From a virus: a stretch of 45,839 nucleotides of DNA. Shown here piece by piece: positions 1 through 45,839 of this stretch. The notes beneath the pieces were generated by a model. It saw only the letters and a program-made list of their open reading frames with translations, searched no databases and was not told where the DNA came from. The stretch covers positions 1 to 45,839 of the IMG/VR virus record IMGVR_UViG_3300005607_000019, one strand, 5' to 3'. The stretch's first letter is position 1. Each line of letters begins with the position of its first letter. Made by a program: the position numbers and the translations under genes.

Positions 1-71
1 CGAACTCACGATCAATCGTACCAAACGCTGGCACAGTGTATCTGGACCGGTGCAGGAGTTAGGGTGACGGC

Positions 72-1310
72 ATGGACCTCTTGGTCAAGGACTACCTACG
101 CAACCACACGTTCCGGCAGCTCGAGGAAGAGCACGGTGTCTGCGCACGCCCCAACGCGACGATGGACAAGTTCGCGCTCAACTACGACCAGATCTTGGCC
201 AAGAACGGTGACCCCGTTGCGGAGCAGTGCCGCGGTCTCGTCATCAGGCCGAAGGCTGACCTCGCGATCGCGGGACAGGACTGGAAGGACGTCCGGGTCG
301 GCGAGATCGAGGTGCTGGCCTGGCCCATGTGCCGCTTCTACAACCACGGCGATCCGGCTGCGGCCAACATCGACTGGTCGCACCCGTCCTTGAAGGTCTA
401 CGAGAAGGTCGACGGGACCTGCATCATCCTGTACTGGGACCCGCTCCACGGCAAGTGGCACGCCGGCACGCGGTCCGTTCCCGAGGCTGACCTGCCCATC
501 AACGCGGGCAACCTCGAGATCGGTGATGCGACGTTCTCGCAACTGTTCCTCCAGGCGTTGAAGCTGACGCGTGAGGAAGTGTCGGGGAAGCCGGTCGACT
601 GGGTTGTCGACGGTCCGGAGAAGGTCATCCACCTCAACAAGGAGCTGACCTACGTCTTCGAGCTCGTCTCGCCCCACAACCAGATCGTGGTCGTCTACCC
701 CGAGCCCCGTGTCTACCTGCTGGCGGCACGCCACACGCAGACCGGCAAGGAGGTCCCGATCGAGACGCTCCGCATCGAGCACGTCCGGCGCCCCAAGACC
801 TGGGAGATCCGTGACGTCGCCGCTCTGGCGTGCTTCGTCGACGCCGCCGACCCGTCCCAGCTCGAGGGTGCGGTCGTCTGTGTCCAGACCGGTGCTTCGT
901 TCCAGCGCCTGAAGGTCAAGAACAAGACGTACGTCCTCGCCCACAAGTCGAAGGACACGGTGACCTCGTCAGCGCGTAACGCTCTCGAAGCTGTCATCCT
1001 CGACAAGGCCGACGACATCATCCCGTTGGTCCCAGTCGACGTCCAGGACAAGCTCCGGGCGATGCAGCGGGCCTTCAACGACTACTGCCGTGACATCGAC
1101 GAGAAGGTCGCGGCGTACAAGGCGGAGGCCAACGGCTCGCGCAAGCGGTACGCCGAGCAGGTGCTGTTGGGCGGCGGTTTCACCGCGGTCTACTTCAACC
1201 TGTGGGAGAACCGCGCCCTGAACGCTCGTGAATGGTTCGCCGCGGCGTGCAAGAACAACAAGCTGTCGGACTCGTCCCTCGACAGCATTCTCGCAAAGCT
1301 GAACTTGTGA
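72..1310 (+). CDS. rnlA: T4 Rnl1-type RNA ligase
   Basis: ATP-dependent RNA ligase of 412 aa that should seal 5'-phosphate and 3'-OH RNA ends, typically to repair tRNAs cut by host anticodon nucleases. All nucleotidyltransferase motifs are visible: motif I KVDGT with the adenylated lysine at K112, FELVSP around E197 followed by the Rnl1-style PHNQIVVVYPEP segment, motif IV EGAVV around E265, and motif V LKVKNKTYV with K281/K283. T4 Rnl1 has 374 aa, so this is full length with a slightly longer C-terminal helical domain. An AGGAG lies at 54-58, 13 nt before the ATG, with a weaker AGGGTGA at 61-67. It is one of the few + strand genes here and faces away from the tRNAs at 38.6 kb. Family assignment is firm; the tRNA repair role is from family knowledge. 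Confidence 0.93.
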   Translation: MDLLVKDYLRNHTFRQLEEEHGVCARPNATMDKFALNYDQILAKNGDPVAEQCRGLVIRPKADLAIAGQDWKDVRVGEIEVLAWPMCRFYNHGDPAAANIDWSHPSLKVYEKVDGTCIILYWDPLHGKWHAGTRSVPEADLPINAGNLEIGDATFSQLFLQALKLTREEVSGKPVDWVVDGPEKVIHLNKELTYVFELVSPHNQIVVVYPEPRVYLLAARHTQTGKEVPIETLRIEHVRRPKTWEIRDVAALACFVDAADPSQLEGAVVCVQTGASFQRLKVKNKTYVLAHKSKDTVTSSARNALEAVILDKADDIIPLVPVDVQDKLRAMQRAFNDYCRDIDEKVAAYKAEANGSRKRYAEQVLLGGGFTAVYFNLWENRALNAREWFAAACKNNKLSDSSLDSILAKLNL

Positions 1311-1430
1311 GCCCCAACATGGGGGCCCGCGAATTGTCCGTGGGCTCCCTGTGGGCCGCCTGTACAGCCCTCCCGACCGTGGTTACGGTGGATCCAGTAG
1401 GTCCCTGATACTTACGCAAAGGAGGATGAC
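1311..1430 (+). other. Gap between RNA ligase and small ORF
   Basis: This 120-nt gap holds a short CCCCA-ACA-TGGGG inverted repeat at 1312-1324, just after the RNA ligase stop. It is not followed by a T-run, so it is at best a weak terminator or mRNA end. A strong Shine-Dalgarno AAAGGAGG sits at 1418-1425, 5 nt before the next ATG. I found no convincing -35/-10 pair. Confidence 0.35.
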
Positions 1431-1610
1431 ATGGCGTCAATCACGATCGACCTGATGGGAGATGATGACGTCATCACCGTCCCGCCCGAGAAGACCGAGG
1501 CTGAGCTGAAGCGCGAGGAAGAGAACCGCCGGCGAGCCCTCGAAGAGATCTTCCGCCGGTCACCCCAACCGCAGCTCGAGATCGTGCCGGCCGTCCCCAT
1601 CAAGCGTTGA
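1431..1610 (+). CDS. Small charged hypothetical protein (59 aa)
   Basis: A 59-aa ORF with the best ribosome binding site in the window (AAAGGAGG, 5 nt spacing). The product starts MASITIDLMGDDDVITVPPE, followed by a Lys/Glu/Arg-rich stretch of about 25 residues (KTEAELKREEENRRRALEEI) that should form one amphipathic helix, then a Pro-rich tail ending in VPIKR. No membrane segment, signal peptide or Cys is present. Its TGA stop abuts the stop of the minus-strand gene at 1611, the two stops together making TGATCA, so the genes converge without a gap. I do not recognise the family. The strong SD and phage-like codons support a real gene. Confidence 0.7.
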   Translation: MASITIDLMGDDDVITVPPEKTEAELKREEENRRRALEEIFRRSPQPQLEIVPAVPIKR

Positions 1611-2114
1611 TCACGTCGCCGAGTTCTGGGGCGGGTACGAACCCATCACGATGATGTCGACCAGCGGGTGTCCCGTCGGGTTGGGCGTGTTGATGCTGTT
1701 TCCCGACCAGGTCTCACGGACAGCACCGGCGACGTAGTACCCGGTCAGCACGTACGTTGTCGGCGTGAAGCTTCCACCGCCTCCTGACGAACCTGTGCCC
1801 GTCTGGAAGTTGATGAGCAGGGTCGGGTAGCCATCGGGCGATGAGCCCGTGACAAACGCGGGTCCGATCATCGACGAGGTAATGGGACCCGTCGACGACG
1901 AGGCTACCAGCAGCGACGCTGATGGGAAGAGAAGCCCGTATGAGCCCGTGTACAACGAGCTCGAGACGATGATCGTGGGAACAGCACCGACGCCGAGCAT
2001 CGACGCGGTGATCGCCGCGTGCGAGGCAGTCGCCACCATTCCGGACCTTGGGAAGATCCCGAGGGTACCGGTGTATAGCGAACCGGAGACGATGATGCTG
2101 TTGTCAGTCGCCAT
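1611..2114 (-). CDS. Small Ser/Gly-rich virion-type protein with TGHxLxDI C-terminus
   Basis: A 167-aa protein with a low-complexity N-terminal half rich in Ser, Thr and Gly. It contains two similar blocks (SIIVSGSLYTGTLGIFPRSG near residue 6 and TIIVSSSLYTGSYGLLFPSA near residue 47), then a GTGSSGGGGS linker and a C-terminal segment with YVLTGYYV and PTGHPLVDIIV. The C-terminal segment resembles that of the 104-aa protein at 11444-11758 (YLMRGYY, PTGHALIDITI). It is the last gene of the minus-strand structural block and lies 11 nt after the preceding gene, with only a weak GGGTGA as SD. Probably a fibre or tail accessory protein; function unknown. Confidence 0.65.
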   Translation of the reverse strand: MATDNSIIVSGSLYTGTLGIFPRSGMVATASHAAITASMLGVGAVPTIIVSSSLYTGSYGLLFPSASLLVASSSTGPITSSMIGPAFVTGSSPDGYPTLLINFQTGTGSSGGGGSFTPTTYVLTGYYVAGAVRETWSGNSINTPNPTGHPLVDIIVMGSYPPQNSAT

Positions 2115-2125
2115 GCGTCACCCGA

Positions 2126-3574
2126 TCATGCCGGCGGCGGCCGGACAAAGTTGATGCCCGTGCGGGTGAATCCCGTCCTTGGGATTGTCTTGTTTTGAGT
2201 GTCCCACGGGATCGAGTACTTGCGGTCCTGCTGTGTCGAGCTACCGATGAAATAGCGAGCGAAGTCCCACCTGACGCCGGGCGTAGAGACGTTGTACGTG
2301 CTACGGATGAAGTCGATCTCACCCAAGTAACCGCAGACGTTGGCGGGTGCGGTTTCATACGCACCGACTGGAATCTGGTACTCGTCAAAGAAGACACCAC
2401 CACCCGTTCCGAGACCCCCCTGTCCGCCTGACGACGATGACAGGATCGTGCTGGGTTGGTAGTTGTAGTCGACCATGAATGCTTTGGATTCGTCCATGAC
2501 AAGCGGGCGCACACTCGCCGTGGTGTTGCCGATGATGCCTCCCTGCTGGCCGCTCGTACCAGCCAAGTCACCATAGACGCTTGCGTTTGAGATCGACCAG
2601 GGCAATGCATTCCACGATGCGATGACGCAATAGGGCGTGATCGTACCTTGACTGCCTGACGGCATACCGTTGCGGGGGATGTACGGCCCAGCGAACGACA
2701 TGATCTGTGACGCGTTGTTCGAATCAGTGGTGTCAATGAAGATGACCCAAGAATCATCGTCAGCAATCACATGCATTCGGACGTCTGATGCAACGTTGCC
2801 GTTTCCGCCGAAAATGTTGTTGCAATTCTCGGCGAAGTGTGCAGCTGCAGAACCCCAGTGGAAAGCACCTGCATCGCAGTTGCTGCGGGGGAAGATGAAG
2901 ACGCCGCTGCCGCTGGCATAGCTGCCGCTGCCTGCAGGAGCACCCCAGACGCCAACGAGGCCGTTAGAACCACCGTTCGCTTTGGTGTCAATGCCAAGGA
3001 CGCCAGTCAGGGCGTTCATGCTGCCACGCCATGGGTTACCGAAGCCGTTTTGCAGGCTACCAGAAGTGCTGCCTCCGTAGCCTGTGATGCCAGGTCCAGT
3101 GATCACGCCACCAGTGAATGGGCCGCCTGAACCGCTGATACCGATCGCACAAGCGTGTCCTAGGTGGCAGTTGTTGTTACCGGTGTTCGAAGATCCGAGG
3201 AAGAGGCCAGGGTTGCCCGGCGCCGAACCAAAGCCACCGCCTGCTCCGCCGGTACCGTTAGAGGCACCGGACCACTGGAACAGGTGAAAGACGTCGTACG
3301 GTCTTGCTGGCGAAGCATTCTGTCGGACGACAAAGAAAGCGTTGTTGCCCCATGAGTTGACAGTTGCCGCGTTGATCGCATCAATGAAGTTCGTGCCGGT
3401 ACCCGGGAGCGTTCCTGGACCAGAGGTCGTGCTGCCGTAGTTCAACGCGATCAACGTGTACTGTGGGTGCGAGGTGAAGAACTGGTACAACGTCGTGAAG
3501 ACGTTTGATGCATTGTAGTTCGAGTTCTTCGTGTTGAAAAGGCACTCGACGCGGCCGCGAACAAAACCACCCAT
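2126..3574 (-). CDS. Adhesin-like virion protein, family A copy 3 (most diverged)
   Basis: A 482-aa member of a tandem family of three with the genes at 3576 and 4884. The shared N-terminus (about residues 1-95) carries VRGRVEC, FFTSHPQYTLIALNYGS and FFVVR, then a FHLFQWSG segment. The centre is Gly/Asn/Ser-rich and the least conserved part. The C-terminus (about 410-480) has YLGEIDFIRSTYNVS, PWDTQNKTIPRTGFTRTG and FVRPPPA. No signal peptide or enzymatic motif is seen. The SD GGAGGAGGAA lies inside the last codons of the upstream paralogue and the start follows its stop after one base (TGA-C-ATG). Location at the end of the tail locus suggests a virion-surface or receptor-binding role; this is inference. 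Confidence 0.72.
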   Translation of the reverse strand: MGGFVRGRVECLFNTKNSNYNASNVFTTLYQFFTSHPQYTLIALNYGSTTSGPGTLPGTGTNFIDAINAATVNSWGNNAFFVVRQNASPARPYDVFHLFQWSGASNGTGGAGGGFGSAPGNPGLFLGSSNTGNNNCHLGHACAIGISGSGGPFTGGVITGPGITGYGGSTSGSLQNGFGNPWRGSMNALTGVLGIDTKANGGSNGLVGVWGAPAGSGSYASGSGVFIFPRSNCDAGAFHWGSAAAHFAENCNNIFGGNGNVASDVRMHVIADDDSWVIFIDTTDSNNASQIMSFAGPYIPRNGMPSGSQGTITPYCVIASWNALPWSISNASVYGDLAGTSGQQGGIIGNTTASVRPLVMDESKAFMVDYNYQPSTILSSSSGGQGGLGTGGGVFFDEYQIPVGAYETAPANVCGYLGEIDFIRSTYNVSTPGVRWDFARYFIGSSTQQDRKYSIPWDTQNKTIPRTGFTRTGINFVRPPPA

Positions 3575-3575
3575 G

Positions 3576-4871
3576 TCAGATTCCTCCTCCCAGGTTGGTG
3601 ACGAACGTCACACCGGCGCGCGTCGCACCGCTGCGGGGAACCGTGTTATTCTGAGAGTCCCACGGGAACGAGATCTTCTGTGACGCAAGCGTAGTCGTCC
3701 CAAAGAAGATGCGAGAGAAGTCAGACTTGACGTCGTTGGTCGCCACACCGTAGACGATCTTGATGAACTCGATCTGGCCCAGGTAACCTGACATCGGCAC
3801 GGGCCAGGGTTCAAACACTCCGACCCAGATGGGCCATTCGTTGTAGGGGTTACCCGGGATCTGTTTGTCGGGTGCGAAGTTCGCATCAACCGCAAAGTTG
3901 TTCTGAAAGTAATCAAGCTGCAGCTGGCCAACCGAACCCGTGTTGGGCATCGCGATGCCGCCTTGTTGTGACGAAGTGCCGGCGACATCGCCCCAGATGC
4001 TCTGATCCGACACCGAGATCGGGATGTTCGTCCACTGGAAGATGGTGCAGAACGGGTACGGGATGTTCTGGGCAATGTTCGGACGGGGAACGTAGAGACC
4101 TGCATAGGCGAGGTACGGTGATCCCGTTCCAGTGTCGTTGTAGTCGGTGAAGATGGCCCAACAATCATCGTCGGCTACGATGTTCATCCGCGTCGGCTGT
4201 GTGTCGCTCTGCAGGCCGTAGATGGACCCGCCGTTCTGCCGAGACTGTTGGTGGGCGCCGACTTGTTGCCCGCTCCCGGCGTTGCCATTGTTGCTTCGGG
4301 GAAAGACCATGGCGCCCGTGCCGCCGCCGGGTGGCGCTCCCCAGACTGGGTTTCCCTTCGTGTCAGCACCGTTGCCGTTCTGGGTCCCCTTCCATGGGTT
4401 GCCGTTATTGGGGCTGCCCGCAGATCCACCAGTGCCGCCGATTCCGATCGCTGCTTGGCACATCAATCCCGTCATGTTGACGCCCGTGTTACCTGCGCTG
4501 GTTCCATTTTGGATCAACGCCGGGGCACCTGGTGATTGACCGATCACGGTCGTGGCACCAGACTGGTTAGACGATCCTCCCCACTGGAACAGGTAGTAGA
4601 CGTCAAAGGGCCTCGCCGTCGTCGCGTTTGCCCTTACTACGAAGAACGCATTGTACCCGAACGAGTTGGCTTGATCGTAGTAGTTGGTTCCCGTCCCGCT
4701 CGAGGTGCTGTTGGGCAGGTTGGTGGTTGATCCGTACTGCAACGCGATCAGCGTGTAGTTGGGATGCGACGTGAAGAAGTCGTAGAGGTTCTTGAAGTAG
4801 ACCTGTGTTTCGTCCTGCCGGTTGTTGGCCGGGATCGCACACTCAATCTTGCCGCGTACAAGTCCGCTCAT
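3576..4871 (-). CDS. Adhesin-like virion protein, family A copy 2
   Basis: A 431-aa paralogue of the proteins at 2126-3574 and 4884-6188. It shares the N-terminal MSGLVRGKIEC, FFTSHPNYTLIALQYGSTT and FFVVRANATTARPFDVY segments, a central GSPNNGNPWKGTQNGNGADT block followed by WGAPPGGGTG and FPRSNN, and a C-terminal YLGQIEFIKIVYGV domain ending PWDSQNNTVPRSGATRAGVTF. The central block is almost identical at nucleotide level to that of the 4884 copy. It has a GGAG Shine-Dalgarno and starts 12 nt after the upstream paralogue. Its final codons GGA GGA GGA double as the SD of the next gene. Probably a structural or adhesive protein; no enzyme motif seen. Confidence 0.72.
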   Translation of the reverse strand: MSGLVRGKIECAIPANNRQDETQVYFKNLYDFFTSHPNYTLIALQYGSTTNLPNSTSSGTGTNYYDQANSFGYNAFFVVRANATTARPFDVYYLFQWGGSSNQSGATTVIGQSPGAPALIQNGTSAGNTGVNMTGLMCQAAIGIGGTGGSAGSPNNGNPWKGTQNGNGADTKGNPVWGAPPGGGTGAMVFPRSNNGNAGSGQQVGAHQQSRQNGGSIYGLQSDTQPTRMNIVADDDCWAIFTDYNDTGTGSPYLAYAGLYVPRPNIAQNIPYPFCTIFQWTNIPISVSDQSIWGDVAGTSSQQGGIAMPNTGSVGQLQLDYFQNNFAVDANFAPDKQIPGNPYNEWPIWVGVFEPWPVPMSGYLGQIEFIKIVYGVATNDVKSDFSRIFFGTTTLASQKISFPWDSQNNTVPRSGATRAGVTFVTNLGGGI

Positions 4872-4883
4872 GGTGTTCTCCGG

Positions 4884-6188
4884 TCAAGTGTTGGGGTTGA
4901 GCGACGGGGCCACAAAGTTGACACCGTTGCGTGTGAAACCGCTGCGTGGGACAGTGCGGGTCGTCTTGTCCCAGGGAAGTGCATACCTGAGAGCCTGAAG
5001 GGTGTTAGATCCTCCCACGAAGATGCGAGAGTAGTCAGAGCTGACACCATACTGCGGAACATTGTACATCTCACGAATGAAGTCGATCTGGCCCAAGAAA
5101 GCAGTGTACGTCTGTGGACCACCAACCTCGTAGATCCCAACTGGGATGTCGAGCTGATTGTACGTTGCGACTGAAAACGCATGATCGGGCCAGAAATCTA
5201 CGCTTTGTGCAAAGATCGAGTAGTGATCCATCATCGCTCCAACGACCGTAGCTGACAGAGGCGTGACGATGCCACCCTGCTGCGTGCTTGTGCCCGCGAT
5301 GTCACCGTAGACGCTGTTTGCAACAGATGTCACGTACGATGAGTTCTGGCTGCTGACGTTGAAAGGCAACACGTTGTATGAAGAGAAAACAACGTACGGA
5401 TAGGGAATGCTGACGTTGTTTCGCGGCGTGTAGATGCCGCTGTACCCCGCGACAACCTGACCGTTGTCGTTGTAGTCTACGAAGAGCACAAATGAATCAT
5501 CGTCACCAACGATGTGAAGTCGAGTCGGGAAGTTCGCATCAGACGAAAACGACGGGCCCCACGCGCACATGTTCTGAGTCTGGTTTCGGTGAGAACCGAC
5601 GTTGTTGTTGCTTCGTGGCCAGATCATCACGCCCGTACCACCGCCCGTCGGGGCTCCCCAAATCGGCCCCGTCGCAGGCTTCGTGTCAGCGCCGTTGCCG
5701 TTCTGGGTCCCCTTCCACGGGTTGCCGTTGTTGGGGCTACCTGTGGATCCGCCGGTGCCACCGACGCCAATCGCAGCGGCATAAGCCATGAAAGTCTGGT
5801 TGTTGTTGATCGGCTGCGTAGAACCAACAACGAGCGCTGGTGCACCCGGAGCAGTTCCCATGCTTTGGCCACCAGTGTTAGGAGCTCCGGACCACTGGAA
5901 CAGGTGGTAGACGTCGAAGGGTCTGACCGTCGTTGCGTTTGACCTCACGACGAAAAAAGCATTGAACCCGAACGAGTTGGCTTGATCGTAGAACCCGGTG
6001 CCCGTGCCTGAACTTCCCGCGGGTGAGTTCGTCACCTGCGTCGACGAGCCATACTGCAACGCGATCAGCGTGTAGTTCGGGTGTGACGTGAAGTAGTCGT
6101 ACATGAGCTTGAAACAAGCCTGCTGCAACGCGTTCCTAGCGAACGTGTTCAGGTAACACTCGATCTTGCCACGTACCAGTCCACTCAT
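4884..6188 (-). CDS. Adhesin-like virion protein, family A copy 1
   Basis: A 434-aa protein, the first of the tandem family in transcription order. The N-terminus MSGLVRGKIECYLNTFARN is followed by YDYFTSHPNYTLIALQYGSS and FFVVRSNATTVRPFDVYHLF. A central GSPNNGNPWKGTQNGNGADT motif precedes WGAPTGGGTG and WPRSNN. A region with DDDSFVLFVDYND is shared by all three copies (DDDCWAIFTDYND, DDDSWVIFIDTTD). The C-terminus has FLGQIDFIREMYNVP and PWDKTTRTVPRSGFTRNG. AGGA is the SD. Each copy probably folds as a beta-sandwich with a variable centre, which would suit receptor contact; the fold is inferred from composition only. Confidence 0.72.
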   Translation of the reverse strand: MSGLVRGKIECYLNTFARNALQQACFKLMYDYFTSHPNYTLIALQYGSSTQVTNSPAGSSGTGTGFYDQANSFGFNAFFVVRSNATTVRPFDVYHLFQWSGAPNTGGQSMGTAPGAPALVVGSTQPINNNQTFMAYAAAIGVGGTGGSTGSPNNGNPWKGTQNGNGADTKPATGPIWGAPTGGGTGVMIWPRSNNNVGSHRNQTQNMCAWGPSFSSDANFPTRLHIVGDDDSFVLFVDYNDNGQVVAGYSGIYTPRNNVSIPYPYVVFSSYNVLPFNVSSQNSSYVTSVANSVYGDIAGTSTQQGGIVTPLSATVVGAMMDHYSIFAQSVDFWPDHAFSVATYNQLDIPVGIYEVGGPQTYTAFLGQIDFIREMYNVPQYGVSSDYSRIFVGGSNTLQALRYALPWDKTTRTVPRSGFTRNGVNFVAPSLNPNT

Positions 6189-6212
6189 GGTGATCCTAGG
6201 AAAACTATAGCC
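6189..6212 (-). promoter_or_regulatory. AT-rich gap with possible -10 element
   Basis: The 24-nt gap between the long fibre gene and the family A genes contains TATAGT (minus strand, 6204-6209) inside a GAGGCTATAGTTTT context, about 15 nt before the start of the 4884-6188 gene, and AGGA as SD. No -35 box is clear. It could be a phage-sigma promoter that uncouples the adhesin genes from the fibre gene, or chance. Weak. Confidence 0.2.
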
Positions 6213-9200
6213 TCAACGCCATTCGAGGCTCAGTTCTACTCCTCCCACATTGACGAAGTTGCTGCCCGACGGGTCGACCCAAGCCCGTGCGAGGAAGATG
6301 CCCGATCCAGTCACGGTCGACAAGACGTTAGAGATGTCCGCCTCCTGGAGCGTCAGGGTAGACGGCAACGAGGCCGTCAGGACTGAACCTGAGACTGGTC
6401 CCGGCGTTCCGTTGATGATGCCGCTGTAGTCGTAGAGGTCAACATACGCATTGCCGTTGCCGAAGACCGGCGCGAAGATCGCTCGGTACTTGTACGTCAG
6501 CGGGTCGATGTTCGTGTTGAACTTGCTACCATCGTACTTGTGAACGCCCAGGTTGGCCTTGCTGCCCGAGAACTGGGGCGTGGTTACCATCGCTGACAGG
6601 AACGGGATGGTAAACTGGCGGGACACCGAGCTGCCGGTGATCGCCATCCCAGAACCTGACTGGAACGTCAGGGTCCCCAGGATCGTCACGCTGCCGCTGA
6701 AGATGTTGTTGACGTTGCTCCCAATCTGGTTCAGTTGGGTCACCGTCGTGTTGCCGAAGCTAGCATTGCCCAACGCCTGGATCGACGACGTGGTGAACAG
6801 GAAGTTTCCCTCATCGAGCCAACCGTCGATGACGACACCCGTTCCACCTGGATCGAGCTCGTACATGAAGAGGTAAGTGTACGAGCCTTGTCCCACGAAG
6901 CTAGAACCAGACGTGTTGCTACCCATCACCTGGTACTGGTAGAAGCCTTGGTTGTTGACTGGATTTTGGTCGATCCAGAACAACGTTGGCATCCTGTTCC
7001 AGTCAGTGCTGCCCTCGCCGTCAACGAGCTGCAGGCCCTTCGAGCCCGTGGTGACGTTGCCGCCGTTGCGGAAGAAGGTGTAGTTGGTGCGCCCCGTCGT
7101 CGTGCTCGTGTTGCTGTTGATCGTAGCAATCAACAACACTGGTCGGCCACGAGTGATCAGACCCGCCGTTGGGTTCTGGACATCAACATCAGTATACGTC
7201 GGAGCGGCTGCGGGAGTGGTCTGCGTTGTGGTGAATGAATACTTGAAGTTGACGTCTGTCAGTTCCCACAAGATCAGCGACGACAGCTGGTTGCCGAAGT
7301 TGACGTGGTTGGTGCCCGCGCCGTTCGTCGCACGCATGATGTACGTGTTCGTCGCGCCAACAGTTGCACCCTGGTCCAAGACCATCCAGCAGCATCCCAT
7401 CAGCTCGTTGGTGTTACTACCAACGTTGACTGACATACCTGCGGTAGCACCGTTTGCGAGTGAGGTGCCATTTCGGAAGACGTCAGTCCAGCACCAGTTA
7501 CCACCTGCGTCGCTTGACGTGTTGCTGCTAGCGATGACGAGGACTGGGTTCTTTCGCGGGTTGATGCTGGCCGAGAGGCCGATCAAGTTGCCGCCCGGGA
7601 CTGCCTGCGACTGCGTCGTTGACGCGGTCACAACGTTAGCGCCCTTCATCTCGAAGGCCATCAGAGCGGTGGGTCCAACGCCCCATGCCCCCAATTCGCC
7701 AGCACCGACGACAGCTTCTGCCATCAGTTGGTAAGTGTGAGTGCCCGGTCCTGCACCGAAATCAACGTAGGCGAAGCTTGCGTTTGCGTTGAATGACTGG
7801 TTCAGCGGGCCCGCACCCTGCAAGCCCCCGCCGGGTGCCAGATTGACGCCGTCCCGGTTCAAGCTGAAGTATGCCTGCGCTCCGTTCGTCTGTGCGTTGT
7901 AGTTGGCGTTGGCCATGATCAAGACGGGAGCCCCCGTCGTCGTGATCGTCAGCTGCGTGTTTGGGACGAGCTGGTAGCCTGGCGTTCCCGTGTCGAATGG
8001 GAACGAGTTCGACGATGTCGCCATCGCGTAATTGGCAGGAGAGAACGCAGTGTTGCCGGCGCTGGCCGTGATCGAGTACTGGTTGACGGTCGCAGAACCC
8101 GACGGGATCAAGAACCACTGGACGTGGCCCGTCCGCATGTTCTGGGTGTCGATACCCACTCCGATAGGATCGCTAGTGGTCCAAGTCTGCTCCGTCGAAC
8201 CGCTGACCAAGTACTGCAGCGTGAACACGCTGCCAGAGTTGGCCTGGAGCAAACCCTCGAGGATCGCTGGTTGTTGGTTGTTTGTAGCGAAAGTTGTCCG
8301 CTGCAGGACCGTTCCATTTGAACCAGACAGGCGGAAAGCAATGTAAGTACCGGCGCCTGTACCACCGATCGCATTGAAGTACGACTGGAAGTTGTAGAGA
8401 CCCGTCTGCAGGACGGTGAACGTTGACCCGTTCCTCAGGATGTTGACAGATGGGCCCTCAGTGAAGTTGCCAAAGACCTCTGACACGTTGTGCCAGCTGC
8501 CGCTGCCCGAGAACAGGAGGCTGCCGGTGCAGTACCCGTAGTAGGCAGCGAAGGAACCCGGCACGTTGCCCGGGACGACGCCCGGGATGTTGATCGTAGC
8601 TACTCCACCGACGTCAAACGTCTGGACACCGGTGCCCTGGAAGTTGATGGTCTGGTACGGGCTGTTGGGCAGCACCGCCCCCGCGTTCTCGACGTTGATG
8701 CCAGAGATCCCGCTGCCTCCACCGCCGATGGAGCTCGAGACAACGATCTGACCCAGTGAGTTCGTCAAGATCTGGGTGCCACCGAGCCCGATGATGTACG
8801 GGTTGCCCGTCGGCATCTGGGTGATCGAACCCGTGATGCCGGCTGCTCCCTTGACATTGAGCGACCCCGACATGACCACGTCGCCGCCGAAGACGCCCTT
8901 AGCTGGGCTGGCATTGGCGACGGGCTCCTGTGCCCCCACGGTGCCGCTGACATAGAAGAAGATGTCCTTCCCCTTCATGCCCGCGTAGACGTTTTCGGTG
9001 CCATCCGAGATGGCCACAGAGGAGGTTGTCCGGATCTGGCTGGGTCCCCAGGGTGAGATGCCTCCCTCGACCCAGGCATTCGGTCCCGACAGCGACCCGC
9101 TTGTGATGTTGCTGGTGCCCGAGCCGCTGATCTGCATGACCCCAGACAGGATCAGCGACACGATTGCAGTGGCATCGGGGCGGCCCGATTCCCAGACCTG

Positions 9201-11447
9201 GGCGAACCACGATCCGGAGCGGACGACGTTTGCGACACGGACGTCAGCGATCTGGCCTTGGAAGTACTCAGTGCTCGGGATCGCCTGGTTGCCGCCGATG
9301 GCCCACCAACCGTTTCCTGAGTAGTCGATGCTGCCAGTCGATGCGAACTGGTAGATCAACACGCCGTTCAGGTAGCACCTGACGGTTGCGCCGTCGTATG
9401 ACATGCCGGCGTGATTCCATGCATTCGCCGTGGCACACGAGGCAGAAGATACGGTCGTTGGCGTTGACGGATTGAGGCCTTGGAGTGAGAACTCCATCTT
9501 GCCGTCACCAGTGCCAGCGAGACCAATGTCAATGGTGCTGAACGGAGAGTTCCAGGTTGCAGTCGTGTTGTAGAACGACTTGACGACGATCTTCTGATGA
9601 TTGGTCGTCGTGATGTTTTCAGGACGGAACCACGCTGAGACTGTGATGCTCGACGTGTTCGGAGTTGGTTGGGTCGCGGTGTTGACAGTGCCGACCCAGT
9701 TGTTGGTCTGACCCGCGGTGTTGGGACCGATCGCGTTGCGAAGCGGACCCACTTGGTTGAAGTGGACGTTGCCCGACGAGGCGGTCAGGTTGCCGATAGC
9801 GCCCGCAGTGCCATAGTTGAAGACGGTCGGACCCACTGTCTCCGTGCACGGCCACCAGAGGTAGTCGTTCTGGTCAGGGAAGACGTAAGAGCCCGTCAGG
9901 GTCGCGATACCCTGGCCCACCGCGACGTTGGTAGGCGTCAGGTAGTCGAAACGCAACCTGCGGTAAGACTCAACGATGGCACGGTTGCCAGTTGACTGCA
10001 GACCGAAAAAGATTGACGGGTTGCCAGAACCCGTGATGGGCAAGGGTGACAGGAACGAGTTGTTTGGGTTCGCGTCACCAGCCGCAAGCAGCTGCATCTG
10101 GTTGATCGACGGCCAGATGTCGTTGCCTGCGACGATGCTACCAGAACCGATGTACCAGGCGAACTGCCTGCCGTTCCGGTTGTACTGCAACATCTGGACG
10201 TTGTAGTTTTCAAAACCCGAGAGGTTGCCGTTGACGTAGTTGGTGCCGTTGATGTTCAGCTGCGGGTTGTACCCGAGCGCGTTGAAGAACCCTTTCTTGA
10301 GGGTAATGTTCTCGGTGGTGGGAGCAAAACCCAGAGTGCCGCTGGCGGTGCCACCCAACATCACACCATAGACGGCGCCGTCGAAGTTGTTGCTGACGGT
10401 GTCTTGGTTGATCCACCACCAGATCCGGACATCGTGATCGGGGAGCGAATACGATGAGAACAGTTTCTGGAACTGGATCGCCAACACCGGCGCAGTGAAG
10501 GTGGCACCGTTGATGTCTGTAGCCGCACCGTTGGTGAACGAGACGCCCGTTCCTGGGATGACCGACGCCAACGAAGCGCTTCCCGGGTTCAACTGTGTGA
10601 ACAGGAAGTTAGCGATGGTGACGGTCGAGTTTCCTGTGAATGTCTGAGAGGTCTGGGCATCAAACGGGATGTCCGCAGCTGTCACCCAGCCAGCGCCCGA
10701 GGCGCTGATCACCTGGTTGATGACTGCCGACGACGCTGTCAGGTTCATCACCATGATGGTGGCGCCCTGCTGCGTGTCCGACAGTGGGTTGATTGATGCT
10801 AGAGATGATCCAGCTCCACATGCCGCGAGGAGGGCGAACGTGTGGGTGCCTGCCGCAAGTCCGGTGACCCTTCCGGATAGTGACGTACCGAAGCCCGCCC
10901 CGTTCGTGACGGTCTCTTCGTACATGCCGAACTGGCCTTGGTCAACACCATCGACTTGGATCTTGGTGTGGACAGTGTTGCCACCGGCAGCGACACCTGC
11001 AGTCTTTGTCCAGATCGCAACGTCAGTGAATGAAGCAGTGACGACTGCTAGCGTTTTGAACGTTGGGATCTGGGCCAGCGTCACGTTCGATGCCAACGAG
11101 GCCGTCAACACTTGCAGCGGTTGTGCTGTTCCCGTAACAACCGTAGTACTTCCGCCGCCGCTACCTGAAGCCGTCGAGGCGATGGTGAGAGTACCACCGG
11201 GACCCGTGTCGGTGAACGTGATGTTCGAACCCGCGACCAGGACTCGCGCGTTGACGTCCTGTGCGTCGGGGGCGAGAAGCAGGTACGAACCGTAGAGGTT
11301 CGCGCCGATGCTGCCCGACGTAGCTCCACCCGATCCGCTCTGTGCCAGCTGCGTGAGCGTCCACCCGGCCGGGTTGCTCTGGTCGTAGAAGACCATGTTG
11401 CTGCCCGACTGGATGATCCGGGTGTATGGGTTGAACTTGACGGTCAT
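6213..11447 (-). CDS. Very long tail fibre protein with LamG-like domain (1744 aa)
   Basis: A 1744-aa Ser/Gly/Thr/Asn-rich beta protein. Residues about 525-755 look like a concanavalin/LamG domain (YLWWPCTETVGPTVFNYG opening, ITVSAWFRPEN, WNHAGMSYDGATVRCYLNGV, GQIADVRVANVVRSGSW). A fibre module with GSLNVKG, GITGSITQ, NPYIIGLGG and TNSLGQIVVSSS follows near residue 860, and the last 100 residues (YKYRAIFAPVFGN, DLYDYSGIINGTPG, ARAWVDPSGSNFV) match the C-terminus of the 906-aa fibre at 14109-16829. Between these lie repeated beta-sandwich stretches. The start overlaps the stop of the upstream gene by 4 nt (ATGA) without a good SD, implying coupled translation. Role: long tail fibre or similar virion appendage binding host glycans; inferred. 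Confidence 0.8.
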   Translation of the reverse strand: MTVKFNPYTRIIQSGSNMVFYDQSNPAGWTLTQLAQSGSGGATSGSIGANLYGSYLLLAPDAQDVNARVLVAGSNITFTDTGPGGTLTIASTASGSGGGSTTVVTGTAQPLQVLTASLASNVTLAQIPTFKTLAVVTASFTDVAIWTKTAGVAAGGNTVHTKIQVDGVDQGQFGMYEETVTNGAGFGTSLSGRVTGLAAGTHTFALLAACGAGSSLASINPLSDTQQGATIMVMNLTASSAVINQVISASGAGWVTAADIPFDAQTSQTFTGNSTVTIANFLFTQLNPGSASLASVIPGTGVSFTNGAATDINGATFTAPVLAIQFQKLFSSYSLPDHDVRIWWWINQDTVSNNFDGAVYGVMLGGTASGTLGFAPTTENITLKKGFFNALGYNPQLNINGTNYVNGNLSGFENYNVQMLQYNRNGRQFAWYIGSGSIVAGNDIWPSINQMQLLAAGDANPNNSFLSPLPITGSGNPSIFFGLQSTGNRAIVESYRRLRFDYLTPTNVAVGQGIATLTGSYVFPDQNDYLWWPCTETVGPTVFNYGTAGAIGNLTASSGNVHFNQVGPLRNAIGPNTAGQTNNWVGTVNTATQPTPNTSSITVSAWFRPENITTTNHQKIVVKSFYNTTATWNSPFSTIDIGLAGTGDGKMEFSLQGLNPSTPTTVSSASCATANAWNHAGMSYDGATVRCYLNGVLIYQFASTGSIDYSGNGWWAIGGNQAIPSTEYFQGQIADVRVANVVRSGSWFAQVWESGRPDATAIVSLILSGVMQISGSGTSNITSGSLSGPNAWVEGGISPWGPSQIRTTSSVAISDGTENVYAGMKGKDIFFYVSGTVGAQEPVANASPAKGVFGGDVVMSGSLNVKGAAGITGSITQMPTGNPYIIGLGGTQILTNSLGQIVVSSSIGGGGSGISGINVENAGAVLPNSPYQTINFQGTGVQTFDVGGVATINIPGVVPGNVPGSFAAYYGYCTGSLLFSGSGSWHNVSEVFGNFTEGPSVNILRNGSTFTVLQTGLYNFQSYFNAIGGTGAGTYIAFRLSGSNGTVLQRTTFATNNQQPAILEGLLQANSGSVFTLQYLVSGSTEQTWTTSDPIGVGIDTQNMRTGHVQWFLIPSGSATVNQYSITASAGNTAFSPANYAMATSSNSFPFDTGTPGYQLVPNTQLTITTTGAPVLIMANANYNAQTNGAQAYFSLNRDGVNLAPGGGLQGAGPLNQSFNANASFAYVDFGAGPGTHTYQLMAEAVVGAGELGAWGVGPTALMAFEMKGANVVTASTTQSQAVPGGNLIGLSASINPRKNPVLVIASSNTSSDAGGNWCWTDVFRNGTSLANGATAGMSVNVGSNTNELMGCCWMVLDQGATVGATNTYIMRATNGAGTNHVNFGNQLSSLILWELTDVNFKYSFTTTQTTPAAAPTYTDVDVQNPTAGLITRGRPVLLIATINSNTSTTTGRTNYTFFRNGGNVTTGSKGLQLVDGEGSTDWNRMPTLFWIDQNPVNNQGFYQYQVMGSNTSGSSFVGQGSYTYLFMYELDPGGTGVVIDGWLDEGNFLFTTSSIQALGNASFGNTTVTQLNQIGSNVNNIFSGSVTILGTLTFQSGSGMAITGSSVSRQFTIPFLSAMVTTPQFSGSKANLGVHKYDGSKFNTNIDPLTYKYRAIFAPVFGNGNAYVDLYDYSGIINGTPGPVSGSVLTASLPSTLTLQEADISNVLSTVTGSGIFLARAWVDPSGSNFVNVGGVELSLEWR

Positions 11448-11758
11448 GTGATCTGTTGAACGATCGTGATGTCGATCAGAGCATGGCCGGTGGGCGGTGC
11501 GCTGTCAGGTGTGGTTGTCACCCAAAACTCGAACTGGTGTGTTGATGGATAGTACCCTCGCATTAGGTAGGAGTGCGTGGTCGATCCTCCACCACCGTTC
11601 CCGTTCCCGTTCCCAGCGGTGTTGGTGAACGTATTCGTTGAGAAAAAACTGGGTGCTCCCGCAGATGAAAGGTACAGGTTCGTAAGGAAAGCACCATTCA
11701 CACCCACTGAAGAGCTGAATACGGTGCCGCTGACGAACGAACCTGTAACGCTGCTCAT
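11444..11758 (-). CDS. Small fibre-associated protein with TGHxLxDI C-terminus
   Basis: A 104-aa protein: Ser/Gly/Val-rich N-terminus, an NGNGNGGGGS linker around residue 52-61, then YLMRGYYPSTHQFEFWVTTT and PTGHALIDITIVQQ. The C-terminal half resembles that of the protein at 1611-2114. It has no clear Shine-Dalgarno; its start lies 3 nt after the upstream stop and its own stop overlaps the start of the 1744-aa fibre gene, so the three are probably translated as a coupled unit. It may be a chaperone, a capping subunit or a small tip protein of the adjacent fibre. I do not recognise a named family. Confidence 0.65.
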   Translation of the reverse strand: MSSVTGSFVSGTVFSSSVGVNGAFLTNLYLSSAGAPSFFSTNTFTNTAGNGNGNGGGGSTTHSYLMRGYYPSTHQFEFWVTTTPDSAPPTGHALIDITIVQQIT

Positions 11759-11761
11759 GTG

Positions 11762-12913
11762 TTAGACTACGGGTGTAGACCCGTTCCAAGGAACCATCAA
11801 CGATCCAAGCTGAGCAAATTGCGGCGTTCCCGATGATGGAAAGGTGCTACCCGCAGGAGCGTTGGACCACCAAAGATCGGTTGCAACTCCATGTCGTCCC
11901 GGGAAGGTTGTTGATGAGTTTGCGGTCAGACCAACTGGCTCGATCAGGTAGTCATTACTGATGCTGTTGGGTTGGGTTCCCAGAGTTGTGATGTAGTGAT
12001 TAGCCCAGTTGTTTCCGTTGGCCGTTGTGTTTGCGACGCCACGTGCCGACATCGCCATGATGAAGCTACCGCTATTGATCAAACCAGAACACCCGTAGAC
12101 TGTTGTTAGGCTACTTCCCACTTGTGGGCGGGCGTTCTGCTTGGACCAGGTTCCATAACCAGCTGTCAGTGGCCCATCAAATGGACCGAACACCGATGAG
12201 TTGAAAATGAAATTTCCTCCTGCGGCATAATACGCCACGATACCCGGCGACCAATCAACGTCGGTTGATTGGCCCACTCCGAAGAAAAACTGGCACAAGC
12301 TTCCATTTGTGATGAAGATCCTGTGGATCAGTGCGTCAGTTGACATCAGGTAATGCAACGTGAAACCGTAGCTTGCACCGCCGCTGTCGAACTGGCCCGC
12401 TGGGACCATGCTGACCGAGTTCACTCCGCTCTTGGGATTCAACACTACTTCATCGGTCGCAGTGGGCCTTGAAGTCGTTGATCCACCCGTGAATCCAGCA
12501 TTTCTCGACAGGATGATGCCGACAAGCGATAGCGCCGGAACACCATCAGAGTTGGGACATGCAATGCAGATCTGGAAGTTGCCGCCCGGATCGATGTGGG
12601 TGTTTTTGAGAACGATCCAACTAAATGCAGTCGAGTTTGCAACGAGAATGCTTGAAGCAGATGTCCAGTGATCGACGCCGTCGCCCACGGTTCCTGCAGT
12701 GTTGCTGTCACATGAGTAGGCGACAGTCCACAAAGAAGATGTGGGTGTAGCGATCGAACCACCCGCAGCATTGGTCCAAGAACCAAACGCGCCAATCAAG
12801 GCTTGTTTGATCAAGAACACCATCTGCTTGTTTGACAGAGTGATCGATGACAAGGCACCCTGGGCGTTGTTGACGTTGAATTGCCATGTCTTTGAGAGAG
12901 TGGGCAGTGTCAT
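11762..12913 (-). CDS. Tail-associated protein, family B copy 2
   Basis: A 383-aa paralogue of the next upstream gene (12921-14093). Shared features are the N-terminus MTLPTLSKTWQFNVN, WTNAAGGSI, WTVAYSCDS, GTVGDGVDHW, SWIVLKNTHIDPGGNFQIC, NAGFTGGSTTSRPTATDEV and the C-terminus with GRHGVATDLWWSN, GSTFPSSGTPQFAQLGSLMV and VPWNGS. No catalytic signature is visible. GAGG is the SD, 5 nt before the ATG. A tandem duplicate in a fibre locus suggests a virion adhesin or decoration protein. Its codons look less GC-rich than those of the flanking fibre genes to the eye, which may reflect separate acquisition. Confidence 0.7.
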   Translation of the reverse strand: MTLPTLSKTWQFNVNNAQGALSSITLSNKQMVFLIKQALIGAFGSWTNAAGGSIATPTSSLWTVAYSCDSNTAGTVGDGVDHWTSASSILVANSTAFSWIVLKNTHIDPGGNFQICIACPNSDGVPALSLVGIILSRNAGFTGGSTTSRPTATDEVVLNPKSGVNSVSMVPAGQFDSGGASYGFTLHYLMSTDALIHRIFITNGSLCQFFFGVGQSTDVDWSPGIVAYYAAGGNFIFNSSVFGPFDGPLTAGYGTWSKQNARPQVGSSLTTVYGCSGLINSGSFIMAMSARGVANTTANGNNWANHYITTLGTQPNSISNDYLIEPVGLTANSSTTFPGRHGVATDLWWSNAPAGSTFPSSGTPQFAQLGSLMVPWNGSTPVV

Positions 12914-12920
12914 CTGGACC

Positions 12921-14093
12921 TCATGTAAGCGGGTTGGTGGTGTTCCATGGGACTACGAAGGAACCGAATTGTGCGTAGTTGTTGGGACCGCCAGGCGGCA
13001 TCGTACTACCCGGCGGCGTTGTACCCATCCATAGATCGGTGACGTATCCTTGTCGACCTAGAAACCCAGTGTCCAGTGACATCAGATCGATCTGTGCAAG
13101 GAGATACTGGTTTGAGATTGCGTTGAGACCGAACTTCTGGGGCATGAATTGACCCTCGAGCGCTTCGGTTGAAAGGTAGCATTTGTACTTTCCACCACCG
13201 GGCGCCAACGCAGTGACCATGTAGGGTTGTTTGCACGCCGTGTAAAGCGCGTCAGAATTTCCGATCGATGTTCCGCTGTTGGTGGTGGGATCACCCATCT
13301 GTGCGCTGGCGTGGATGATGAAGTTTGGCGTCGCCCACGCTGAACTATTTCCGTTAGACAGCTTCTCAAACGCCAGGATGAATGAAACAGCGGATCCACG
13401 TGAAACGATGAGACGATACGATGTTCCATCTGCCGCCGTCAGACAGTGCAACGTGTATCCGCCCGTGAAAAGTCCAGTACCTCCCGGGGTGATTGAGCCA
13501 AAATCGCCAAAGATAGGGCAATACGTGCCGTAAGCAACAAAGTTAGTGTTGACTTGTGTGGTGGCGGTGAAGCCCGAACCGCAGAAGACCTCATCTGTTG
13601 CGGAGGGACGGGTCGTCGTAGTCCCGCCCGTGAATCCAGCAGTCCTGGACACATAGATGGTACACGATCCGTAATCGAACCACTGCGAAACGCCTTGATT
13701 GGTGTCAGACATCCAATCGAACAGGACTTGGAAGTTGCCACCAGAGTCCAGGGTCGTGTTCTTGAGCACGATCCAGGATCGCGCTGTCGTCGTCAGGGAC
13801 GTGACACCCGTCATCTGGCCAGGGTTCATGTCGCTCGTGGACTGCCACCGATCGACTCCATCACCGACTGATCCTGCTGTCGTACCGTTGCACGAATAGC
13901 GAACGGTCCACGGGTTCGCCGGCGTGATAGTGGCACCTGAGGCGTTGGTCCACGTTCCCAAGCTGCCTGTCGCGATCAACATGTTCTTCATGTCGAGCAA
14001 CAGTTGCTTGTTGACGGCCAAGTTGGTGCCCAACGCACCGATGTTGCGGTTGACGTTGAACTGCCAGGTCTTTTCGATGGTGGGTAGCGTCAT
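12921..14093 (-). CDS. Tail-associated protein, family B copy 1
   Basis: A 390-aa protein starting MTLPTIEKTWQFNVNRNIGA. It shares with the downstream copy the WTNASGATI, WTVRYSCNG, GSVGDGVDRW, SWIVLKNTTLDSGGNFQV, TAGFTGGTTTTRPSATDEV, GRQGYVTDLWMG and VVPWN segments; differences concentrate in the middle (about residues 175-290). SD is AAGG. It lies 15 nt after the 906-aa fibre gene. Both members begin with a short TWQ segment that may dock on a common partner while the variable part faces outward; this is inference. Function unknown. Confidence 0.7.
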   Translation of the reverse strand: MTLPTIEKTWQFNVNRNIGALGTNLAVNKQLLLDMKNMLIATGSLGTWTNASGATITPANPWTVRYSCNGTTAGSVGDGVDRWQSTSDMNPGQMTGVTSLTTTARSWIVLKNTTLDSGGNFQVLFDWMSDTNQGVSQWFDYGSCTIYVSRTAGFTGGTTTTRPSATDEVFCGSGFTATTQVNTNFVAYGTYCPIFGDFGSITPGGTGLFTGGYTLHCLTAADGTSYRLIVSRGSAVSFILAFEKLSNGNSSAWATPNFIIHASAQMGDPTTNSGTSIGNSDALYTACKQPYMVTALAPGGGKYKCYLSTEALEGQFMPQKFGLNAISNQYLLAQIDLMSLDTGFLGRQGYVTDLWMGTTPPGSTMPPGGPNNYAQFGSFVVPWNTTNPLT

Positions 14094-14108
14094 GGGAACC
14101 TTGTTGGC

Positions 14109-16829
14109 TTAACCGAACTCTACTTCGATTCGTGCATTCAGGCACGCGACCGACGACGTCGTCGCAAAAGAGCCCGTGGCGATGACGGGTGAGTAACGCC
14201 ACAGTCGGGCCTCGAGCGGTCCCGCTTGGGCTACACCCGACAGCTGTGTCGTCAGATCGACCTCGACGTGTACTGGGCTCAAGCTGGACGCCGACATGAT
14301 CGATCCCGAGATGATCCCTGGGACGCCGTACACGATCCCGCTCGGATCATAGAGGTCGATCGCCGCTGACACCGGAGTCTCAGACGTGTCTAGGATAGCG
14401 CGCCACTTGTACGTCTTGGACCCAGACAAGAACCTCGACAGCAACGTCGGGTTGAAGTAGAGACCTCCCACGACCTGCTTTGTTGCCGCGTCTGCCGCGT
14501 TTGTCGAGGCGTTGCTTGCGTTGGCAACCATCGTGAAGACAGGCAACGTGAACGGGCTAATGAAGACAACGGTGCTACCGGGCCCATTGTCGGTGACAGC
14601 CATGCCCCGGCCAGCGACTATCGTGCGCGCAAGCGGCAACGAACTAGTCGCTGTCGTCAACACGTACGAAGCAGCAGGATCCGCTCCATTGATCGTCGAG
14701 TTCGATGAAGCGCTGAAAGAGCTCAGGATGGGCTCGACTGGATAGCGATCCGTCGATGGGATGTCGTTGATGGGTGGGTTGTTGCCCGAGGCCCACTGCC
14801 AGATCGATGTGAAGTAGAACAGCGGACCGCCGAGCAGCGGCAACGTCACCGGGAATGGTTTCTCGGCATCTGGGCTACTGGTGTAGTGTGTTCCGCCCGT
14901 GTCCCAGATGCTGACATAGTGAGATGTGTTGACGCCGCCTGAGCCGGTGATTGCGTAGGACGACGAGAAGAACGCCGAGTAGATGCCCGGGCCAGGCACT
15001 GCCAACGATGAGGTGGCGAGCAGGATCGAGCCGCTCCACAACGAAGCACGGATCGTCGTCGCGGTGCTCGACCAGTAGAACTTGACGCCAGTGATGAGGC
15101 ACTGGTCAATCGGGTAGAACTCCACACCTGTTGTCAGGCTGCCTGCGTTTGCCAACGGCAGCTGTGTGCCCGACGTCAGGTACCTGACAGGAGAGAAGAT
15201 GACGGAGTTCTGCAGCAGCGTGCTAAGGTTGGTAGTCGATCCTCCGCTGTTGCCCAGGTTGGTGATGACAACCTGGCCCAACGAGTTGGTCACCAGGAGG
15301 ATGCCACTGCCAGCCACCAGGTACGGGTTGTGACCGTCTGAAAGCGTCTGGAGGCTGCCAGACAGTCCACCCTTAGCAACGACGGGTCCCGTGAAGGTGG
15401 TACCCGTGATAGTCGCGACCACGTTGTTGTTGATGCCGATGGTGAACGTGTTGAACGGACCCCCATCGATCATGTTGATGCCCACGCCGGGCGTGATCAG
15501 GCGAGCTTGTTGCAGTGCACTGGTGAGTGCCAACACCAGGTATTGAGCTTGCGCCGGCGCGTTGCCCGCGCTAGTGTTGGGGTTGGTACCACTGATGACC
15601 AGGTTGTTGCCAACCTGAAAGACCGAGACCAACCCTTGGCCAATGAAGTATGACGGGTCGATCGACAACCGCGATGGCGAACCCGCTTGAACGACTACAC
15701 CGACAGAGCCCGTGACACTCCCGCCGCCAGCACCCGAAGAGCTCGAGATGACGAGGTTGTTGCCAACTTGTTGGATGCTGACTCCACCTTGGCCCACGAA
15801 GTAGGTGGGGTCGATCGACAACCGAGCTGGGCTGCCTGAACCGACAAGGACACCCACTGAACCAGTGCTCGTAGTCCCAGTGCTGCCGCTGACGATGAGG
15901 TTGTTGCCAATCTGCGTGATGGAGATGCCACCCTCACCGACGAAGTACGTCGGATCGACTGCCAAACCCATCGTCGAACCCGCGCCACCATCGGATGCGA
16001 TGACGCCACGAGTGCCCGACAGCAGACGCCGGTTGGGCAACGCGGGTTCTGCCTGCGCCGTGACGTAGCTCGCACCGACGGGAGGTGGAGTGGCTCCGTT
16101 GGCGATCCCAGTGATGCGACCGTAAGCATCGGCGGTGACCGTCGCATAGGTGTAGGTCCCTGCACCTGAACCGAGGATCTGGGACAGGTTGAGGGTGACA
16201 GTTCCCTCGGGACCCGTGTCAGTCAATGTCAGGTTCGCTGCCATCTGCAGCGTGCGAGAATTGGGCAACGTGCCATCACCAGCCAACAGCACGTATTCTG
16301 CCAAGGGATTGGCCCCTGAGCCGCCCGAAGAACCCAGACCGGCCACCAAGCGGTACCAGTTGCCGTTCAGGAAGACCAGCGCCAGCGAGGCTGTCGGGTC
16401 GGACAACGTCACCTTGGCCTTTCCATCGATCGTGAACCCAGTCGTTGGGTAGATGTCGATGGGGACGGTGTCGCTGGTCCCGGTCAGGTCCTTGACGAAG
16501 TGAAGTTCGCCCTCGCGAGGTGACTGTGACAGGTACAACGAGATGCGGCCGCTCAGCGGCGTGGTCACCAGGCTGACGCCGATGATGGTATCGTCGGGGC
16601 TGGTCTGGAGGATGCCCTTGTTGGCAAAGGTGACGTCGTAGTTCTTGGCGGCGACGCTGAATCGCCCCATCAACGTCAGGTCAGCAGCGTTGCCATCGAG
16701 GCCGATCTGCACGTCGCCGGGTGCGACGAGGCTCTTGATCTGGCCCGTGCTGTTGTCGCGAACGAAGACGAAGAACGACTGAGTCGCCTGCGAGAGTTCG
16801 CTTGTTCCGGTGGTCTGCTGGCCCGCCAT
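14109..16829 (-). CDS. Tail fibre protein with internal repeats (906 aa)
   Basis: A 906-aa fibre-like protein. The N-terminus (FFVFVRDNSTGQIKSLVAPG, LYLSQSPREGELHFVKDLTG, WYRLVAG) is the kind of attachment region seen in phage fibres. Residues about 270-412 hold three repeats of about 48 aa with the pattern G-V, LSIDPTYFVGQGGVSIQQVG and NNLVIS. Near residue 490 a module with GGLSGSLQTLSDG, NPYLVAGSG and TNSLGQVVITN matches a module in the 1744-aa fibre, and the C-terminal 110 residues (YKWRAILDTSETP, DLYDPSGIVYGVPG) match that fibre's C-terminus. The SD is an AGGGA close to the start. Probably a trimeric tail fibre or connector. Confidence 0.78.
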   Translation of the reverse strand: MAGQQTTGTSELSQATQSFFVFVRDNSTGQIKSLVAPGDVQIGLDGNAADLTLMGRFSVAAKNYDVTFANKGILQTSPDDTIIGVSLVTTPLSGRISLYLSQSPREGELHFVKDLTGTSDTVPIDIYPTTGFTIDGKAKVTLSDPTASLALVFLNGNWYRLVAGLGSSGGSGANPLAEYVLLAGDGTLPNSRTLQMAANLTLTDTGPEGTVTLNLSQILGSGAGTYTYATVTADAYGRITGIANGATPPPVGASYVTAQAEPALPNRRLLSGTRGVIASDGGAGSTMGLAVDPTYFVGEGGISITQIGNNLIVSGSTGTTSTGSVGVLVGSGSPARLSIDPTYFVGQGGVSIQQVGNNLVISSSSGAGGGSVTGSVGVVVQAGSPSRLSIDPSYFIGQGLVSVFQVGNNLVISGTNPNTSAGNAPAQAQYLVLALTSALQQARLITPGVGINMIDGGPFNTFTIGINNNVVATITGTTFTGPVVAKGGLSGSLQTLSDGHNPYLVAGSGILLVTNSLGQVVITNLGNSGGSTTNLSTLLQNSVIFSPVRYLTSGTQLPLANAGSLTTGVEFYPIDQCLITGVKFYWSSTATTIRASLWSGSILLATSSLAVPGPGIYSAFFSSSYAITGSGGVNTSHYVSIWDTGGTHYTSSPDAEKPFPVTLPLLGGPLFYFTSIWQWASGNNPPINDIPSTDRYPVEPILSSFSASSNSTINGADPAASYVLTTATSSLPLARTIVAGRGMAVTDNGPGSTVVFISPFTLPVFTMVANASNASTNAADAATKQVVGGLYFNPTLLSRFLSGSKTYKWRAILDTSETPVSAAIDLYDPSGIVYGVPGIISGSIMSASSLSPVHVEVDLTTQLSGVAQAGPLEARLWRYSPVIATGSFATTSSVACLNARIEVEFG
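15592..16020 (-). repeat. Three tandem ~48-codon fibre repeats
   Basis: Within the 906-aa fibre gene three consecutive units encode DPTYFVGEGGISITQIGNNL, DPTYFVGQGGVSIQQVGNNL and DPSYFIGQGLVSVFQVGNNL, separated by GSVGV-type linkers. The last two are closest to each other at DNA level, which points to internal duplication. Confidence 0.8.
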
Positions 16830-16839
16830 CTGTCCCTGT

Positions 16840-16853
16840 TCCTCAGCCGAGGA
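16840..16853 (-). promoter_or_regulatory. Small hairpin upstream of the 906-aa fibre gene
   Basis: A perfect 5-bp stem with 4-nt loop (TCCTC-AGCC-GAGGA on the + strand) lies in the 47-nt gap before the 14109-16829 gene. On the transcript the stem includes a GAGGA that could act as Shine-Dalgarno, while a second AGGGA lies nearer the start. It may tune translation; no T-run follows, so it is not a typical terminator. Confidence 0.3.
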
Positions 16854-16876
16854 TCAGCTCTAAATTACCCTGTGGG

Positions 16877-19800
16877 TCAGAGACGGAGATTGCCAAAGAT
16901 GTCCTGGCGGAACGACAGGATGTGCTTGTTGAGGGCAAGCTTGTTCACCGTGGGCCTGTTGGTGGGCACGCCCTCGATGTAGGGGAAAGACGACGTGCAC
17001 TCGAAGCTCAAGTTGCTGCTCCACGTGTTGGAGGGCTCCGTCAGCCGACCATCGGGGCTCAGGTACTTCACCGTGACGCACGACTCCTTGACGCCCTGCT
17101 GGAAGCTTGGGTCTGTCGGGCCGTTCTCTGGCGACTCGTAGTACTTCGTGTAGGGTCGCTGCTCGAGCATGTCGCGGAACTGACCGAAGCGTCCACGACG
17201 CCAGTAAGCCTTGCTGAACAACGGGAGACCGCTGGCGACACCGTACTTCCATCCCCGGATCTTCGGGCTGAACTTGAAGATGTTGTTGTCGGTGCCGTTG
17301 ATGCCGGTGCCGTTCGGGTGTGGACCCTCTTGGTCACGGAAGTCAGCATAGTGACCGGTGCCCAACAACGTCTGGGTTCCGTCGAAGTTCGTCCGCTGGA
17401 AGTAGGTGTTGCTGTCGCCGAAGCCGAACAGGGCACGGGAGATGTCATCGATGCCGGCGCTGCTCGTCGTAAAGTAGCCGTATGGGTTGAGACCGAACGT
17501 CTGGGCAGACGAGGTGACTGAGCTGGTCAACGGCGCCGGCGGGCCGACGGCCGCGTCTCCCAGCCAGGCGTTGCACGTGTCGCCTTGAGTGTAGACAAGC
17601 CCAAGGATCGGAACCTGGTACGGAAGGTAGAGCCAGAGCGGGTAACCGTAGAAGTACCCGACGAAGACCCAGTGGTAGGCTGTGTAGGAACCGACCACCG
17701 TCGAATCGACCGATGTTCCTTGCTGCACCGGGCCGAACATGAAACCGCTGACCGGAGTCGGTGGGATGGACTGGACGATTGGGTTGCCCGCGGGGATGTA
17801 GCCGTTGTTCGGCAGCAGAACCGCGGGCTGGTACAGGTACGTGGCGATCAATCCCTTGCTGACGCTGAGCTGCCTGTTGACACCCTGGTAGCGGGGCTCG
17901 AATGGGAACGCTTTGGTCCAGTTGGAGTTGATGAGCGGCGCCAGGCTCGCGCCCGCCGGGTTGTCAACCAGGACTGGCAGCTGGTAATCGAACCAGATCC
18001 AACCCAAGGGCTGTTGGGTCGGCGACGTGATGAGGCTCGACTGGCCGACCTGGCTGGAAGCGACGACGTTGACCTGTTGGGCGTTGCCGAAGGCACCGTA
18101 GCGGGTGACGAAGATGCCGCAGCCGTCAGCCGCGAAGGCCTGGTCGATGGCCGGCATCAATGAGTCCCAGTAGCGTTCTGAGTCGTCAATGAACTGAGAG
18201 ATGCGGTTGGTTCCAACCTGCTCTGTCCACGGCTGCGTCCGGTAAGCCTTGGAGTCGTTGATCTGCGCGTTGAACAGCGTCAGGTCGAGCGTGCCCGGGA
18301 CCGAGTTGTAGACGTTGATCGGCGGCAGCAACGATGCCGATGGGAACGGGTACGATGCGGTGATGCCGTTGACAACGTATTTGTCGTGGACAGGATCGCC
18401 GCTGCGAAGGTCAAAGAAGATCGACGCGCTGATTGTGGGTTCCAGAGAGCTGATGGCGCGGTAGCGCGAGCCCGTAGTGAACGACAGCTGACCGTTCTTC
18501 ACCATCGACGTCAGCATCGTTCCGATCATGACGTTGTCTGTGAAGCTGCCCGTGTACTCGAAACGATAGGCGGGCTCGAACTGGTCCAGGACCGGATCGG
18601 CACCAATGATTTCGTGGACGGTGTCGCTGGCCAGGGGCTGGTTCAACGTGTCGTGGTACTCAGCACCCCCTGCAACCTGGCTGCCGTACAACGTGACGTT
18701 GATTGCACCCGGCATCAACGTGATGTCGTGGGCAGAACCCGACAGTTGGGTACTCGACTGGGTGTACGTGAACGGACGTGCTTTGCTGATGCTGAGGACC
18801 AGGTGGTCGCCCGGCATCAAGAGGTATGGTGACGGGAAGTGGCTCTTCAGGGACACGATAGCTGTCGCGGTGAGTCCAGCGCCGCCGCTGACCTGCGTCA
18901 ACGCTTGCTGGATCTGCGCAGGCAACTGGTTCGCTTTGGCTGCCACGTACAACGGGTTGACTGTCGTCGTTCCAGTCGGATCGCTAGTGTTCTGCAACGT
19001 AGCGTATTCGTTACCCAGGATGGCTCGACCCGCCTGTTGGAAACCATCGCCAGCGCGACCGAACGAAGAGATGAAGTTGGTGACCAGCGTGAAGATGCTG
19101 TTGTTGTTGGAGACTCCCGTGCCCAGGTTCAGAATGGGTTGTGTCAACAACGTCGCCGCGCTGGCCTGATTCTGCGGTCCCGATCCACCGAACGACACTG
19201 CATAAGCAAGATCAGTACCAGCGACGCTTGTTGCTTGGGCCTGGACAGTAACGCTGCCCGTGAATGAGAGGTTCCTTGGAGCCGCAACGACGGCGCCGGC
19301 CGGGTTGGCGTAGTTGAGGAAACCAACTGGCCTGACCTGGAACGCCGTGGAAGTTGGAGAGAATGACGACATCACCACGCCCGACACGTAGTCCAACGTG
19401 TGGGTGATGGTACCCGTCATGATCAAGTCACGAAGCGATGTCTTGTTGATGAATTGCGAACCGTGAGACTGGCCTGATAGGCCTTGTTCCTGTAGGGGCA
19501 CGTGGCGCATCAGCGCCACGGTCAACGCCGGGCCACCGAAGTCGAACGGTACTGCGCCTCCGGCGAATGAACCGCCACCGATCGGGGCGAAGCACTGTGT
19601 TTTGTCAGCGAACCAGCCGGGCCCCACCGCGATTGGGATCTCGAACGTGGCCTTCTCGACAAGGAAAGGTTGGGTGATCGGGATGGTGAACGTTTCGTCG
19701 GCAGAGGGCGCGTACTTGTCGTTGACTCGGACGCTCTTTGCATAAGAACGTCCGATGTACTTGACAAGCTGCGTATTGTCGTACTGCTGGTAGAAGTTGG

Positions 19801-21547
19801 CATCCGTCTGCGCTTGGGCAACGCTGTCGGTGATGTGGGTCCCTGATGCGACCAGGTTACCCGTGGGTCCGAAGCCCCGAAAGTCTTCTGGGAACTGTGC
19901 TTGTGACAGGTACCTTTGGGGCGTCGACAGATCTCCACCACCAACAGCCGGCGGCGAAGAGGAGTAGTTGTCGAGCGCATAAGATGAGTTGGCGGGGACT
20001 TCCCAACACTTGTAGTGTTGGTTGTAGTAGTAGATCGCCGACTGGCTCCCAGGCATCTGGATCGAAGTGTCCAGTGGCAACTGGAACTTGATGTGCGTCT
20101 TGGACTTCAGTGGCTTGTCGAAGCCCGCACCAACCGCAGCGACCGAAGATCCTGTTGCATAGAACGAAGACGCCAACGTGGTCGGACTTTCTTCAGGCCG
20201 ACGGCTCTCGTTGAAAGCATCAGTGTAGGTGATGGGGCTCTCACCCAGGTACGGTTCAACGGCGCTCTTGGAGATAGAGCCCGTGACCAGCATGTCTCCA
20301 CTGAACAGGTTCTGCCGTTCGAGCGTTCCCGCCGCCGAGCCTCCAAAGAAACGTGGCAACGTCGTCGGATAGTTGACGATCAACGAAGAAGACGTTGCAT
20401 TGTATTGAGGTGAGCGACGATCGTCGTAGTAGCTAGCTCTGTTTCCTAGCCGGCTGTCTCCCGTACGAGCGATGGTGGGCAAAGTCAGCATGCCATCGCG
20501 CTGCTTGACGGCCAGACGAGGCAACACTTTCCGACGGTTCAGCGGCGGAGAAAACGTGAAGACGCTTCCACCGGTGTTGAGGCCGGGCCAGTACTGGTAT
20601 GGCGTCAAGTTGATCGTGTAGGCAGCCGTTGCGGGGTAGTCTTCGTTGCCCGGAGACAGGGAATCTGTGTAGTGCGGGTCGTAAACGTAACCACCGTAGA
20701 TGTACTCCTGGCGTGCACCATCGCGGTAGCCCAAGCCGATAGCGAAGTCGCGGAACCTGTTGGTGCCACCCGGCATGAAGATGCCGATCGTCGCGCCCTC
20801 AAAGCTGCCTTGGCCCACGCCCTGGAAGCTGGACGCGAGCGGGAGACCTGCACGGGTGGTGTAGCGGTACTCGATCGTCCCATTCTCATACAGGACGCAC
20901 TCGAACTTGATGACCGTCGAAGGAACCGAGTAGTTGCTGAGGGCGTTCCAACGGATGATGGTGCGGCGACCCTGGGGCGACCGTTTGTCGTACAGGACCC
21001 GAACACCGTATGCCCGTTCGTCCATGACGGTGGGCCGCGGTTCGAGACCGGTTGCGATGCGGTTGACCTTGTCTGCGCTCCAGGCTCCGCCCGCCATCTC
21101 GCTGTTGCCGAGCTGTGCTGCAGATGCCGCGATGTTCCGTAGGTCGTCAAACCACGGTGCCAACAGGACCGCGCTCGAAGTGAAGGTGGGTTTGATGAAC
21201 GGGTTCTGCCAGATCGCTCCCGACAAGCACTCAGATTGGGTCCACGTTCCAAGCGTCGGATCGACAAGGACCATGAAACCGTTGACGTTGGCGACGAAGT
21301 GCTTGTAGACGATGCCATCGAACTCGAAGTCGAACCCAATGGGTGTCGGGAACGATGAGCCATCATCGCACAGGCCCTGCCCGATCGTGAAGCCGGTGTA
21401 GTCAGGCGGTCCATTCAACAGCGTGAAATCGCTGTCTTTGAACGTGGTCAGGCCCGCGCTGGTGTCAACGACCCGCGTCAGGATGTAGTTCTCGAAACGC
21501 CGCGGGGGCGCTACACGAGCCTGGGGCGTGGTGCCTGAAGACGGCAT
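16877..21547 (-). CDS. Very large virion structural protein (1556 aa)
   Basis: A 1556-aa protein. Residues about 20-265 form a beta-sandwich that resembles nidogen (NIDO)-like extracellular domains: IGFDFEFDGIVYKHFVANVN, APWFDDL, IIRWNALSNYSV, KFECVLYENGTIEYRYTT and GATIGIFMPGG. The middle has FLVEKATFEIPIAVGPGWF and ALMRHVP. Around 915-1010 SPYLLMPGDHLVLSISKARP and HDITLMPGAINVTLYG form a segment typical of large myovirus tail proteins, and the last part is aromatic-rich (RTNFDGTQTLLGTGHYADFR, YTKYYESPENGP). There is no signal peptide and no enzyme motif. The start follows the upstream stop by one base and uses a GGAGGA in the last codons of that gene. Likely a baseplate-periphery or tail structural protein. 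Confidence 0.75.
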   Translation of the reverse strand: MPSSGTTPQARVAPPRRFENYILTRVVDTSAGLTTFKDSDFTLLNGPPDYTGFTIGQGLCDDGSSFPTPIGFDFEFDGIVYKHFVANVNGFMVLVDPTLGTWTQSECLSGAIWQNPFIKPTFTSSAVLLAPWFDDLRNIAASAAQLGNSEMAGGAWSADKVNRIATGLEPRPTVMDERAYGVRVLYDKRSPQGRRTIIRWNALSNYSVPSTVIKFECVLYENGTIEYRYTTRAGLPLASSFQGVGQGSFEGATIGIFMPGGTNRFRDFAIGLGYRDGARQEYIYGGYVYDPHYTDSLSPGNEDYPATAAYTINLTPYQYWPGLNTGGSVFTFSPPLNRRKVLPRLAVKQRDGMLTLPTIARTGDSRLGNRASYYDDRRSPQYNATSSSLIVNYPTTLPRFFGGSAAGTLERQNLFSGDMLVTGSISKSAVEPYLGESPITYTDAFNESRRPEESPTTLASSFYATGSSVAAVGAGFDKPLKSKTHIKFQLPLDTSIQMPGSQSAIYYYNQHYKCWEVPANSSYALDNYSSSPPAVGGGDLSTPQRYLSQAQFPEDFRGFGPTGNLVASGTHITDSVAQAQTDANFYQQYDNTQLVKYIGRSYAKSVRVNDKYAPSADETFTIPITQPFLVEKATFEIPIAVGPGWFADKTQCFAPIGGGSFAGGAVPFDFGGPALTVALMRHVPLQEQGLSGQSHGSQFINKTSLRDLIMTGTITHTLDYVSGVVMSSFSPTSTAFQVRPVGFLNYANPAGAVVAAPRNLSFTGSVTVQAQATSVAGTDLAYAVSFGGSGPQNQASAATLLTQPILNLGTGVSNNNSIFTLVTNFISSFGRAGDGFQQAGRAILGNEYATLQNTSDPTGTTTVNPLYVAAKANQLPAQIQQALTQVSGGAGLTATAIVSLKSHFPSPYLLMPGDHLVLSISKARPFTYTQSSTQLSGSAHDITLMPGAINVTLYGSQVAGGAEYHDTLNQPLASDTVHEIIGADPVLDQFEPAYRFEYTGSFTDNVMIGTMLTSMVKNGQLSFTTGSRYRAISSLEPTISASIFFDLRSGDPVHDKYVVNGITASYPFPSASLLPPINVYNSVPGTLDLTLFNAQINDSKAYRTQPWTEQVGTNRISQFIDDSERYWDSLMPAIDQAFAADGCGIFVTRYGAFGNAQQVNVVASSQVGQSSLITSPTQQPLGWIWFDYQLPVLVDNPAGASLAPLINSNWTKAFPFEPRYQGVNRQLSVSKGLIATYLYQPAVLLPNNGYIPAGNPIVQSIPPTPVSGFMFGPVQQGTSVDSTVVGSYTAYHWVFVGYFYGYPLWLYLPYQVPILGLVYTQGDTCNAWLGDAAVGPPAPLTSSVTSSAQTFGLNPYGYFTTSSAGIDDISRALFGFGDSNTYFQRTNFDGTQTLLGTGHYADFRDQEGPHPNGTGINGTDNNIFKFSPKIRGWKYGVASGLPLFSKAYWRRGRFGQFRDMLEQRPYTKYYESPENGPTDPSFQQGVKESCVTVKYLSPDGRLTEPSNTWSSNLSFECTSSFPYIEGVPTNRPTVNKLALNKHILSFRQDIFGNLRL

Positions 21548-21548
21548 G

Positions 21549-22586
21549 TCAGTACGTCATTCCTCCGAAAGCCAGCGAGTCTGTCCCGATGGCCGCGTTC
21601 CTATCATAATCCCACCCGCAGGGCGCGGAGACCTGGTCAAACCTGACGTAGTTATCCGTGTTGCCCTTCATGTGATCCATTGAATCGACTAGGATCGCGT
21701 CTTCGAATGTGTCGTTGGGTGTGTCGTTCCGGTTCAGCCGCTGGTCGACGAACGGGAGCAACGGGCTGCGTTCGAACCGGAAGAACCCATTCAGCGTAAA
21801 CCCAGTCGGGACGTCGATCGGGGTGAAGGCGCCTGAACCGACCCAAGAGCCAGAGTAGGGTTCTCCGCCCGTCCAAGACCCGCTGGCGTAGGTACCCGAG
21901 TGTTCAGTACCTGGGTTGATGATGTCAACCAGGTCTTGGTACGGCGTAGTGCCGTGGCCATAGGTGCGGTCGAAGTAGTCGACCGTCAGGATCCTGTCGC
22001 TGCCATTGAGGACGTCATCGTTGCCGCCGACCAACGAAGCACGTGGCTGGTGCGCCTCAAACGGTACGTTGATCGAAAAGAAAGCAACGACTTCACGGAT
22101 CGGGAAAGCCTCGATGATGCCGTTGAAGTTGAAGTTCTCAAGCTGGTCGTTGTTTCCCGTGATGATCGGGAACGTGATGATGTTGTACCACAGCGGCGAG
22201 TCCTGCTCCTGAGCTTTCAGGAACCGGACGGGGTCGAACAGATCGAGGTCAGCAAACCCTGGGTCTGGGAAGAAGTTCTTGTCTTGGCCGAAGACGTTCG
22301 GTTTCAGCTGGTGACCGGCGTCGCCCGACCAGATCTTCGCCAAGCCCGCATCGTACATTGCCTGGCGGTTCATCTCCACGCCTTGCGTCCAGGCGTATGA
22401 GCTTGACAGGTTGCTGAGCGATGTCTCTTGGTCGACCACCGAGGGCTTCTTGACGTTGAGGACGCGGGGTCCCTCGTCGAAGAAGGTGTTGTCAAGCACC
22501 GGCAGCGGTTGGAACACGGGCTGCGATGAGTTGACCACTGACAGCAACGATGATGAGACGACCGGGAGTGTGGTGACGGTTGCCAT
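21549..22586 (-). CDS. Virion structural protein, unknown (345 aa)
   Basis: A 345-aa protein with a low-complexity N-terminus (MATVTTLPVVSSSLLSVVNS) and a body rich in Asp, Asn, Phe and Pro (FGQDKNFFPDPGFADLDLFD, WYNIITFPIITGNNDQLENF, FSINVPFEAHQPRASLVGGN, GFFRFERSPLLPFVDQRLNR). It starts one base inside the stop of the 1236-aa gene (TGATG) with GAGGT as SD, and is followed after one base by the 1556-aa gene, so the three are co-translated. It probably links baseplate and fibre proteins; I do not recognise a named family. Confidence 0.65.
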   Translation of the reverse strand: MATVTTLPVVSSSLLSVVNSSQPVFQPLPVLDNTFFDEGPRVLNVKKPSVVDQETSLSNLSSSYAWTQGVEMNRQAMYDAGLAKIWSGDAGHQLKPNVFGQDKNFFPDPGFADLDLFDPVRFLKAQEQDSPLWYNIITFPIITGNNDQLENFNFNGIIEAFPIREVVAFFSINVPFEAHQPRASLVGGNDDVLNGSDRILTVDYFDRTYGHGTTPYQDLVDIINPGTEHSGTYASGSWTGGEPYSGSWVGSGAFTPIDVPTGFTLNGFFRFERSPLLPFVDQRLNRNDTPNDTFEDAILVDSMDHMKGNTDNYVRFDQVSAPCGWDYDRNAAIGTDSLAFGGMTY

Positions 22587-25500
22587 CAGTACCTCGTGAT
22601 GCTACCTGCGATCTGTTGCAACAACAGCGTCGCGTTGAGGTTGGTGCGGTTGTTGTCACCGACGTAGATCTGAGCCTGCGGTTCGTAGTTCATCTTATGG
22701 CGTTCAAGCATGTGCGACTCAACGGTGAAGTTGACGCCCTTGAAGTTCGTCTTGCGGGGGATCAGTTGCTGGACGAATTGACCGATGGTGTTGTCGAACC
22801 AACGGAAGAAGATCAGGAAGGCGTCGAAGTTGAGCTTGGCCTTGATGCGGTTGAAGTAGATGTCACGCATGTTCTCGATGACGGGGTAGTCCATCGAGTA
22901 CAGCAGGTCAGGATCTCCAAGTGCATTGTCCAGTGAGTCTAGCGTCGAGAAGATGGTGATGATGTCGCGGTTCAGGGCCTCGATCAACGAGAACTCCATG
23001 ATGAACCGTACATCATCAGTGGGCGTCTCGCTGGGAGGGACCTCGTAGACGGGAGCAAGCTGAGCCCAGGGAGTCTGTTCGACGAGGTCGAAGTTGAGGA
23101 AGGACCGGGCACGGACCTTGTTGTTGGTCGCTGCCTCGTCGAAGTACGGGTTGTAGAAGCTGAGGTCGAAGATCTCACCGACGACCGCTTCTTGGTTCGG
23201 GTCCCAACCCGAGCCCGACAGGTGGAGCCCGTTCTCGCTGAAATCGAGGAAGGTGATGCTGCCCGATACGTCTGCGGAGCGGTCATCCTGCTTCACCATG
23301 GAGTTCATGCGGAGTCGACCGAATGAGCCCACCTTGTTGTTGACGTAGTTCCAGTTCGCGGTTGGATCCTCGACGCCGACTGAGTTGTAGTTCCTGACGT
23401 GCTCCTTCCACTCGTCGAGGGTCAAAGCCTTCGACCAGAACCTGAAGTTGCTCATCCGGCCGCAGAAGTCAGTCACCCGAGCCTCATCAGGAATAATGGG
23501 CGGGCCACCAAGAGAAGCCGATGCGGTCGAACCGAGGAAGAAAACTCCAGAGGACCCGGTGGGCACGACCTGGCCACCGCCCGTGGCGAGCCAGGGACCG
23601 AAGACGTTGTTGGTGGTCGGGAACTTCCGGAAGACATTGTTGCCAACGTTCGTGTTTGAAGTCCGGAACCATGAGCCGGTCTGGAACAGCTGGACGATCT
23701 CACCGTTGTTCTGGTAGGCCAGCCGCAGGAAGTAGAACGACGACGATGGCGTGTTGTAAGGTAGGTTCTGCGGGTCGTCGCCCCGGATGCAGCCGAAGCT
23801 GACATTCCAGCGATCGCCGTTGAAGATGCCCAAGGGGGCGGGACCCGTGAAGACATTCGGGACCTGGGTGTCGATCTCCAAGCGGAGGACAGGCGAGTCA
23901 GCAAGCGAAGACGACGAGAAGTCGTTCGGCCTCATGTAGAGGACCAGCTTCGGTTGCACGCTGGACGACACTGCGATCAGGTTGGCGACGAGGCCTGCAC
24001 TGCTTTGGGCGTTGACATCGAAGCCGAACGGCGTTTGCAAGCCGAAGACGCCGTCGCCGAAGACCTCGTTCTGACCGCTGCCCGCCACGCAGATCCGCAC
24101 CAGCGACTGCGTCGCGCTGTGCATCGAACCGATGTCAGCTGGAGTGAACTTGACAATGCCTTCCCACGTCCAGGAACCCGACGTCAGCAGATCGTCGGTC
24201 AACGATGTGGTGCCGATGACCCGTCCCGTATTTGGGTCCTCAATGAACGTCCCGTTGGGCCCCGGCCAACCCGGTTCCACGCGTGTCTCCACCAGGAACG
24301 GTGAAGCGACGTACTGCGATCCGCCGCTGTCGCGCGAGCCGCTGAACCAGACCATCGTACCCGGTTCGACCTTGTTGTCACGGACGAACTGCAGCTGTTG
24401 GGTGGTGGGTCCACCCACCTCGCGCATTCGCAGGATGTTGTTGGGATCGATGCCCACCGCTCGCAGGAAGGCCTGGATGCTGTACTGGGTGCCCTTTGAC
24501 CGCAGAACGCTGGGCAGGTTCTTCAGGATGCGTCGCGTCAGGGTGTGCTGCACGTAACGCAGGGTGTTGACGTTGGTCGAGTAGTCATCGATGGTGACGT
24601 TCTCGCCACGCACGTACTGGTCGATGTCCGCGTCCTGGAACAGCGGCGGCATGTGGAAGCCGAAGTTGTTGATCAACGTGTTGAGGAAGACATCGGGCAC
24701 CGTGTCGGGTGCGACCTGGTCGCCGGTGTCGTAGTCGACCGTCCGGAGGCTGCTGAAGGCATCCAGGTGGAGCTTGATCTCATCAAAGAACCGAGCATAG
24801 ATGTACAGCAACGACACCAGGATCTGGGTGTTGCTCATCACGCCCTGGCCTGGGATGCCGTTGCCGCCGAACGGCGCTTGACCGTCTTCTACGTCCGATG
24901 TTCCGTCTTGCGCCGCACCTTCCAGCAGGTAATGTTGCGGGATCAGCTTGGTGATGAGGTTCGGGTTCTCTTGGTCATACAGGCTTGCGCTCGCCAACAG
25001 CCTCTCGTTCAGCGAGACGACGGGCGGGTAGGCCGGGAACAGGATTGGGCACGTCTCTTCACGTTCGCTGGTGAGTGGGTTCAGCGGGTCCAGCTGGGCG
25101 TTCTGTCGCTGAGTGAAGTTGAAGTTTGCGATCAGCGCGTGTAGGCTGTTACCGCTACCATCAAGGACGACGCTGTTGATGGTGTTGACCTGGTTGGTCC
25201 CATCCAACGACCCAGTGGGCTCGTTGAAGCGGTAGTACAAGACCAGGTCACTCGTTGAGTAGAGCGCCTTGCTAGCGTAGGCTGCCTGTTGCTGGGGCGT
25301 GCGGGCTGAGTGGAAGACCCGGAACTCGTCGATCGTTGCGTTCAACGTCTCGATGGGCTTGACTGTCGTCGACCCATACTGGAACGGGATACCAATGCCG
25401 ATCAGGAAGTTGCTGTCATCGATGGGCATGTCGCCCATCTCCTCTTGCGTCACCGATTCGGCAACAGGGATCGACAGCAGGAACGACTCGAGAAACGGCA

Positions 25501-26296
25501 AACCGTTGTCACGGTTGAGCTCGAAAGCAACGTGGTTGAACTGACCCTTGTTCAGGGTCACGGGGACCGTCATGTAGGTCGACCCCGAAGTGACGACGAA
25601 CATGGCATCGACAGAACCCGTTGACTGCGACGACGTCAGGTAGACGGTGAACCCAGACGTGCCCACGCCGTTGGTCCCCGACACCATCTGGCAGATGACC
25701 TGCACGTCGTTGGCAACCGGAGGCAGGTAGATCTGCATCTCGATCGTCAGTGACTGTGACCCCGTCGGGTTGAGGACCTGCTGGCCGGTCGACGTGTTCG
25801 CGTTTGTCACCAGCTCCGGGAACAGGGCACCGACCTTGTTCTGTACTGCGATCCAGGTGCCGGGCGCTTGGTCAGTCGTCGATGTTGAACCTGACGTCGG
25901 GACCCATCCGCTGATCGTCGAACGCTGGAACTGGAGCTCACCGTGGAACGTGGGGAACTGGTCGAAGACCCACTTGTCGAAGCCCGTCAGGTTGTCGAAG
26001 AAGACCTCGGTCTCCAACCTTGTCCCGTCAAACGGGAAACCGTTGATGATCTGGTCGAAGGACAGGTTGACCTTCGCCTCAGCCGACATGAAGAACGTGT
26101 GGTTCTGGAACTGCGACCAGTCGACGTTGAGCTGTTGCGTCGATTTGAGCGCATTGTACGCGGGATCGTACTGGAACGACGCCGATGATGCCGCGTTCGT
26201 GTCCGCGAGCGCCTCACCTGTCAGCACCAGGGGACGGCTTCCGGTCATGGCCGCCCTCAGGAAGGACGGGATGTAGGGGTTGACGGTGACGGGCAT
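22586..26296 (-). CDS. Baseplate/tail protein with two LamG-like domains (1236 aa)
   Basis: A 1236-aa protein with a LamG/concanavalin-like domain at about 180-330 (LTIEMQIYLPP, GQFNHVAFELNRDNGLPFLE, IDEFRVFHSARTPQQQAAY), a central region at about 490-640 (DEIKLHLDAFSSLRTVDYDT, TLTRRILKNLPSVLRSKGTQ, IQAFLRAVGIDPNNILRMRE) resembling the tail-protein core found in myovirus baseplate wedge proteins, and a second LamG-like domain at about 710-960 (WTWEGIVKF, VTDFCGRMSNFRFWSKALTL). The C-terminal 150 residues contain an alpha-helical segment with RWFDNTIGQFVQQLIPRKTN. It sits two genes after the gp6-like gene, the position of a wedge or tail-periphery component. Lectin domains imply glycan contact; the exact T4 equivalent is unclear. 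Confidence 0.78.
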   Translation of the reverse strand: MPVTVNPYIPSFLRAAMTGSRPLVLTGEALADTNAASSASFQYDPAYNALKSTQQLNVDWSQFQNHTFFMSAEAKVNLSFDQIINGFPFDGTRLETEVFFDNLTGFDKWVFDQFPTFHGELQFQRSTISGWVPTSGSTSTTDQAPGTWIAVQNKVGALFPELVTNANTSTGQQVLNPTGSQSLTIEMQIYLPPVANDVQVICQMVSGTNGVGTSGFTVYLTSSQSTGSVDAMFVVTSGSTYMTVPVTLNKGQFNHVAFELNRDNGLPFLESFLLSIPVAESVTQEEMGDMPIDDSNFLIGIGIPFQYGSTTVKPIETLNATIDEFRVFHSARTPQQQAAYASKALYSTSDLVLYYRFNEPTGSLDGTNQVNTINSVVLDGSGNSLHALIANFNFTQRQNAQLDPLNPLTSEREETCPILFPAYPPVVSLNERLLASASLYDQENPNLITKLIPQHYLLEGAAQDGTSDVEDGQAPFGGNGIPGQGVMSNTQILVSLLYIYARFFDEIKLHLDAFSSLRTVDYDTGDQVAPDTVPDVFLNTLINNFGFHMPPLFQDADIDQYVRGENVTIDDYSTNVNTLRYVQHTLTRRILKNLPSVLRSKGTQYSIQAFLRAVGIDPNNILRMREVGGPTTQQLQFVRDNKVEPGTMVWFSGSRDSGGSQYVASPFLVETRVEPGWPGPNGTFIEDPNTGRVIGTTSLTDDLLTSGSWTWEGIVKFTPADIGSMHSATQSLVRICVAGSGQNEVFGDGVFGLQTPFGFDVNAQSSAGLVANLIAVSSSVQPKLVLYMRPNDFSSSSLADSPVLRLEIDTQVPNVFTGPAPLGIFNGDRWNVSFGCIRGDDPQNLPYNTPSSSFYFLRLAYQNNGEIVQLFQTGSWFRTSNTNVGNNVFRKFPTTNNVFGPWLATGGGQVVPTGSSGVFFLGSTASASLGGPPIIPDEARVTDFCGRMSNFRFWSKALTLDEWKEHVRNYNSVGVEDPTANWNYVNNKVGSFGRLRMNSMVKQDDRSADVSGSITFLDFSENGLHLSGSGWDPNQEAVVGEIFDLSFYNPYFDEAATNNKVRARSFLNFDLVEQTPWAQLAPVYEVPPSETPTDDVRFIMEFSLIEALNRDIITIFSTLDSLDNALGDPDLLYSMDYPVIENMRDIYFNRIKAKLNFDAFLIFFRWFDNTIGQFVQQLIPRKTNFKGVNFTVESHMLERHKMNYEPQAQIYVGDNNRTNLNATLLLQQIAGSITRY

Positions 26297-26327
26297 CGGC
26301 TCAGGACCTGGCCTTACCTATCAGAAA

Positions 26328-28613
26328 CTACTCCCAGTCGACCACTCTGAACGGCGATGACGCACCCCTGTACAGCTGTTTTGCTCCGTCTGTCACGACC
26401 ATGATGTCGATGACGTAGGAGTGACCCGGCGTCAGGTTCGAAGTGTCCAAGGTGAAGAACATGTTCTGCGAGTCGTTTGACAGGCGCGTTGAGTTGTACG
26501 TGAAGTCGAATGGGACGGCGATCGAACCGTTGTCGTTGTCGCGGATCTGGTAGTGCACGTCTCGAATAACGATCCCGGGCAACTCGACGGGCAACCGCGA
26601 CGCGTTGAGCAGGTACGGCTGCGTGTAGTCCCAGATGTTGACCCTCAAGACACGCTGCGTGTCGTTGTCGTACTCGTCAGCCAAGCCGATGATGGTGATG
26701 GTGAGGTGGGTGACGACCCGAGACTGCGGTCCGCGAGCGGGCGGGTACGCCTTGATGACGCTGCCCGTCAGGTAGGGGACAGTCCCGTCAAGGCTGCCCC
26801 AGACTGGGATGAAGCTGACGCTGCCCGATGCCTGCCACTGTGGCTCGAGGTCTGGGTTGTCGGATGCGAGCAGCACCGAAGCCGAGTAGATGCCCGTCTG
26901 GAAGTTGTTGCCGAGCGCGAGCTGGCTGGCCAAGAACGGTCCGGCAACGAAGGGCACCGATCCCAGCGTCTGGCTGACGAAGTACGAAGCGCTGAACAGG
27001 AAAGGCCCGTCGGGCGCGAAGGTGCCTGTCAGGACGTACTCTCCGTAGACACCCGCCAGGGTACCAGTGAAGAGTGCGACACCTGACAACACCGGAGTGG
27101 TGCCGTTTGGCAAGTAGAATGTGCCGCTGGGCACGAAGGGCTCTGTCGTGCTGTAGGTGCCCGTGAGCTGACCAACGAGTTGCGATCCAGATGTGTCGTT
27201 GAAGATGATGGTCGAGCTGACGACGTAAGTGCCGCTGAACAGGTACGGCATCTCTTGCGGAGACGTGATCTGTGCCGGAGCGAAGGTTCCCGTCAGGATG
27301 TAGGTGTCAGCCGGGAGGTCCAGGCCCTGGATGGTACCTGTGAACATCGCTGAACCCGTCAGGATCGGCGTGTGGATGTCCCAACCGGCCGGGAACTGGT
27401 CGCTCCTCCGGTAGTAGTAGACGCCGCTGAGGACGCCGTAGGAGACTGGGCTGACGTAGGTGCCTGTCGCCTGGCCCACCAGGAGCAGGTCGTCTGCCGA
27501 TCCTGTGATGCCGTTCAACGTGCCTGAGTAGAAACCCGTGAAAGCGATGTTCGAACCCGACAGGTTGCCGTTGATCTGTCCGAAGGTGAAGTCGCCCGTT
27601 TGGGCATTGACTACGCTCTGGGTGACGTAGGAGAAGTTGCCCTGGCCTGCGAACACCACGTCACTGGTCTCGCCAAAGGTGAACAAGCCTTGGGGGACCA
27701 GGCATACGCTGCTTGAGACTACACCTGGGGCGGCCTGGGGGAACGTGCCCTGGAGCGTGAGCAGCAGGCTGTTCCTACCAGTCACTGGCATGGATGCCGA
27801 CATCAAGTTGCCCAGGGCTGCACCCCGGACGTAGTTGTAGAGGAAGAGGTAGCTGGGCGAGTCGAGGAAGAAGTTCTGGGTGTCGTCCTGGATCGAGCTG
27901 TCGAAGCGGACGAACAGCTTCGGGTGCTTCTCGGCGTTGTACGCCTGCTTGGAAGCAAACCGCTTGACGAAGTACGAATGGCTGTCGCTCTCGAGCGACG
28001 GAGCGAAAGCGATGCGAAAGCCGGCGTCTGGGATCAAGCCCGCCAGCGTCGCGCTGACGATCTGGGTGATGTCGACGTCGAGGTCTTCGGTGCCCTTGAC
28101 GAACGTCTGCTGGGCCTGGTAGTTGGTGAAGTAGTCAGCCGATGATGGGGACACCCCTCCCGTCGAACACCCCGGACCGATCCAGCTGCCGGATGCCAGC
28201 GACGAAGAGAACCAGTTGCAGACGTCGTAGTCTGAGTAGTAGACGACGTCCTTGCCGTGGCCCTCATCGAACGAAGCCGACAGCGGGTTCACCGTCACTG
28301 TGAAGTTGTCAGGAGTAGGTTGCCCGCCATAGACGTCATAGAGGTGCAGCCGGCACGAGAAGCTGGCGTTGCCCGGATCGACCTGACCCGCTGCGACCAT
28401 GTCACGTAGGGGTTGGAGGTCGAAGTGGATCAACAAGCGAGACAGCTCGACGTTGGGAGTGACCGTCGACCCACTCATCGTCGACGTGTAGCCGTAGAGC
28501 TTGAACAGGTCCAGGCTGCCCGCCTGTCCCACGTTCCCAGACACCTGGAACGTGCCGTTGACAACACGGTTCTGGACGTAAGCGTCTTTGAGAGCGTAGA
28601 GGACCTTGAACAT
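26328..28613 (-). CDS. Baseplate-proximal structural protein with DNRLRE-like N-terminus and internal repeats
   Basis: A 761-aa protein. The first about 240 residues follow the layout of DNRLRE-type carbohydrate-associated beta domains: YALKDAYVQNRVVNGTF, LSRLLIHFDLQPLR, CRLHLYDVYGG, VNPLSASFDEGHG and KLFVRFDSS. Residues about 377-476 and 478-553 are two related repeats (GQATGTY and GQLTGTY; PILTGSAMFTGTIQG and PVLSGVALFTGTLAG; YILTGTFAP and YVLTGTFAP). The C-terminus (about 620-761) has VVTHLTITIIGLADEYDND and VRDVHYQI-like strands. It ends in TAG. The start overlaps the gp6-like stop (TGATG), which places it in the baseplate operon. Domain naming is by pattern, not by search. Confidence 0.7.
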   Translation of the reverse strand: MFKVLYALKDAYVQNRVVNGTFQVSGNVGQAGSLDLFKLYGYTSTMSGSTVTPNVELSRLLIHFDLQPLRDMVAAGQVDPGNASFSCRLHLYDVYGGQPTPDNFTVTVNPLSASFDEGHGKDVVYYSDYDVCNWFSSSLASGSWIGPGCSTGGVSPSSADYFTNYQAQQTFVKGTEDLDVDITQIVSATLAGLIPDAGFRIAFAPSLESDSHSYFVKRFASKQAYNAEKHPKLFVRFDSSIQDDTQNFFLDSPSYLFLYNYVRGAALGNLMSASMPVTGRNSLLLTLQGTFPQAAPGVVSSSVCLVPQGLFTFGETSDVVFAGQGNFSYVTQSVVNAQTGDFTFGQINGNLSGSNIAFTGFYSGTLNGITGSADDLLLVGQATGTYVSPVSYGVLSGVYYYRRSDQFPAGWDIHTPILTGSAMFTGTIQGLDLPADTYILTGTFAPAQITSPQEMPYLFSGTYVVSSTIIFNDTSGSQLVGQLTGTYSTTEPFVPSGTFYLPNGTTPVLSGVALFTGTLAGVYGEYVLTGTFAPDGPFLFSASYFVSQTLGSVPFVAGPFLASQLALGNNFQTGIYSASVLLASDNPDLEPQWQASGSVSFIPVWGSLDGTVPYLTGSVIKAYPPARGPQSRVVTHLTITIIGLADEYDNDTQRVLRVNIWDYTQPYLLNASRLPVELPGIVIRDVHYQIRDNDNGSIAVPFDFTYNSTRLSNDSQNMFFTLDTSNLTPGHSYVIDIMVVTDGAKQLYRGASSPFRVVDWE
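26890..27485 (-). repeat. Internal duplicated beta segment of the 761-aa protein
   Basis: Two related segments, roughly residues 377-476 and 478-553, repeat the order GQxTGTY, P-[IV]-L-[ST]-G, ALFTGT or AMFTGT, Y-[IV]-LTGTFAP and then an S-Y-x-V-S strand. This is protein-level similarity with diverged DNA. A third, more diverged unit may precede them near residue 330-375. Confidence 0.6.
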
Positions 28614-30469
28614 CAGACCGACGCCTTTCCGATGATGTCAGTGGTGGGGTAACGGATCTCGAAGATGCCACCCGCCGGCGGGAACAGGATGTTCTTCCGC
28701 GTGTTGGCGTCTGGGTCGAAGATGACGTTGCTGTATGTCTGGTTGTTGACCGACCCGTGGACGTTGGTGAACTTCATGCTGTTGATCGAGACCACACCAG
28801 GGATCTTGAAGATGGCATTGCGCACGTTGTCGATGACAATCGGCTGGTCGATCTGGAAGTTCTGGATCGAGAAAAACGACTGGAGCGCCGTGATGATGTT
28901 CTGCAGGACGATGGTACGGTTCAGGCTCGGGTCAATCAGGACGTCAAACGTGAACTGTAGGTCAACGATGCGAGCATCGAGGATGTCGATGGCATCGCTG
29001 ATCATGCGGTAAGGGTTGAGGTACTTGACCAGGTTCTGCTTCAACGTGTCGGGTGAGGTGATCAGCTGACCCTGCGGGTTCCTGCTGACGATGTAGAGGA
29101 GCGACGCCAGTGGGTTGTTGGGGTTGGACCGGACCGACGCCCGGAACACGCGGCCGAAGTTGGCCGGGATCGTGTACACCCGCGCGAGCAGGTCCTCGCG
29201 CGTGACGATCCTTTCCTGGCTGTTCCTGACCGCCGGGATCAGGGCCTTCAGGTCGTCAGCCGATGGAGCATCTTCTCCACCAGACGCTTGCACCTTGTTC
29301 GACAACGTCAGGCTGCTCTTGACTGCCGCAGCGAGCGCCGGGGTCGGGTTGCCTGGGAAGATCATGTTCAGCAACCGAACGCCCTGGACCTGACCCGCCG
29401 ACACGTTGTGGCTGAGGCCACCGCCGTAGCGGTAGGTGATCTGGTATGTGGTGTTTGCTGCTGCTACTCCCAACGTCGTCGTCTGCAGCAGTTGCTGCGG
29501 GTTGACGGCGATGCGTGAGAATGTCGTGGTGTAGGGGAACGAGATTGCAAAGCTTGACGGGTCCGGGATGATGTCATCTCCCAAGGAGTCGGCGTTGCCG
29601 CCGCCGAACGTCAGCACCGTGCGCCGTGACAGCAGGTCAACGTCAGCAGTGTAGCGGTACGGCACCGGGATGACCTTGATGACCTGGGGGACGAGGTCGT
29701 TGTCAGAGGCGGTGTTCAACACGTTCTGGTAGACTGTGTCGTTGGACAGAGCGTCGACCTCGTAGTAGATGTTGCCCAAAGTGTCATTGACGCTGACAAT
29801 CTGCGACACGTCAGGGTTGACGAGTTGGATCTTGTTGAACGGGATGAAAGCAGCCCCGATAGCGATGTTCTCGGTCGTTTCCTGGCCCGAGATGCAGAGG
29901 CCTGTCATCGCCAGGATGTACGTCTTGGGAGCTCCCGTGGAACCCTTCTGTCCGATCTTGGCATTACCCGTAGCGATGACAACCAGCTGCCCGTTGGAGT
30001 TGGTCGTCGAGTAGTCCAGGTCTTCCAGCAGGGCAAAGATGGTCCCGTTGTTGGCCGAGAACGTGGAGTTGGCCTTGATGATCGGCAGGCAGTCCGGGTT
30101 GGGTCCCGGCACGCCGCTGATAATTGCGGCGGGGACCTCGATGTAGAACGTGACAGGGACCAGCGCAGGGGACGCTCCGACAATGGGAACACCGGCCTGC
30201 TGCAACATGCGCTGGATGTTGATGGTCTCGACCGCTGTCAGCGGGTCCAGCTCGCCGAACTGGTGATCGAGGTAGAACGACATGTTGTCGCCCACGTACG
30301 CCGCCATGTCCAGCAGGAGGCCACCCAAGCTGTTGTCCGAGAAGTCGCGCAAACGATCTGGGTAGTACAGCTTCGCGTACTCCAACAGGTTGTTACGCAG
30401 AGCGTCAAAGTCCCTTGCGAGGTACTTCCGCTGCCTGACTGACTTGAGATCGTCGCGTTGAAGCGTCAT
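28613..30469 (-). CDS. Baseplate wedge protein, gp6 / baseplate-J-like
   Basis: A 618-aa protein of the gp6/gpJ family, which forms the ring of wedges around the baseplate hub in contractile tails. The N-terminus is diagnostic: LARDFDALRNNLLEYAKLYY, FSDNSLGGLLLDMAAYVGDN, MSFYLDHQFGELDP and INIQRMLQQAGVPIVGA. The middle has LLSRRTVLTFGGGNAD and ALIPAVRNSQERIVTREDLL (about residue 410-440), and the C-terminus contains NPYRMISDAIDILDARIVDL, FDVLIDPSLN and a final FEIRYPTTDIIG. Length is close to T4 gp6 (660 aa). It follows the gp25-like gene by 26 nt and overlaps the next structural gene by 1 nt, the classical order gp25-gp6. Confidence 0.92.
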   Translation of the reverse strand: MTLQRDDLKSVRQRKYLARDFDALRNNLLEYAKLYYPDRLRDFSDNSLGGLLLDMAAYVGDNMSFYLDHQFGELDPLTAVETINIQRMLQQAGVPIVGASPALVPVTFYIEVPAAIISGVPGPNPDCLPIIKANSTFSANNGTIFALLEDLDYSTTNSNGQLVVIATGNAKIGQKGSTGAPKTYILAMTGLCISGQETTENIAIGAAFIPFNKIQLVNPDVSQIVSVNDTLGNIYYEVDALSNDTVYQNVLNTASDNDLVPQVIKVIPVPYRYTADVDLLSRRTVLTFGGGNADSLGDDIIPDPSSFAISFPYTTTFSRIAVNPQQLLQTTTLGVAAANTTYQITYRYGGGLSHNVSAGQVQGVRLLNMIFPGNPTPALAAAVKSSLTLSNKVQASGGEDAPSADDLKALIPAVRNSQERIVTREDLLARVYTIPANFGRVFRASVRSNPNNPLASLLYIVSRNPQGQLITSPDTLKQNLVKYLNPYRMISDAIDILDARIVDLQFTFDVLIDPSLNRTIVLQNIITALQSFFSIQNFQIDQPIVIDNVRNAIFKIPGVVSINSMKFTNVHGSVNNQTYSNVIFDPDANTRKNILFPPAGGIFEIRYPTTDIIGKASV

Positions 30470-30495
30470 GACTGCCCGTTAAGTACCCTCTCGCA

Positions 30496-30966
30496 TCAGA
30501 GCGCGTACAGCGTGACCCTGATCTTCTTGTCCTTCACTCCAAGACTCGGGATGTTGTAGGTGATGGTGATCGACACCTGGGCGATGCCCTTCGTCAGCTT
30601 GCCGGCAGTGTCGGTCGTCGACAGGAAGTCGACGAGCTCAACGTACGGCATCCAGCGGGCGACGGCGTTCTTGATCGCGGTAATGGCCTTGGAATCGAAG
30701 TCGTCAAGCGCCACCATGTTGACGAGCAGCGGGCGCAGGTTCGCGCCGTAATCGTACTTCCCTAGCCTCTCTCCCCAGTTCGTCTGGATGAGGTTTCTGA
30801 GGTTGTCAGCCATCTGGGTGGCCAGGTCCGACGAAGTCCGGAGCAGGTCAGATGTCCCCAGCGACAACGGCGTGAGAATGCCGATCACAGGCGGCGTCTG
30901 CGTGATGTTGTTGGCAGGCGACGTCTGCGCCGTCACTCCCGAGCTCTTGAAGGAGAACTGGCCCAT
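30496..30966 (-). CDS. Baseplate wedge protein, gp25-like
   Basis: A 156-aa protein of the gp25/GpW-like (lysozyme-named) family that clamps baseplate wedge subunits. Characteristic segments are DLATQMADNLRNLIQTNWGE, RLGKYDYGANLRPLL, AITAIKNAVARWMPYVEL and the C-terminal strands AQVSITITYNIPSLG and KKIRVTLYAL. T4 gp25 has 132 aa; the extra N-terminal 30 residues are Ser/Thr/Pro-rich. It lies 18 nt after the hydrophobic protein gene and directly before gp6. No strong Shine-Dalgarno is visible before its ATG. Confidence 0.9.
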   Translation of the reverse strand: MGQFSFKSSGVTAQTSPANNITQTPPVIGILTPLSLGTSDLLRTSSDLATQMADNLRNLIQTNWGERLGKYDYGANLRPLLVNMVALDDFDSKAITAIKNAVARWMPYVELVDFLSTTDTAGKLTKGIAQVSITITYNIPSLGVKDKKIRVTLYAL

Positions 30967-30984
30967 GTCGGGTAAGTAGGATCA

Positions 30985-31953
30985 CTACTTGGACGGGGGC
31001 GGGGCGATGAGGCCCGTGGCGCCCCCTACCAGCGACGTCAGCGACCCATTTGCTCCGACAAGCATCCCCACCAGGTCGGTGCACACCATTGCCACGACGT
31101 CCTTCAAGTAGATCAACAACGAAGCGATCAAGAGTTTCGGCAGGATCAGGAGCAGCCCGAGGTCGACCAACAGCTGGATGAGCAGATCGAGAGCGAGGTT
31201 GAAGACGGCTCCGATGTCGAAGCTGATCAACTTGAGGACCAGACCGATGTCGGGCGGAAGGAGCAGCTTGATGATCAGCTTGATGGGCAACTCGATCAGG
31301 CCGATGACGAGCTGCGGGATCGTGATGGCAGCCTTCAACGCCAGGTCGGGCGGGAAACCGAAGTCGGGCAAGCTCAACGACGGGAAGGGCGGGAGCGACG
31401 GCAGCTTCAGCTGGATGCCCAGGCTTGCTAGATCGATCAGCAGCTTGGGCAAGCCAATGGGTGTCGAGTACTTGGGCAGCTTCAATGCCAAGTCGGGCAA
31501 CGACAGCGGGAACGGTGGGACCTTGAGATCGAACGCACAGGTGAAATCGAAGATCGGGAACAGCGGTGTGTTGCCGTTGAGGTCCAGAGCTGTCGCCGTC
31601 GTCGCCAGGATGCCGTCTGGGAACAACGTGTTCCAGATCGGTGTCTTCACCTTGTCGACCAAGAGGTCAGCCATCAACGCAGCAACTGGATCGGGCTTGA
31701 ACCAGAACAAAGGCTCAGCCTGCAACGTGGTGACGTTGATGATGGGCGGACCCGGGATGGGAGGCAACGGCACCAGAGCGGTGAACGCTTGGAAACCTGC
31801 TGAGCACAACGGGTTGCCCTTTCCGTTCTCATTGCCGCCCGTGAGCAGAGCCAACACGTCAGCGACGTAGCCCGCACGGCCTGCTGGCGTCAGCTTGCCG
31901 CTGTCGAGCATTCCGATGCCCGTCAGGATCGGTCCGTAGGGGCTGCCGGTCAT
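30985..31953 (-). CDS. Leu/Pro-rich hydrophobic baseplate-region protein (322 aa)
   Basis: A 322-aa protein of unusual composition. Residues about 150-205 are a run of LP-type units (FPLSLPDLALKLPKY, LPSLPPFPSLSLPDFGFPPD). Residues about 205-300 are almost continuously hydrophobic with spaced Lys/Asp (LVIGLIELPIKLIIKLLLPP, LALDLLIQLLVDLGLLLILP, LLIASLLIYLKDVVAMV). The C-terminus is Gly/Ser/Pro-rich. It has no signal peptide and no catalytic motif. It overlaps the spike gene by 4 nt (ATGA) and precedes gp25, so it belongs to the hub/baseplate operon. It could be a membrane-interacting component released or exposed during injection, or an amphipathic scaffold of the hub. Ends in TAG. No named family recognised. 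Confidence 0.7.
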   Translation of the reverse strand: MTGSPYGPILTGIGMLDSGKLTPAGRAGYVADVLALLTGGNENGKGNPLCSAGFQAFTALVPLPPIPGPPIINVTTLQAEPLFWFKPDPVAALMADLLVDKVKTPIWNTLFPDGILATTATALDLNGNTPLFPIFDFTCAFDLKVPPFPLSLPDLALKLPKYSTPIGLPKLLIDLASLGIQLKLPSLPPFPSLSLPDFGFPPDLALKAAITIPQLVIGLIELPIKLIIKLLLPPDIGLVLKLISFDIGAVFNLALDLLIQLLVDLGLLLILPKLLIASLLIYLKDVVAMVCTDLVGMLVGANGSLTSLVGGATGLIAPPPSK

Positions 31954-33425
31954 TTCAACAACACCTTGGTCGGGAAGGTCCCGTTGAGTCCATCAGCGCC
32001 GCCTTGTGCACCACCCATCGTGTCAACGATCGGGCTGGGCGGCGGGATCGGGCTTTTCATACCGGCGCTGTTGCCGACCCGAGTGCACAGAGGTGAAAGG
32101 GTTGCATCATCACCGCCCAAGCGGATGACGCCAGTGTCAGAGGGCGTGAAAATGATATCACCGTTGACTCTCAGAATAATCGATGCACACTTTGAGGGGT
32201 CAATTGTGGCCCCCACGTCCTTCACATTTCCGTTGTTATCTTTCTGTGAGGTCGCAGCAACCAAGATGACGACGTCGTGACGGGCGATCATCCTGACCTT
32301 GTCGGTCTTGACGACGATGGCGCCCTCGCCATCCCCATCATCGATAGAGGACTCTGAAGAGTGAGATGACACGACTGGCTTGATGCTGAAGTTCGTGTCA
32401 GGCTTCGTCTTCTGAGCAACCAGGATACGTGACCGGTCGTAGAGTAGGTCGACGTCACCCTCCTTGGGAGACAGGTTCTGCTTGTCTTTGCCGATCTCTT
32501 TGTTGTCGAGCGTGTTTTGGACAGCTTTCCCACCGGTGTCAGTGGTTTGTCCTCGACCCACGACGATGTCGATCGCGCCAGCGCCACCTGAAACATCGTT
32601 CTTGACGGGTGCCGGGATCTGTCCAACTTTGGGATCCTGTGTGTAATCTGACGCGGGACCAGTGCGGTCAGTCCCCAACACGATGAGTGTGTTGTTGCTG
32701 CCTTCAAACGCAACGTCAGCTGGCCGCTTACGGTACCGTGGAACGGCTTCGAACTGCGATAGCTGAGCTGCGTCGCTGTTCGATAGGAGCTTGACGTATT
32801 CCATGTCGTCACCGGGCAACGAAGCCGTGTCCTGGATGACGTATGGTTTGCCGCTGTCGTTGTCCACATCGACCGCGCCGTTGTGGAAGTCGTACTTCGG
32901 ATCAGCTGTCCCGTCGAAGATGTCGTTGAGACCGGGTAGGAATGATGCGTCGAACTGCCTGTCAGCGTGGGTGTAGTTGACGTCTTCCACGAAATCTGGC
33001 ATGGTGATCTTCCACAGCCAGTACCCGATGTCGTTGATCTTTGCATCGGGGTGTTCCATCATGCCCCACACGTGCTCGCCAGGCTTTGCAGGCATCGCCA
33101 AGTGTGGTGGACAGAACGGGTACAACACCATCACCTTCTCGCTGGCGGATGCATCTGGTGCGAGCACTCGTCGGGCGATGATGCTGTTGCGGGGAGCGAT
33201 GCCCACGTACTTTGGGTTAGCAACGCCCAGGTCGTGCACGTAGTGTGACAGCTTGACGCTGTCGACCATGGACGGGTCGTGGATGACATCCAAGACCACG
33301 AACCGAAGGAATGAAGGGTAGTGAGGTTCGGGTGTCCGGTAGGCAGCGCGTTCGCGCATCACCTCGTCGTGACGACCTTCGGCGATGTGCTTGACGATGT
33401 CTCTAGCGTCGTACTTTGTGGGCAT
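31950..33425 (-). CDS. Baseplate spike/hub protein with gp5-like OB-fold
   Basis: A 491-aa protein. Residues about 60-140 read as the OB-fold of contractile-tail spikes: KLSHYVHDLG, NSIIARRVL, EKVMVLYPFCPPHLAMPAKP, GEHVWGMMEH and IGYWLWKITM. The central part is polar and low in structure. Residues about 375-455 (GEGAIVVKTDKVRMIARHDV, ASIILRVNGDIIFTPSD, GVIRLGGDDA) resemble the beta-rich segment that precedes spike tips in gp5/VgrG-like proteins. No lysozyme domain is present, unlike T4 gp5. It has an AGGGA SD and opens the baseplate gene set, in the order spike, hydrophobic protein, gp25, gp6. The equivalence with gp5 is by pattern and context. Confidence 0.75.
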   Translation of the reverse strand: MPTKYDARDIVKHIAEGRHDEVMRERAAYRTPEPHYPSFLRFVVLDVIHDPSMVDSVKLSHYVHDLGVANPKYVGIAPRNSIIARRVLAPDASASEKVMVLYPFCPPHLAMPAKPGEHVWGMMEHPDAKINDIGYWLWKITMPDFVEDVNYTHADRQFDASFLPGLNDIFDGTADPKYDFHNGAVDVDNDSGKPYVIQDTASLPGDDMEYVKLLSNSDAAQLSQFEAVPRYRKRPADVAFEGSNNTLIVLGTDRTGPASDYTQDPKVGQIPAPVKNDVSGGAGAIDIVVGRGQTTDTGGKAVQNTLDNKEIGKDKQNLSPKEGDVDLLYDRSRILVAQKTKPDTNFSIKPVVSSHSSESSIDDGDGEGAIVVKTDKVRMIARHDVVILVAATSQKDNNGNVKDVGATIDPSKCASIILRVNGDIIFTPSDTGVIRLGGDDATLSPLCTRVGNSAGMKSPIPPPSPIVDTMGGAQGGADGLNGTFPTKVLLK

Positions 33426-33463
33426 GTGGGTCCCTGTGGCTTACGTACCGCCCGGTGCCCCGC

Positions 33464-33853
33464 TCAGCCCTTGTTTTTGATCTGGTCGAACACCGAACCC
33501 GCGTCGATCTCTTCGTCCTTCTTCTTGGCATCCGCGATGAGGGAGGCCAGCTTGACCAGCTGATCGTTGGCCTTCTGCATGTGATCGATGTAGGACGCAA
33601 TGGCTTTGCTGTGCACCGCGTGCTCTGAGCTCTTGTCGCCCGTCATCTTGACCAGCTTGGTGAACATGACGTACGAGTTCTGGCGGTCTGCGATGGCGTT
33701 TTCGTAGATCTCTTTCCAGAGCCTGCGTTGCTTGTCATCAAGAGACTCGATGTCCTCGAGGATTGCTCCGAAGTCACGGATCTTCTCCTCGACAGACCTC
33801 TCTGTCATCTCGACGATGCCCTCGAGGGCTTTCTTGTCGTCTGCCTCAGCCAT
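33464..33853 (-). CDS. Small helical hypothetical protein (129 aa)
   Basis: A 129-aa, highly charged, probably all-helical protein (MTERSVEEKIRDFGAILEDI, LDDKQRRLWKEIYENAIADR, HMQKANDQLVKLASLIADAK) with a C-terminal DQIKNKG. Heptad-like spacing of Leu/Ile suggests coiled coil. It has a strong GAGGAGA SD and starts 7 nt after the sigma factor stop. A small helical protein between a late sigma factor and the baseplate genes could be an assembly factor, a packaging subunit or a sigma cofactor (T4 gp33-like by position only). No motif decides. Confidence 0.7.
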   Translation of the reverse strand: MAEADDKKALEGIVEMTERSVEEKIRDFGAILEDIESLDDKQRRLWKEIYENAIADRQNSYVMFTKLVKMTGDKSSEHAVHSKAIASYIDHMQKANDQLVKLASLIADAKKKDEEIDAGSVFDQIKNKG

Positions 33854-33860
33854 GGTCTCC

Positions 33861-34775
33861 TCAGAAGAGCCGGAACTTGGGGTCGATCTTCATCCGGCGG
33901 TAGTGCTTCTTGATCGACTGCATCGTGGTCGTCAGCTGCTTGGGACTGAGCCCGCTGAGTTCCCGCATATAGAGGAGGATGGCACTCTTGTTCAGCAAGT
34001 CGATGTCATCGATGTTCTCGAAGATGGTGATGATGCTGTTGATGCACGCCAGCTCGTTCTCGGTCTTGACTTTGCTGCGGATCTCGTACAGCATGCTGAC
34101 CACAGCTTTGGCGCTCGATTCTTTCTCCAGGAGGACGTCCTGGCCGGGGATCGTAGCATGGTCTTCGACGATGCGTTGCTCGTTCACCGACAAAGCCTCG
34201 GGATCATCGAGGCTGACGCTGCGTCGGATGCGCTGGCTCTTCTGCTTGGTCCGGATGATGAGCCAATTCTTGGCGACGACGTTGAAGTATGAGAAGGCGT
34301 TGGTCCCGCGGTTTCCGTCGAACTTGTGGATCGTCTCGAACAGGAAGTTGACGCAGTCGTTCTTCAGGTCGTCGTAGGTGTCGTGGAGGCTGGTGAACTT
34401 GTGGATGTTGATCAGGTTCTCTACCAGCTTCTCGAAAGCCGGCATGATCCCCTTGACGTAGAGCTGGTCACGTTCCTTCTTGGACTCAGCTTTCTGGTAG
34501 GCGACGATGGCTGCCTGGGTGTTCTGGTTGAAGTACATCCGAGCTTGCTTCGCGGCCTTTGCTGCCGCGGCTTTTTCCTCGGGTGTCAGCTCCGCCAGCT
34601 TCACTTCCTCTGCTGTCGGTTGGACAACGGGCACCTGCGGGAGCTTGGACGTCGCCACCGTCTCAGGTGTGGCGACGACGATTGCTTTTGACTTCTTGGG
34701 CGCTTTTGCTGCCTTCGGCGCCTTGTTCTTCTTGGCCGGCTTGGCCTTAATCTTGACGGCGGCGGCGGTTCTCAT
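33861..34775 (-). CDS. Phage RNA polymerase sigma factor, gp55-like
   Basis: A 304-aa sigma-70 family protein resembling T4 gp55, which directs host RNA polymerase to late promoters. Region 2 spans about 115-195: LVENLINIHKFTSLHDTYDD, LKNDCVNFLFETIHKFDGNR, GTNAFSYFNVVAKNWLIIRT and KQKSQRIRRSVSLDD. The C-terminal part (about 240-300) has a short helical region, LYMRELSGLSPKQLTTTMQS, that could be a reduced HTH. It is longer than T4 gp55 (185 aa) because of an N-terminal extension of about 95 residues, of which the first 31 are almost only Lys, Ala and Pro. SD is GGAAGAGG. Position just before the baseplate genes fits control of late transcription. Confidence 0.85.
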   Translation of the reverse strand: MRTAAAVKIKAKPAKKNKAPKAAKAPKKSKAIVVATPETVATSKLPQVPVVQPTAEEVKLAELTPEEKAAAAKAAKQARMYFNQNTQAAIVAYQKAESKKERDQLYVKGIMPAFEKLVENLINIHKFTSLHDTYDDLKNDCVNFLFETIHKFDGNRGTNAFSYFNVVAKNWLIIRTKQKSQRIRRSVSLDDPEALSVNEQRIVEDHATIPGQDVLLEKESSAKAVVSMLYEIRSKVKTENELACINSIITIFENIDDIDLLNKSAILLYMRELSGLSPKQLTTTMQSIKKHYRRMKIDPKFRLF

Positions 34776-35086
34776 GACTCAGCCTCTTCCTTTCCTTCGC
34801 CGCCGTAAGTGACGATCAAGCTTGCGACCTTGAGCACTGCGTTGCGGGCTCGCTTCATGTCAGAGACGACATCCTGGATGATGGGTTCGTCGCTCAGGAC
34901 AGGGATGTCTGCGTGGTGTGCTAGGCGAGCGTAGCACTGGTCCAACGTATCGAGGCTTTCCTCGATCTGGTCGACTAGGTCTTCCTTTTGGTCGTTCAGC
35001 AGCAGGTTCTGTTTGGTGACGTGGACACCGTACCAAACTGCCGCGGCCAGCAGCAGGGTTGAGATGATCGCCCACGCCAGCAGCAT
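34772..35086 (-). CDS. Single-pass membrane protein (104 aa)
   Basis: A 104-aa protein with an N-terminal hydrophobic segment (LLAWAIISTLLLAAAVWYGV, residues 2-21) acting as a membrane anchor or uncleaved signal, followed by a charged helical region (LLNDQKEDLVDQIEESLDTL, residues 29-48) and a second helix (SDMKRARNAVLKVASLIVTY). It overlaps the sigma factor start by 4 nt and the glycosyltransferase stop by 1 nt, so all are one transcript. The organisation is spanin-like or tail-anchor-like but no lipobox or partner is visible. Function unknown. Confidence 0.7.
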   Translation of the reverse strand: MLLAWAIISTLLLAAAVWYGVHVTKQNLLLNDQKEDLVDQIEESLDTLDQCYARLAHHADIPVLSDEPIIQDVVSDMKRARNAVLKVASLIVTYGGEGKEEAES

Positions 35087-36249
35087 CAGAAGTACTCCCG
35101 GAGCGTCTCGTCGTAACGCTTGCAGATCGCGTCGAGGCTGTACTGTTCTTGGATGATGGGCTTCAGCTCATCGGCCCACTGCTTTGGTGTCTGGTGGCTG
35201 GTGCGGAACTTGGTCACGCGCTTCTTGAAGTCCTCTTCGCTGGGATTGGCCCAACGTGAACCTGGCATGAAGATCTTGTTGTCGATCCTCGATGGGTGAA
35301 CGTCGCCGAGCTGGTAGTAGACGCTGATGTACTTCCCGTGCTTCAGGAAGTCCAGGTGTCCTGACCATCCGGTTGCGATGATGGGCAGGCCGCTGGCCGC
35401 TGCTTCGAGGATGGGCAAACCAAAGCCCTCGCCACGGGTCAACGAGACCAATGCCTTGATCTTCGGGTGCCGGTAAAGACTGGCAACTTCCATGTCGTTC
35501 ATGTCACCGTGAAGCAGGTAGACCTTCGGACCCTTGCCTCCAGCGAGCTGCCGGGTCTCGTTGGTAACTGCCGTCAGCAGACCCTTGGTCATGCCGCGGT
35601 CGATCAGGCTGTTGCGGCCCGCGTTGGTCTTCAAGACGATGCCAACCTCAGGATCGTCCTTGAACGCTTCGGTCAGCCACTTGATGGTGTAGAAGATGTT
35701 CTTTCGGTCGTTTTCCGGGTTGTTTCCCGTCAGTTGACCGAAGACCAGGAAGTTGAACGGTGTCTCGAAGTCGCACAGCGGTGGCAGGTCTTCGAGCTTG
35801 CAGGCGTCAGCGTACGCCTCGGGGATGACGTAGAGAGGCTTGTTGACGGGTCCCGTGTTGGTGAGGCACGATTTGGTGTGCTGGCTGGGCACGACCACCG
35901 CGGTCATCTTGTTGCAAGCCGCGGGCCACGATGGATTGCACCTGTCAGTCTCGACACCTGCGGTCACTCCGATGTTGACAGGAGCGATCGACGGGTCCCA
36001 CTCGTTGGGCAACTGCAGCTGGACGGAGACGTCTGCCTTGAAGTCAGGCTTGACGGTCCGCTTCATGATCTCCCCCACGAGGCCCTCATGTGCCTTTGCA
36101 TCGAGCAACCAGGGCGTCTCACCCCAGGGGAGCGTCGAAAACTTGACGTCGACACCGGGCTTCCTCAGCAGCCACTGTGCGAGCTGCCGGGCATGCACGC
36201 CATAGCCAGACTGTGTCAGGGACGGGCCCCTCAGTACGACGGTCTTCAT
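35086..36249 (-). CDS. GT4-type glycosyltransferase (387 aa)
   Basis: A GT-B fold glycosyltransferase of the GT4/GT1 type that transfers a sugar from a nucleotide donor to an unknown acceptor. The N-terminal domain opens with a glycine-rich loop, LTQSGYGVHARQLA (11-24). The C-terminal domain has KALVSLTRGEGFGLPILEAA, in which E274 and E282 give the EX7E donor-binding motif, followed by SGLPIIATGWSGHLDFL. Full length for the family. It overlaps the preceding glycosyltransferase by 4 nt. Acceptors in phages include modified DNA bases, virion proteins and host surface glycans; nothing here decides among them. Confidence 0.87.
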   Translation of the reverse strand: MKTVVLRGPSLTQSGYGVHARQLAQWLLRKPGVDVKFSTLPWGETPWLLDAKAHEGLVGEIMKRTVKPDFKADVSVQLQLPNEWDPSIAPVNIGVTAGVETDRCNPSWPAACNKMTAVVVPSQHTKSCLTNTGPVNKPLYVIPEAYADACKLEDLPPLCDFETPFNFLVFGQLTGNNPENDRKNIFYTIKWLTEAFKDDPEVGIVLKTNAGRNSLIDRGMTKGLLTAVTNETRQLAGGKGPKVYLLHGDMNDMEVASLYRHPKIKALVSLTRGEGFGLPILEAAASGLPIIATGWSGHLDFLKHGKYISVYYQLGDVHPSRIDNKIFMPGSRWANPSEEDFKKRVTKFRTSHQTPKQWADELKPIIQEQYSLDAICKRYDETLREYF

Positions 36250-37607
36250 CCGATCACCAACTTCTCCCAGCGCGGCTTGCGTGACTTCTGCCAGTTGTCG
36301 ACCAGACCTGTCAACGTCGTGTCCCAGTCGTGGATCAGGTTCTGGATGTTGTAGTCCTTGAGGGCGTGTTCACGGGCACGTTGCCCGATCGCCTCTCGCT
36401 TGACGGGGCCCATCTCGTACAGCTGCGTGAAGGCGTCGCGCAGCTTCTCATGTGAGATGAAGTCCTCGTAGATGTACGGGACCATCTGGTTGCCGACCAG
36501 CGTCTTGACGTCTGGCTCGAGGGCGATGCCGTACTGCTCACCCGTCTCGTGGTCCTCGACCTGCCGAGTCAGGCCACCCGTCTTGATGGCGATGATGGGC
36601 TTCCCACACATCATCATCTCCAGGGTGGGCAGGCCGAAGCCCTCGTTGCACGACCGGTTGACGACGCAGTCGCCGATGTTGTAGAGGGCATTCATCTGCT
36701 CGAAGCCGATGCGGTCTTTCGAGAAGACGATGTGGTCTTTCATGTGGAACATGTCGATGACGTGGTGGAGGTTGGGTCCCTCGGGGTCCATCGGGTCCGT
36801 GTGCAGGACCAGCGTGCCCTTCCGGTGACCGTGCTTCTTCTCCATCTCGTCAAGGAACATCTTGAACGATAGGATGATGTCGCTCGGCATCTTGCGACGC
36901 GCGTTGCGTGACACATAGAGGGCGACAAAGTGATCGAGCCGGTTCTGGCCCAAGATCATTGCCTTGAGGCGCTGGCGCTCTGAGTCGGGCAACGGGTGGA
37001 AGACTTCCCTGGGCACCGCGTGCGGGATGTAGTTCGTCTTCTCCGGGAACCGCTGCTTCACCATCTCGTAGGTCGGGTAGTTGATGCAGTTGATGAGGTC
37101 GGTCGACTCGTAGAGGACCCGGTTGAACTCCGGCCAGGGTGGGTTGTCCCACAGGTGATTGTATGCGATCGGACAGATCTGGTGGATCTCGTCCTCCATC
37201 TCCCAGACCCAGATGAAGAAACGCGGGTCAGTGAAGAGGAGCAGGACATCCGGCCGCTCGACGGCCAGCGTCATGCGAAGCAGGTTCTTGTCACCGAAGC
37301 CGTTTGTCGGCTTGATGATGAAGTCGTCGTTGACCTTGATGGTGTTGTAGTTGTCGTGCTTGACCGCTCCGCCGAAGCACCGGAACGTCCAGTTCCCGGT
37401 CTGCAGGAGGCCGGTGATCAGGTACCGTGCCTGCACGCCAACGCCGCTGGTCGACAGCGGGTGGTCGCTCAGCAGCAGGACCTTCTTCTTTGGGCCCTTG
37501 CTGGGAACCTTGGCGACATCCGGTGGGACCGCCGAGAAGTTCACGATCGGCGGGATCACGGGCTGCGACTGGATCTGTTGGAGGACCTGCGGTTGCTGGT
37601 CTGTCAT
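36246..37607 (-). CDS. GT4-type glycosyltransferase (453 aa)
   Basis: A second GT-B glycosyltransferase, paralogous in layout to the next gene. The first 38 residues are Gln/Pro/Val-rich and probably disordered. The donor-side loop is SDHPLSTSGVGVQARYL (47-63), comparable with the SGYGVHAR loop of its neighbour. YVSRNARRKMPSDIILSFKM marks the start of the C-terminal domain and CNEGFGLPTLEMMMCGKPII carries the EX7E pair E322/E330. Cytosolic, no membrane segment. SD is a GGAAAC-type sequence close to the ATG. Both enzymes probably act in one sugar pathway, because two paralogues are fused in one transcript with overlapping ends. Confidence 0.87.
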   Translation of the reverse strand: MTDQQPQVLQQIQSQPVIPPIVNFSAVPPDVAKVPSKGPKKKVLLLSDHPLSTSGVGVQARYLITGLLQTGNWTFRCFGGAVKHDNYNTIKVNDDFIIKPTNGFGDKNLLRMTLAVERPDVLLLFTDPRFFIWVWEMEDEIHQICPIAYNHLWDNPPWPEFNRVLYESTDLINCINYPTYEMVKQRFPEKTNYIPHAVPREVFHPLPDSERQRLKAMILGQNRLDHFVALYVSRNARRKMPSDIILSFKMFLDEMEKKHGHRKGTLVLHTDPMDPEGPNLHHVIDMFHMKDHIVFSKDRIGFEQMNALYNIGDCVVNRSCNEGFGLPTLEMMMCGKPIIAIKTGGLTRQVEDHETGEQYGIALEPDVKTLVGNQMVPYIYEDFISHEKLRDAFTQLYEMGPVKREAIGQRAREHALKDYNIQNLIHDWDTTLTGLVDNWQKSRKPRWEKLVIG

Positions 37608-37636
37608 CGTGTTTCCATCCTAACCACTGGGCGACG

Positions 37637-37666
37637 CCTGTAACAGGTTCTGCACTTCAGGTGCAG
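37637..37666 (-). terminator. Tandem inverted repeats after the nuclease gene
   Basis: CCTGTAACAGG (37637-37647) is a perfect 5+1+5 palindrome and CTGCAC-TTCAG-GTGCAG (37650-37666) a perfect 6-bp stem with 5-nt loop that includes the nuclease stop codon. On the minus-strand transcript they form two adjacent hairpins between the nuclease and the glycosyltransferases. No U-run follows, so this is either a weak or partial terminator, an RNA-processing or stability element, or a protein-binding site. Confidence 0.35.
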
Positions 37667-38505
37667 TGAGGGGTGTTGTAGAAGTCGCAGAACTGACAGT
37701 TGTTGCGATTCTTGATCGCGATCCCGCGCTTGACGCTGGTGATCATGTTGTTGATGACCTTCAGAGACTTCCCGGTCGTAACCTCGCCGACCGATGTCGT
37801 CACCAGCTCACAGTGCTTCCCGGGCTTGCCCGTGCGCTTCAGCAACACGAACCCGCAGCGAACGTCCTTGGGATCGTGTCCGGTCTTCGACGACCAGTAG
37901 TTCTTGTAGAGGACGAGCTGCGACCTGACGAGCTCATCGCTCTTCTTGTACATCGACCAACCCCACGATGTGGTCTTCCAGTCGAGGAGCCAGATCAGCA
38001 TCTTGCCCCGCGGTCCTGGGGCCCGGATGATGGCGTCAATGTAGCCCTTGAACGCGTGGGTGCTGCCCTCAACCGGCTCGTACAATGCGTGTTCGGCGTC
38101 GACGTACTCCCACCCAGGGAACTGTTCGTCCATCCACTGCGGCACGTCGGCCAGGATCGACATCCCCGCCTTGCCGAACTCTTGGAACTTCTCGACGGTG
38201 TACTGCTCGGGCGCCTTGGGCCCGTTCACGGTCCACAGTTCCTTGAGTTTGTTGAGGAAGACCTTGCGGTCCATCACTCGTGTCTTGAGGTAGTTTTCGC
38301 AGGCGGCGTGGATCGCGGTCCCGAAATCCATGTGGATTCCGGGCATGTCCTCGCCGATCTTCTTCACATACTTCAGAAGATGCCGGTACGAACACTCGCT
38401 CCAGTCACGGATCTCCGAGAAGCTGACGTGCGGCTTTCCCGTCGGCAGTTTCTCGTACTTGGCCTGTTCGGCCTCCTGCTCGGGTGTCAGAGCTTCACGG
38501 GGCAT
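37657..38505 (-). CDS. PD-(D/E)XK nuclease, RecB/Cas4-like, with Fe-S-type cysteines
   Basis: A 282-aa nuclease of the RecB/Cas4 branch. Core residues are H66 (FGTAIHAACENYL), D157 (GYIDAII), D175-W-K177 (LLDWKTT) and Q196/Y200 (SQLVLY), which matches the H-D-(D/E)XK-Q arrangement. Cysteines occur at 38 (SECSYRHLLKY) and at 270, 273 and 281 (NCQFCDF then PHC), the one-plus-three pattern that holds a 4Fe-4S cluster in Cas4, AddB and related exonucleases. It starts shortly after the two tRNAs without an evident SD, so the start could be different; MPREALT is the only good one. Likely role: DNA end processing, recombination or host DNA degradation. No cas1 or CRISPR array nearby. Confidence 0.85.
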   Translation of the reverse strand: MPREALTPEQEAEQAKYEKLPTGKPHVSFSEIRDWSECSYRHLLKYVKKIGEDMPGIHMDFGTAIHAACENYLKTRVMDRKVFLNKLKELWTVNGPKAPEQYTVEKFQEFGKAGMSILADVPQWMDEQFPGWEYVDAEHALYEPVEGSTHAFKGYIDAIIRAPGPRGKMLIWLLDWKTTSWGWSMYKKSDELVRSQLVLYKNYWSSKTGHDPKDVRCGFVLLKRTGKPGKHCELVTTSVGEVTTGKSLKVINNMITSVKRGIAIKNRNNCQFCDFYNTPHCT

Positions 38506-38552
38506 TACGTCAGATCGTAACGCACACGCGATAGATTGTTCAGGATCTTAGG

Positions 38553-38626
38553 CGCCCCCGGTGGGATTCGAACCCACAACCGCTTCGGGTTGAAATCCGG
38601 CTGCTCTACCTTTGAGCTACGGGAGC
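38553..38626 (-). tRNA. tRNA, anticodon region tentatively UUC (Glu); unusual anticodon arm
   Basis: A 74-nt cloverleaf on the minus strand. The acceptor GCTCCCG pairs with CGGGGGC (one G-U), the D-arm is GCTC/GAGC, and the T-arm is GTGGG-TTCGAAT-CCCAC. The anticodon arm reads GCCGG-ATTTCAA-CCCGA, with T33 and TTC at 34-36, but only three of five stem pairs form (G-A at 27/43 and C-C at 29/41 fail). The extra spacing also allows an 8-nt loop. Discriminator is G; the next bases are CCT, so CCA is not encoded. It lies 1 nt after the CCA of the neighbouring tRNA. The tRNA call is firm; the amino acid is tentative. Confidence 0.75.
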
Positions 38627-38627
38627 T

Positions 38628-38703
38628 TGGAGGGCCTGATGGGGTTCGAACCCACGACGCACCGGGTTGAAATCCGGGTACTCTGCCTCTGAGTTACAGG
38701 CCC
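38628..38703 (-). tRNA. tRNA, anticodon region tentatively UUC (Glu); CCA encoded
   Basis: A 76-nt gene including CCA (38628-38630). Acceptor GGGCCTG/CAGGCCC is perfect, D-arm ACTC/GAGT, T-arm GTGGG-TTCGAAC-CCCAT. The anticodon arm is CCCGG-ATTTCAA-CCCGG with a C-C mismatch at 29/41, or a 4-bp CCGG/CCGG stem with an 8-nt loop. TTC sits at 34-36 in the first reading. It shares a 15-nt anticodon core with the next tRNA. It begins 7 nt after the SpoT-like gene, so it is probably cut from the same transcript. Confidence 0.8.
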
Positions 38704-38710
38704 GCTCAGA

Positions 38711-39328
38711 TCAAGTATCACACTCGAGCAACGTCGCCTGCCTCTCGGTCTCGCGACGCACTGCGTCACGGAGCCAGGCCGCGCGGTCACGGTGTTTGAT
38801 GGGCACCAGGTGCATCATCCGGTCGAACAATGGGAAGTATTTCTCGCGTGTTTCAGCGACCTGCTTCGCCCGAAACTCTCGCGAGGTGCCGGGCAGCGTG
38901 CGGTTGTTGTCCAGACGGTCGCACCCCTTGACGATGTAGGGCCACCATAGGGTGCACGAGTTGAAGCGTTCGAGGTAGCCCTCCTTCGGTGTCTTGCTCA
39001 GGACCTTGACGGTCGTGGCGACCTTGCTGCCGAAGCAGTGCTCGATGATGCCCGGCGTCACGTCACGAGTGTCCTCTGGACAGTCGTGCAGCAACGCCGA
39101 GATGATGAGCCCGGGCTCGATGATCTTGACCTCGTCGATGAGCGTCAGGGCAACGCGGCGCGGGTGCTCAAAGTAACGCACCGGCTTGCCGTCGGGTCCG
39201 AGCTCCTTGCGCCTCTGGGAACGGTGGCCAAACTTCGCCAGGGTGTAGGCGAGCTGGATGTCGAGCAAGTCGCTCGGCGCCAACATCGGCTCCAACCTGG
39301 CGAAGAAGGCGGTGCGGTTCTCGGTCAC
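38711..39328 (-). CDS. SpoT/MESH1-like HD hydrolase
   Basis: A 205-aa HD-domain protein of the SpoT hydrolase/MESH1 type, without synthetase or regulatory domains. Metal and catalytic residues are H55 (YFEHPRRVA), H81-D82 (ALLHDCPEDT, with E85/D86) and D137-R138 in KGCDRLDNNRT; H35 of FGHRSQRR fits the usual leading segment. Such small enzymes hydrolyse (p)ppGpp or related alarmones, and MESH1 also removes the phosphate from NADPH. The start is GTG, overlapping the upstream stop (GTGA) with GAGG as SD. It sits between a tRNA-binding domain and two tRNAs. Alternative substrates include other pyrophosphorylated nucleotides made by toxins. Confidence 0.88.
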   Translation of the reverse strand: MTENRTAFFARLEPMLAPSDLLDIQLAYTLAKFGHRSQRRKELGPDGKPVRYFEHPRRVALTLIDEVKIIEPGLIISALLHDCPEDTRDVTPGIIEHCFGSKVATTVKVLSKTPKEGYLERFNSCTLWWPYIVKGCDRLDNNRTLPGTSREFRAKQVAETREKYFPLFDRMMHLVPIKHRDRAAWLRDAVRRETERQATLLECDT

Positions 39329-39660
39329 CCCAACCTCGTGCCCGGTCTGACGGTGCCCGGGAGCAGCGCGACCTGCACTCCACCGTCGATCTCGGCGGCG
39401 AGGATCATACCGTTGCTCTCCAGGCCCTTCATGGTGCGGGGCGGCAGGTTGACGACGAAGGCCGCCGTCATGTCGACCAACGTCGACGGTTCGTAGCTCC
39501 TGCTGATGCGAGCGAGGACCTGTCGGGTTCCCAGCTCACCGAAGTCGACTTGCAACTTCAGGAGCTCGGACTTGGGAACCGCCTCGGCCGCGGTGATGCG
39601 GCCGGCGCGGATGTCGACCTTCATGAAGTCGTCGAAGGTGCAGGTGCTTGCTTGGTCCAT
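39325..39660 (-). CDS. Free-standing tRNA-binding domain (EMAP-II/CsaA/MetRS-C-like)
   Basis: A 111-aa OB-fold tRNA-binding domain of the kind found at the C-terminus of methionyl-tRNA synthetase and in CsaA/Trbp111. Diagnostic segments are FMKVDIRAGRI, AVPKSELLKLQVDFGE, QVLARISRSYEP and VVNLPPRTMKGLESNGMILA. I chose the ATG at 39660 (MDQASTC) because GGGAAG lies 5 nt before it and it follows the Pth2-like stop as TGA-C-ATG. An ATG at 39672 would add 4 residues but overlap more. It may deliver or protect tRNA; CsaA homologues have also been linked to protein export, so tRNA binding is the more likely but not the only option. Confidence 0.87.
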   Translation of the reverse strand: MDQASTCTFDDFMKVDIRAGRITAAEAVPKSELLKLQVDFGELGTRQVLARISRSYEPSTLVDMTAAFVVNLPPRTMKGLESNGMILAAEIDGGVQVALLPGTVRPGTRLG

Positions 39661-39661
39661 G

Positions 39662-40018
39662 TCACTTCCCATGGTTCAATTCTCTAAGCGCCAAGGGCAG
39701 TCCTTTGCACAGCTCGGCGGTCTTGGGATGCGGCTCGATTGCGATCGCGGTGATGGCACCGCCGACGTCGGGCTCCCGGAACGCCGACCAGCGGAGGCCG
39801 GCGTCCTGGGCTTGCGTGATGAGACGCATCAGCTCGACTTCGTTCTCGACCGACAGCCACCCAAGGTAGTTCGAGTTCTTGAACCACTCGGCATCGCGCT
39901 CCGGATGGTCGGCCGTGAACTGCCGCAGAGCGTGCTGGGACTGCACCCCCTGGTACCCGGGCGGGATGTCCCGACGGGTCACCACGTAGAGCTTGTCACC
40001 CATCTTGATGGTGGCCAT
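39662..40018 (-). CDS. Pth2-like peptidyl-tRNA hydrolase family protein
   Basis: A 118-aa protein with the small alpha/beta fold of Pth2-type peptidyl-tRNA hydrolases: KLYVVTRRDIPPGYQGVQSQ, then HA (28-29), LGWLSVENEVELMRL and FREPDVGGAITAIAIEPHP followed by LPLAL. In Pth2 enzymes the first segment is KGKxAAQxxHA with catalytic lysine; here it is GYQGVQSQHA, so the Lys is missing and activity may be changed. The start at 40018 (MATIKMG) has GAGGAAA as SD 5 nt upstream; a longer frame to 40177 overlaps the upstream gene and is rejected. Neighbours handle tRNA, which fits the call. Confidence 0.7.
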   Translation of the reverse strand: MATIKMGDKLYVVTRRDIPPGYQGVQSQHALRQFTADHPERDAEWFKNSNYLGWLSVENEVELMRLITQAQDAGLRWSAFREPDVGGAITAIAIEPHPKTAELCKGLPLALRELNHGK

Positions 40019-40026
40019 GGCTTTCC

Positions 40027-40449
40027 TCAGCTTGCCTTTTCGAGGGCGGTCTGAGGGGGCTCCACGACCCACTGCGACGTGCCGTTTGCTTGCTTGACCC
40101 ACTTGCCCGTGCCTCCCTCGAGCAGCTTCGTGACCGTCTCCAGGTCGTACTTGATGTACCCCCGTTTCGGGTCCCACCCGTTGTGAGCCGTCATGATGTC
40201 GAGGACGACTTGCGGGTTGAGCTTGTTGTTTTCGGCGGGCTGCTCGATCTGGCCGTACGGTACACCGCGGAGGAGCCCGTATGCAACCAGGTGGGCACGG
40301 CAGTGATTGCCAAGAGCCCGCTTTTCGTTCCAGAGACGGTTCTTGCGCTCTTTCTCCGTCTTGGAGATACGCGATGCAATGGTGCTACCCGCGCACTGAA
40401 AGCCGCGGATCTTGGCACGGAGAACCTGAAGACCGATGGGAAATGACAT
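40027..40449 (-). CDS. Hypothetical protein (140 aa)
   Basis: A 140-aa basic protein starting MSFPIGLQVLRAKIRGF. Residues 25-60 are rich in Lys/Arg (ISKTEKERKNRLWNEKRALG, NHCRAHLVAYGLLRGVPYGQ), followed by a region with two probable helices (LNPQVVLDIMTAHNGWDPKR, YIKYDLETVTKLLEGGTGKW). Basic character with a helical end would suit nucleic-acid binding, but no HTH or zinc motif is evident. GAGG is the SD with 9 nt spacing. It heads a set of translation-linked genes (Pth2-like, tRNA-binding, SpoT-like, tRNAs). Family not recognised. Confidence 0.65.
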   Translation of the reverse strand: MSFPIGLQVLRAKIRGFQCAGSTIASRISKTEKERKNRLWNEKRALGNHCRAHLVAYGLLRGVPYGQIEQPAENNKLNPQVVLDIMTAHNGWDPKRGYIKYDLETVTKLLEGGTGKWVKQANGTSQWVVEPPQTALEKAS

Positions 40450-40593
40450 GATGGAACCTCTTTCAACTCAAACACTTGACACACACTCAACGCGAACGGA
40501 GATGTGTCAGTGGAGGAGGTCCACGGGCCTCAGGAAGCGGTTCTACCGCTTTGCATTCAGAGGAAGCCTGTCATCACGACTATACTCTAGGCC
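40450..40593 (-). promoter_or_regulatory. 144-nt leader with hairpin and possible promoter
   Basis: The longest gap in the minus-strand block. It contains a perfect 6-bp inverted repeat with 5-nt loop (AAGCGG-TTCTA-CCGCTT, 40535-40551), and on the minus strand TATAGT at 40579-40584 preceded by CTAGAG, a candidate -10. The distance to the next start (40449) would leave a leader of about 120 nt. Two TTGAGT-like words lie nearer the gene at 40460-40490. No clear -35 is seen. It probably separates the NAD/macro/peptidase transcript from the tRNA-related one. Confidence 0.35.
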
Positions 40594-41121
40594 TCAGACA
40601 GGTCGTTGTACAGGCGAGATGCTGTAGTGCACCACACCACGTTTGTCGACGTAGCGAAGCCTCTTCTTGAGCTTGTTCCACGACCAGAGCTGGATGACGG
40701 GGCCGGGCCGGCTGGAGTCGAAGATCAGGTACCCGCGTGCTGACACGTGCAAGCAAGCGATCCAATGCTCCCACCGCTCAACGCTGAGGACAAGCGGGAT
40801 GCCCTTCTTGAGCAGCCTGTGGATCTGCCGCTTGGCCTCCGCCGCGCTCTCAACGTCGATGGTTCGCCACCGCCCGCCCACGAGGAACGCTCCGAGCTCC
40901 ATGCCCCGGTCTCCGGTGCCCGCTCGGGTCGAGTGGCACATCCGGATCAGGTCGTACGGGTCGATGTCAAGGCCCAGCTTCAGGAAGCAGTGACGCAGAG
41001 CCCAAGGCCCACATGCCCACTTGTTCTTCTGTGGATAGATCAGCGACCCGGCAACGCACACGGGGTTTGCCTCGGTTCCCAGACCGACGTGTTTGTACGC
41101 CTCCCGGACGAACCGTGACAT
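40594..41121 (-). CDS. Papain/C39-like cysteine peptidase-fold protein (175 aa)
   Basis: A 175-aa protein with a papain-like triad layout: Cys37 in WACGPWALRHCFLKLG, His119 in RWEHWIACLHVSARG and Asp135 in YLIFDSSRPG, preceded by the helix KRQIHRLLKKGIPLVLSV that in C39-type peptidases precedes the His strand. No signal peptide or membrane segment. It starts directly after the macro domain stop (TGA-ATG). It could be a peptidase that cuts a host or phage protein, an isopeptidase/deamidase or a transglutaminase-like acyltransferase; all share this triad. Position in a nucleotide metabolism set suggests a host-takeover or anti-defence role rather than a structural one. Confidence 0.72.
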   Translation of the reverse strand: MSRFVREAYKHVGLGTEANPVCVAGSLIYPQKNKWACGPWALRHCFLKLGLDIDPYDLIRMCHSTRAGTGDRGMELGAFLVGGRWRTIDVESAAEAKRQIHRLLKKGIPLVLSVERWEHWIACLHVSARGYLIFDSSRPGPVIQLWSWNKLKKRLRYVDKRGVVHYSISPVQRPV

Positions 41122-41685
41122 TCACTTGTTCCAGGGCACCGTCCTGGCATCCTTGGTGTCGAAGTCGTAGACGTAAGTGTCCACGTCGGCAAGGGCCCGT
41201 TCGATGATGGGTTCGATCTCGGTCCACTTGCCTCCCGCCAAGCCGCAGCCGATGCGGGGCATGTGGACGCTGCCACCGCCGATGTGTTCGACGAAGGCCT
41301 TGACTTGCTTCAGGCACTTTTCCAGTGCATCGTACCTGATGGGTGGGACGCCGTTCTGGACAAGGACACCGTGTTGGCCGATCATGTTGGCGACGTAGGT
41401 GATCTCCTTGAACGGAGGCAGGCCCACGTGAGCGACAGGCACGAACATCACTGCACCAAGCTCCAGCTTTTGACCGATGGTGACGTCGCTGTAGCCCGGG
41501 ACGAGCAGCATGTTCTCCTGCTCCTGGTACCAGCGGCGGTACATCTGCTCGGGCTCGGGCCATCGCTTGGACAGAGACAGGACGAAACCACGTCCCCATC
41601 CGCCGATGTCATTGCAGACATGTGCAATGATCTTGTTACCCTTGACCTTCGGGTCAGTGGCGTCTCCCTCGAGGTACGTGATCAT
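41122..41685 (-). CDS. Macro domain protein (ADP-ribose binding/hydrolysing)
   Basis: A 187-aa macro domain. Key segments are ITYLEGDATDP, IIAHVCNDIGGWGRGF (N25-D26 and the glycine loop that hold ADP-ribose), ITYVANMIGQHGV, PPIRYDALEKCLKQV and HMPRIGCGLAGGKWTEIEPI (the second phosphate loop). This matches the ALC1/Poa1p-type branch, which removes phosphate from ADP-ribose 1''-phosphate or ADP-ribose from targets. Start chosen at 41685 because GGAGAAAAC precedes it and it gives an ATGA overlap with the phosphatase stop; an upstream in-frame start only adds non-conserved residues. Substrate could be Appr1p from tRNA repair, or ADP-ribosylated DNA, RNA or protein. Confidence 0.9.
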   Translation of the reverse strand: MITYLEGDATDPKVKGNKIIAHVCNDIGGWGRGFVLSLSKRWPEPEQMYRRWYQEQENMLLVPGYSDVTIGQKLELGAVMFVPVAHVGLPPFKEITYVANMIGQHGVLVQNGVPPIRYDALEKCLKQVKAFVEHIGGGSVHMPRIGCGLAGGKWTEIEPIIERALADVDTYVYDFDTKDARTVPWNK

Positions 41686-42125
41686 GTTTTCTCCGGGAAG
41701 TTGTCTACAACGTATTTCGCAAAGGTCTGGTTGTTCAGAGCGAAGGGCCGACGGCTGGACACAGTGTCGACGGCTTCTCGGCCCGAACACCCGGTCAGCA
41801 TGCACAGGGCCATCGCGCTGACGATGCCGCTGCGGTTCTGGCCCGCTTCGCAGGTGACCAGCACGTTGCGACCCGCCAGGATGTGTTCAACCACGAGCTC
41901 GGCGGCCGCTCGCCAGGTGTCGATGAACCGAGCCAGGCGATGGGGCCGAGCATCGTCGTCGCCAGGAGCTTTGATGACGACGAGGCCGGGGTAGCACGTC
42001 GCATCTTGCCATGTTCCGGCACAGAGGACTAGGACGTCTACCCCGGCGTTTTTCAGGCCGTCACCCGGGGGTGGCCTGCCACCCTGGAAGAGGTGGTCGT
42101 GGATCTTGTGAGCAGTGTATGACAC
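41682..42125 (-). CDS. Dual-specificity phosphatase-like protein
   Basis: A 147-aa cysteine-based phosphatase. The P-loop is VTCEAGQNRSG with Cys92 and Arg98 (CX5R) followed by a helix; the usual His before Cys is Thr91. The acidic run APGDDD at 53-58 fits the general-acid loop. HDHLFQGGRPPPGDGL at the N-terminus and LVVEHILAGRNVLV match the DSP fold. Length is typical for a minimal catalytic domain. Target may be phosphoprotein, phosphoinositide, RNA 5'-end, or a phosphorylated sugar or ADP-ribose; the macro domain overlapping by 4 nt suggests the last. The loss of the His may lower activity. Confidence 0.82.
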   Translation of the reverse strand: MSYTAHKIHDHLFQGGRPPPGDGLKNAGVDVLVLCAGTWQDATCYPGLVVIKAPGDDDARPHRLARFIDTWRAAAELVVEHILAGRNVLVTCEAGQNRSGIVSAMALCMLTGCSGREAVDTVSSRRPFALNNQTFAKYVVDNFPEKT

Positions 42126-42142
42126 CGTTATATTCTACACCG
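42126..42142 (-). promoter_or_regulatory. AT-rich gap upstream of the phosphatase gene
   Basis: The 17-nt gap between the nicotinamide phosphoribosyltransferase stop and the phosphatase start reads GTAGAATATAAC on the minus strand, the most AT-rich spot of the region. It could hold a phage-type -10 element for a transcript starting almost at the ATG, but no SD is present and no -35 is seen. Weak. Confidence 0.2.
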
Positions 42143-43585
42143 TCAGATGGCGGTGCGAGCCCGGACTTCCTTCAGGGTGGTGTGGTACGTGATTTCGCCA
42201 CGATCGTAGTAGGTCACCAGCACTGAATCCGGGTGCTGGTCGACGCCGTCGTCGAGGACCACGGTGCGGTACCCATTGCCGTACTTGATGAGATCGAGCC
42301 GGCCTTCCTTCGAGCGCTTGCCACGGTCGGTGATGGGCGACTTCGACACCTTCCGGCCCTTGCCCCCGACGATGGCGTAGCACAGCTTGAAAGCGTGCTT
42401 CTGGGTGTCACGGTTGAAGTCCATCAGCAGTCCGCCGCCCGAGCCAAAGGCCAGGTTCGACGCGCTCCAACCGTGGTCGGTGACAGCGGCGAGGATCGAC
42501 TTCATGCTGCGGCGGTTGATACCGTCGCCCCAGATCATGCGGAAGTACGGCGGCAGGACCTTGTAGCCCTTGCCGTTCTTCGTGACCTCGCCCTCGGGCA
42601 AGCACTCTTCGAAGATCCTGAAGAGCTTCAGCAACGTGTCGATCGGGTCGCCCGAGTCGGGGCGGACGACCAGGGTGCCGCCGCTGTTCTTGACGAGGAG
42701 CCGGACGTCGTCCTCGCACACCATCCGGGTGAACCGGAAGATGTCCCAGGAGTCTCCGACGCAGGCCGCGAGTTTCGGGATGCCTGGCGGCAGCTGGCGT
42801 TCAACGAGGGTCTTGGTCACCCAGCGGATGACCGTCTGTTTCTCGTTCTCCTCGCCGAAGATCGTCATCGTCGAGTGCTCGGTCGCGGGGATGCTGAAGC
42901 CCGACATCTCCTCGTCGTAGTAGTGGTTGGCCATCATGACGCCAGCCAAAGTGTCACTGCCCAGGAAACCCGCGGCCAGGTGGGCTGCACCACCGAGCAT
43001 TGCCTGCTCACGGCAGGTGACGCCGCGGCTGCCGAAGTCGTGGTGCTTGAAGACGATCTCCTCCGGCGTGTCGCTGGTCTTGTCGAGGTAGTGCTTCCAG
43101 ACCTTCATGACCTCGCGGCTGCCGATGATGACGTCGCTGGGGTACCAAAGGCGTGACAACTCCGTCTCCAGCCAGTTGGTGACCCAAGCGATCTTGGGAT
43201 CGCGTGGCGACCGGACGACGATGATGACGTTGCTGATGGGGACGATGAGGCCCTCCGGGATCGCCCGGATGGTGACGGGGATGTACCCGTACTTCTCCTT
43301 CATGTACCGCCAGCCCTCAAGGTTGAAGGGCTCACCGTGCTTCTCGGCGAAGGAGGCCATGCGGTCGATTGCCTCGTCGGTGAGGGGCTCGGCCAGGTAC
43401 CGGTGGATGAAGTACTGGAGCGCGAACAGCGAACACTCGGTGAACTCGCCGCCACGAGCTTCGAAGTAGCTCTCCATGTACTCCATGTCGTCGGGGTACA
43501 GGAGGAAGTGGCTCAGCTTGTAGCTGTCAGTGTCGATGATGTTGTCGAGGTTGAGGATTGTCTTCCTCTTGAATGCGGTTCTCAT
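42143..43585 (-). CDS. nadV: Nicotinamide phosphoribosyltransferase (NadV/NAMPT)
   Basis: A 480-aa enzyme that makes NMN from nicotinamide and PRPP. Family signatures: NIIDTDSYKLSHFLLYP, FKHHDFGSRGV (FGSRG at 184-188), GSDTLAG (D211), FSIPATEHSTM (H237, the phosphorylated His position), LVVRPDSGDP (R308 and D310), WGDGI and FGSGGGLLMDFNRDTQKHAF. Length fits NAMPT (about 490 aa). I chose the start at 43585 (MRTAFKRKT) because GGAGAG lies 7 nt upstream; an in-frame ATG at 43648 would add 21 non-conserved residues and overlap the upstream gene. The same SD block (CACGGAGAGTG) precedes the NadM-Nudix gene. Together they make NAD+ from nicotinamide. Confidence 0.95.
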   Translation of the reverse strand: MRTAFKRKTILNLDNIIDTDSYKLSHFLLYPDDMEYMESYFEARGGEFTECSLFALQYFIHRYLAEPLTDEAIDRMASFAEKHGEPFNLEGWRYMKEKYGYIPVTIRAIPEGLIVPISNVIIVVRSPRDPKIAWVTNWLETELSRLWYPSDVIIGSREVMKVWKHYLDKTSDTPEEIVFKHHDFGSRGVTCREQAMLGGAAHLAAGFLGSDTLAGVMMANHYYDEEMSGFSIPATEHSTMTIFGEENEKQTVIRWVTKTLVERQLPPGIPKLAACVGDSWDIFRFTRMVCEDDVRLLVKNSGGTLVVRPDSGDPIDTLLKLFRIFEECLPEGEVTKNGKGYKVLPPYFRMIWGDGINRRSMKSILAAVTDHGWSASNLAFGSGGGLLMDFNRDTQKHAFKLCYAIVGGKGRKVSKSPITDRGKRSKEGRLDLIKYGNGYRTVVLDDGVDQHPDSVLVTYYDRGEITYHTTLKEVRARTAI

Positions 43586-43644
43586 GATCACTCTCCGTGA
43601 TGTTGTGCCTCGCGGGCCTCTCTGGCTCGATCGGGGCGGGTAGG

Positions 43645-44703
43645 TCACATGTAGATCTGGAAGTTGTTCCCACGGGCACGGAAGTAGTCGATGATGTGCC
43701 AGTGGTCACTGAAGAACTTGTCCCGATTGTTGTCGATGTCCAGGATCGACATCCACCAGGCCTTGTCTGCATCGTCCTCGCCCTTCACCTCCGGCAGCGG
43801 ACCGGGAGGAAGGTTGAGGCAGAAGGCGTGTGTCACCACACGCCCTCGGAGGTCGCGTGACGGGTGACCGAAGACGTGGTTGTCGACGATCATCTCGTAC
43901 AGGTCACGCTGGGGGATCTTGATGGCCGTTTCCTCTTTGAGCTCACGGATGCAGCTCTTCTCAAGGGTTTCTTCCACATTGAGGTAGCCCCCGGGAAGCG
44001 CAACCTGGCCCTTCCCGTACTTGCCTCCGCGGCGGACAACAAGGATGTGGCCGCTGCACACGCAGACGGCATCGACGGTGATGAAATGGGGTGGAAAGCG
44101 CTTCGGCTCCAGCTTGGGCCCGCGGTTCTTCTCCTGCTCCTCCCACAGGAAGTGTTGCTCGTCGTGGAGCCGCTTGAACTCGTCGGTCTCCATCCATTTC
44201 ACGAGACGGTCGTAAACGGGGCCAGGCACGTAGTGCTTGATGCCGATCTTGTCCTGCGTGAACATCAGATCACGGATGTGTGTCGCATCGAGCATCGCCA
44301 GCTCGGGAGAGACTGGAGTCTCGACGTGGGGACCCCACTGCGGGAACAGCTTCAGGTAGAAGCTCGACGCGTCCTTCTTGTGGCCGAAGAGCTTGATGTC
44401 CTTGCTGTCGCCGGTGTGGTCCTTGATCGCCTTCTGGACGCCGCCGACCCAACGGAGGTTGTTGTAGTAGAAGTCCTCGAGGTACGCGAACCGGACACGC
44501 TTGCGCTCTTCCGGAGTGAGGCACTCGAGGATCATCTCGGCCCGCTCGGGACCGGAGAAGGGGTTACGGGTGTCGGGGGCTTGGTTGCAGCTGCCCACGC
44601 CGATCACCAACGTCTGCGCTTCCTTAAGCGCGAAACGCACCGCTTCAAGGTGCGCTAGGTGGAAGGGCTGGAAACGCCCGATGAAAACGCCAAACTCGTA
44701 CAT
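43645..44703 (-). CDS. nadM: Bifunctional NMN adenylyltransferase / Nudix hydrolase
   Basis: A 352-aa fusion. The N-terminal domain is an NMN adenylyltransferase of the NadM type: GRFQPFHLAH (9-18) is the nucleotide-binding loop and DATHIRDLMF (about 139-148) the ISSTxIR-like motif. The C-terminal Nudix domain has GGYLNVEETLEKSCIRELKE followed by ETAI, i.e. GX5EX7REUXEE with Ala replacing the late Gly. It converts NMN and ATP to NAD+ and hydrolyses ADP-ribose or a similar dinucleotide. Start at 44703 (MYEFGVFIG) with GGAGAG upstream; a longer frame to 44787 is not conserved. Similar fusions occur in Francisella-type bacteria and in phages. Confidence 0.94.
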   Translation of the reverse strand: MYEFGVFIGRFQPFHLAHLEAVRFALKEAQTLVIGVGSCNQAPDTRNPFSGPERAEMILECLTPEERKRVRFAYLEDFYYNNLRWVGGVQKAIKDHTGDSKDIKLFGHKKDASSFYLKLFPQWGPHVETPVSPELAMLDATHIRDLMFTQDKIGIKHYVPGPVYDRLVKWMETDEFKRLHDEQHFLWEEQEKNRGPKLEPKRFPPHFITVDAVCVCSGHILVVRRGGKYGKGQVALPGGYLNVEETLEKSCIRELKEETAIKIPQRDLYEMIVDNHVFGHPSRDLRGRVVTHAFCLNLPPGPLPEVKGEDDADKAWWMSILDIDNNRDKFFSDHWHIIDYFRARGNNFQIYM

Positions 44704-44829
44704 GACACTCTCCGTGTTGAGTACCAGCGACCCCTCTCTGGGATCATGGCTGGCGACGGTGTTCCCGTCTTGAGTAGTACGTATCACCTCTCACGCACTT
44801 GTTTCATCAGTGGGGCCTACTTACATGCC
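44704..44829. promoter_or_regulatory. Divergent intergenic region
   Basis: A 126-nt gap separates the leftward NAD genes from the rightward 164-aa gene. The GGAGAG SD of nadM lies at 44704-44716 on the minus strand. TTGAGTAGTACGTATCACC near 44770-44790 contains a word close to -35 (TTGAGT) on the + strand with GTATCA nearby, but neither strand shows a consensus promoter with correct spacing. It is nevertheless the obvious place for two divergent promoters. Confidence 0.35.
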
Positions 44830-45324
44830 ATGGGGAATTTGTCGCTCTTGCTGGAATACGTCAAGCTGGTCCTCGAAGCGGAGTCCCCGCCCATCCGAGA
44901 ACCCTTTGTCATCAGGGGCCCAATTAAGCCCATGAAGGGCGCCGCGGGTGCCTACGCCATCTACCGCGAGTTTCCGCTCGTTGTGCCGCCCGAGGCAATG
45001 GACGCCATGCGCGTGACGCCCGACGAGCTGACGGACGGAGTGCTTGATGGAGAGCACGAGATCATCGTTGATGTCGACGTCTATTACAAGAAAAGCAAGT
45101 TCAAGGGAAGCTACTTCCAGCCTCCCGATCCAGATGAATGGGAGCTTGAAGATTGGACCGTTGAGGGCATCAACGGTGTCGCTCTTTCCCCCGATGATGC
45201 CAAGGCACTCAAAGCCTACTTGGGTCGTTACCTGACCGACGATGAAATCGAGAAGATCCAGAACGCCTGGATGGAGCGGTACCGCGACGATGACGGCGAT
45301 CCCAGCTTTTATGATGACATCTGA
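44830..45324 (+). CDS. Acidic hypothetical protein (164 aa)
   Basis: A 164-aa acidic protein starting MGNLSLLLEYVKLVLEAESP. The central part has YAIYREFPLVVPPEAMDAMR, HEIIVDVDVYYKKSKFKGSY and PPDPDEWELEDWTVEGINGV; the C-terminus is LSPDDAKALKAYLGRYLTDD, EIEKIQNAWMERYRDDDGDP, SFYDDI. A helix-strand alternation with a strongly acidic tail is visible but no motif. The start at 44830 is chosen because the frame upstream is not protein-like; GTGGGG is a weak SD. It is transcribed away from nadM and converges on the next gene with 2 nt between stops. An antisense frame also exists but its composition is not protein-like. Acidic small phage proteins often act as inhibitors or DNA mimics; that is only a possibility here. 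Confidence 0.72.
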   Translation: MGNLSLLLEYVKLVLEAESPPIREPFVIRGPIKPMKGAAGAYAIYREFPLVVPPEAMDAMRVTPDELTDGVLDGEHEIIVDVDVYYKKSKFKGSYFQPPDPDEWELEDWTVEGINGVALSPDDAKALKAYLGRYLTDDEIEKIQNAWMERYRDDDGDPSFYDDI

Positions 45325-45337
45325 GATCAGATGATCT
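45324..45337. repeat. Inverted repeat at the convergent gene ends
   Basis: AGATCA-GA-TGATCT, a perfect 6+2+6 inverted repeat, overlaps both stop codons (TGA at 45322-45324, minus-strand TGA at 45327-45329). The loop is too short for a hairpin, so it is not a usual terminator; it may be a protein site or chance from GATC-rich sequence. Confidence 0.3.
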
Positions 45338-45839
45338 GAGCCATCCAAGGCTCCACATCCACAAGCCGTCCATTGGAAAACCAGTAGGACGGCTTGTCGA
45401 GCATCTCGGTCATGATGCGACGCAGGTCTCCATCCACTTCTGACCGATACGCTTCGCGCTGTGCCAGGCCGTAGGTCTGTTGCCGGACGTGATGTCGAGC
45501 GTTGGCAAGACCGAAGTCGGCGTAGTGGATGTGGAGGTTGTAGAGACGCTTGTCCTCGCCTTGCTCATCGCCCATGCCCTCGAGCCGGCCGCCGCCCAGG
45601 TCGTGCCAGCCACGCCCCCACAGTGGCGGGGTGCTCCAAAGGAAAGCATTGTCGTACTGCGGACACCTGACCGCGTACCGGCGCTGTGACAACAGGGGCC
45701 CCTTTGTGGGATCGTAGGGCGCTTCATTCTGGTGTTGGATGACGTTGATGCCCGTCAGGAACCTATACGGCTCCTTCGAAGCACGGAACTCATCCATGTA
45801 GAGCCGCAGGTCATGGTTGTGGACGGGACCGGGGACGAG
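45327..45839 (-). CDS. Partial hypothetical protein, possibly glycosyltransferase C-terminus
   Basis: The frame is open to the window edge, so the gene's start lies outside; 170 residues are visible (ATG at 45797 is probably internal, since HNHDLRLYMDEF runs through it). Segments are EPYRFLTGINVIQHQNEAPY, RCPQYDNAFLWSTPPLWGRG and YNLHIHYADFGLANARHHVR, ending MLDKPSYWFSNGRLVDVEPW. The aromatic/His-rich pattern (NLHIHYADF, W-G-x-G-W-H) recalls the distal part of some GT-A glycosyltransferases, but the donor-binding part is missing. The call is a guess; the ORF itself is well supported by its codons. Confidence 0.6.
   Translation of the reverse strand, partial: LVPGPVHNHDLRLYMDEFRASKEPYRFLTGINVIQHQNEAPYDPTKGPLLSQRRYAVRCPQYDNAFLWSTPPLWGRGWHDLGGGRLEGMGDEQGEDKRLYNLHIHYADFGLANARHHVRQQTYGLAQREAYRSEVDGDLRRIMTEMLDKPSYWFSNGRLVDVEPWMAQII

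Follow-up and report, generated by a model that had tools for sequence, protein, structure and literature searches.

The window analysed here is the whole 45.8-kb stretch (45,839 nt) of an IMG/VR virus record from a large soil phage. Near one end, the minus strand carries four genes in tandem, in the order NadM-Nudix, NadV, phosphatase and macrodomain, and a fifth gene abuts the macrodomain gene:

44703–43645, minus strand: NadM-Nudix, an NMN adenylyltransferase fused to a Nudix domain (gene call, NF003791, 2QJO)
43585–42143, minus strand: NadV, a Nampt-type nicotinamide phosphoribosyltransferase (gene call, 7YQO)
42125–41682, minus strand: dual-specificity-type cysteine phosphatase (gene call, DSPc, predicted DSP fold)
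41685–41122, minus strand: macrodomain, assigned to the SCO6735/Bt_1257 (ALC1-like) subclass (sequence, predicted fold, residues)
40594–41121, minus strand: abutting gene, present in some relatives only and not counted as part of the module

The initial annotation had described the phosphatase and macrodomain genes as overlapping or nearly so. The measured gaps are 59 nt (NadM-Nudix to NadV) and 17 nt (NadV to phosphatase), and the phosphatase and macrodomain genes overlap by 4 nt (ATGA). NadM and NadV share a near-identical ribosome-binding leader, CACGGAGAGTG, ahead of their ATG. A simple scan saw no minus-strand terminators within the four-gene stretch which, together with the spacing, makes co-transcription plausible. 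Pfam-type family scans recovered NUDIX (1e-14) and CTP_transf_like (1.5e-11) for NadM-Nudix, NAPRTase (6e-35) and NAMPT_N (1e-17) for NadV, DSPc just over the cut-off (3e-8) for the phosphatase, and Macro just below it (5e-4) for the macrodomain.

L011 (L-numbers denote the contigs compared), a relative whose genes are in the same order, comes from a 369-kb contig, so the window phage is probably a jumbo phage; macrodomains have been reported in 56% of jumbo phages (PMC9503650). A baseplate protein of the window owes its annotation to PHROG baseplate wedge families and is ∼29% identical to proteins of cultured phages, and its matches include a 484-kb uncultured phage as well as Flavobacterium and Microcystis phages. 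By megablast, the operon region had no nucleotide match among cultured phages. Several neighbouring genes were also observed. The gene abutting the macrodomain gene has a conserved WACGPWALRHC stretch and is possibly cysteine-peptidase-like. Further downstream lie a PTH2-like peptidyl-tRNA hydrolase, a stand-alone tRNA-binding domain and two tRNA-Glu genes (39662–40027, 39325–39672 and 38551–38703), possibly a tRNA or translation-repair set, and an HD-domain hydrolase (38711–39328) with a RelA/SpoT-like HD_4 signature just below cut-off. In Mesorhizobium phage Cp1R7A-A1, an annotated (p)ppGpp hydrolase directly precedes the NadM–NadV pair. On the opposite strand, a 221-aa ORF (44659–45324, plus strand) overlaps the NadM start and has conserved counterparts in L010, L023 and L026.

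NARP2, as reportedly described by Osterman et al. in 2024, consists of a phage Nampt and an NMN adenylyltransferase, and secondary accounts assign it a role in NAD+ restoration. NadM-Nudix of the window matched NCBIfam NF003791 (E = 5e-106), aligned along its length with Synechocystis 2QJO (E = 3e-88) and kept the nucleotidyltransferase motif GRFQPFHLAH. The Nudix domain named in the initial annotation is recognizable by its Nudix box, GYLNVEETLEKSCIRELKEETAI, with the last Gly replaced by Ala; because the box varies among some relatives, e.g. L027, cleavage of ADP-ribose by this domain is suggested at the level of the family only. The closest solved relative of NadV was a bacterial Nampt (Xanthomonas Nampt 7YQO, E = 3e-106), with human Nampt also close, and the motifs EHSTM (catalytic His), FLGSDT and GSGGGLL were kept. 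NadV carries GSGGGLLMDFNRD and lacks the clamp signature GSX-X-X-TRD that marks Namat (PMC12774641), and should therefore use PRPP. Judged by these motifs and matches, NadV is a Nampt and not a Namat, and with the NMN adenylyltransferase 59 nt upstream on the same strand it forms a NARP2-type pair, as had been proposed for this locus. Neither of the NARP1 hallmarks was found: the Namat signature was not present in the window NadV, and no Adps (PRPP-synthetase-like) partner was detected among the scanned genes around the operon. The window row thus resembles NARP2 in that a Nampt-type NadV adjoins NadM-Nudix on one strand, and differs from it by the added macrodomain and an optional phosphatase.

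The macrodomain fell just below the Pfam threshold; its assignment was made firm by a profile match to the PDB and by its predicted fold. A profile of phage macrodomain relatives retrieved Bt_1257 (2AFC/2FG1) and SCO6735 (5E3B) with E-values of 1e-61 or better (top ∼1e-65). The AlphaFold2 model (pLDDT 87.5) matched Bt_1257 (2FG1) with Z = 25.0 and an rmsd of 1.0 and SCO6735 with Z = 22.7 and an rmsd of 1.5; TARG1, DarG and ALC1 followed at Z = 16–17 and Poa1p at 15.6. Residues H22, N25 and Q104 are conserved, and Q104 and N25 correspond to Gln85 and Asn27 of SCO6735, positions that are each kept (as Gln and Asn, respectively) in 70 of 73 distinct phage macrodomain proteins. On the evidence of sequence, predicted fold and the key Gln, the window protein belongs to the SCO6735/Bt_1257 (ALC1-like) subclass, which sets it apart from generic ADP-ribose binders. 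It shares with these proteins the fold, the Gln85 equivalent, Asn27 and His24, and differs in being phage-borne, in its linkage to NAD+ salvage and at two lysines of SCO6735 that serve DNA positioning and lie outside the subclass definition, namely Lys34, which is Arg32 in the window protein (conservative), and Lys89, which is Leu108 (non-conservative). SCO6735 outpaces both DarG and TARG1 in stripping ADP-ribose from thymidine modified by DarT, also acts on Glu/Asp-ADPr protein, rescues Escherichia coli from DarT, and requires Gln85 on both DNA and protein substrates (PMC9411070). The ADP-ribose-type macrodomain of the initial annotation could thus be placed in a subclass with proven hydrolase activity on DarT-modified DNA, and by analogy the window protein may itself be a dT-ADPr hydrolase.

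Three other identities were weighed for the macrodomain. Membership of the DarG antitoxins was rejected, as the protein reached 38 of 250 bits on the NCBIfam equivalog and has Gln at the position of the catalytic Lys80; family scans found no darT beside the gene. As a Poa1p-type ADPR-1''-phosphatase it keeps the equivalents of His23 and Asn26, H22 and N25, but Ser30 is replaced by Gly29, and Poa1p is the more distant structural match. T4 Tk.4 falls in the same broad PHROG (phrog_335), but the close relatives of the window protein are SCO6735-type.

The CX5R phosphatase of the initial annotation proved to be DSP-type, with CX5R(S/T), the Asp loop and a DSP fold all present, but its signature, TC-EAGQN-RS (Cys92, Arg98), is TCX5R and not the classical HCX5R: in each of the six aligned relatives, the catalytic Cys is preceded by Thr instead of His. 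The DDD (Asp) loop is invariant among aligned relatives, and the predicted model (pLDDT 86) has a DSP fold with Foldseek E-values of ∼1e-5 to PTP/DSP structures. As Cys, Arg and the Asp loop are kept, the enzyme is probably active. We found no relatives of it in cultured phages or in a scan of bacterial genome contigs.

The gene row recurs in related contigs. NadM–NadV–DSP–macrodomain order was observed in L009, L010, L011, L013, L023, L026 and L036, NadV–DSP–x–macrodomain in L030, NadM–NadV–macrodomain in L018, L024 and L035, and NadM–macrodomain in L027; in L024, a DUF1937/DUF4406 ORF (7621–7995) lies between NadM and NadV. The phosphatase is an optional part of the row, being missing between NadV and the macrodomain gene in L018, L024/L025 and L035 and standing alone, without a macrodomain, in L101. 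Its link to NAD+ genes accordingly does not recur, and this part of the initially proposed combined module found little or no support. These relatives share much of the surrounding gene order and therefore represent one lineage, in which adjacency alone proves little because the neighbourhood is largely syntenic. The two enzymes nevertheless have conflicting trees: that of NadM groups the window with L010, L013, L023 and L026, whereas in that of NadV the window joins L009 and L013, far from the group that contains L026. A single NadM/NadV history was rejected by AU tests (p = 7e-6 and 3e-42) on groups picked after the trees were seen. The conflict implies that the enzymes were exchanged while the order and the set of genes stayed.

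Gene-neighbourhood co-occurrence, the check suggested for the module at the outset, gave a mixed answer. Among IMG/VR records carrying this macrodomain family together with NadV, the two lie within 3 kb of each other in 7 of 10 (0.8 expected), but when counted by lineage the adjacency was seen twice against 0.55 expected (P ∼0.09). The statistic alone is not decisive, and more weight attaches to independent pathways and macrodomain subfamilies. Many macrodomains of the same subclass occur in phages without any NadV. In Streptomyces phages, Faust has one (L003 3321–4477) behind an annotated ADP-ribosyltransferase, Sham has one (L002 5774–6480) behind a short hypothetical gene, and the neighbour of that in Annadreamy is annotated as Sir2. 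The function of the macrodomain thus needs no NAD+ salvage.

Outside the window lineage, macrodomain genes were found beside the other NAD+ rebuilding pathway, NARP1. Pseudomonas phages PaP1, EM and KoPa-4 have the order Adps–x–Namat–(small ORFs)–macrodomain and Vibrio phage Brizo has Adps–macrodomain–Namat, with the Namat motif exact in PaP1, EM and Brizo and near-exact in KoPa-4 (SRD for TRD). These operons (Pakpunavirus PaP1/Adele, Vibrio phage Brizo) resemble the window in holding a macrodomain gene within or just behind the NAD+ rebuilding genes; they differ in consisting of Adps and Namat (GSYTYQ..TRD) and in their Poa1-like macrodomain, which forms a separate branch with 99% support in a quick tree. 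Macrodomains have therefore joined NAD+ rebuilding more than once. Fused NAMPT+macrodomain queries found the two genes close together in 272 and 139 cultured-phage records, many of them from one Pseudomonas genus. A natural fusion of the two suspected in Pseudomonas phage EM is actually two genes. With a fused NadM+macrodomain query, no cultured-phage record joined both, and the joining distance was probably too short to span NadV. A further case is L037, a phage without the window's neighbourhood, in which NadM, NADAR, macrodomain and NadV genes lie within 8 kb and the NADAR gene (3881–4525, E = 6e-49) sits between NadM and the macrodomain. In all, three or more phage groups show the link between macrodomains and NAD+ rebuilding, and to that extent the idea of a combined module is supported.

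Parts of this idea are already published. NAD+ salvage, macrodomains, NADAR, SLOG and DUF4326–macrodomain fusions have been proposed as phage answers to NAD+–ADPr immunity (PMC9503650, PMC7824862); NADAR beside NadM/NadV was predicted, and DUF4326, a rhodanese-phosphatase domain, is fused to macrodomains in phages (PMC9503650). The NADAR/SLOG/macrodomain/DUF4326 neighbourhoods of Iyer et al. (2021, 2022) likewise place ADPr-processing domains near NadM/NadV; there, a rhodanese-phosphatase-superfamily domain is fused to the macrodomain, whereas the window has an SCO6735-type macrodomain and a free-standing DSP that is not DUF4326. In phage Adele, a Poa1-like macrodomain downstream of NARP1 was proposed to free ADPR for NARP1, and PaP1 lowers host NAD+ despite its NARP1 (PMC12846349). 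RyDEP, in turn, releases ADPR from cADPR, and NARP1 turns this ADPR into NAD+ (PMC13232231). Here too an ADPR-freeing enzyme lies beside NAD+-rebuilding enzymes, but RyDEP is an RyR-domain glycosidase acting on cADPR whose ADPR is used directly, whereas ADPR in the window phage would pass through AMP and ribose-5-phosphate. In the literature searched, we found no NARP2–macrodomain(–DSP) operon, no SCO6735 assignment of its macrodomain and no parallel drawn between the NARP types.

From gene identities and order, the macrodomain subclass, active-site residues and recurrence, we infer an erase-and-rebuild counter-defence, in which a macrodomain ADP-ribosyl hydrolase is added to a NARP2-type operon; we consider the chances of this reading to be about even. 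The attacker would be a defence that consumes NAD+, in the simplest case DarTG or a different ADP-ribosyltransferase. A DarT-like enzyme would use NAD+, freeing nicotinamide and putting ADP-ribose on the DNA (or protein) of the phage. Cleavage by the macrodomain would then remove the ADP-ribose and restore the template, and the released ADP-ribose may be split by the Nudix domain into AMP and ribose-5-phosphate, which host enzymes could convert into ATP and PRPP. NadV would combine nicotinamide and PRPP into NMN, and NadM would turn NMN into NAD+. We favour this counter-defence reading because the Gln85 and Asn27 equivalents are kept, because gene order has persisted despite the tree conflict, because NARP1 and L037 provide independent macrodomain links and because RyDEP sets a precedent. 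Weighing against it are the changes at Lys34 and Lys89, the many macrodomains of this subclass that occur without NadV or next to Sir2/ART genes, the synteny of the neighbourhood within the lineage, the frequency of macrodomains in jumbo phages and the fall of host NAD+ under PaP1.

It is possible, if somewhat unlikely, that the targets of the macrodomain are instead small signals or toxins built on ADP-ribose (ADPR-1''-phosphate, cADPR isomers, His-ADPR), which it would hydrolyse or bind like a sponge, thereby blocking Thoeris-like signalling, while NadV and NadM repair the NAD+ loss. Iyer and co-workers argue that soluble ADPr derivatives are the main targets of macrodomains in phages (PMC9503650), those linked to NARP1 are Poa1-like (PMC12846349) and RyDEP acts in this way beside NARP1 (PMC13232231). 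The window macrodomain, however, is SCO6735-type, a group known best for acting on dT-ADPr DNA and Glu/Asp-ADPr protein, and has Gly in place of Ser30 of Poa1p. We think it unlikely that the arrangement is a coincidence, with NadM–NadV as a metabolic pair and the macrodomain and phosphatase as unrelated early genes in a variable slot of one jumbo-phage lineage. The flanking genes are indeed syntenic as well, slot genes come and go (L027, L030, L101) and adjacency is not significant by lineage, but gene order outlasted the swapping of NadM and NadV, and in unrelated phages a different macrodomain subfamily lies beside a different NAD+ rebuilding pathway, L037 being a further case of such a link. 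Finally, it appears quite improbable that NAD+ salvage and the macrodomain support RNA repair or host takeover by the phage itself, through reactions that use NAD+ (Sir2/KptA-type, leaving ADPR-phosphates from which the phosphatase removes phosphate), and not counter-defence: an RNA ligase-like gene lies at 72–1310 of the window, RNA ligases occur near NARP1–macrodomain operons and an RNA-repair role was proposed for some macrodomain/2H/KptA sets (PMC7824862), but no KptA, Sir2 or ART turned up in those window proteins that were scanned, and the phosphatase is often missing.

More broadly, and as a tentative proposal, the erase-and-rebuild reading suggests that phages may repeatedly have joined erasing to rebuilding, recruiting different macrodomain subfamilies to both NAD+ pathways so that ADP-ribose stripped from DNA or signals is fed back; in the window, an SCO6735-type DNA eraser and NARP2 would face DarT-like ADP-ribosyltransferases and not NADases. 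In existing descriptions, the NARP pathways counter NADases. With an ADP-ribosyl eraser linked to them, their reach would include defences such as DarTG, in which NAD+ is consumed to modify phage DNA, and the recovery of the spent ADP-ribose would be accounted for. Such a link also predicts that the eraser and NadV/NadM act together against DarTG, and points to a likely substrate class for part of phrog_335, a large phage family mostly annotated as 'phosphatase'.
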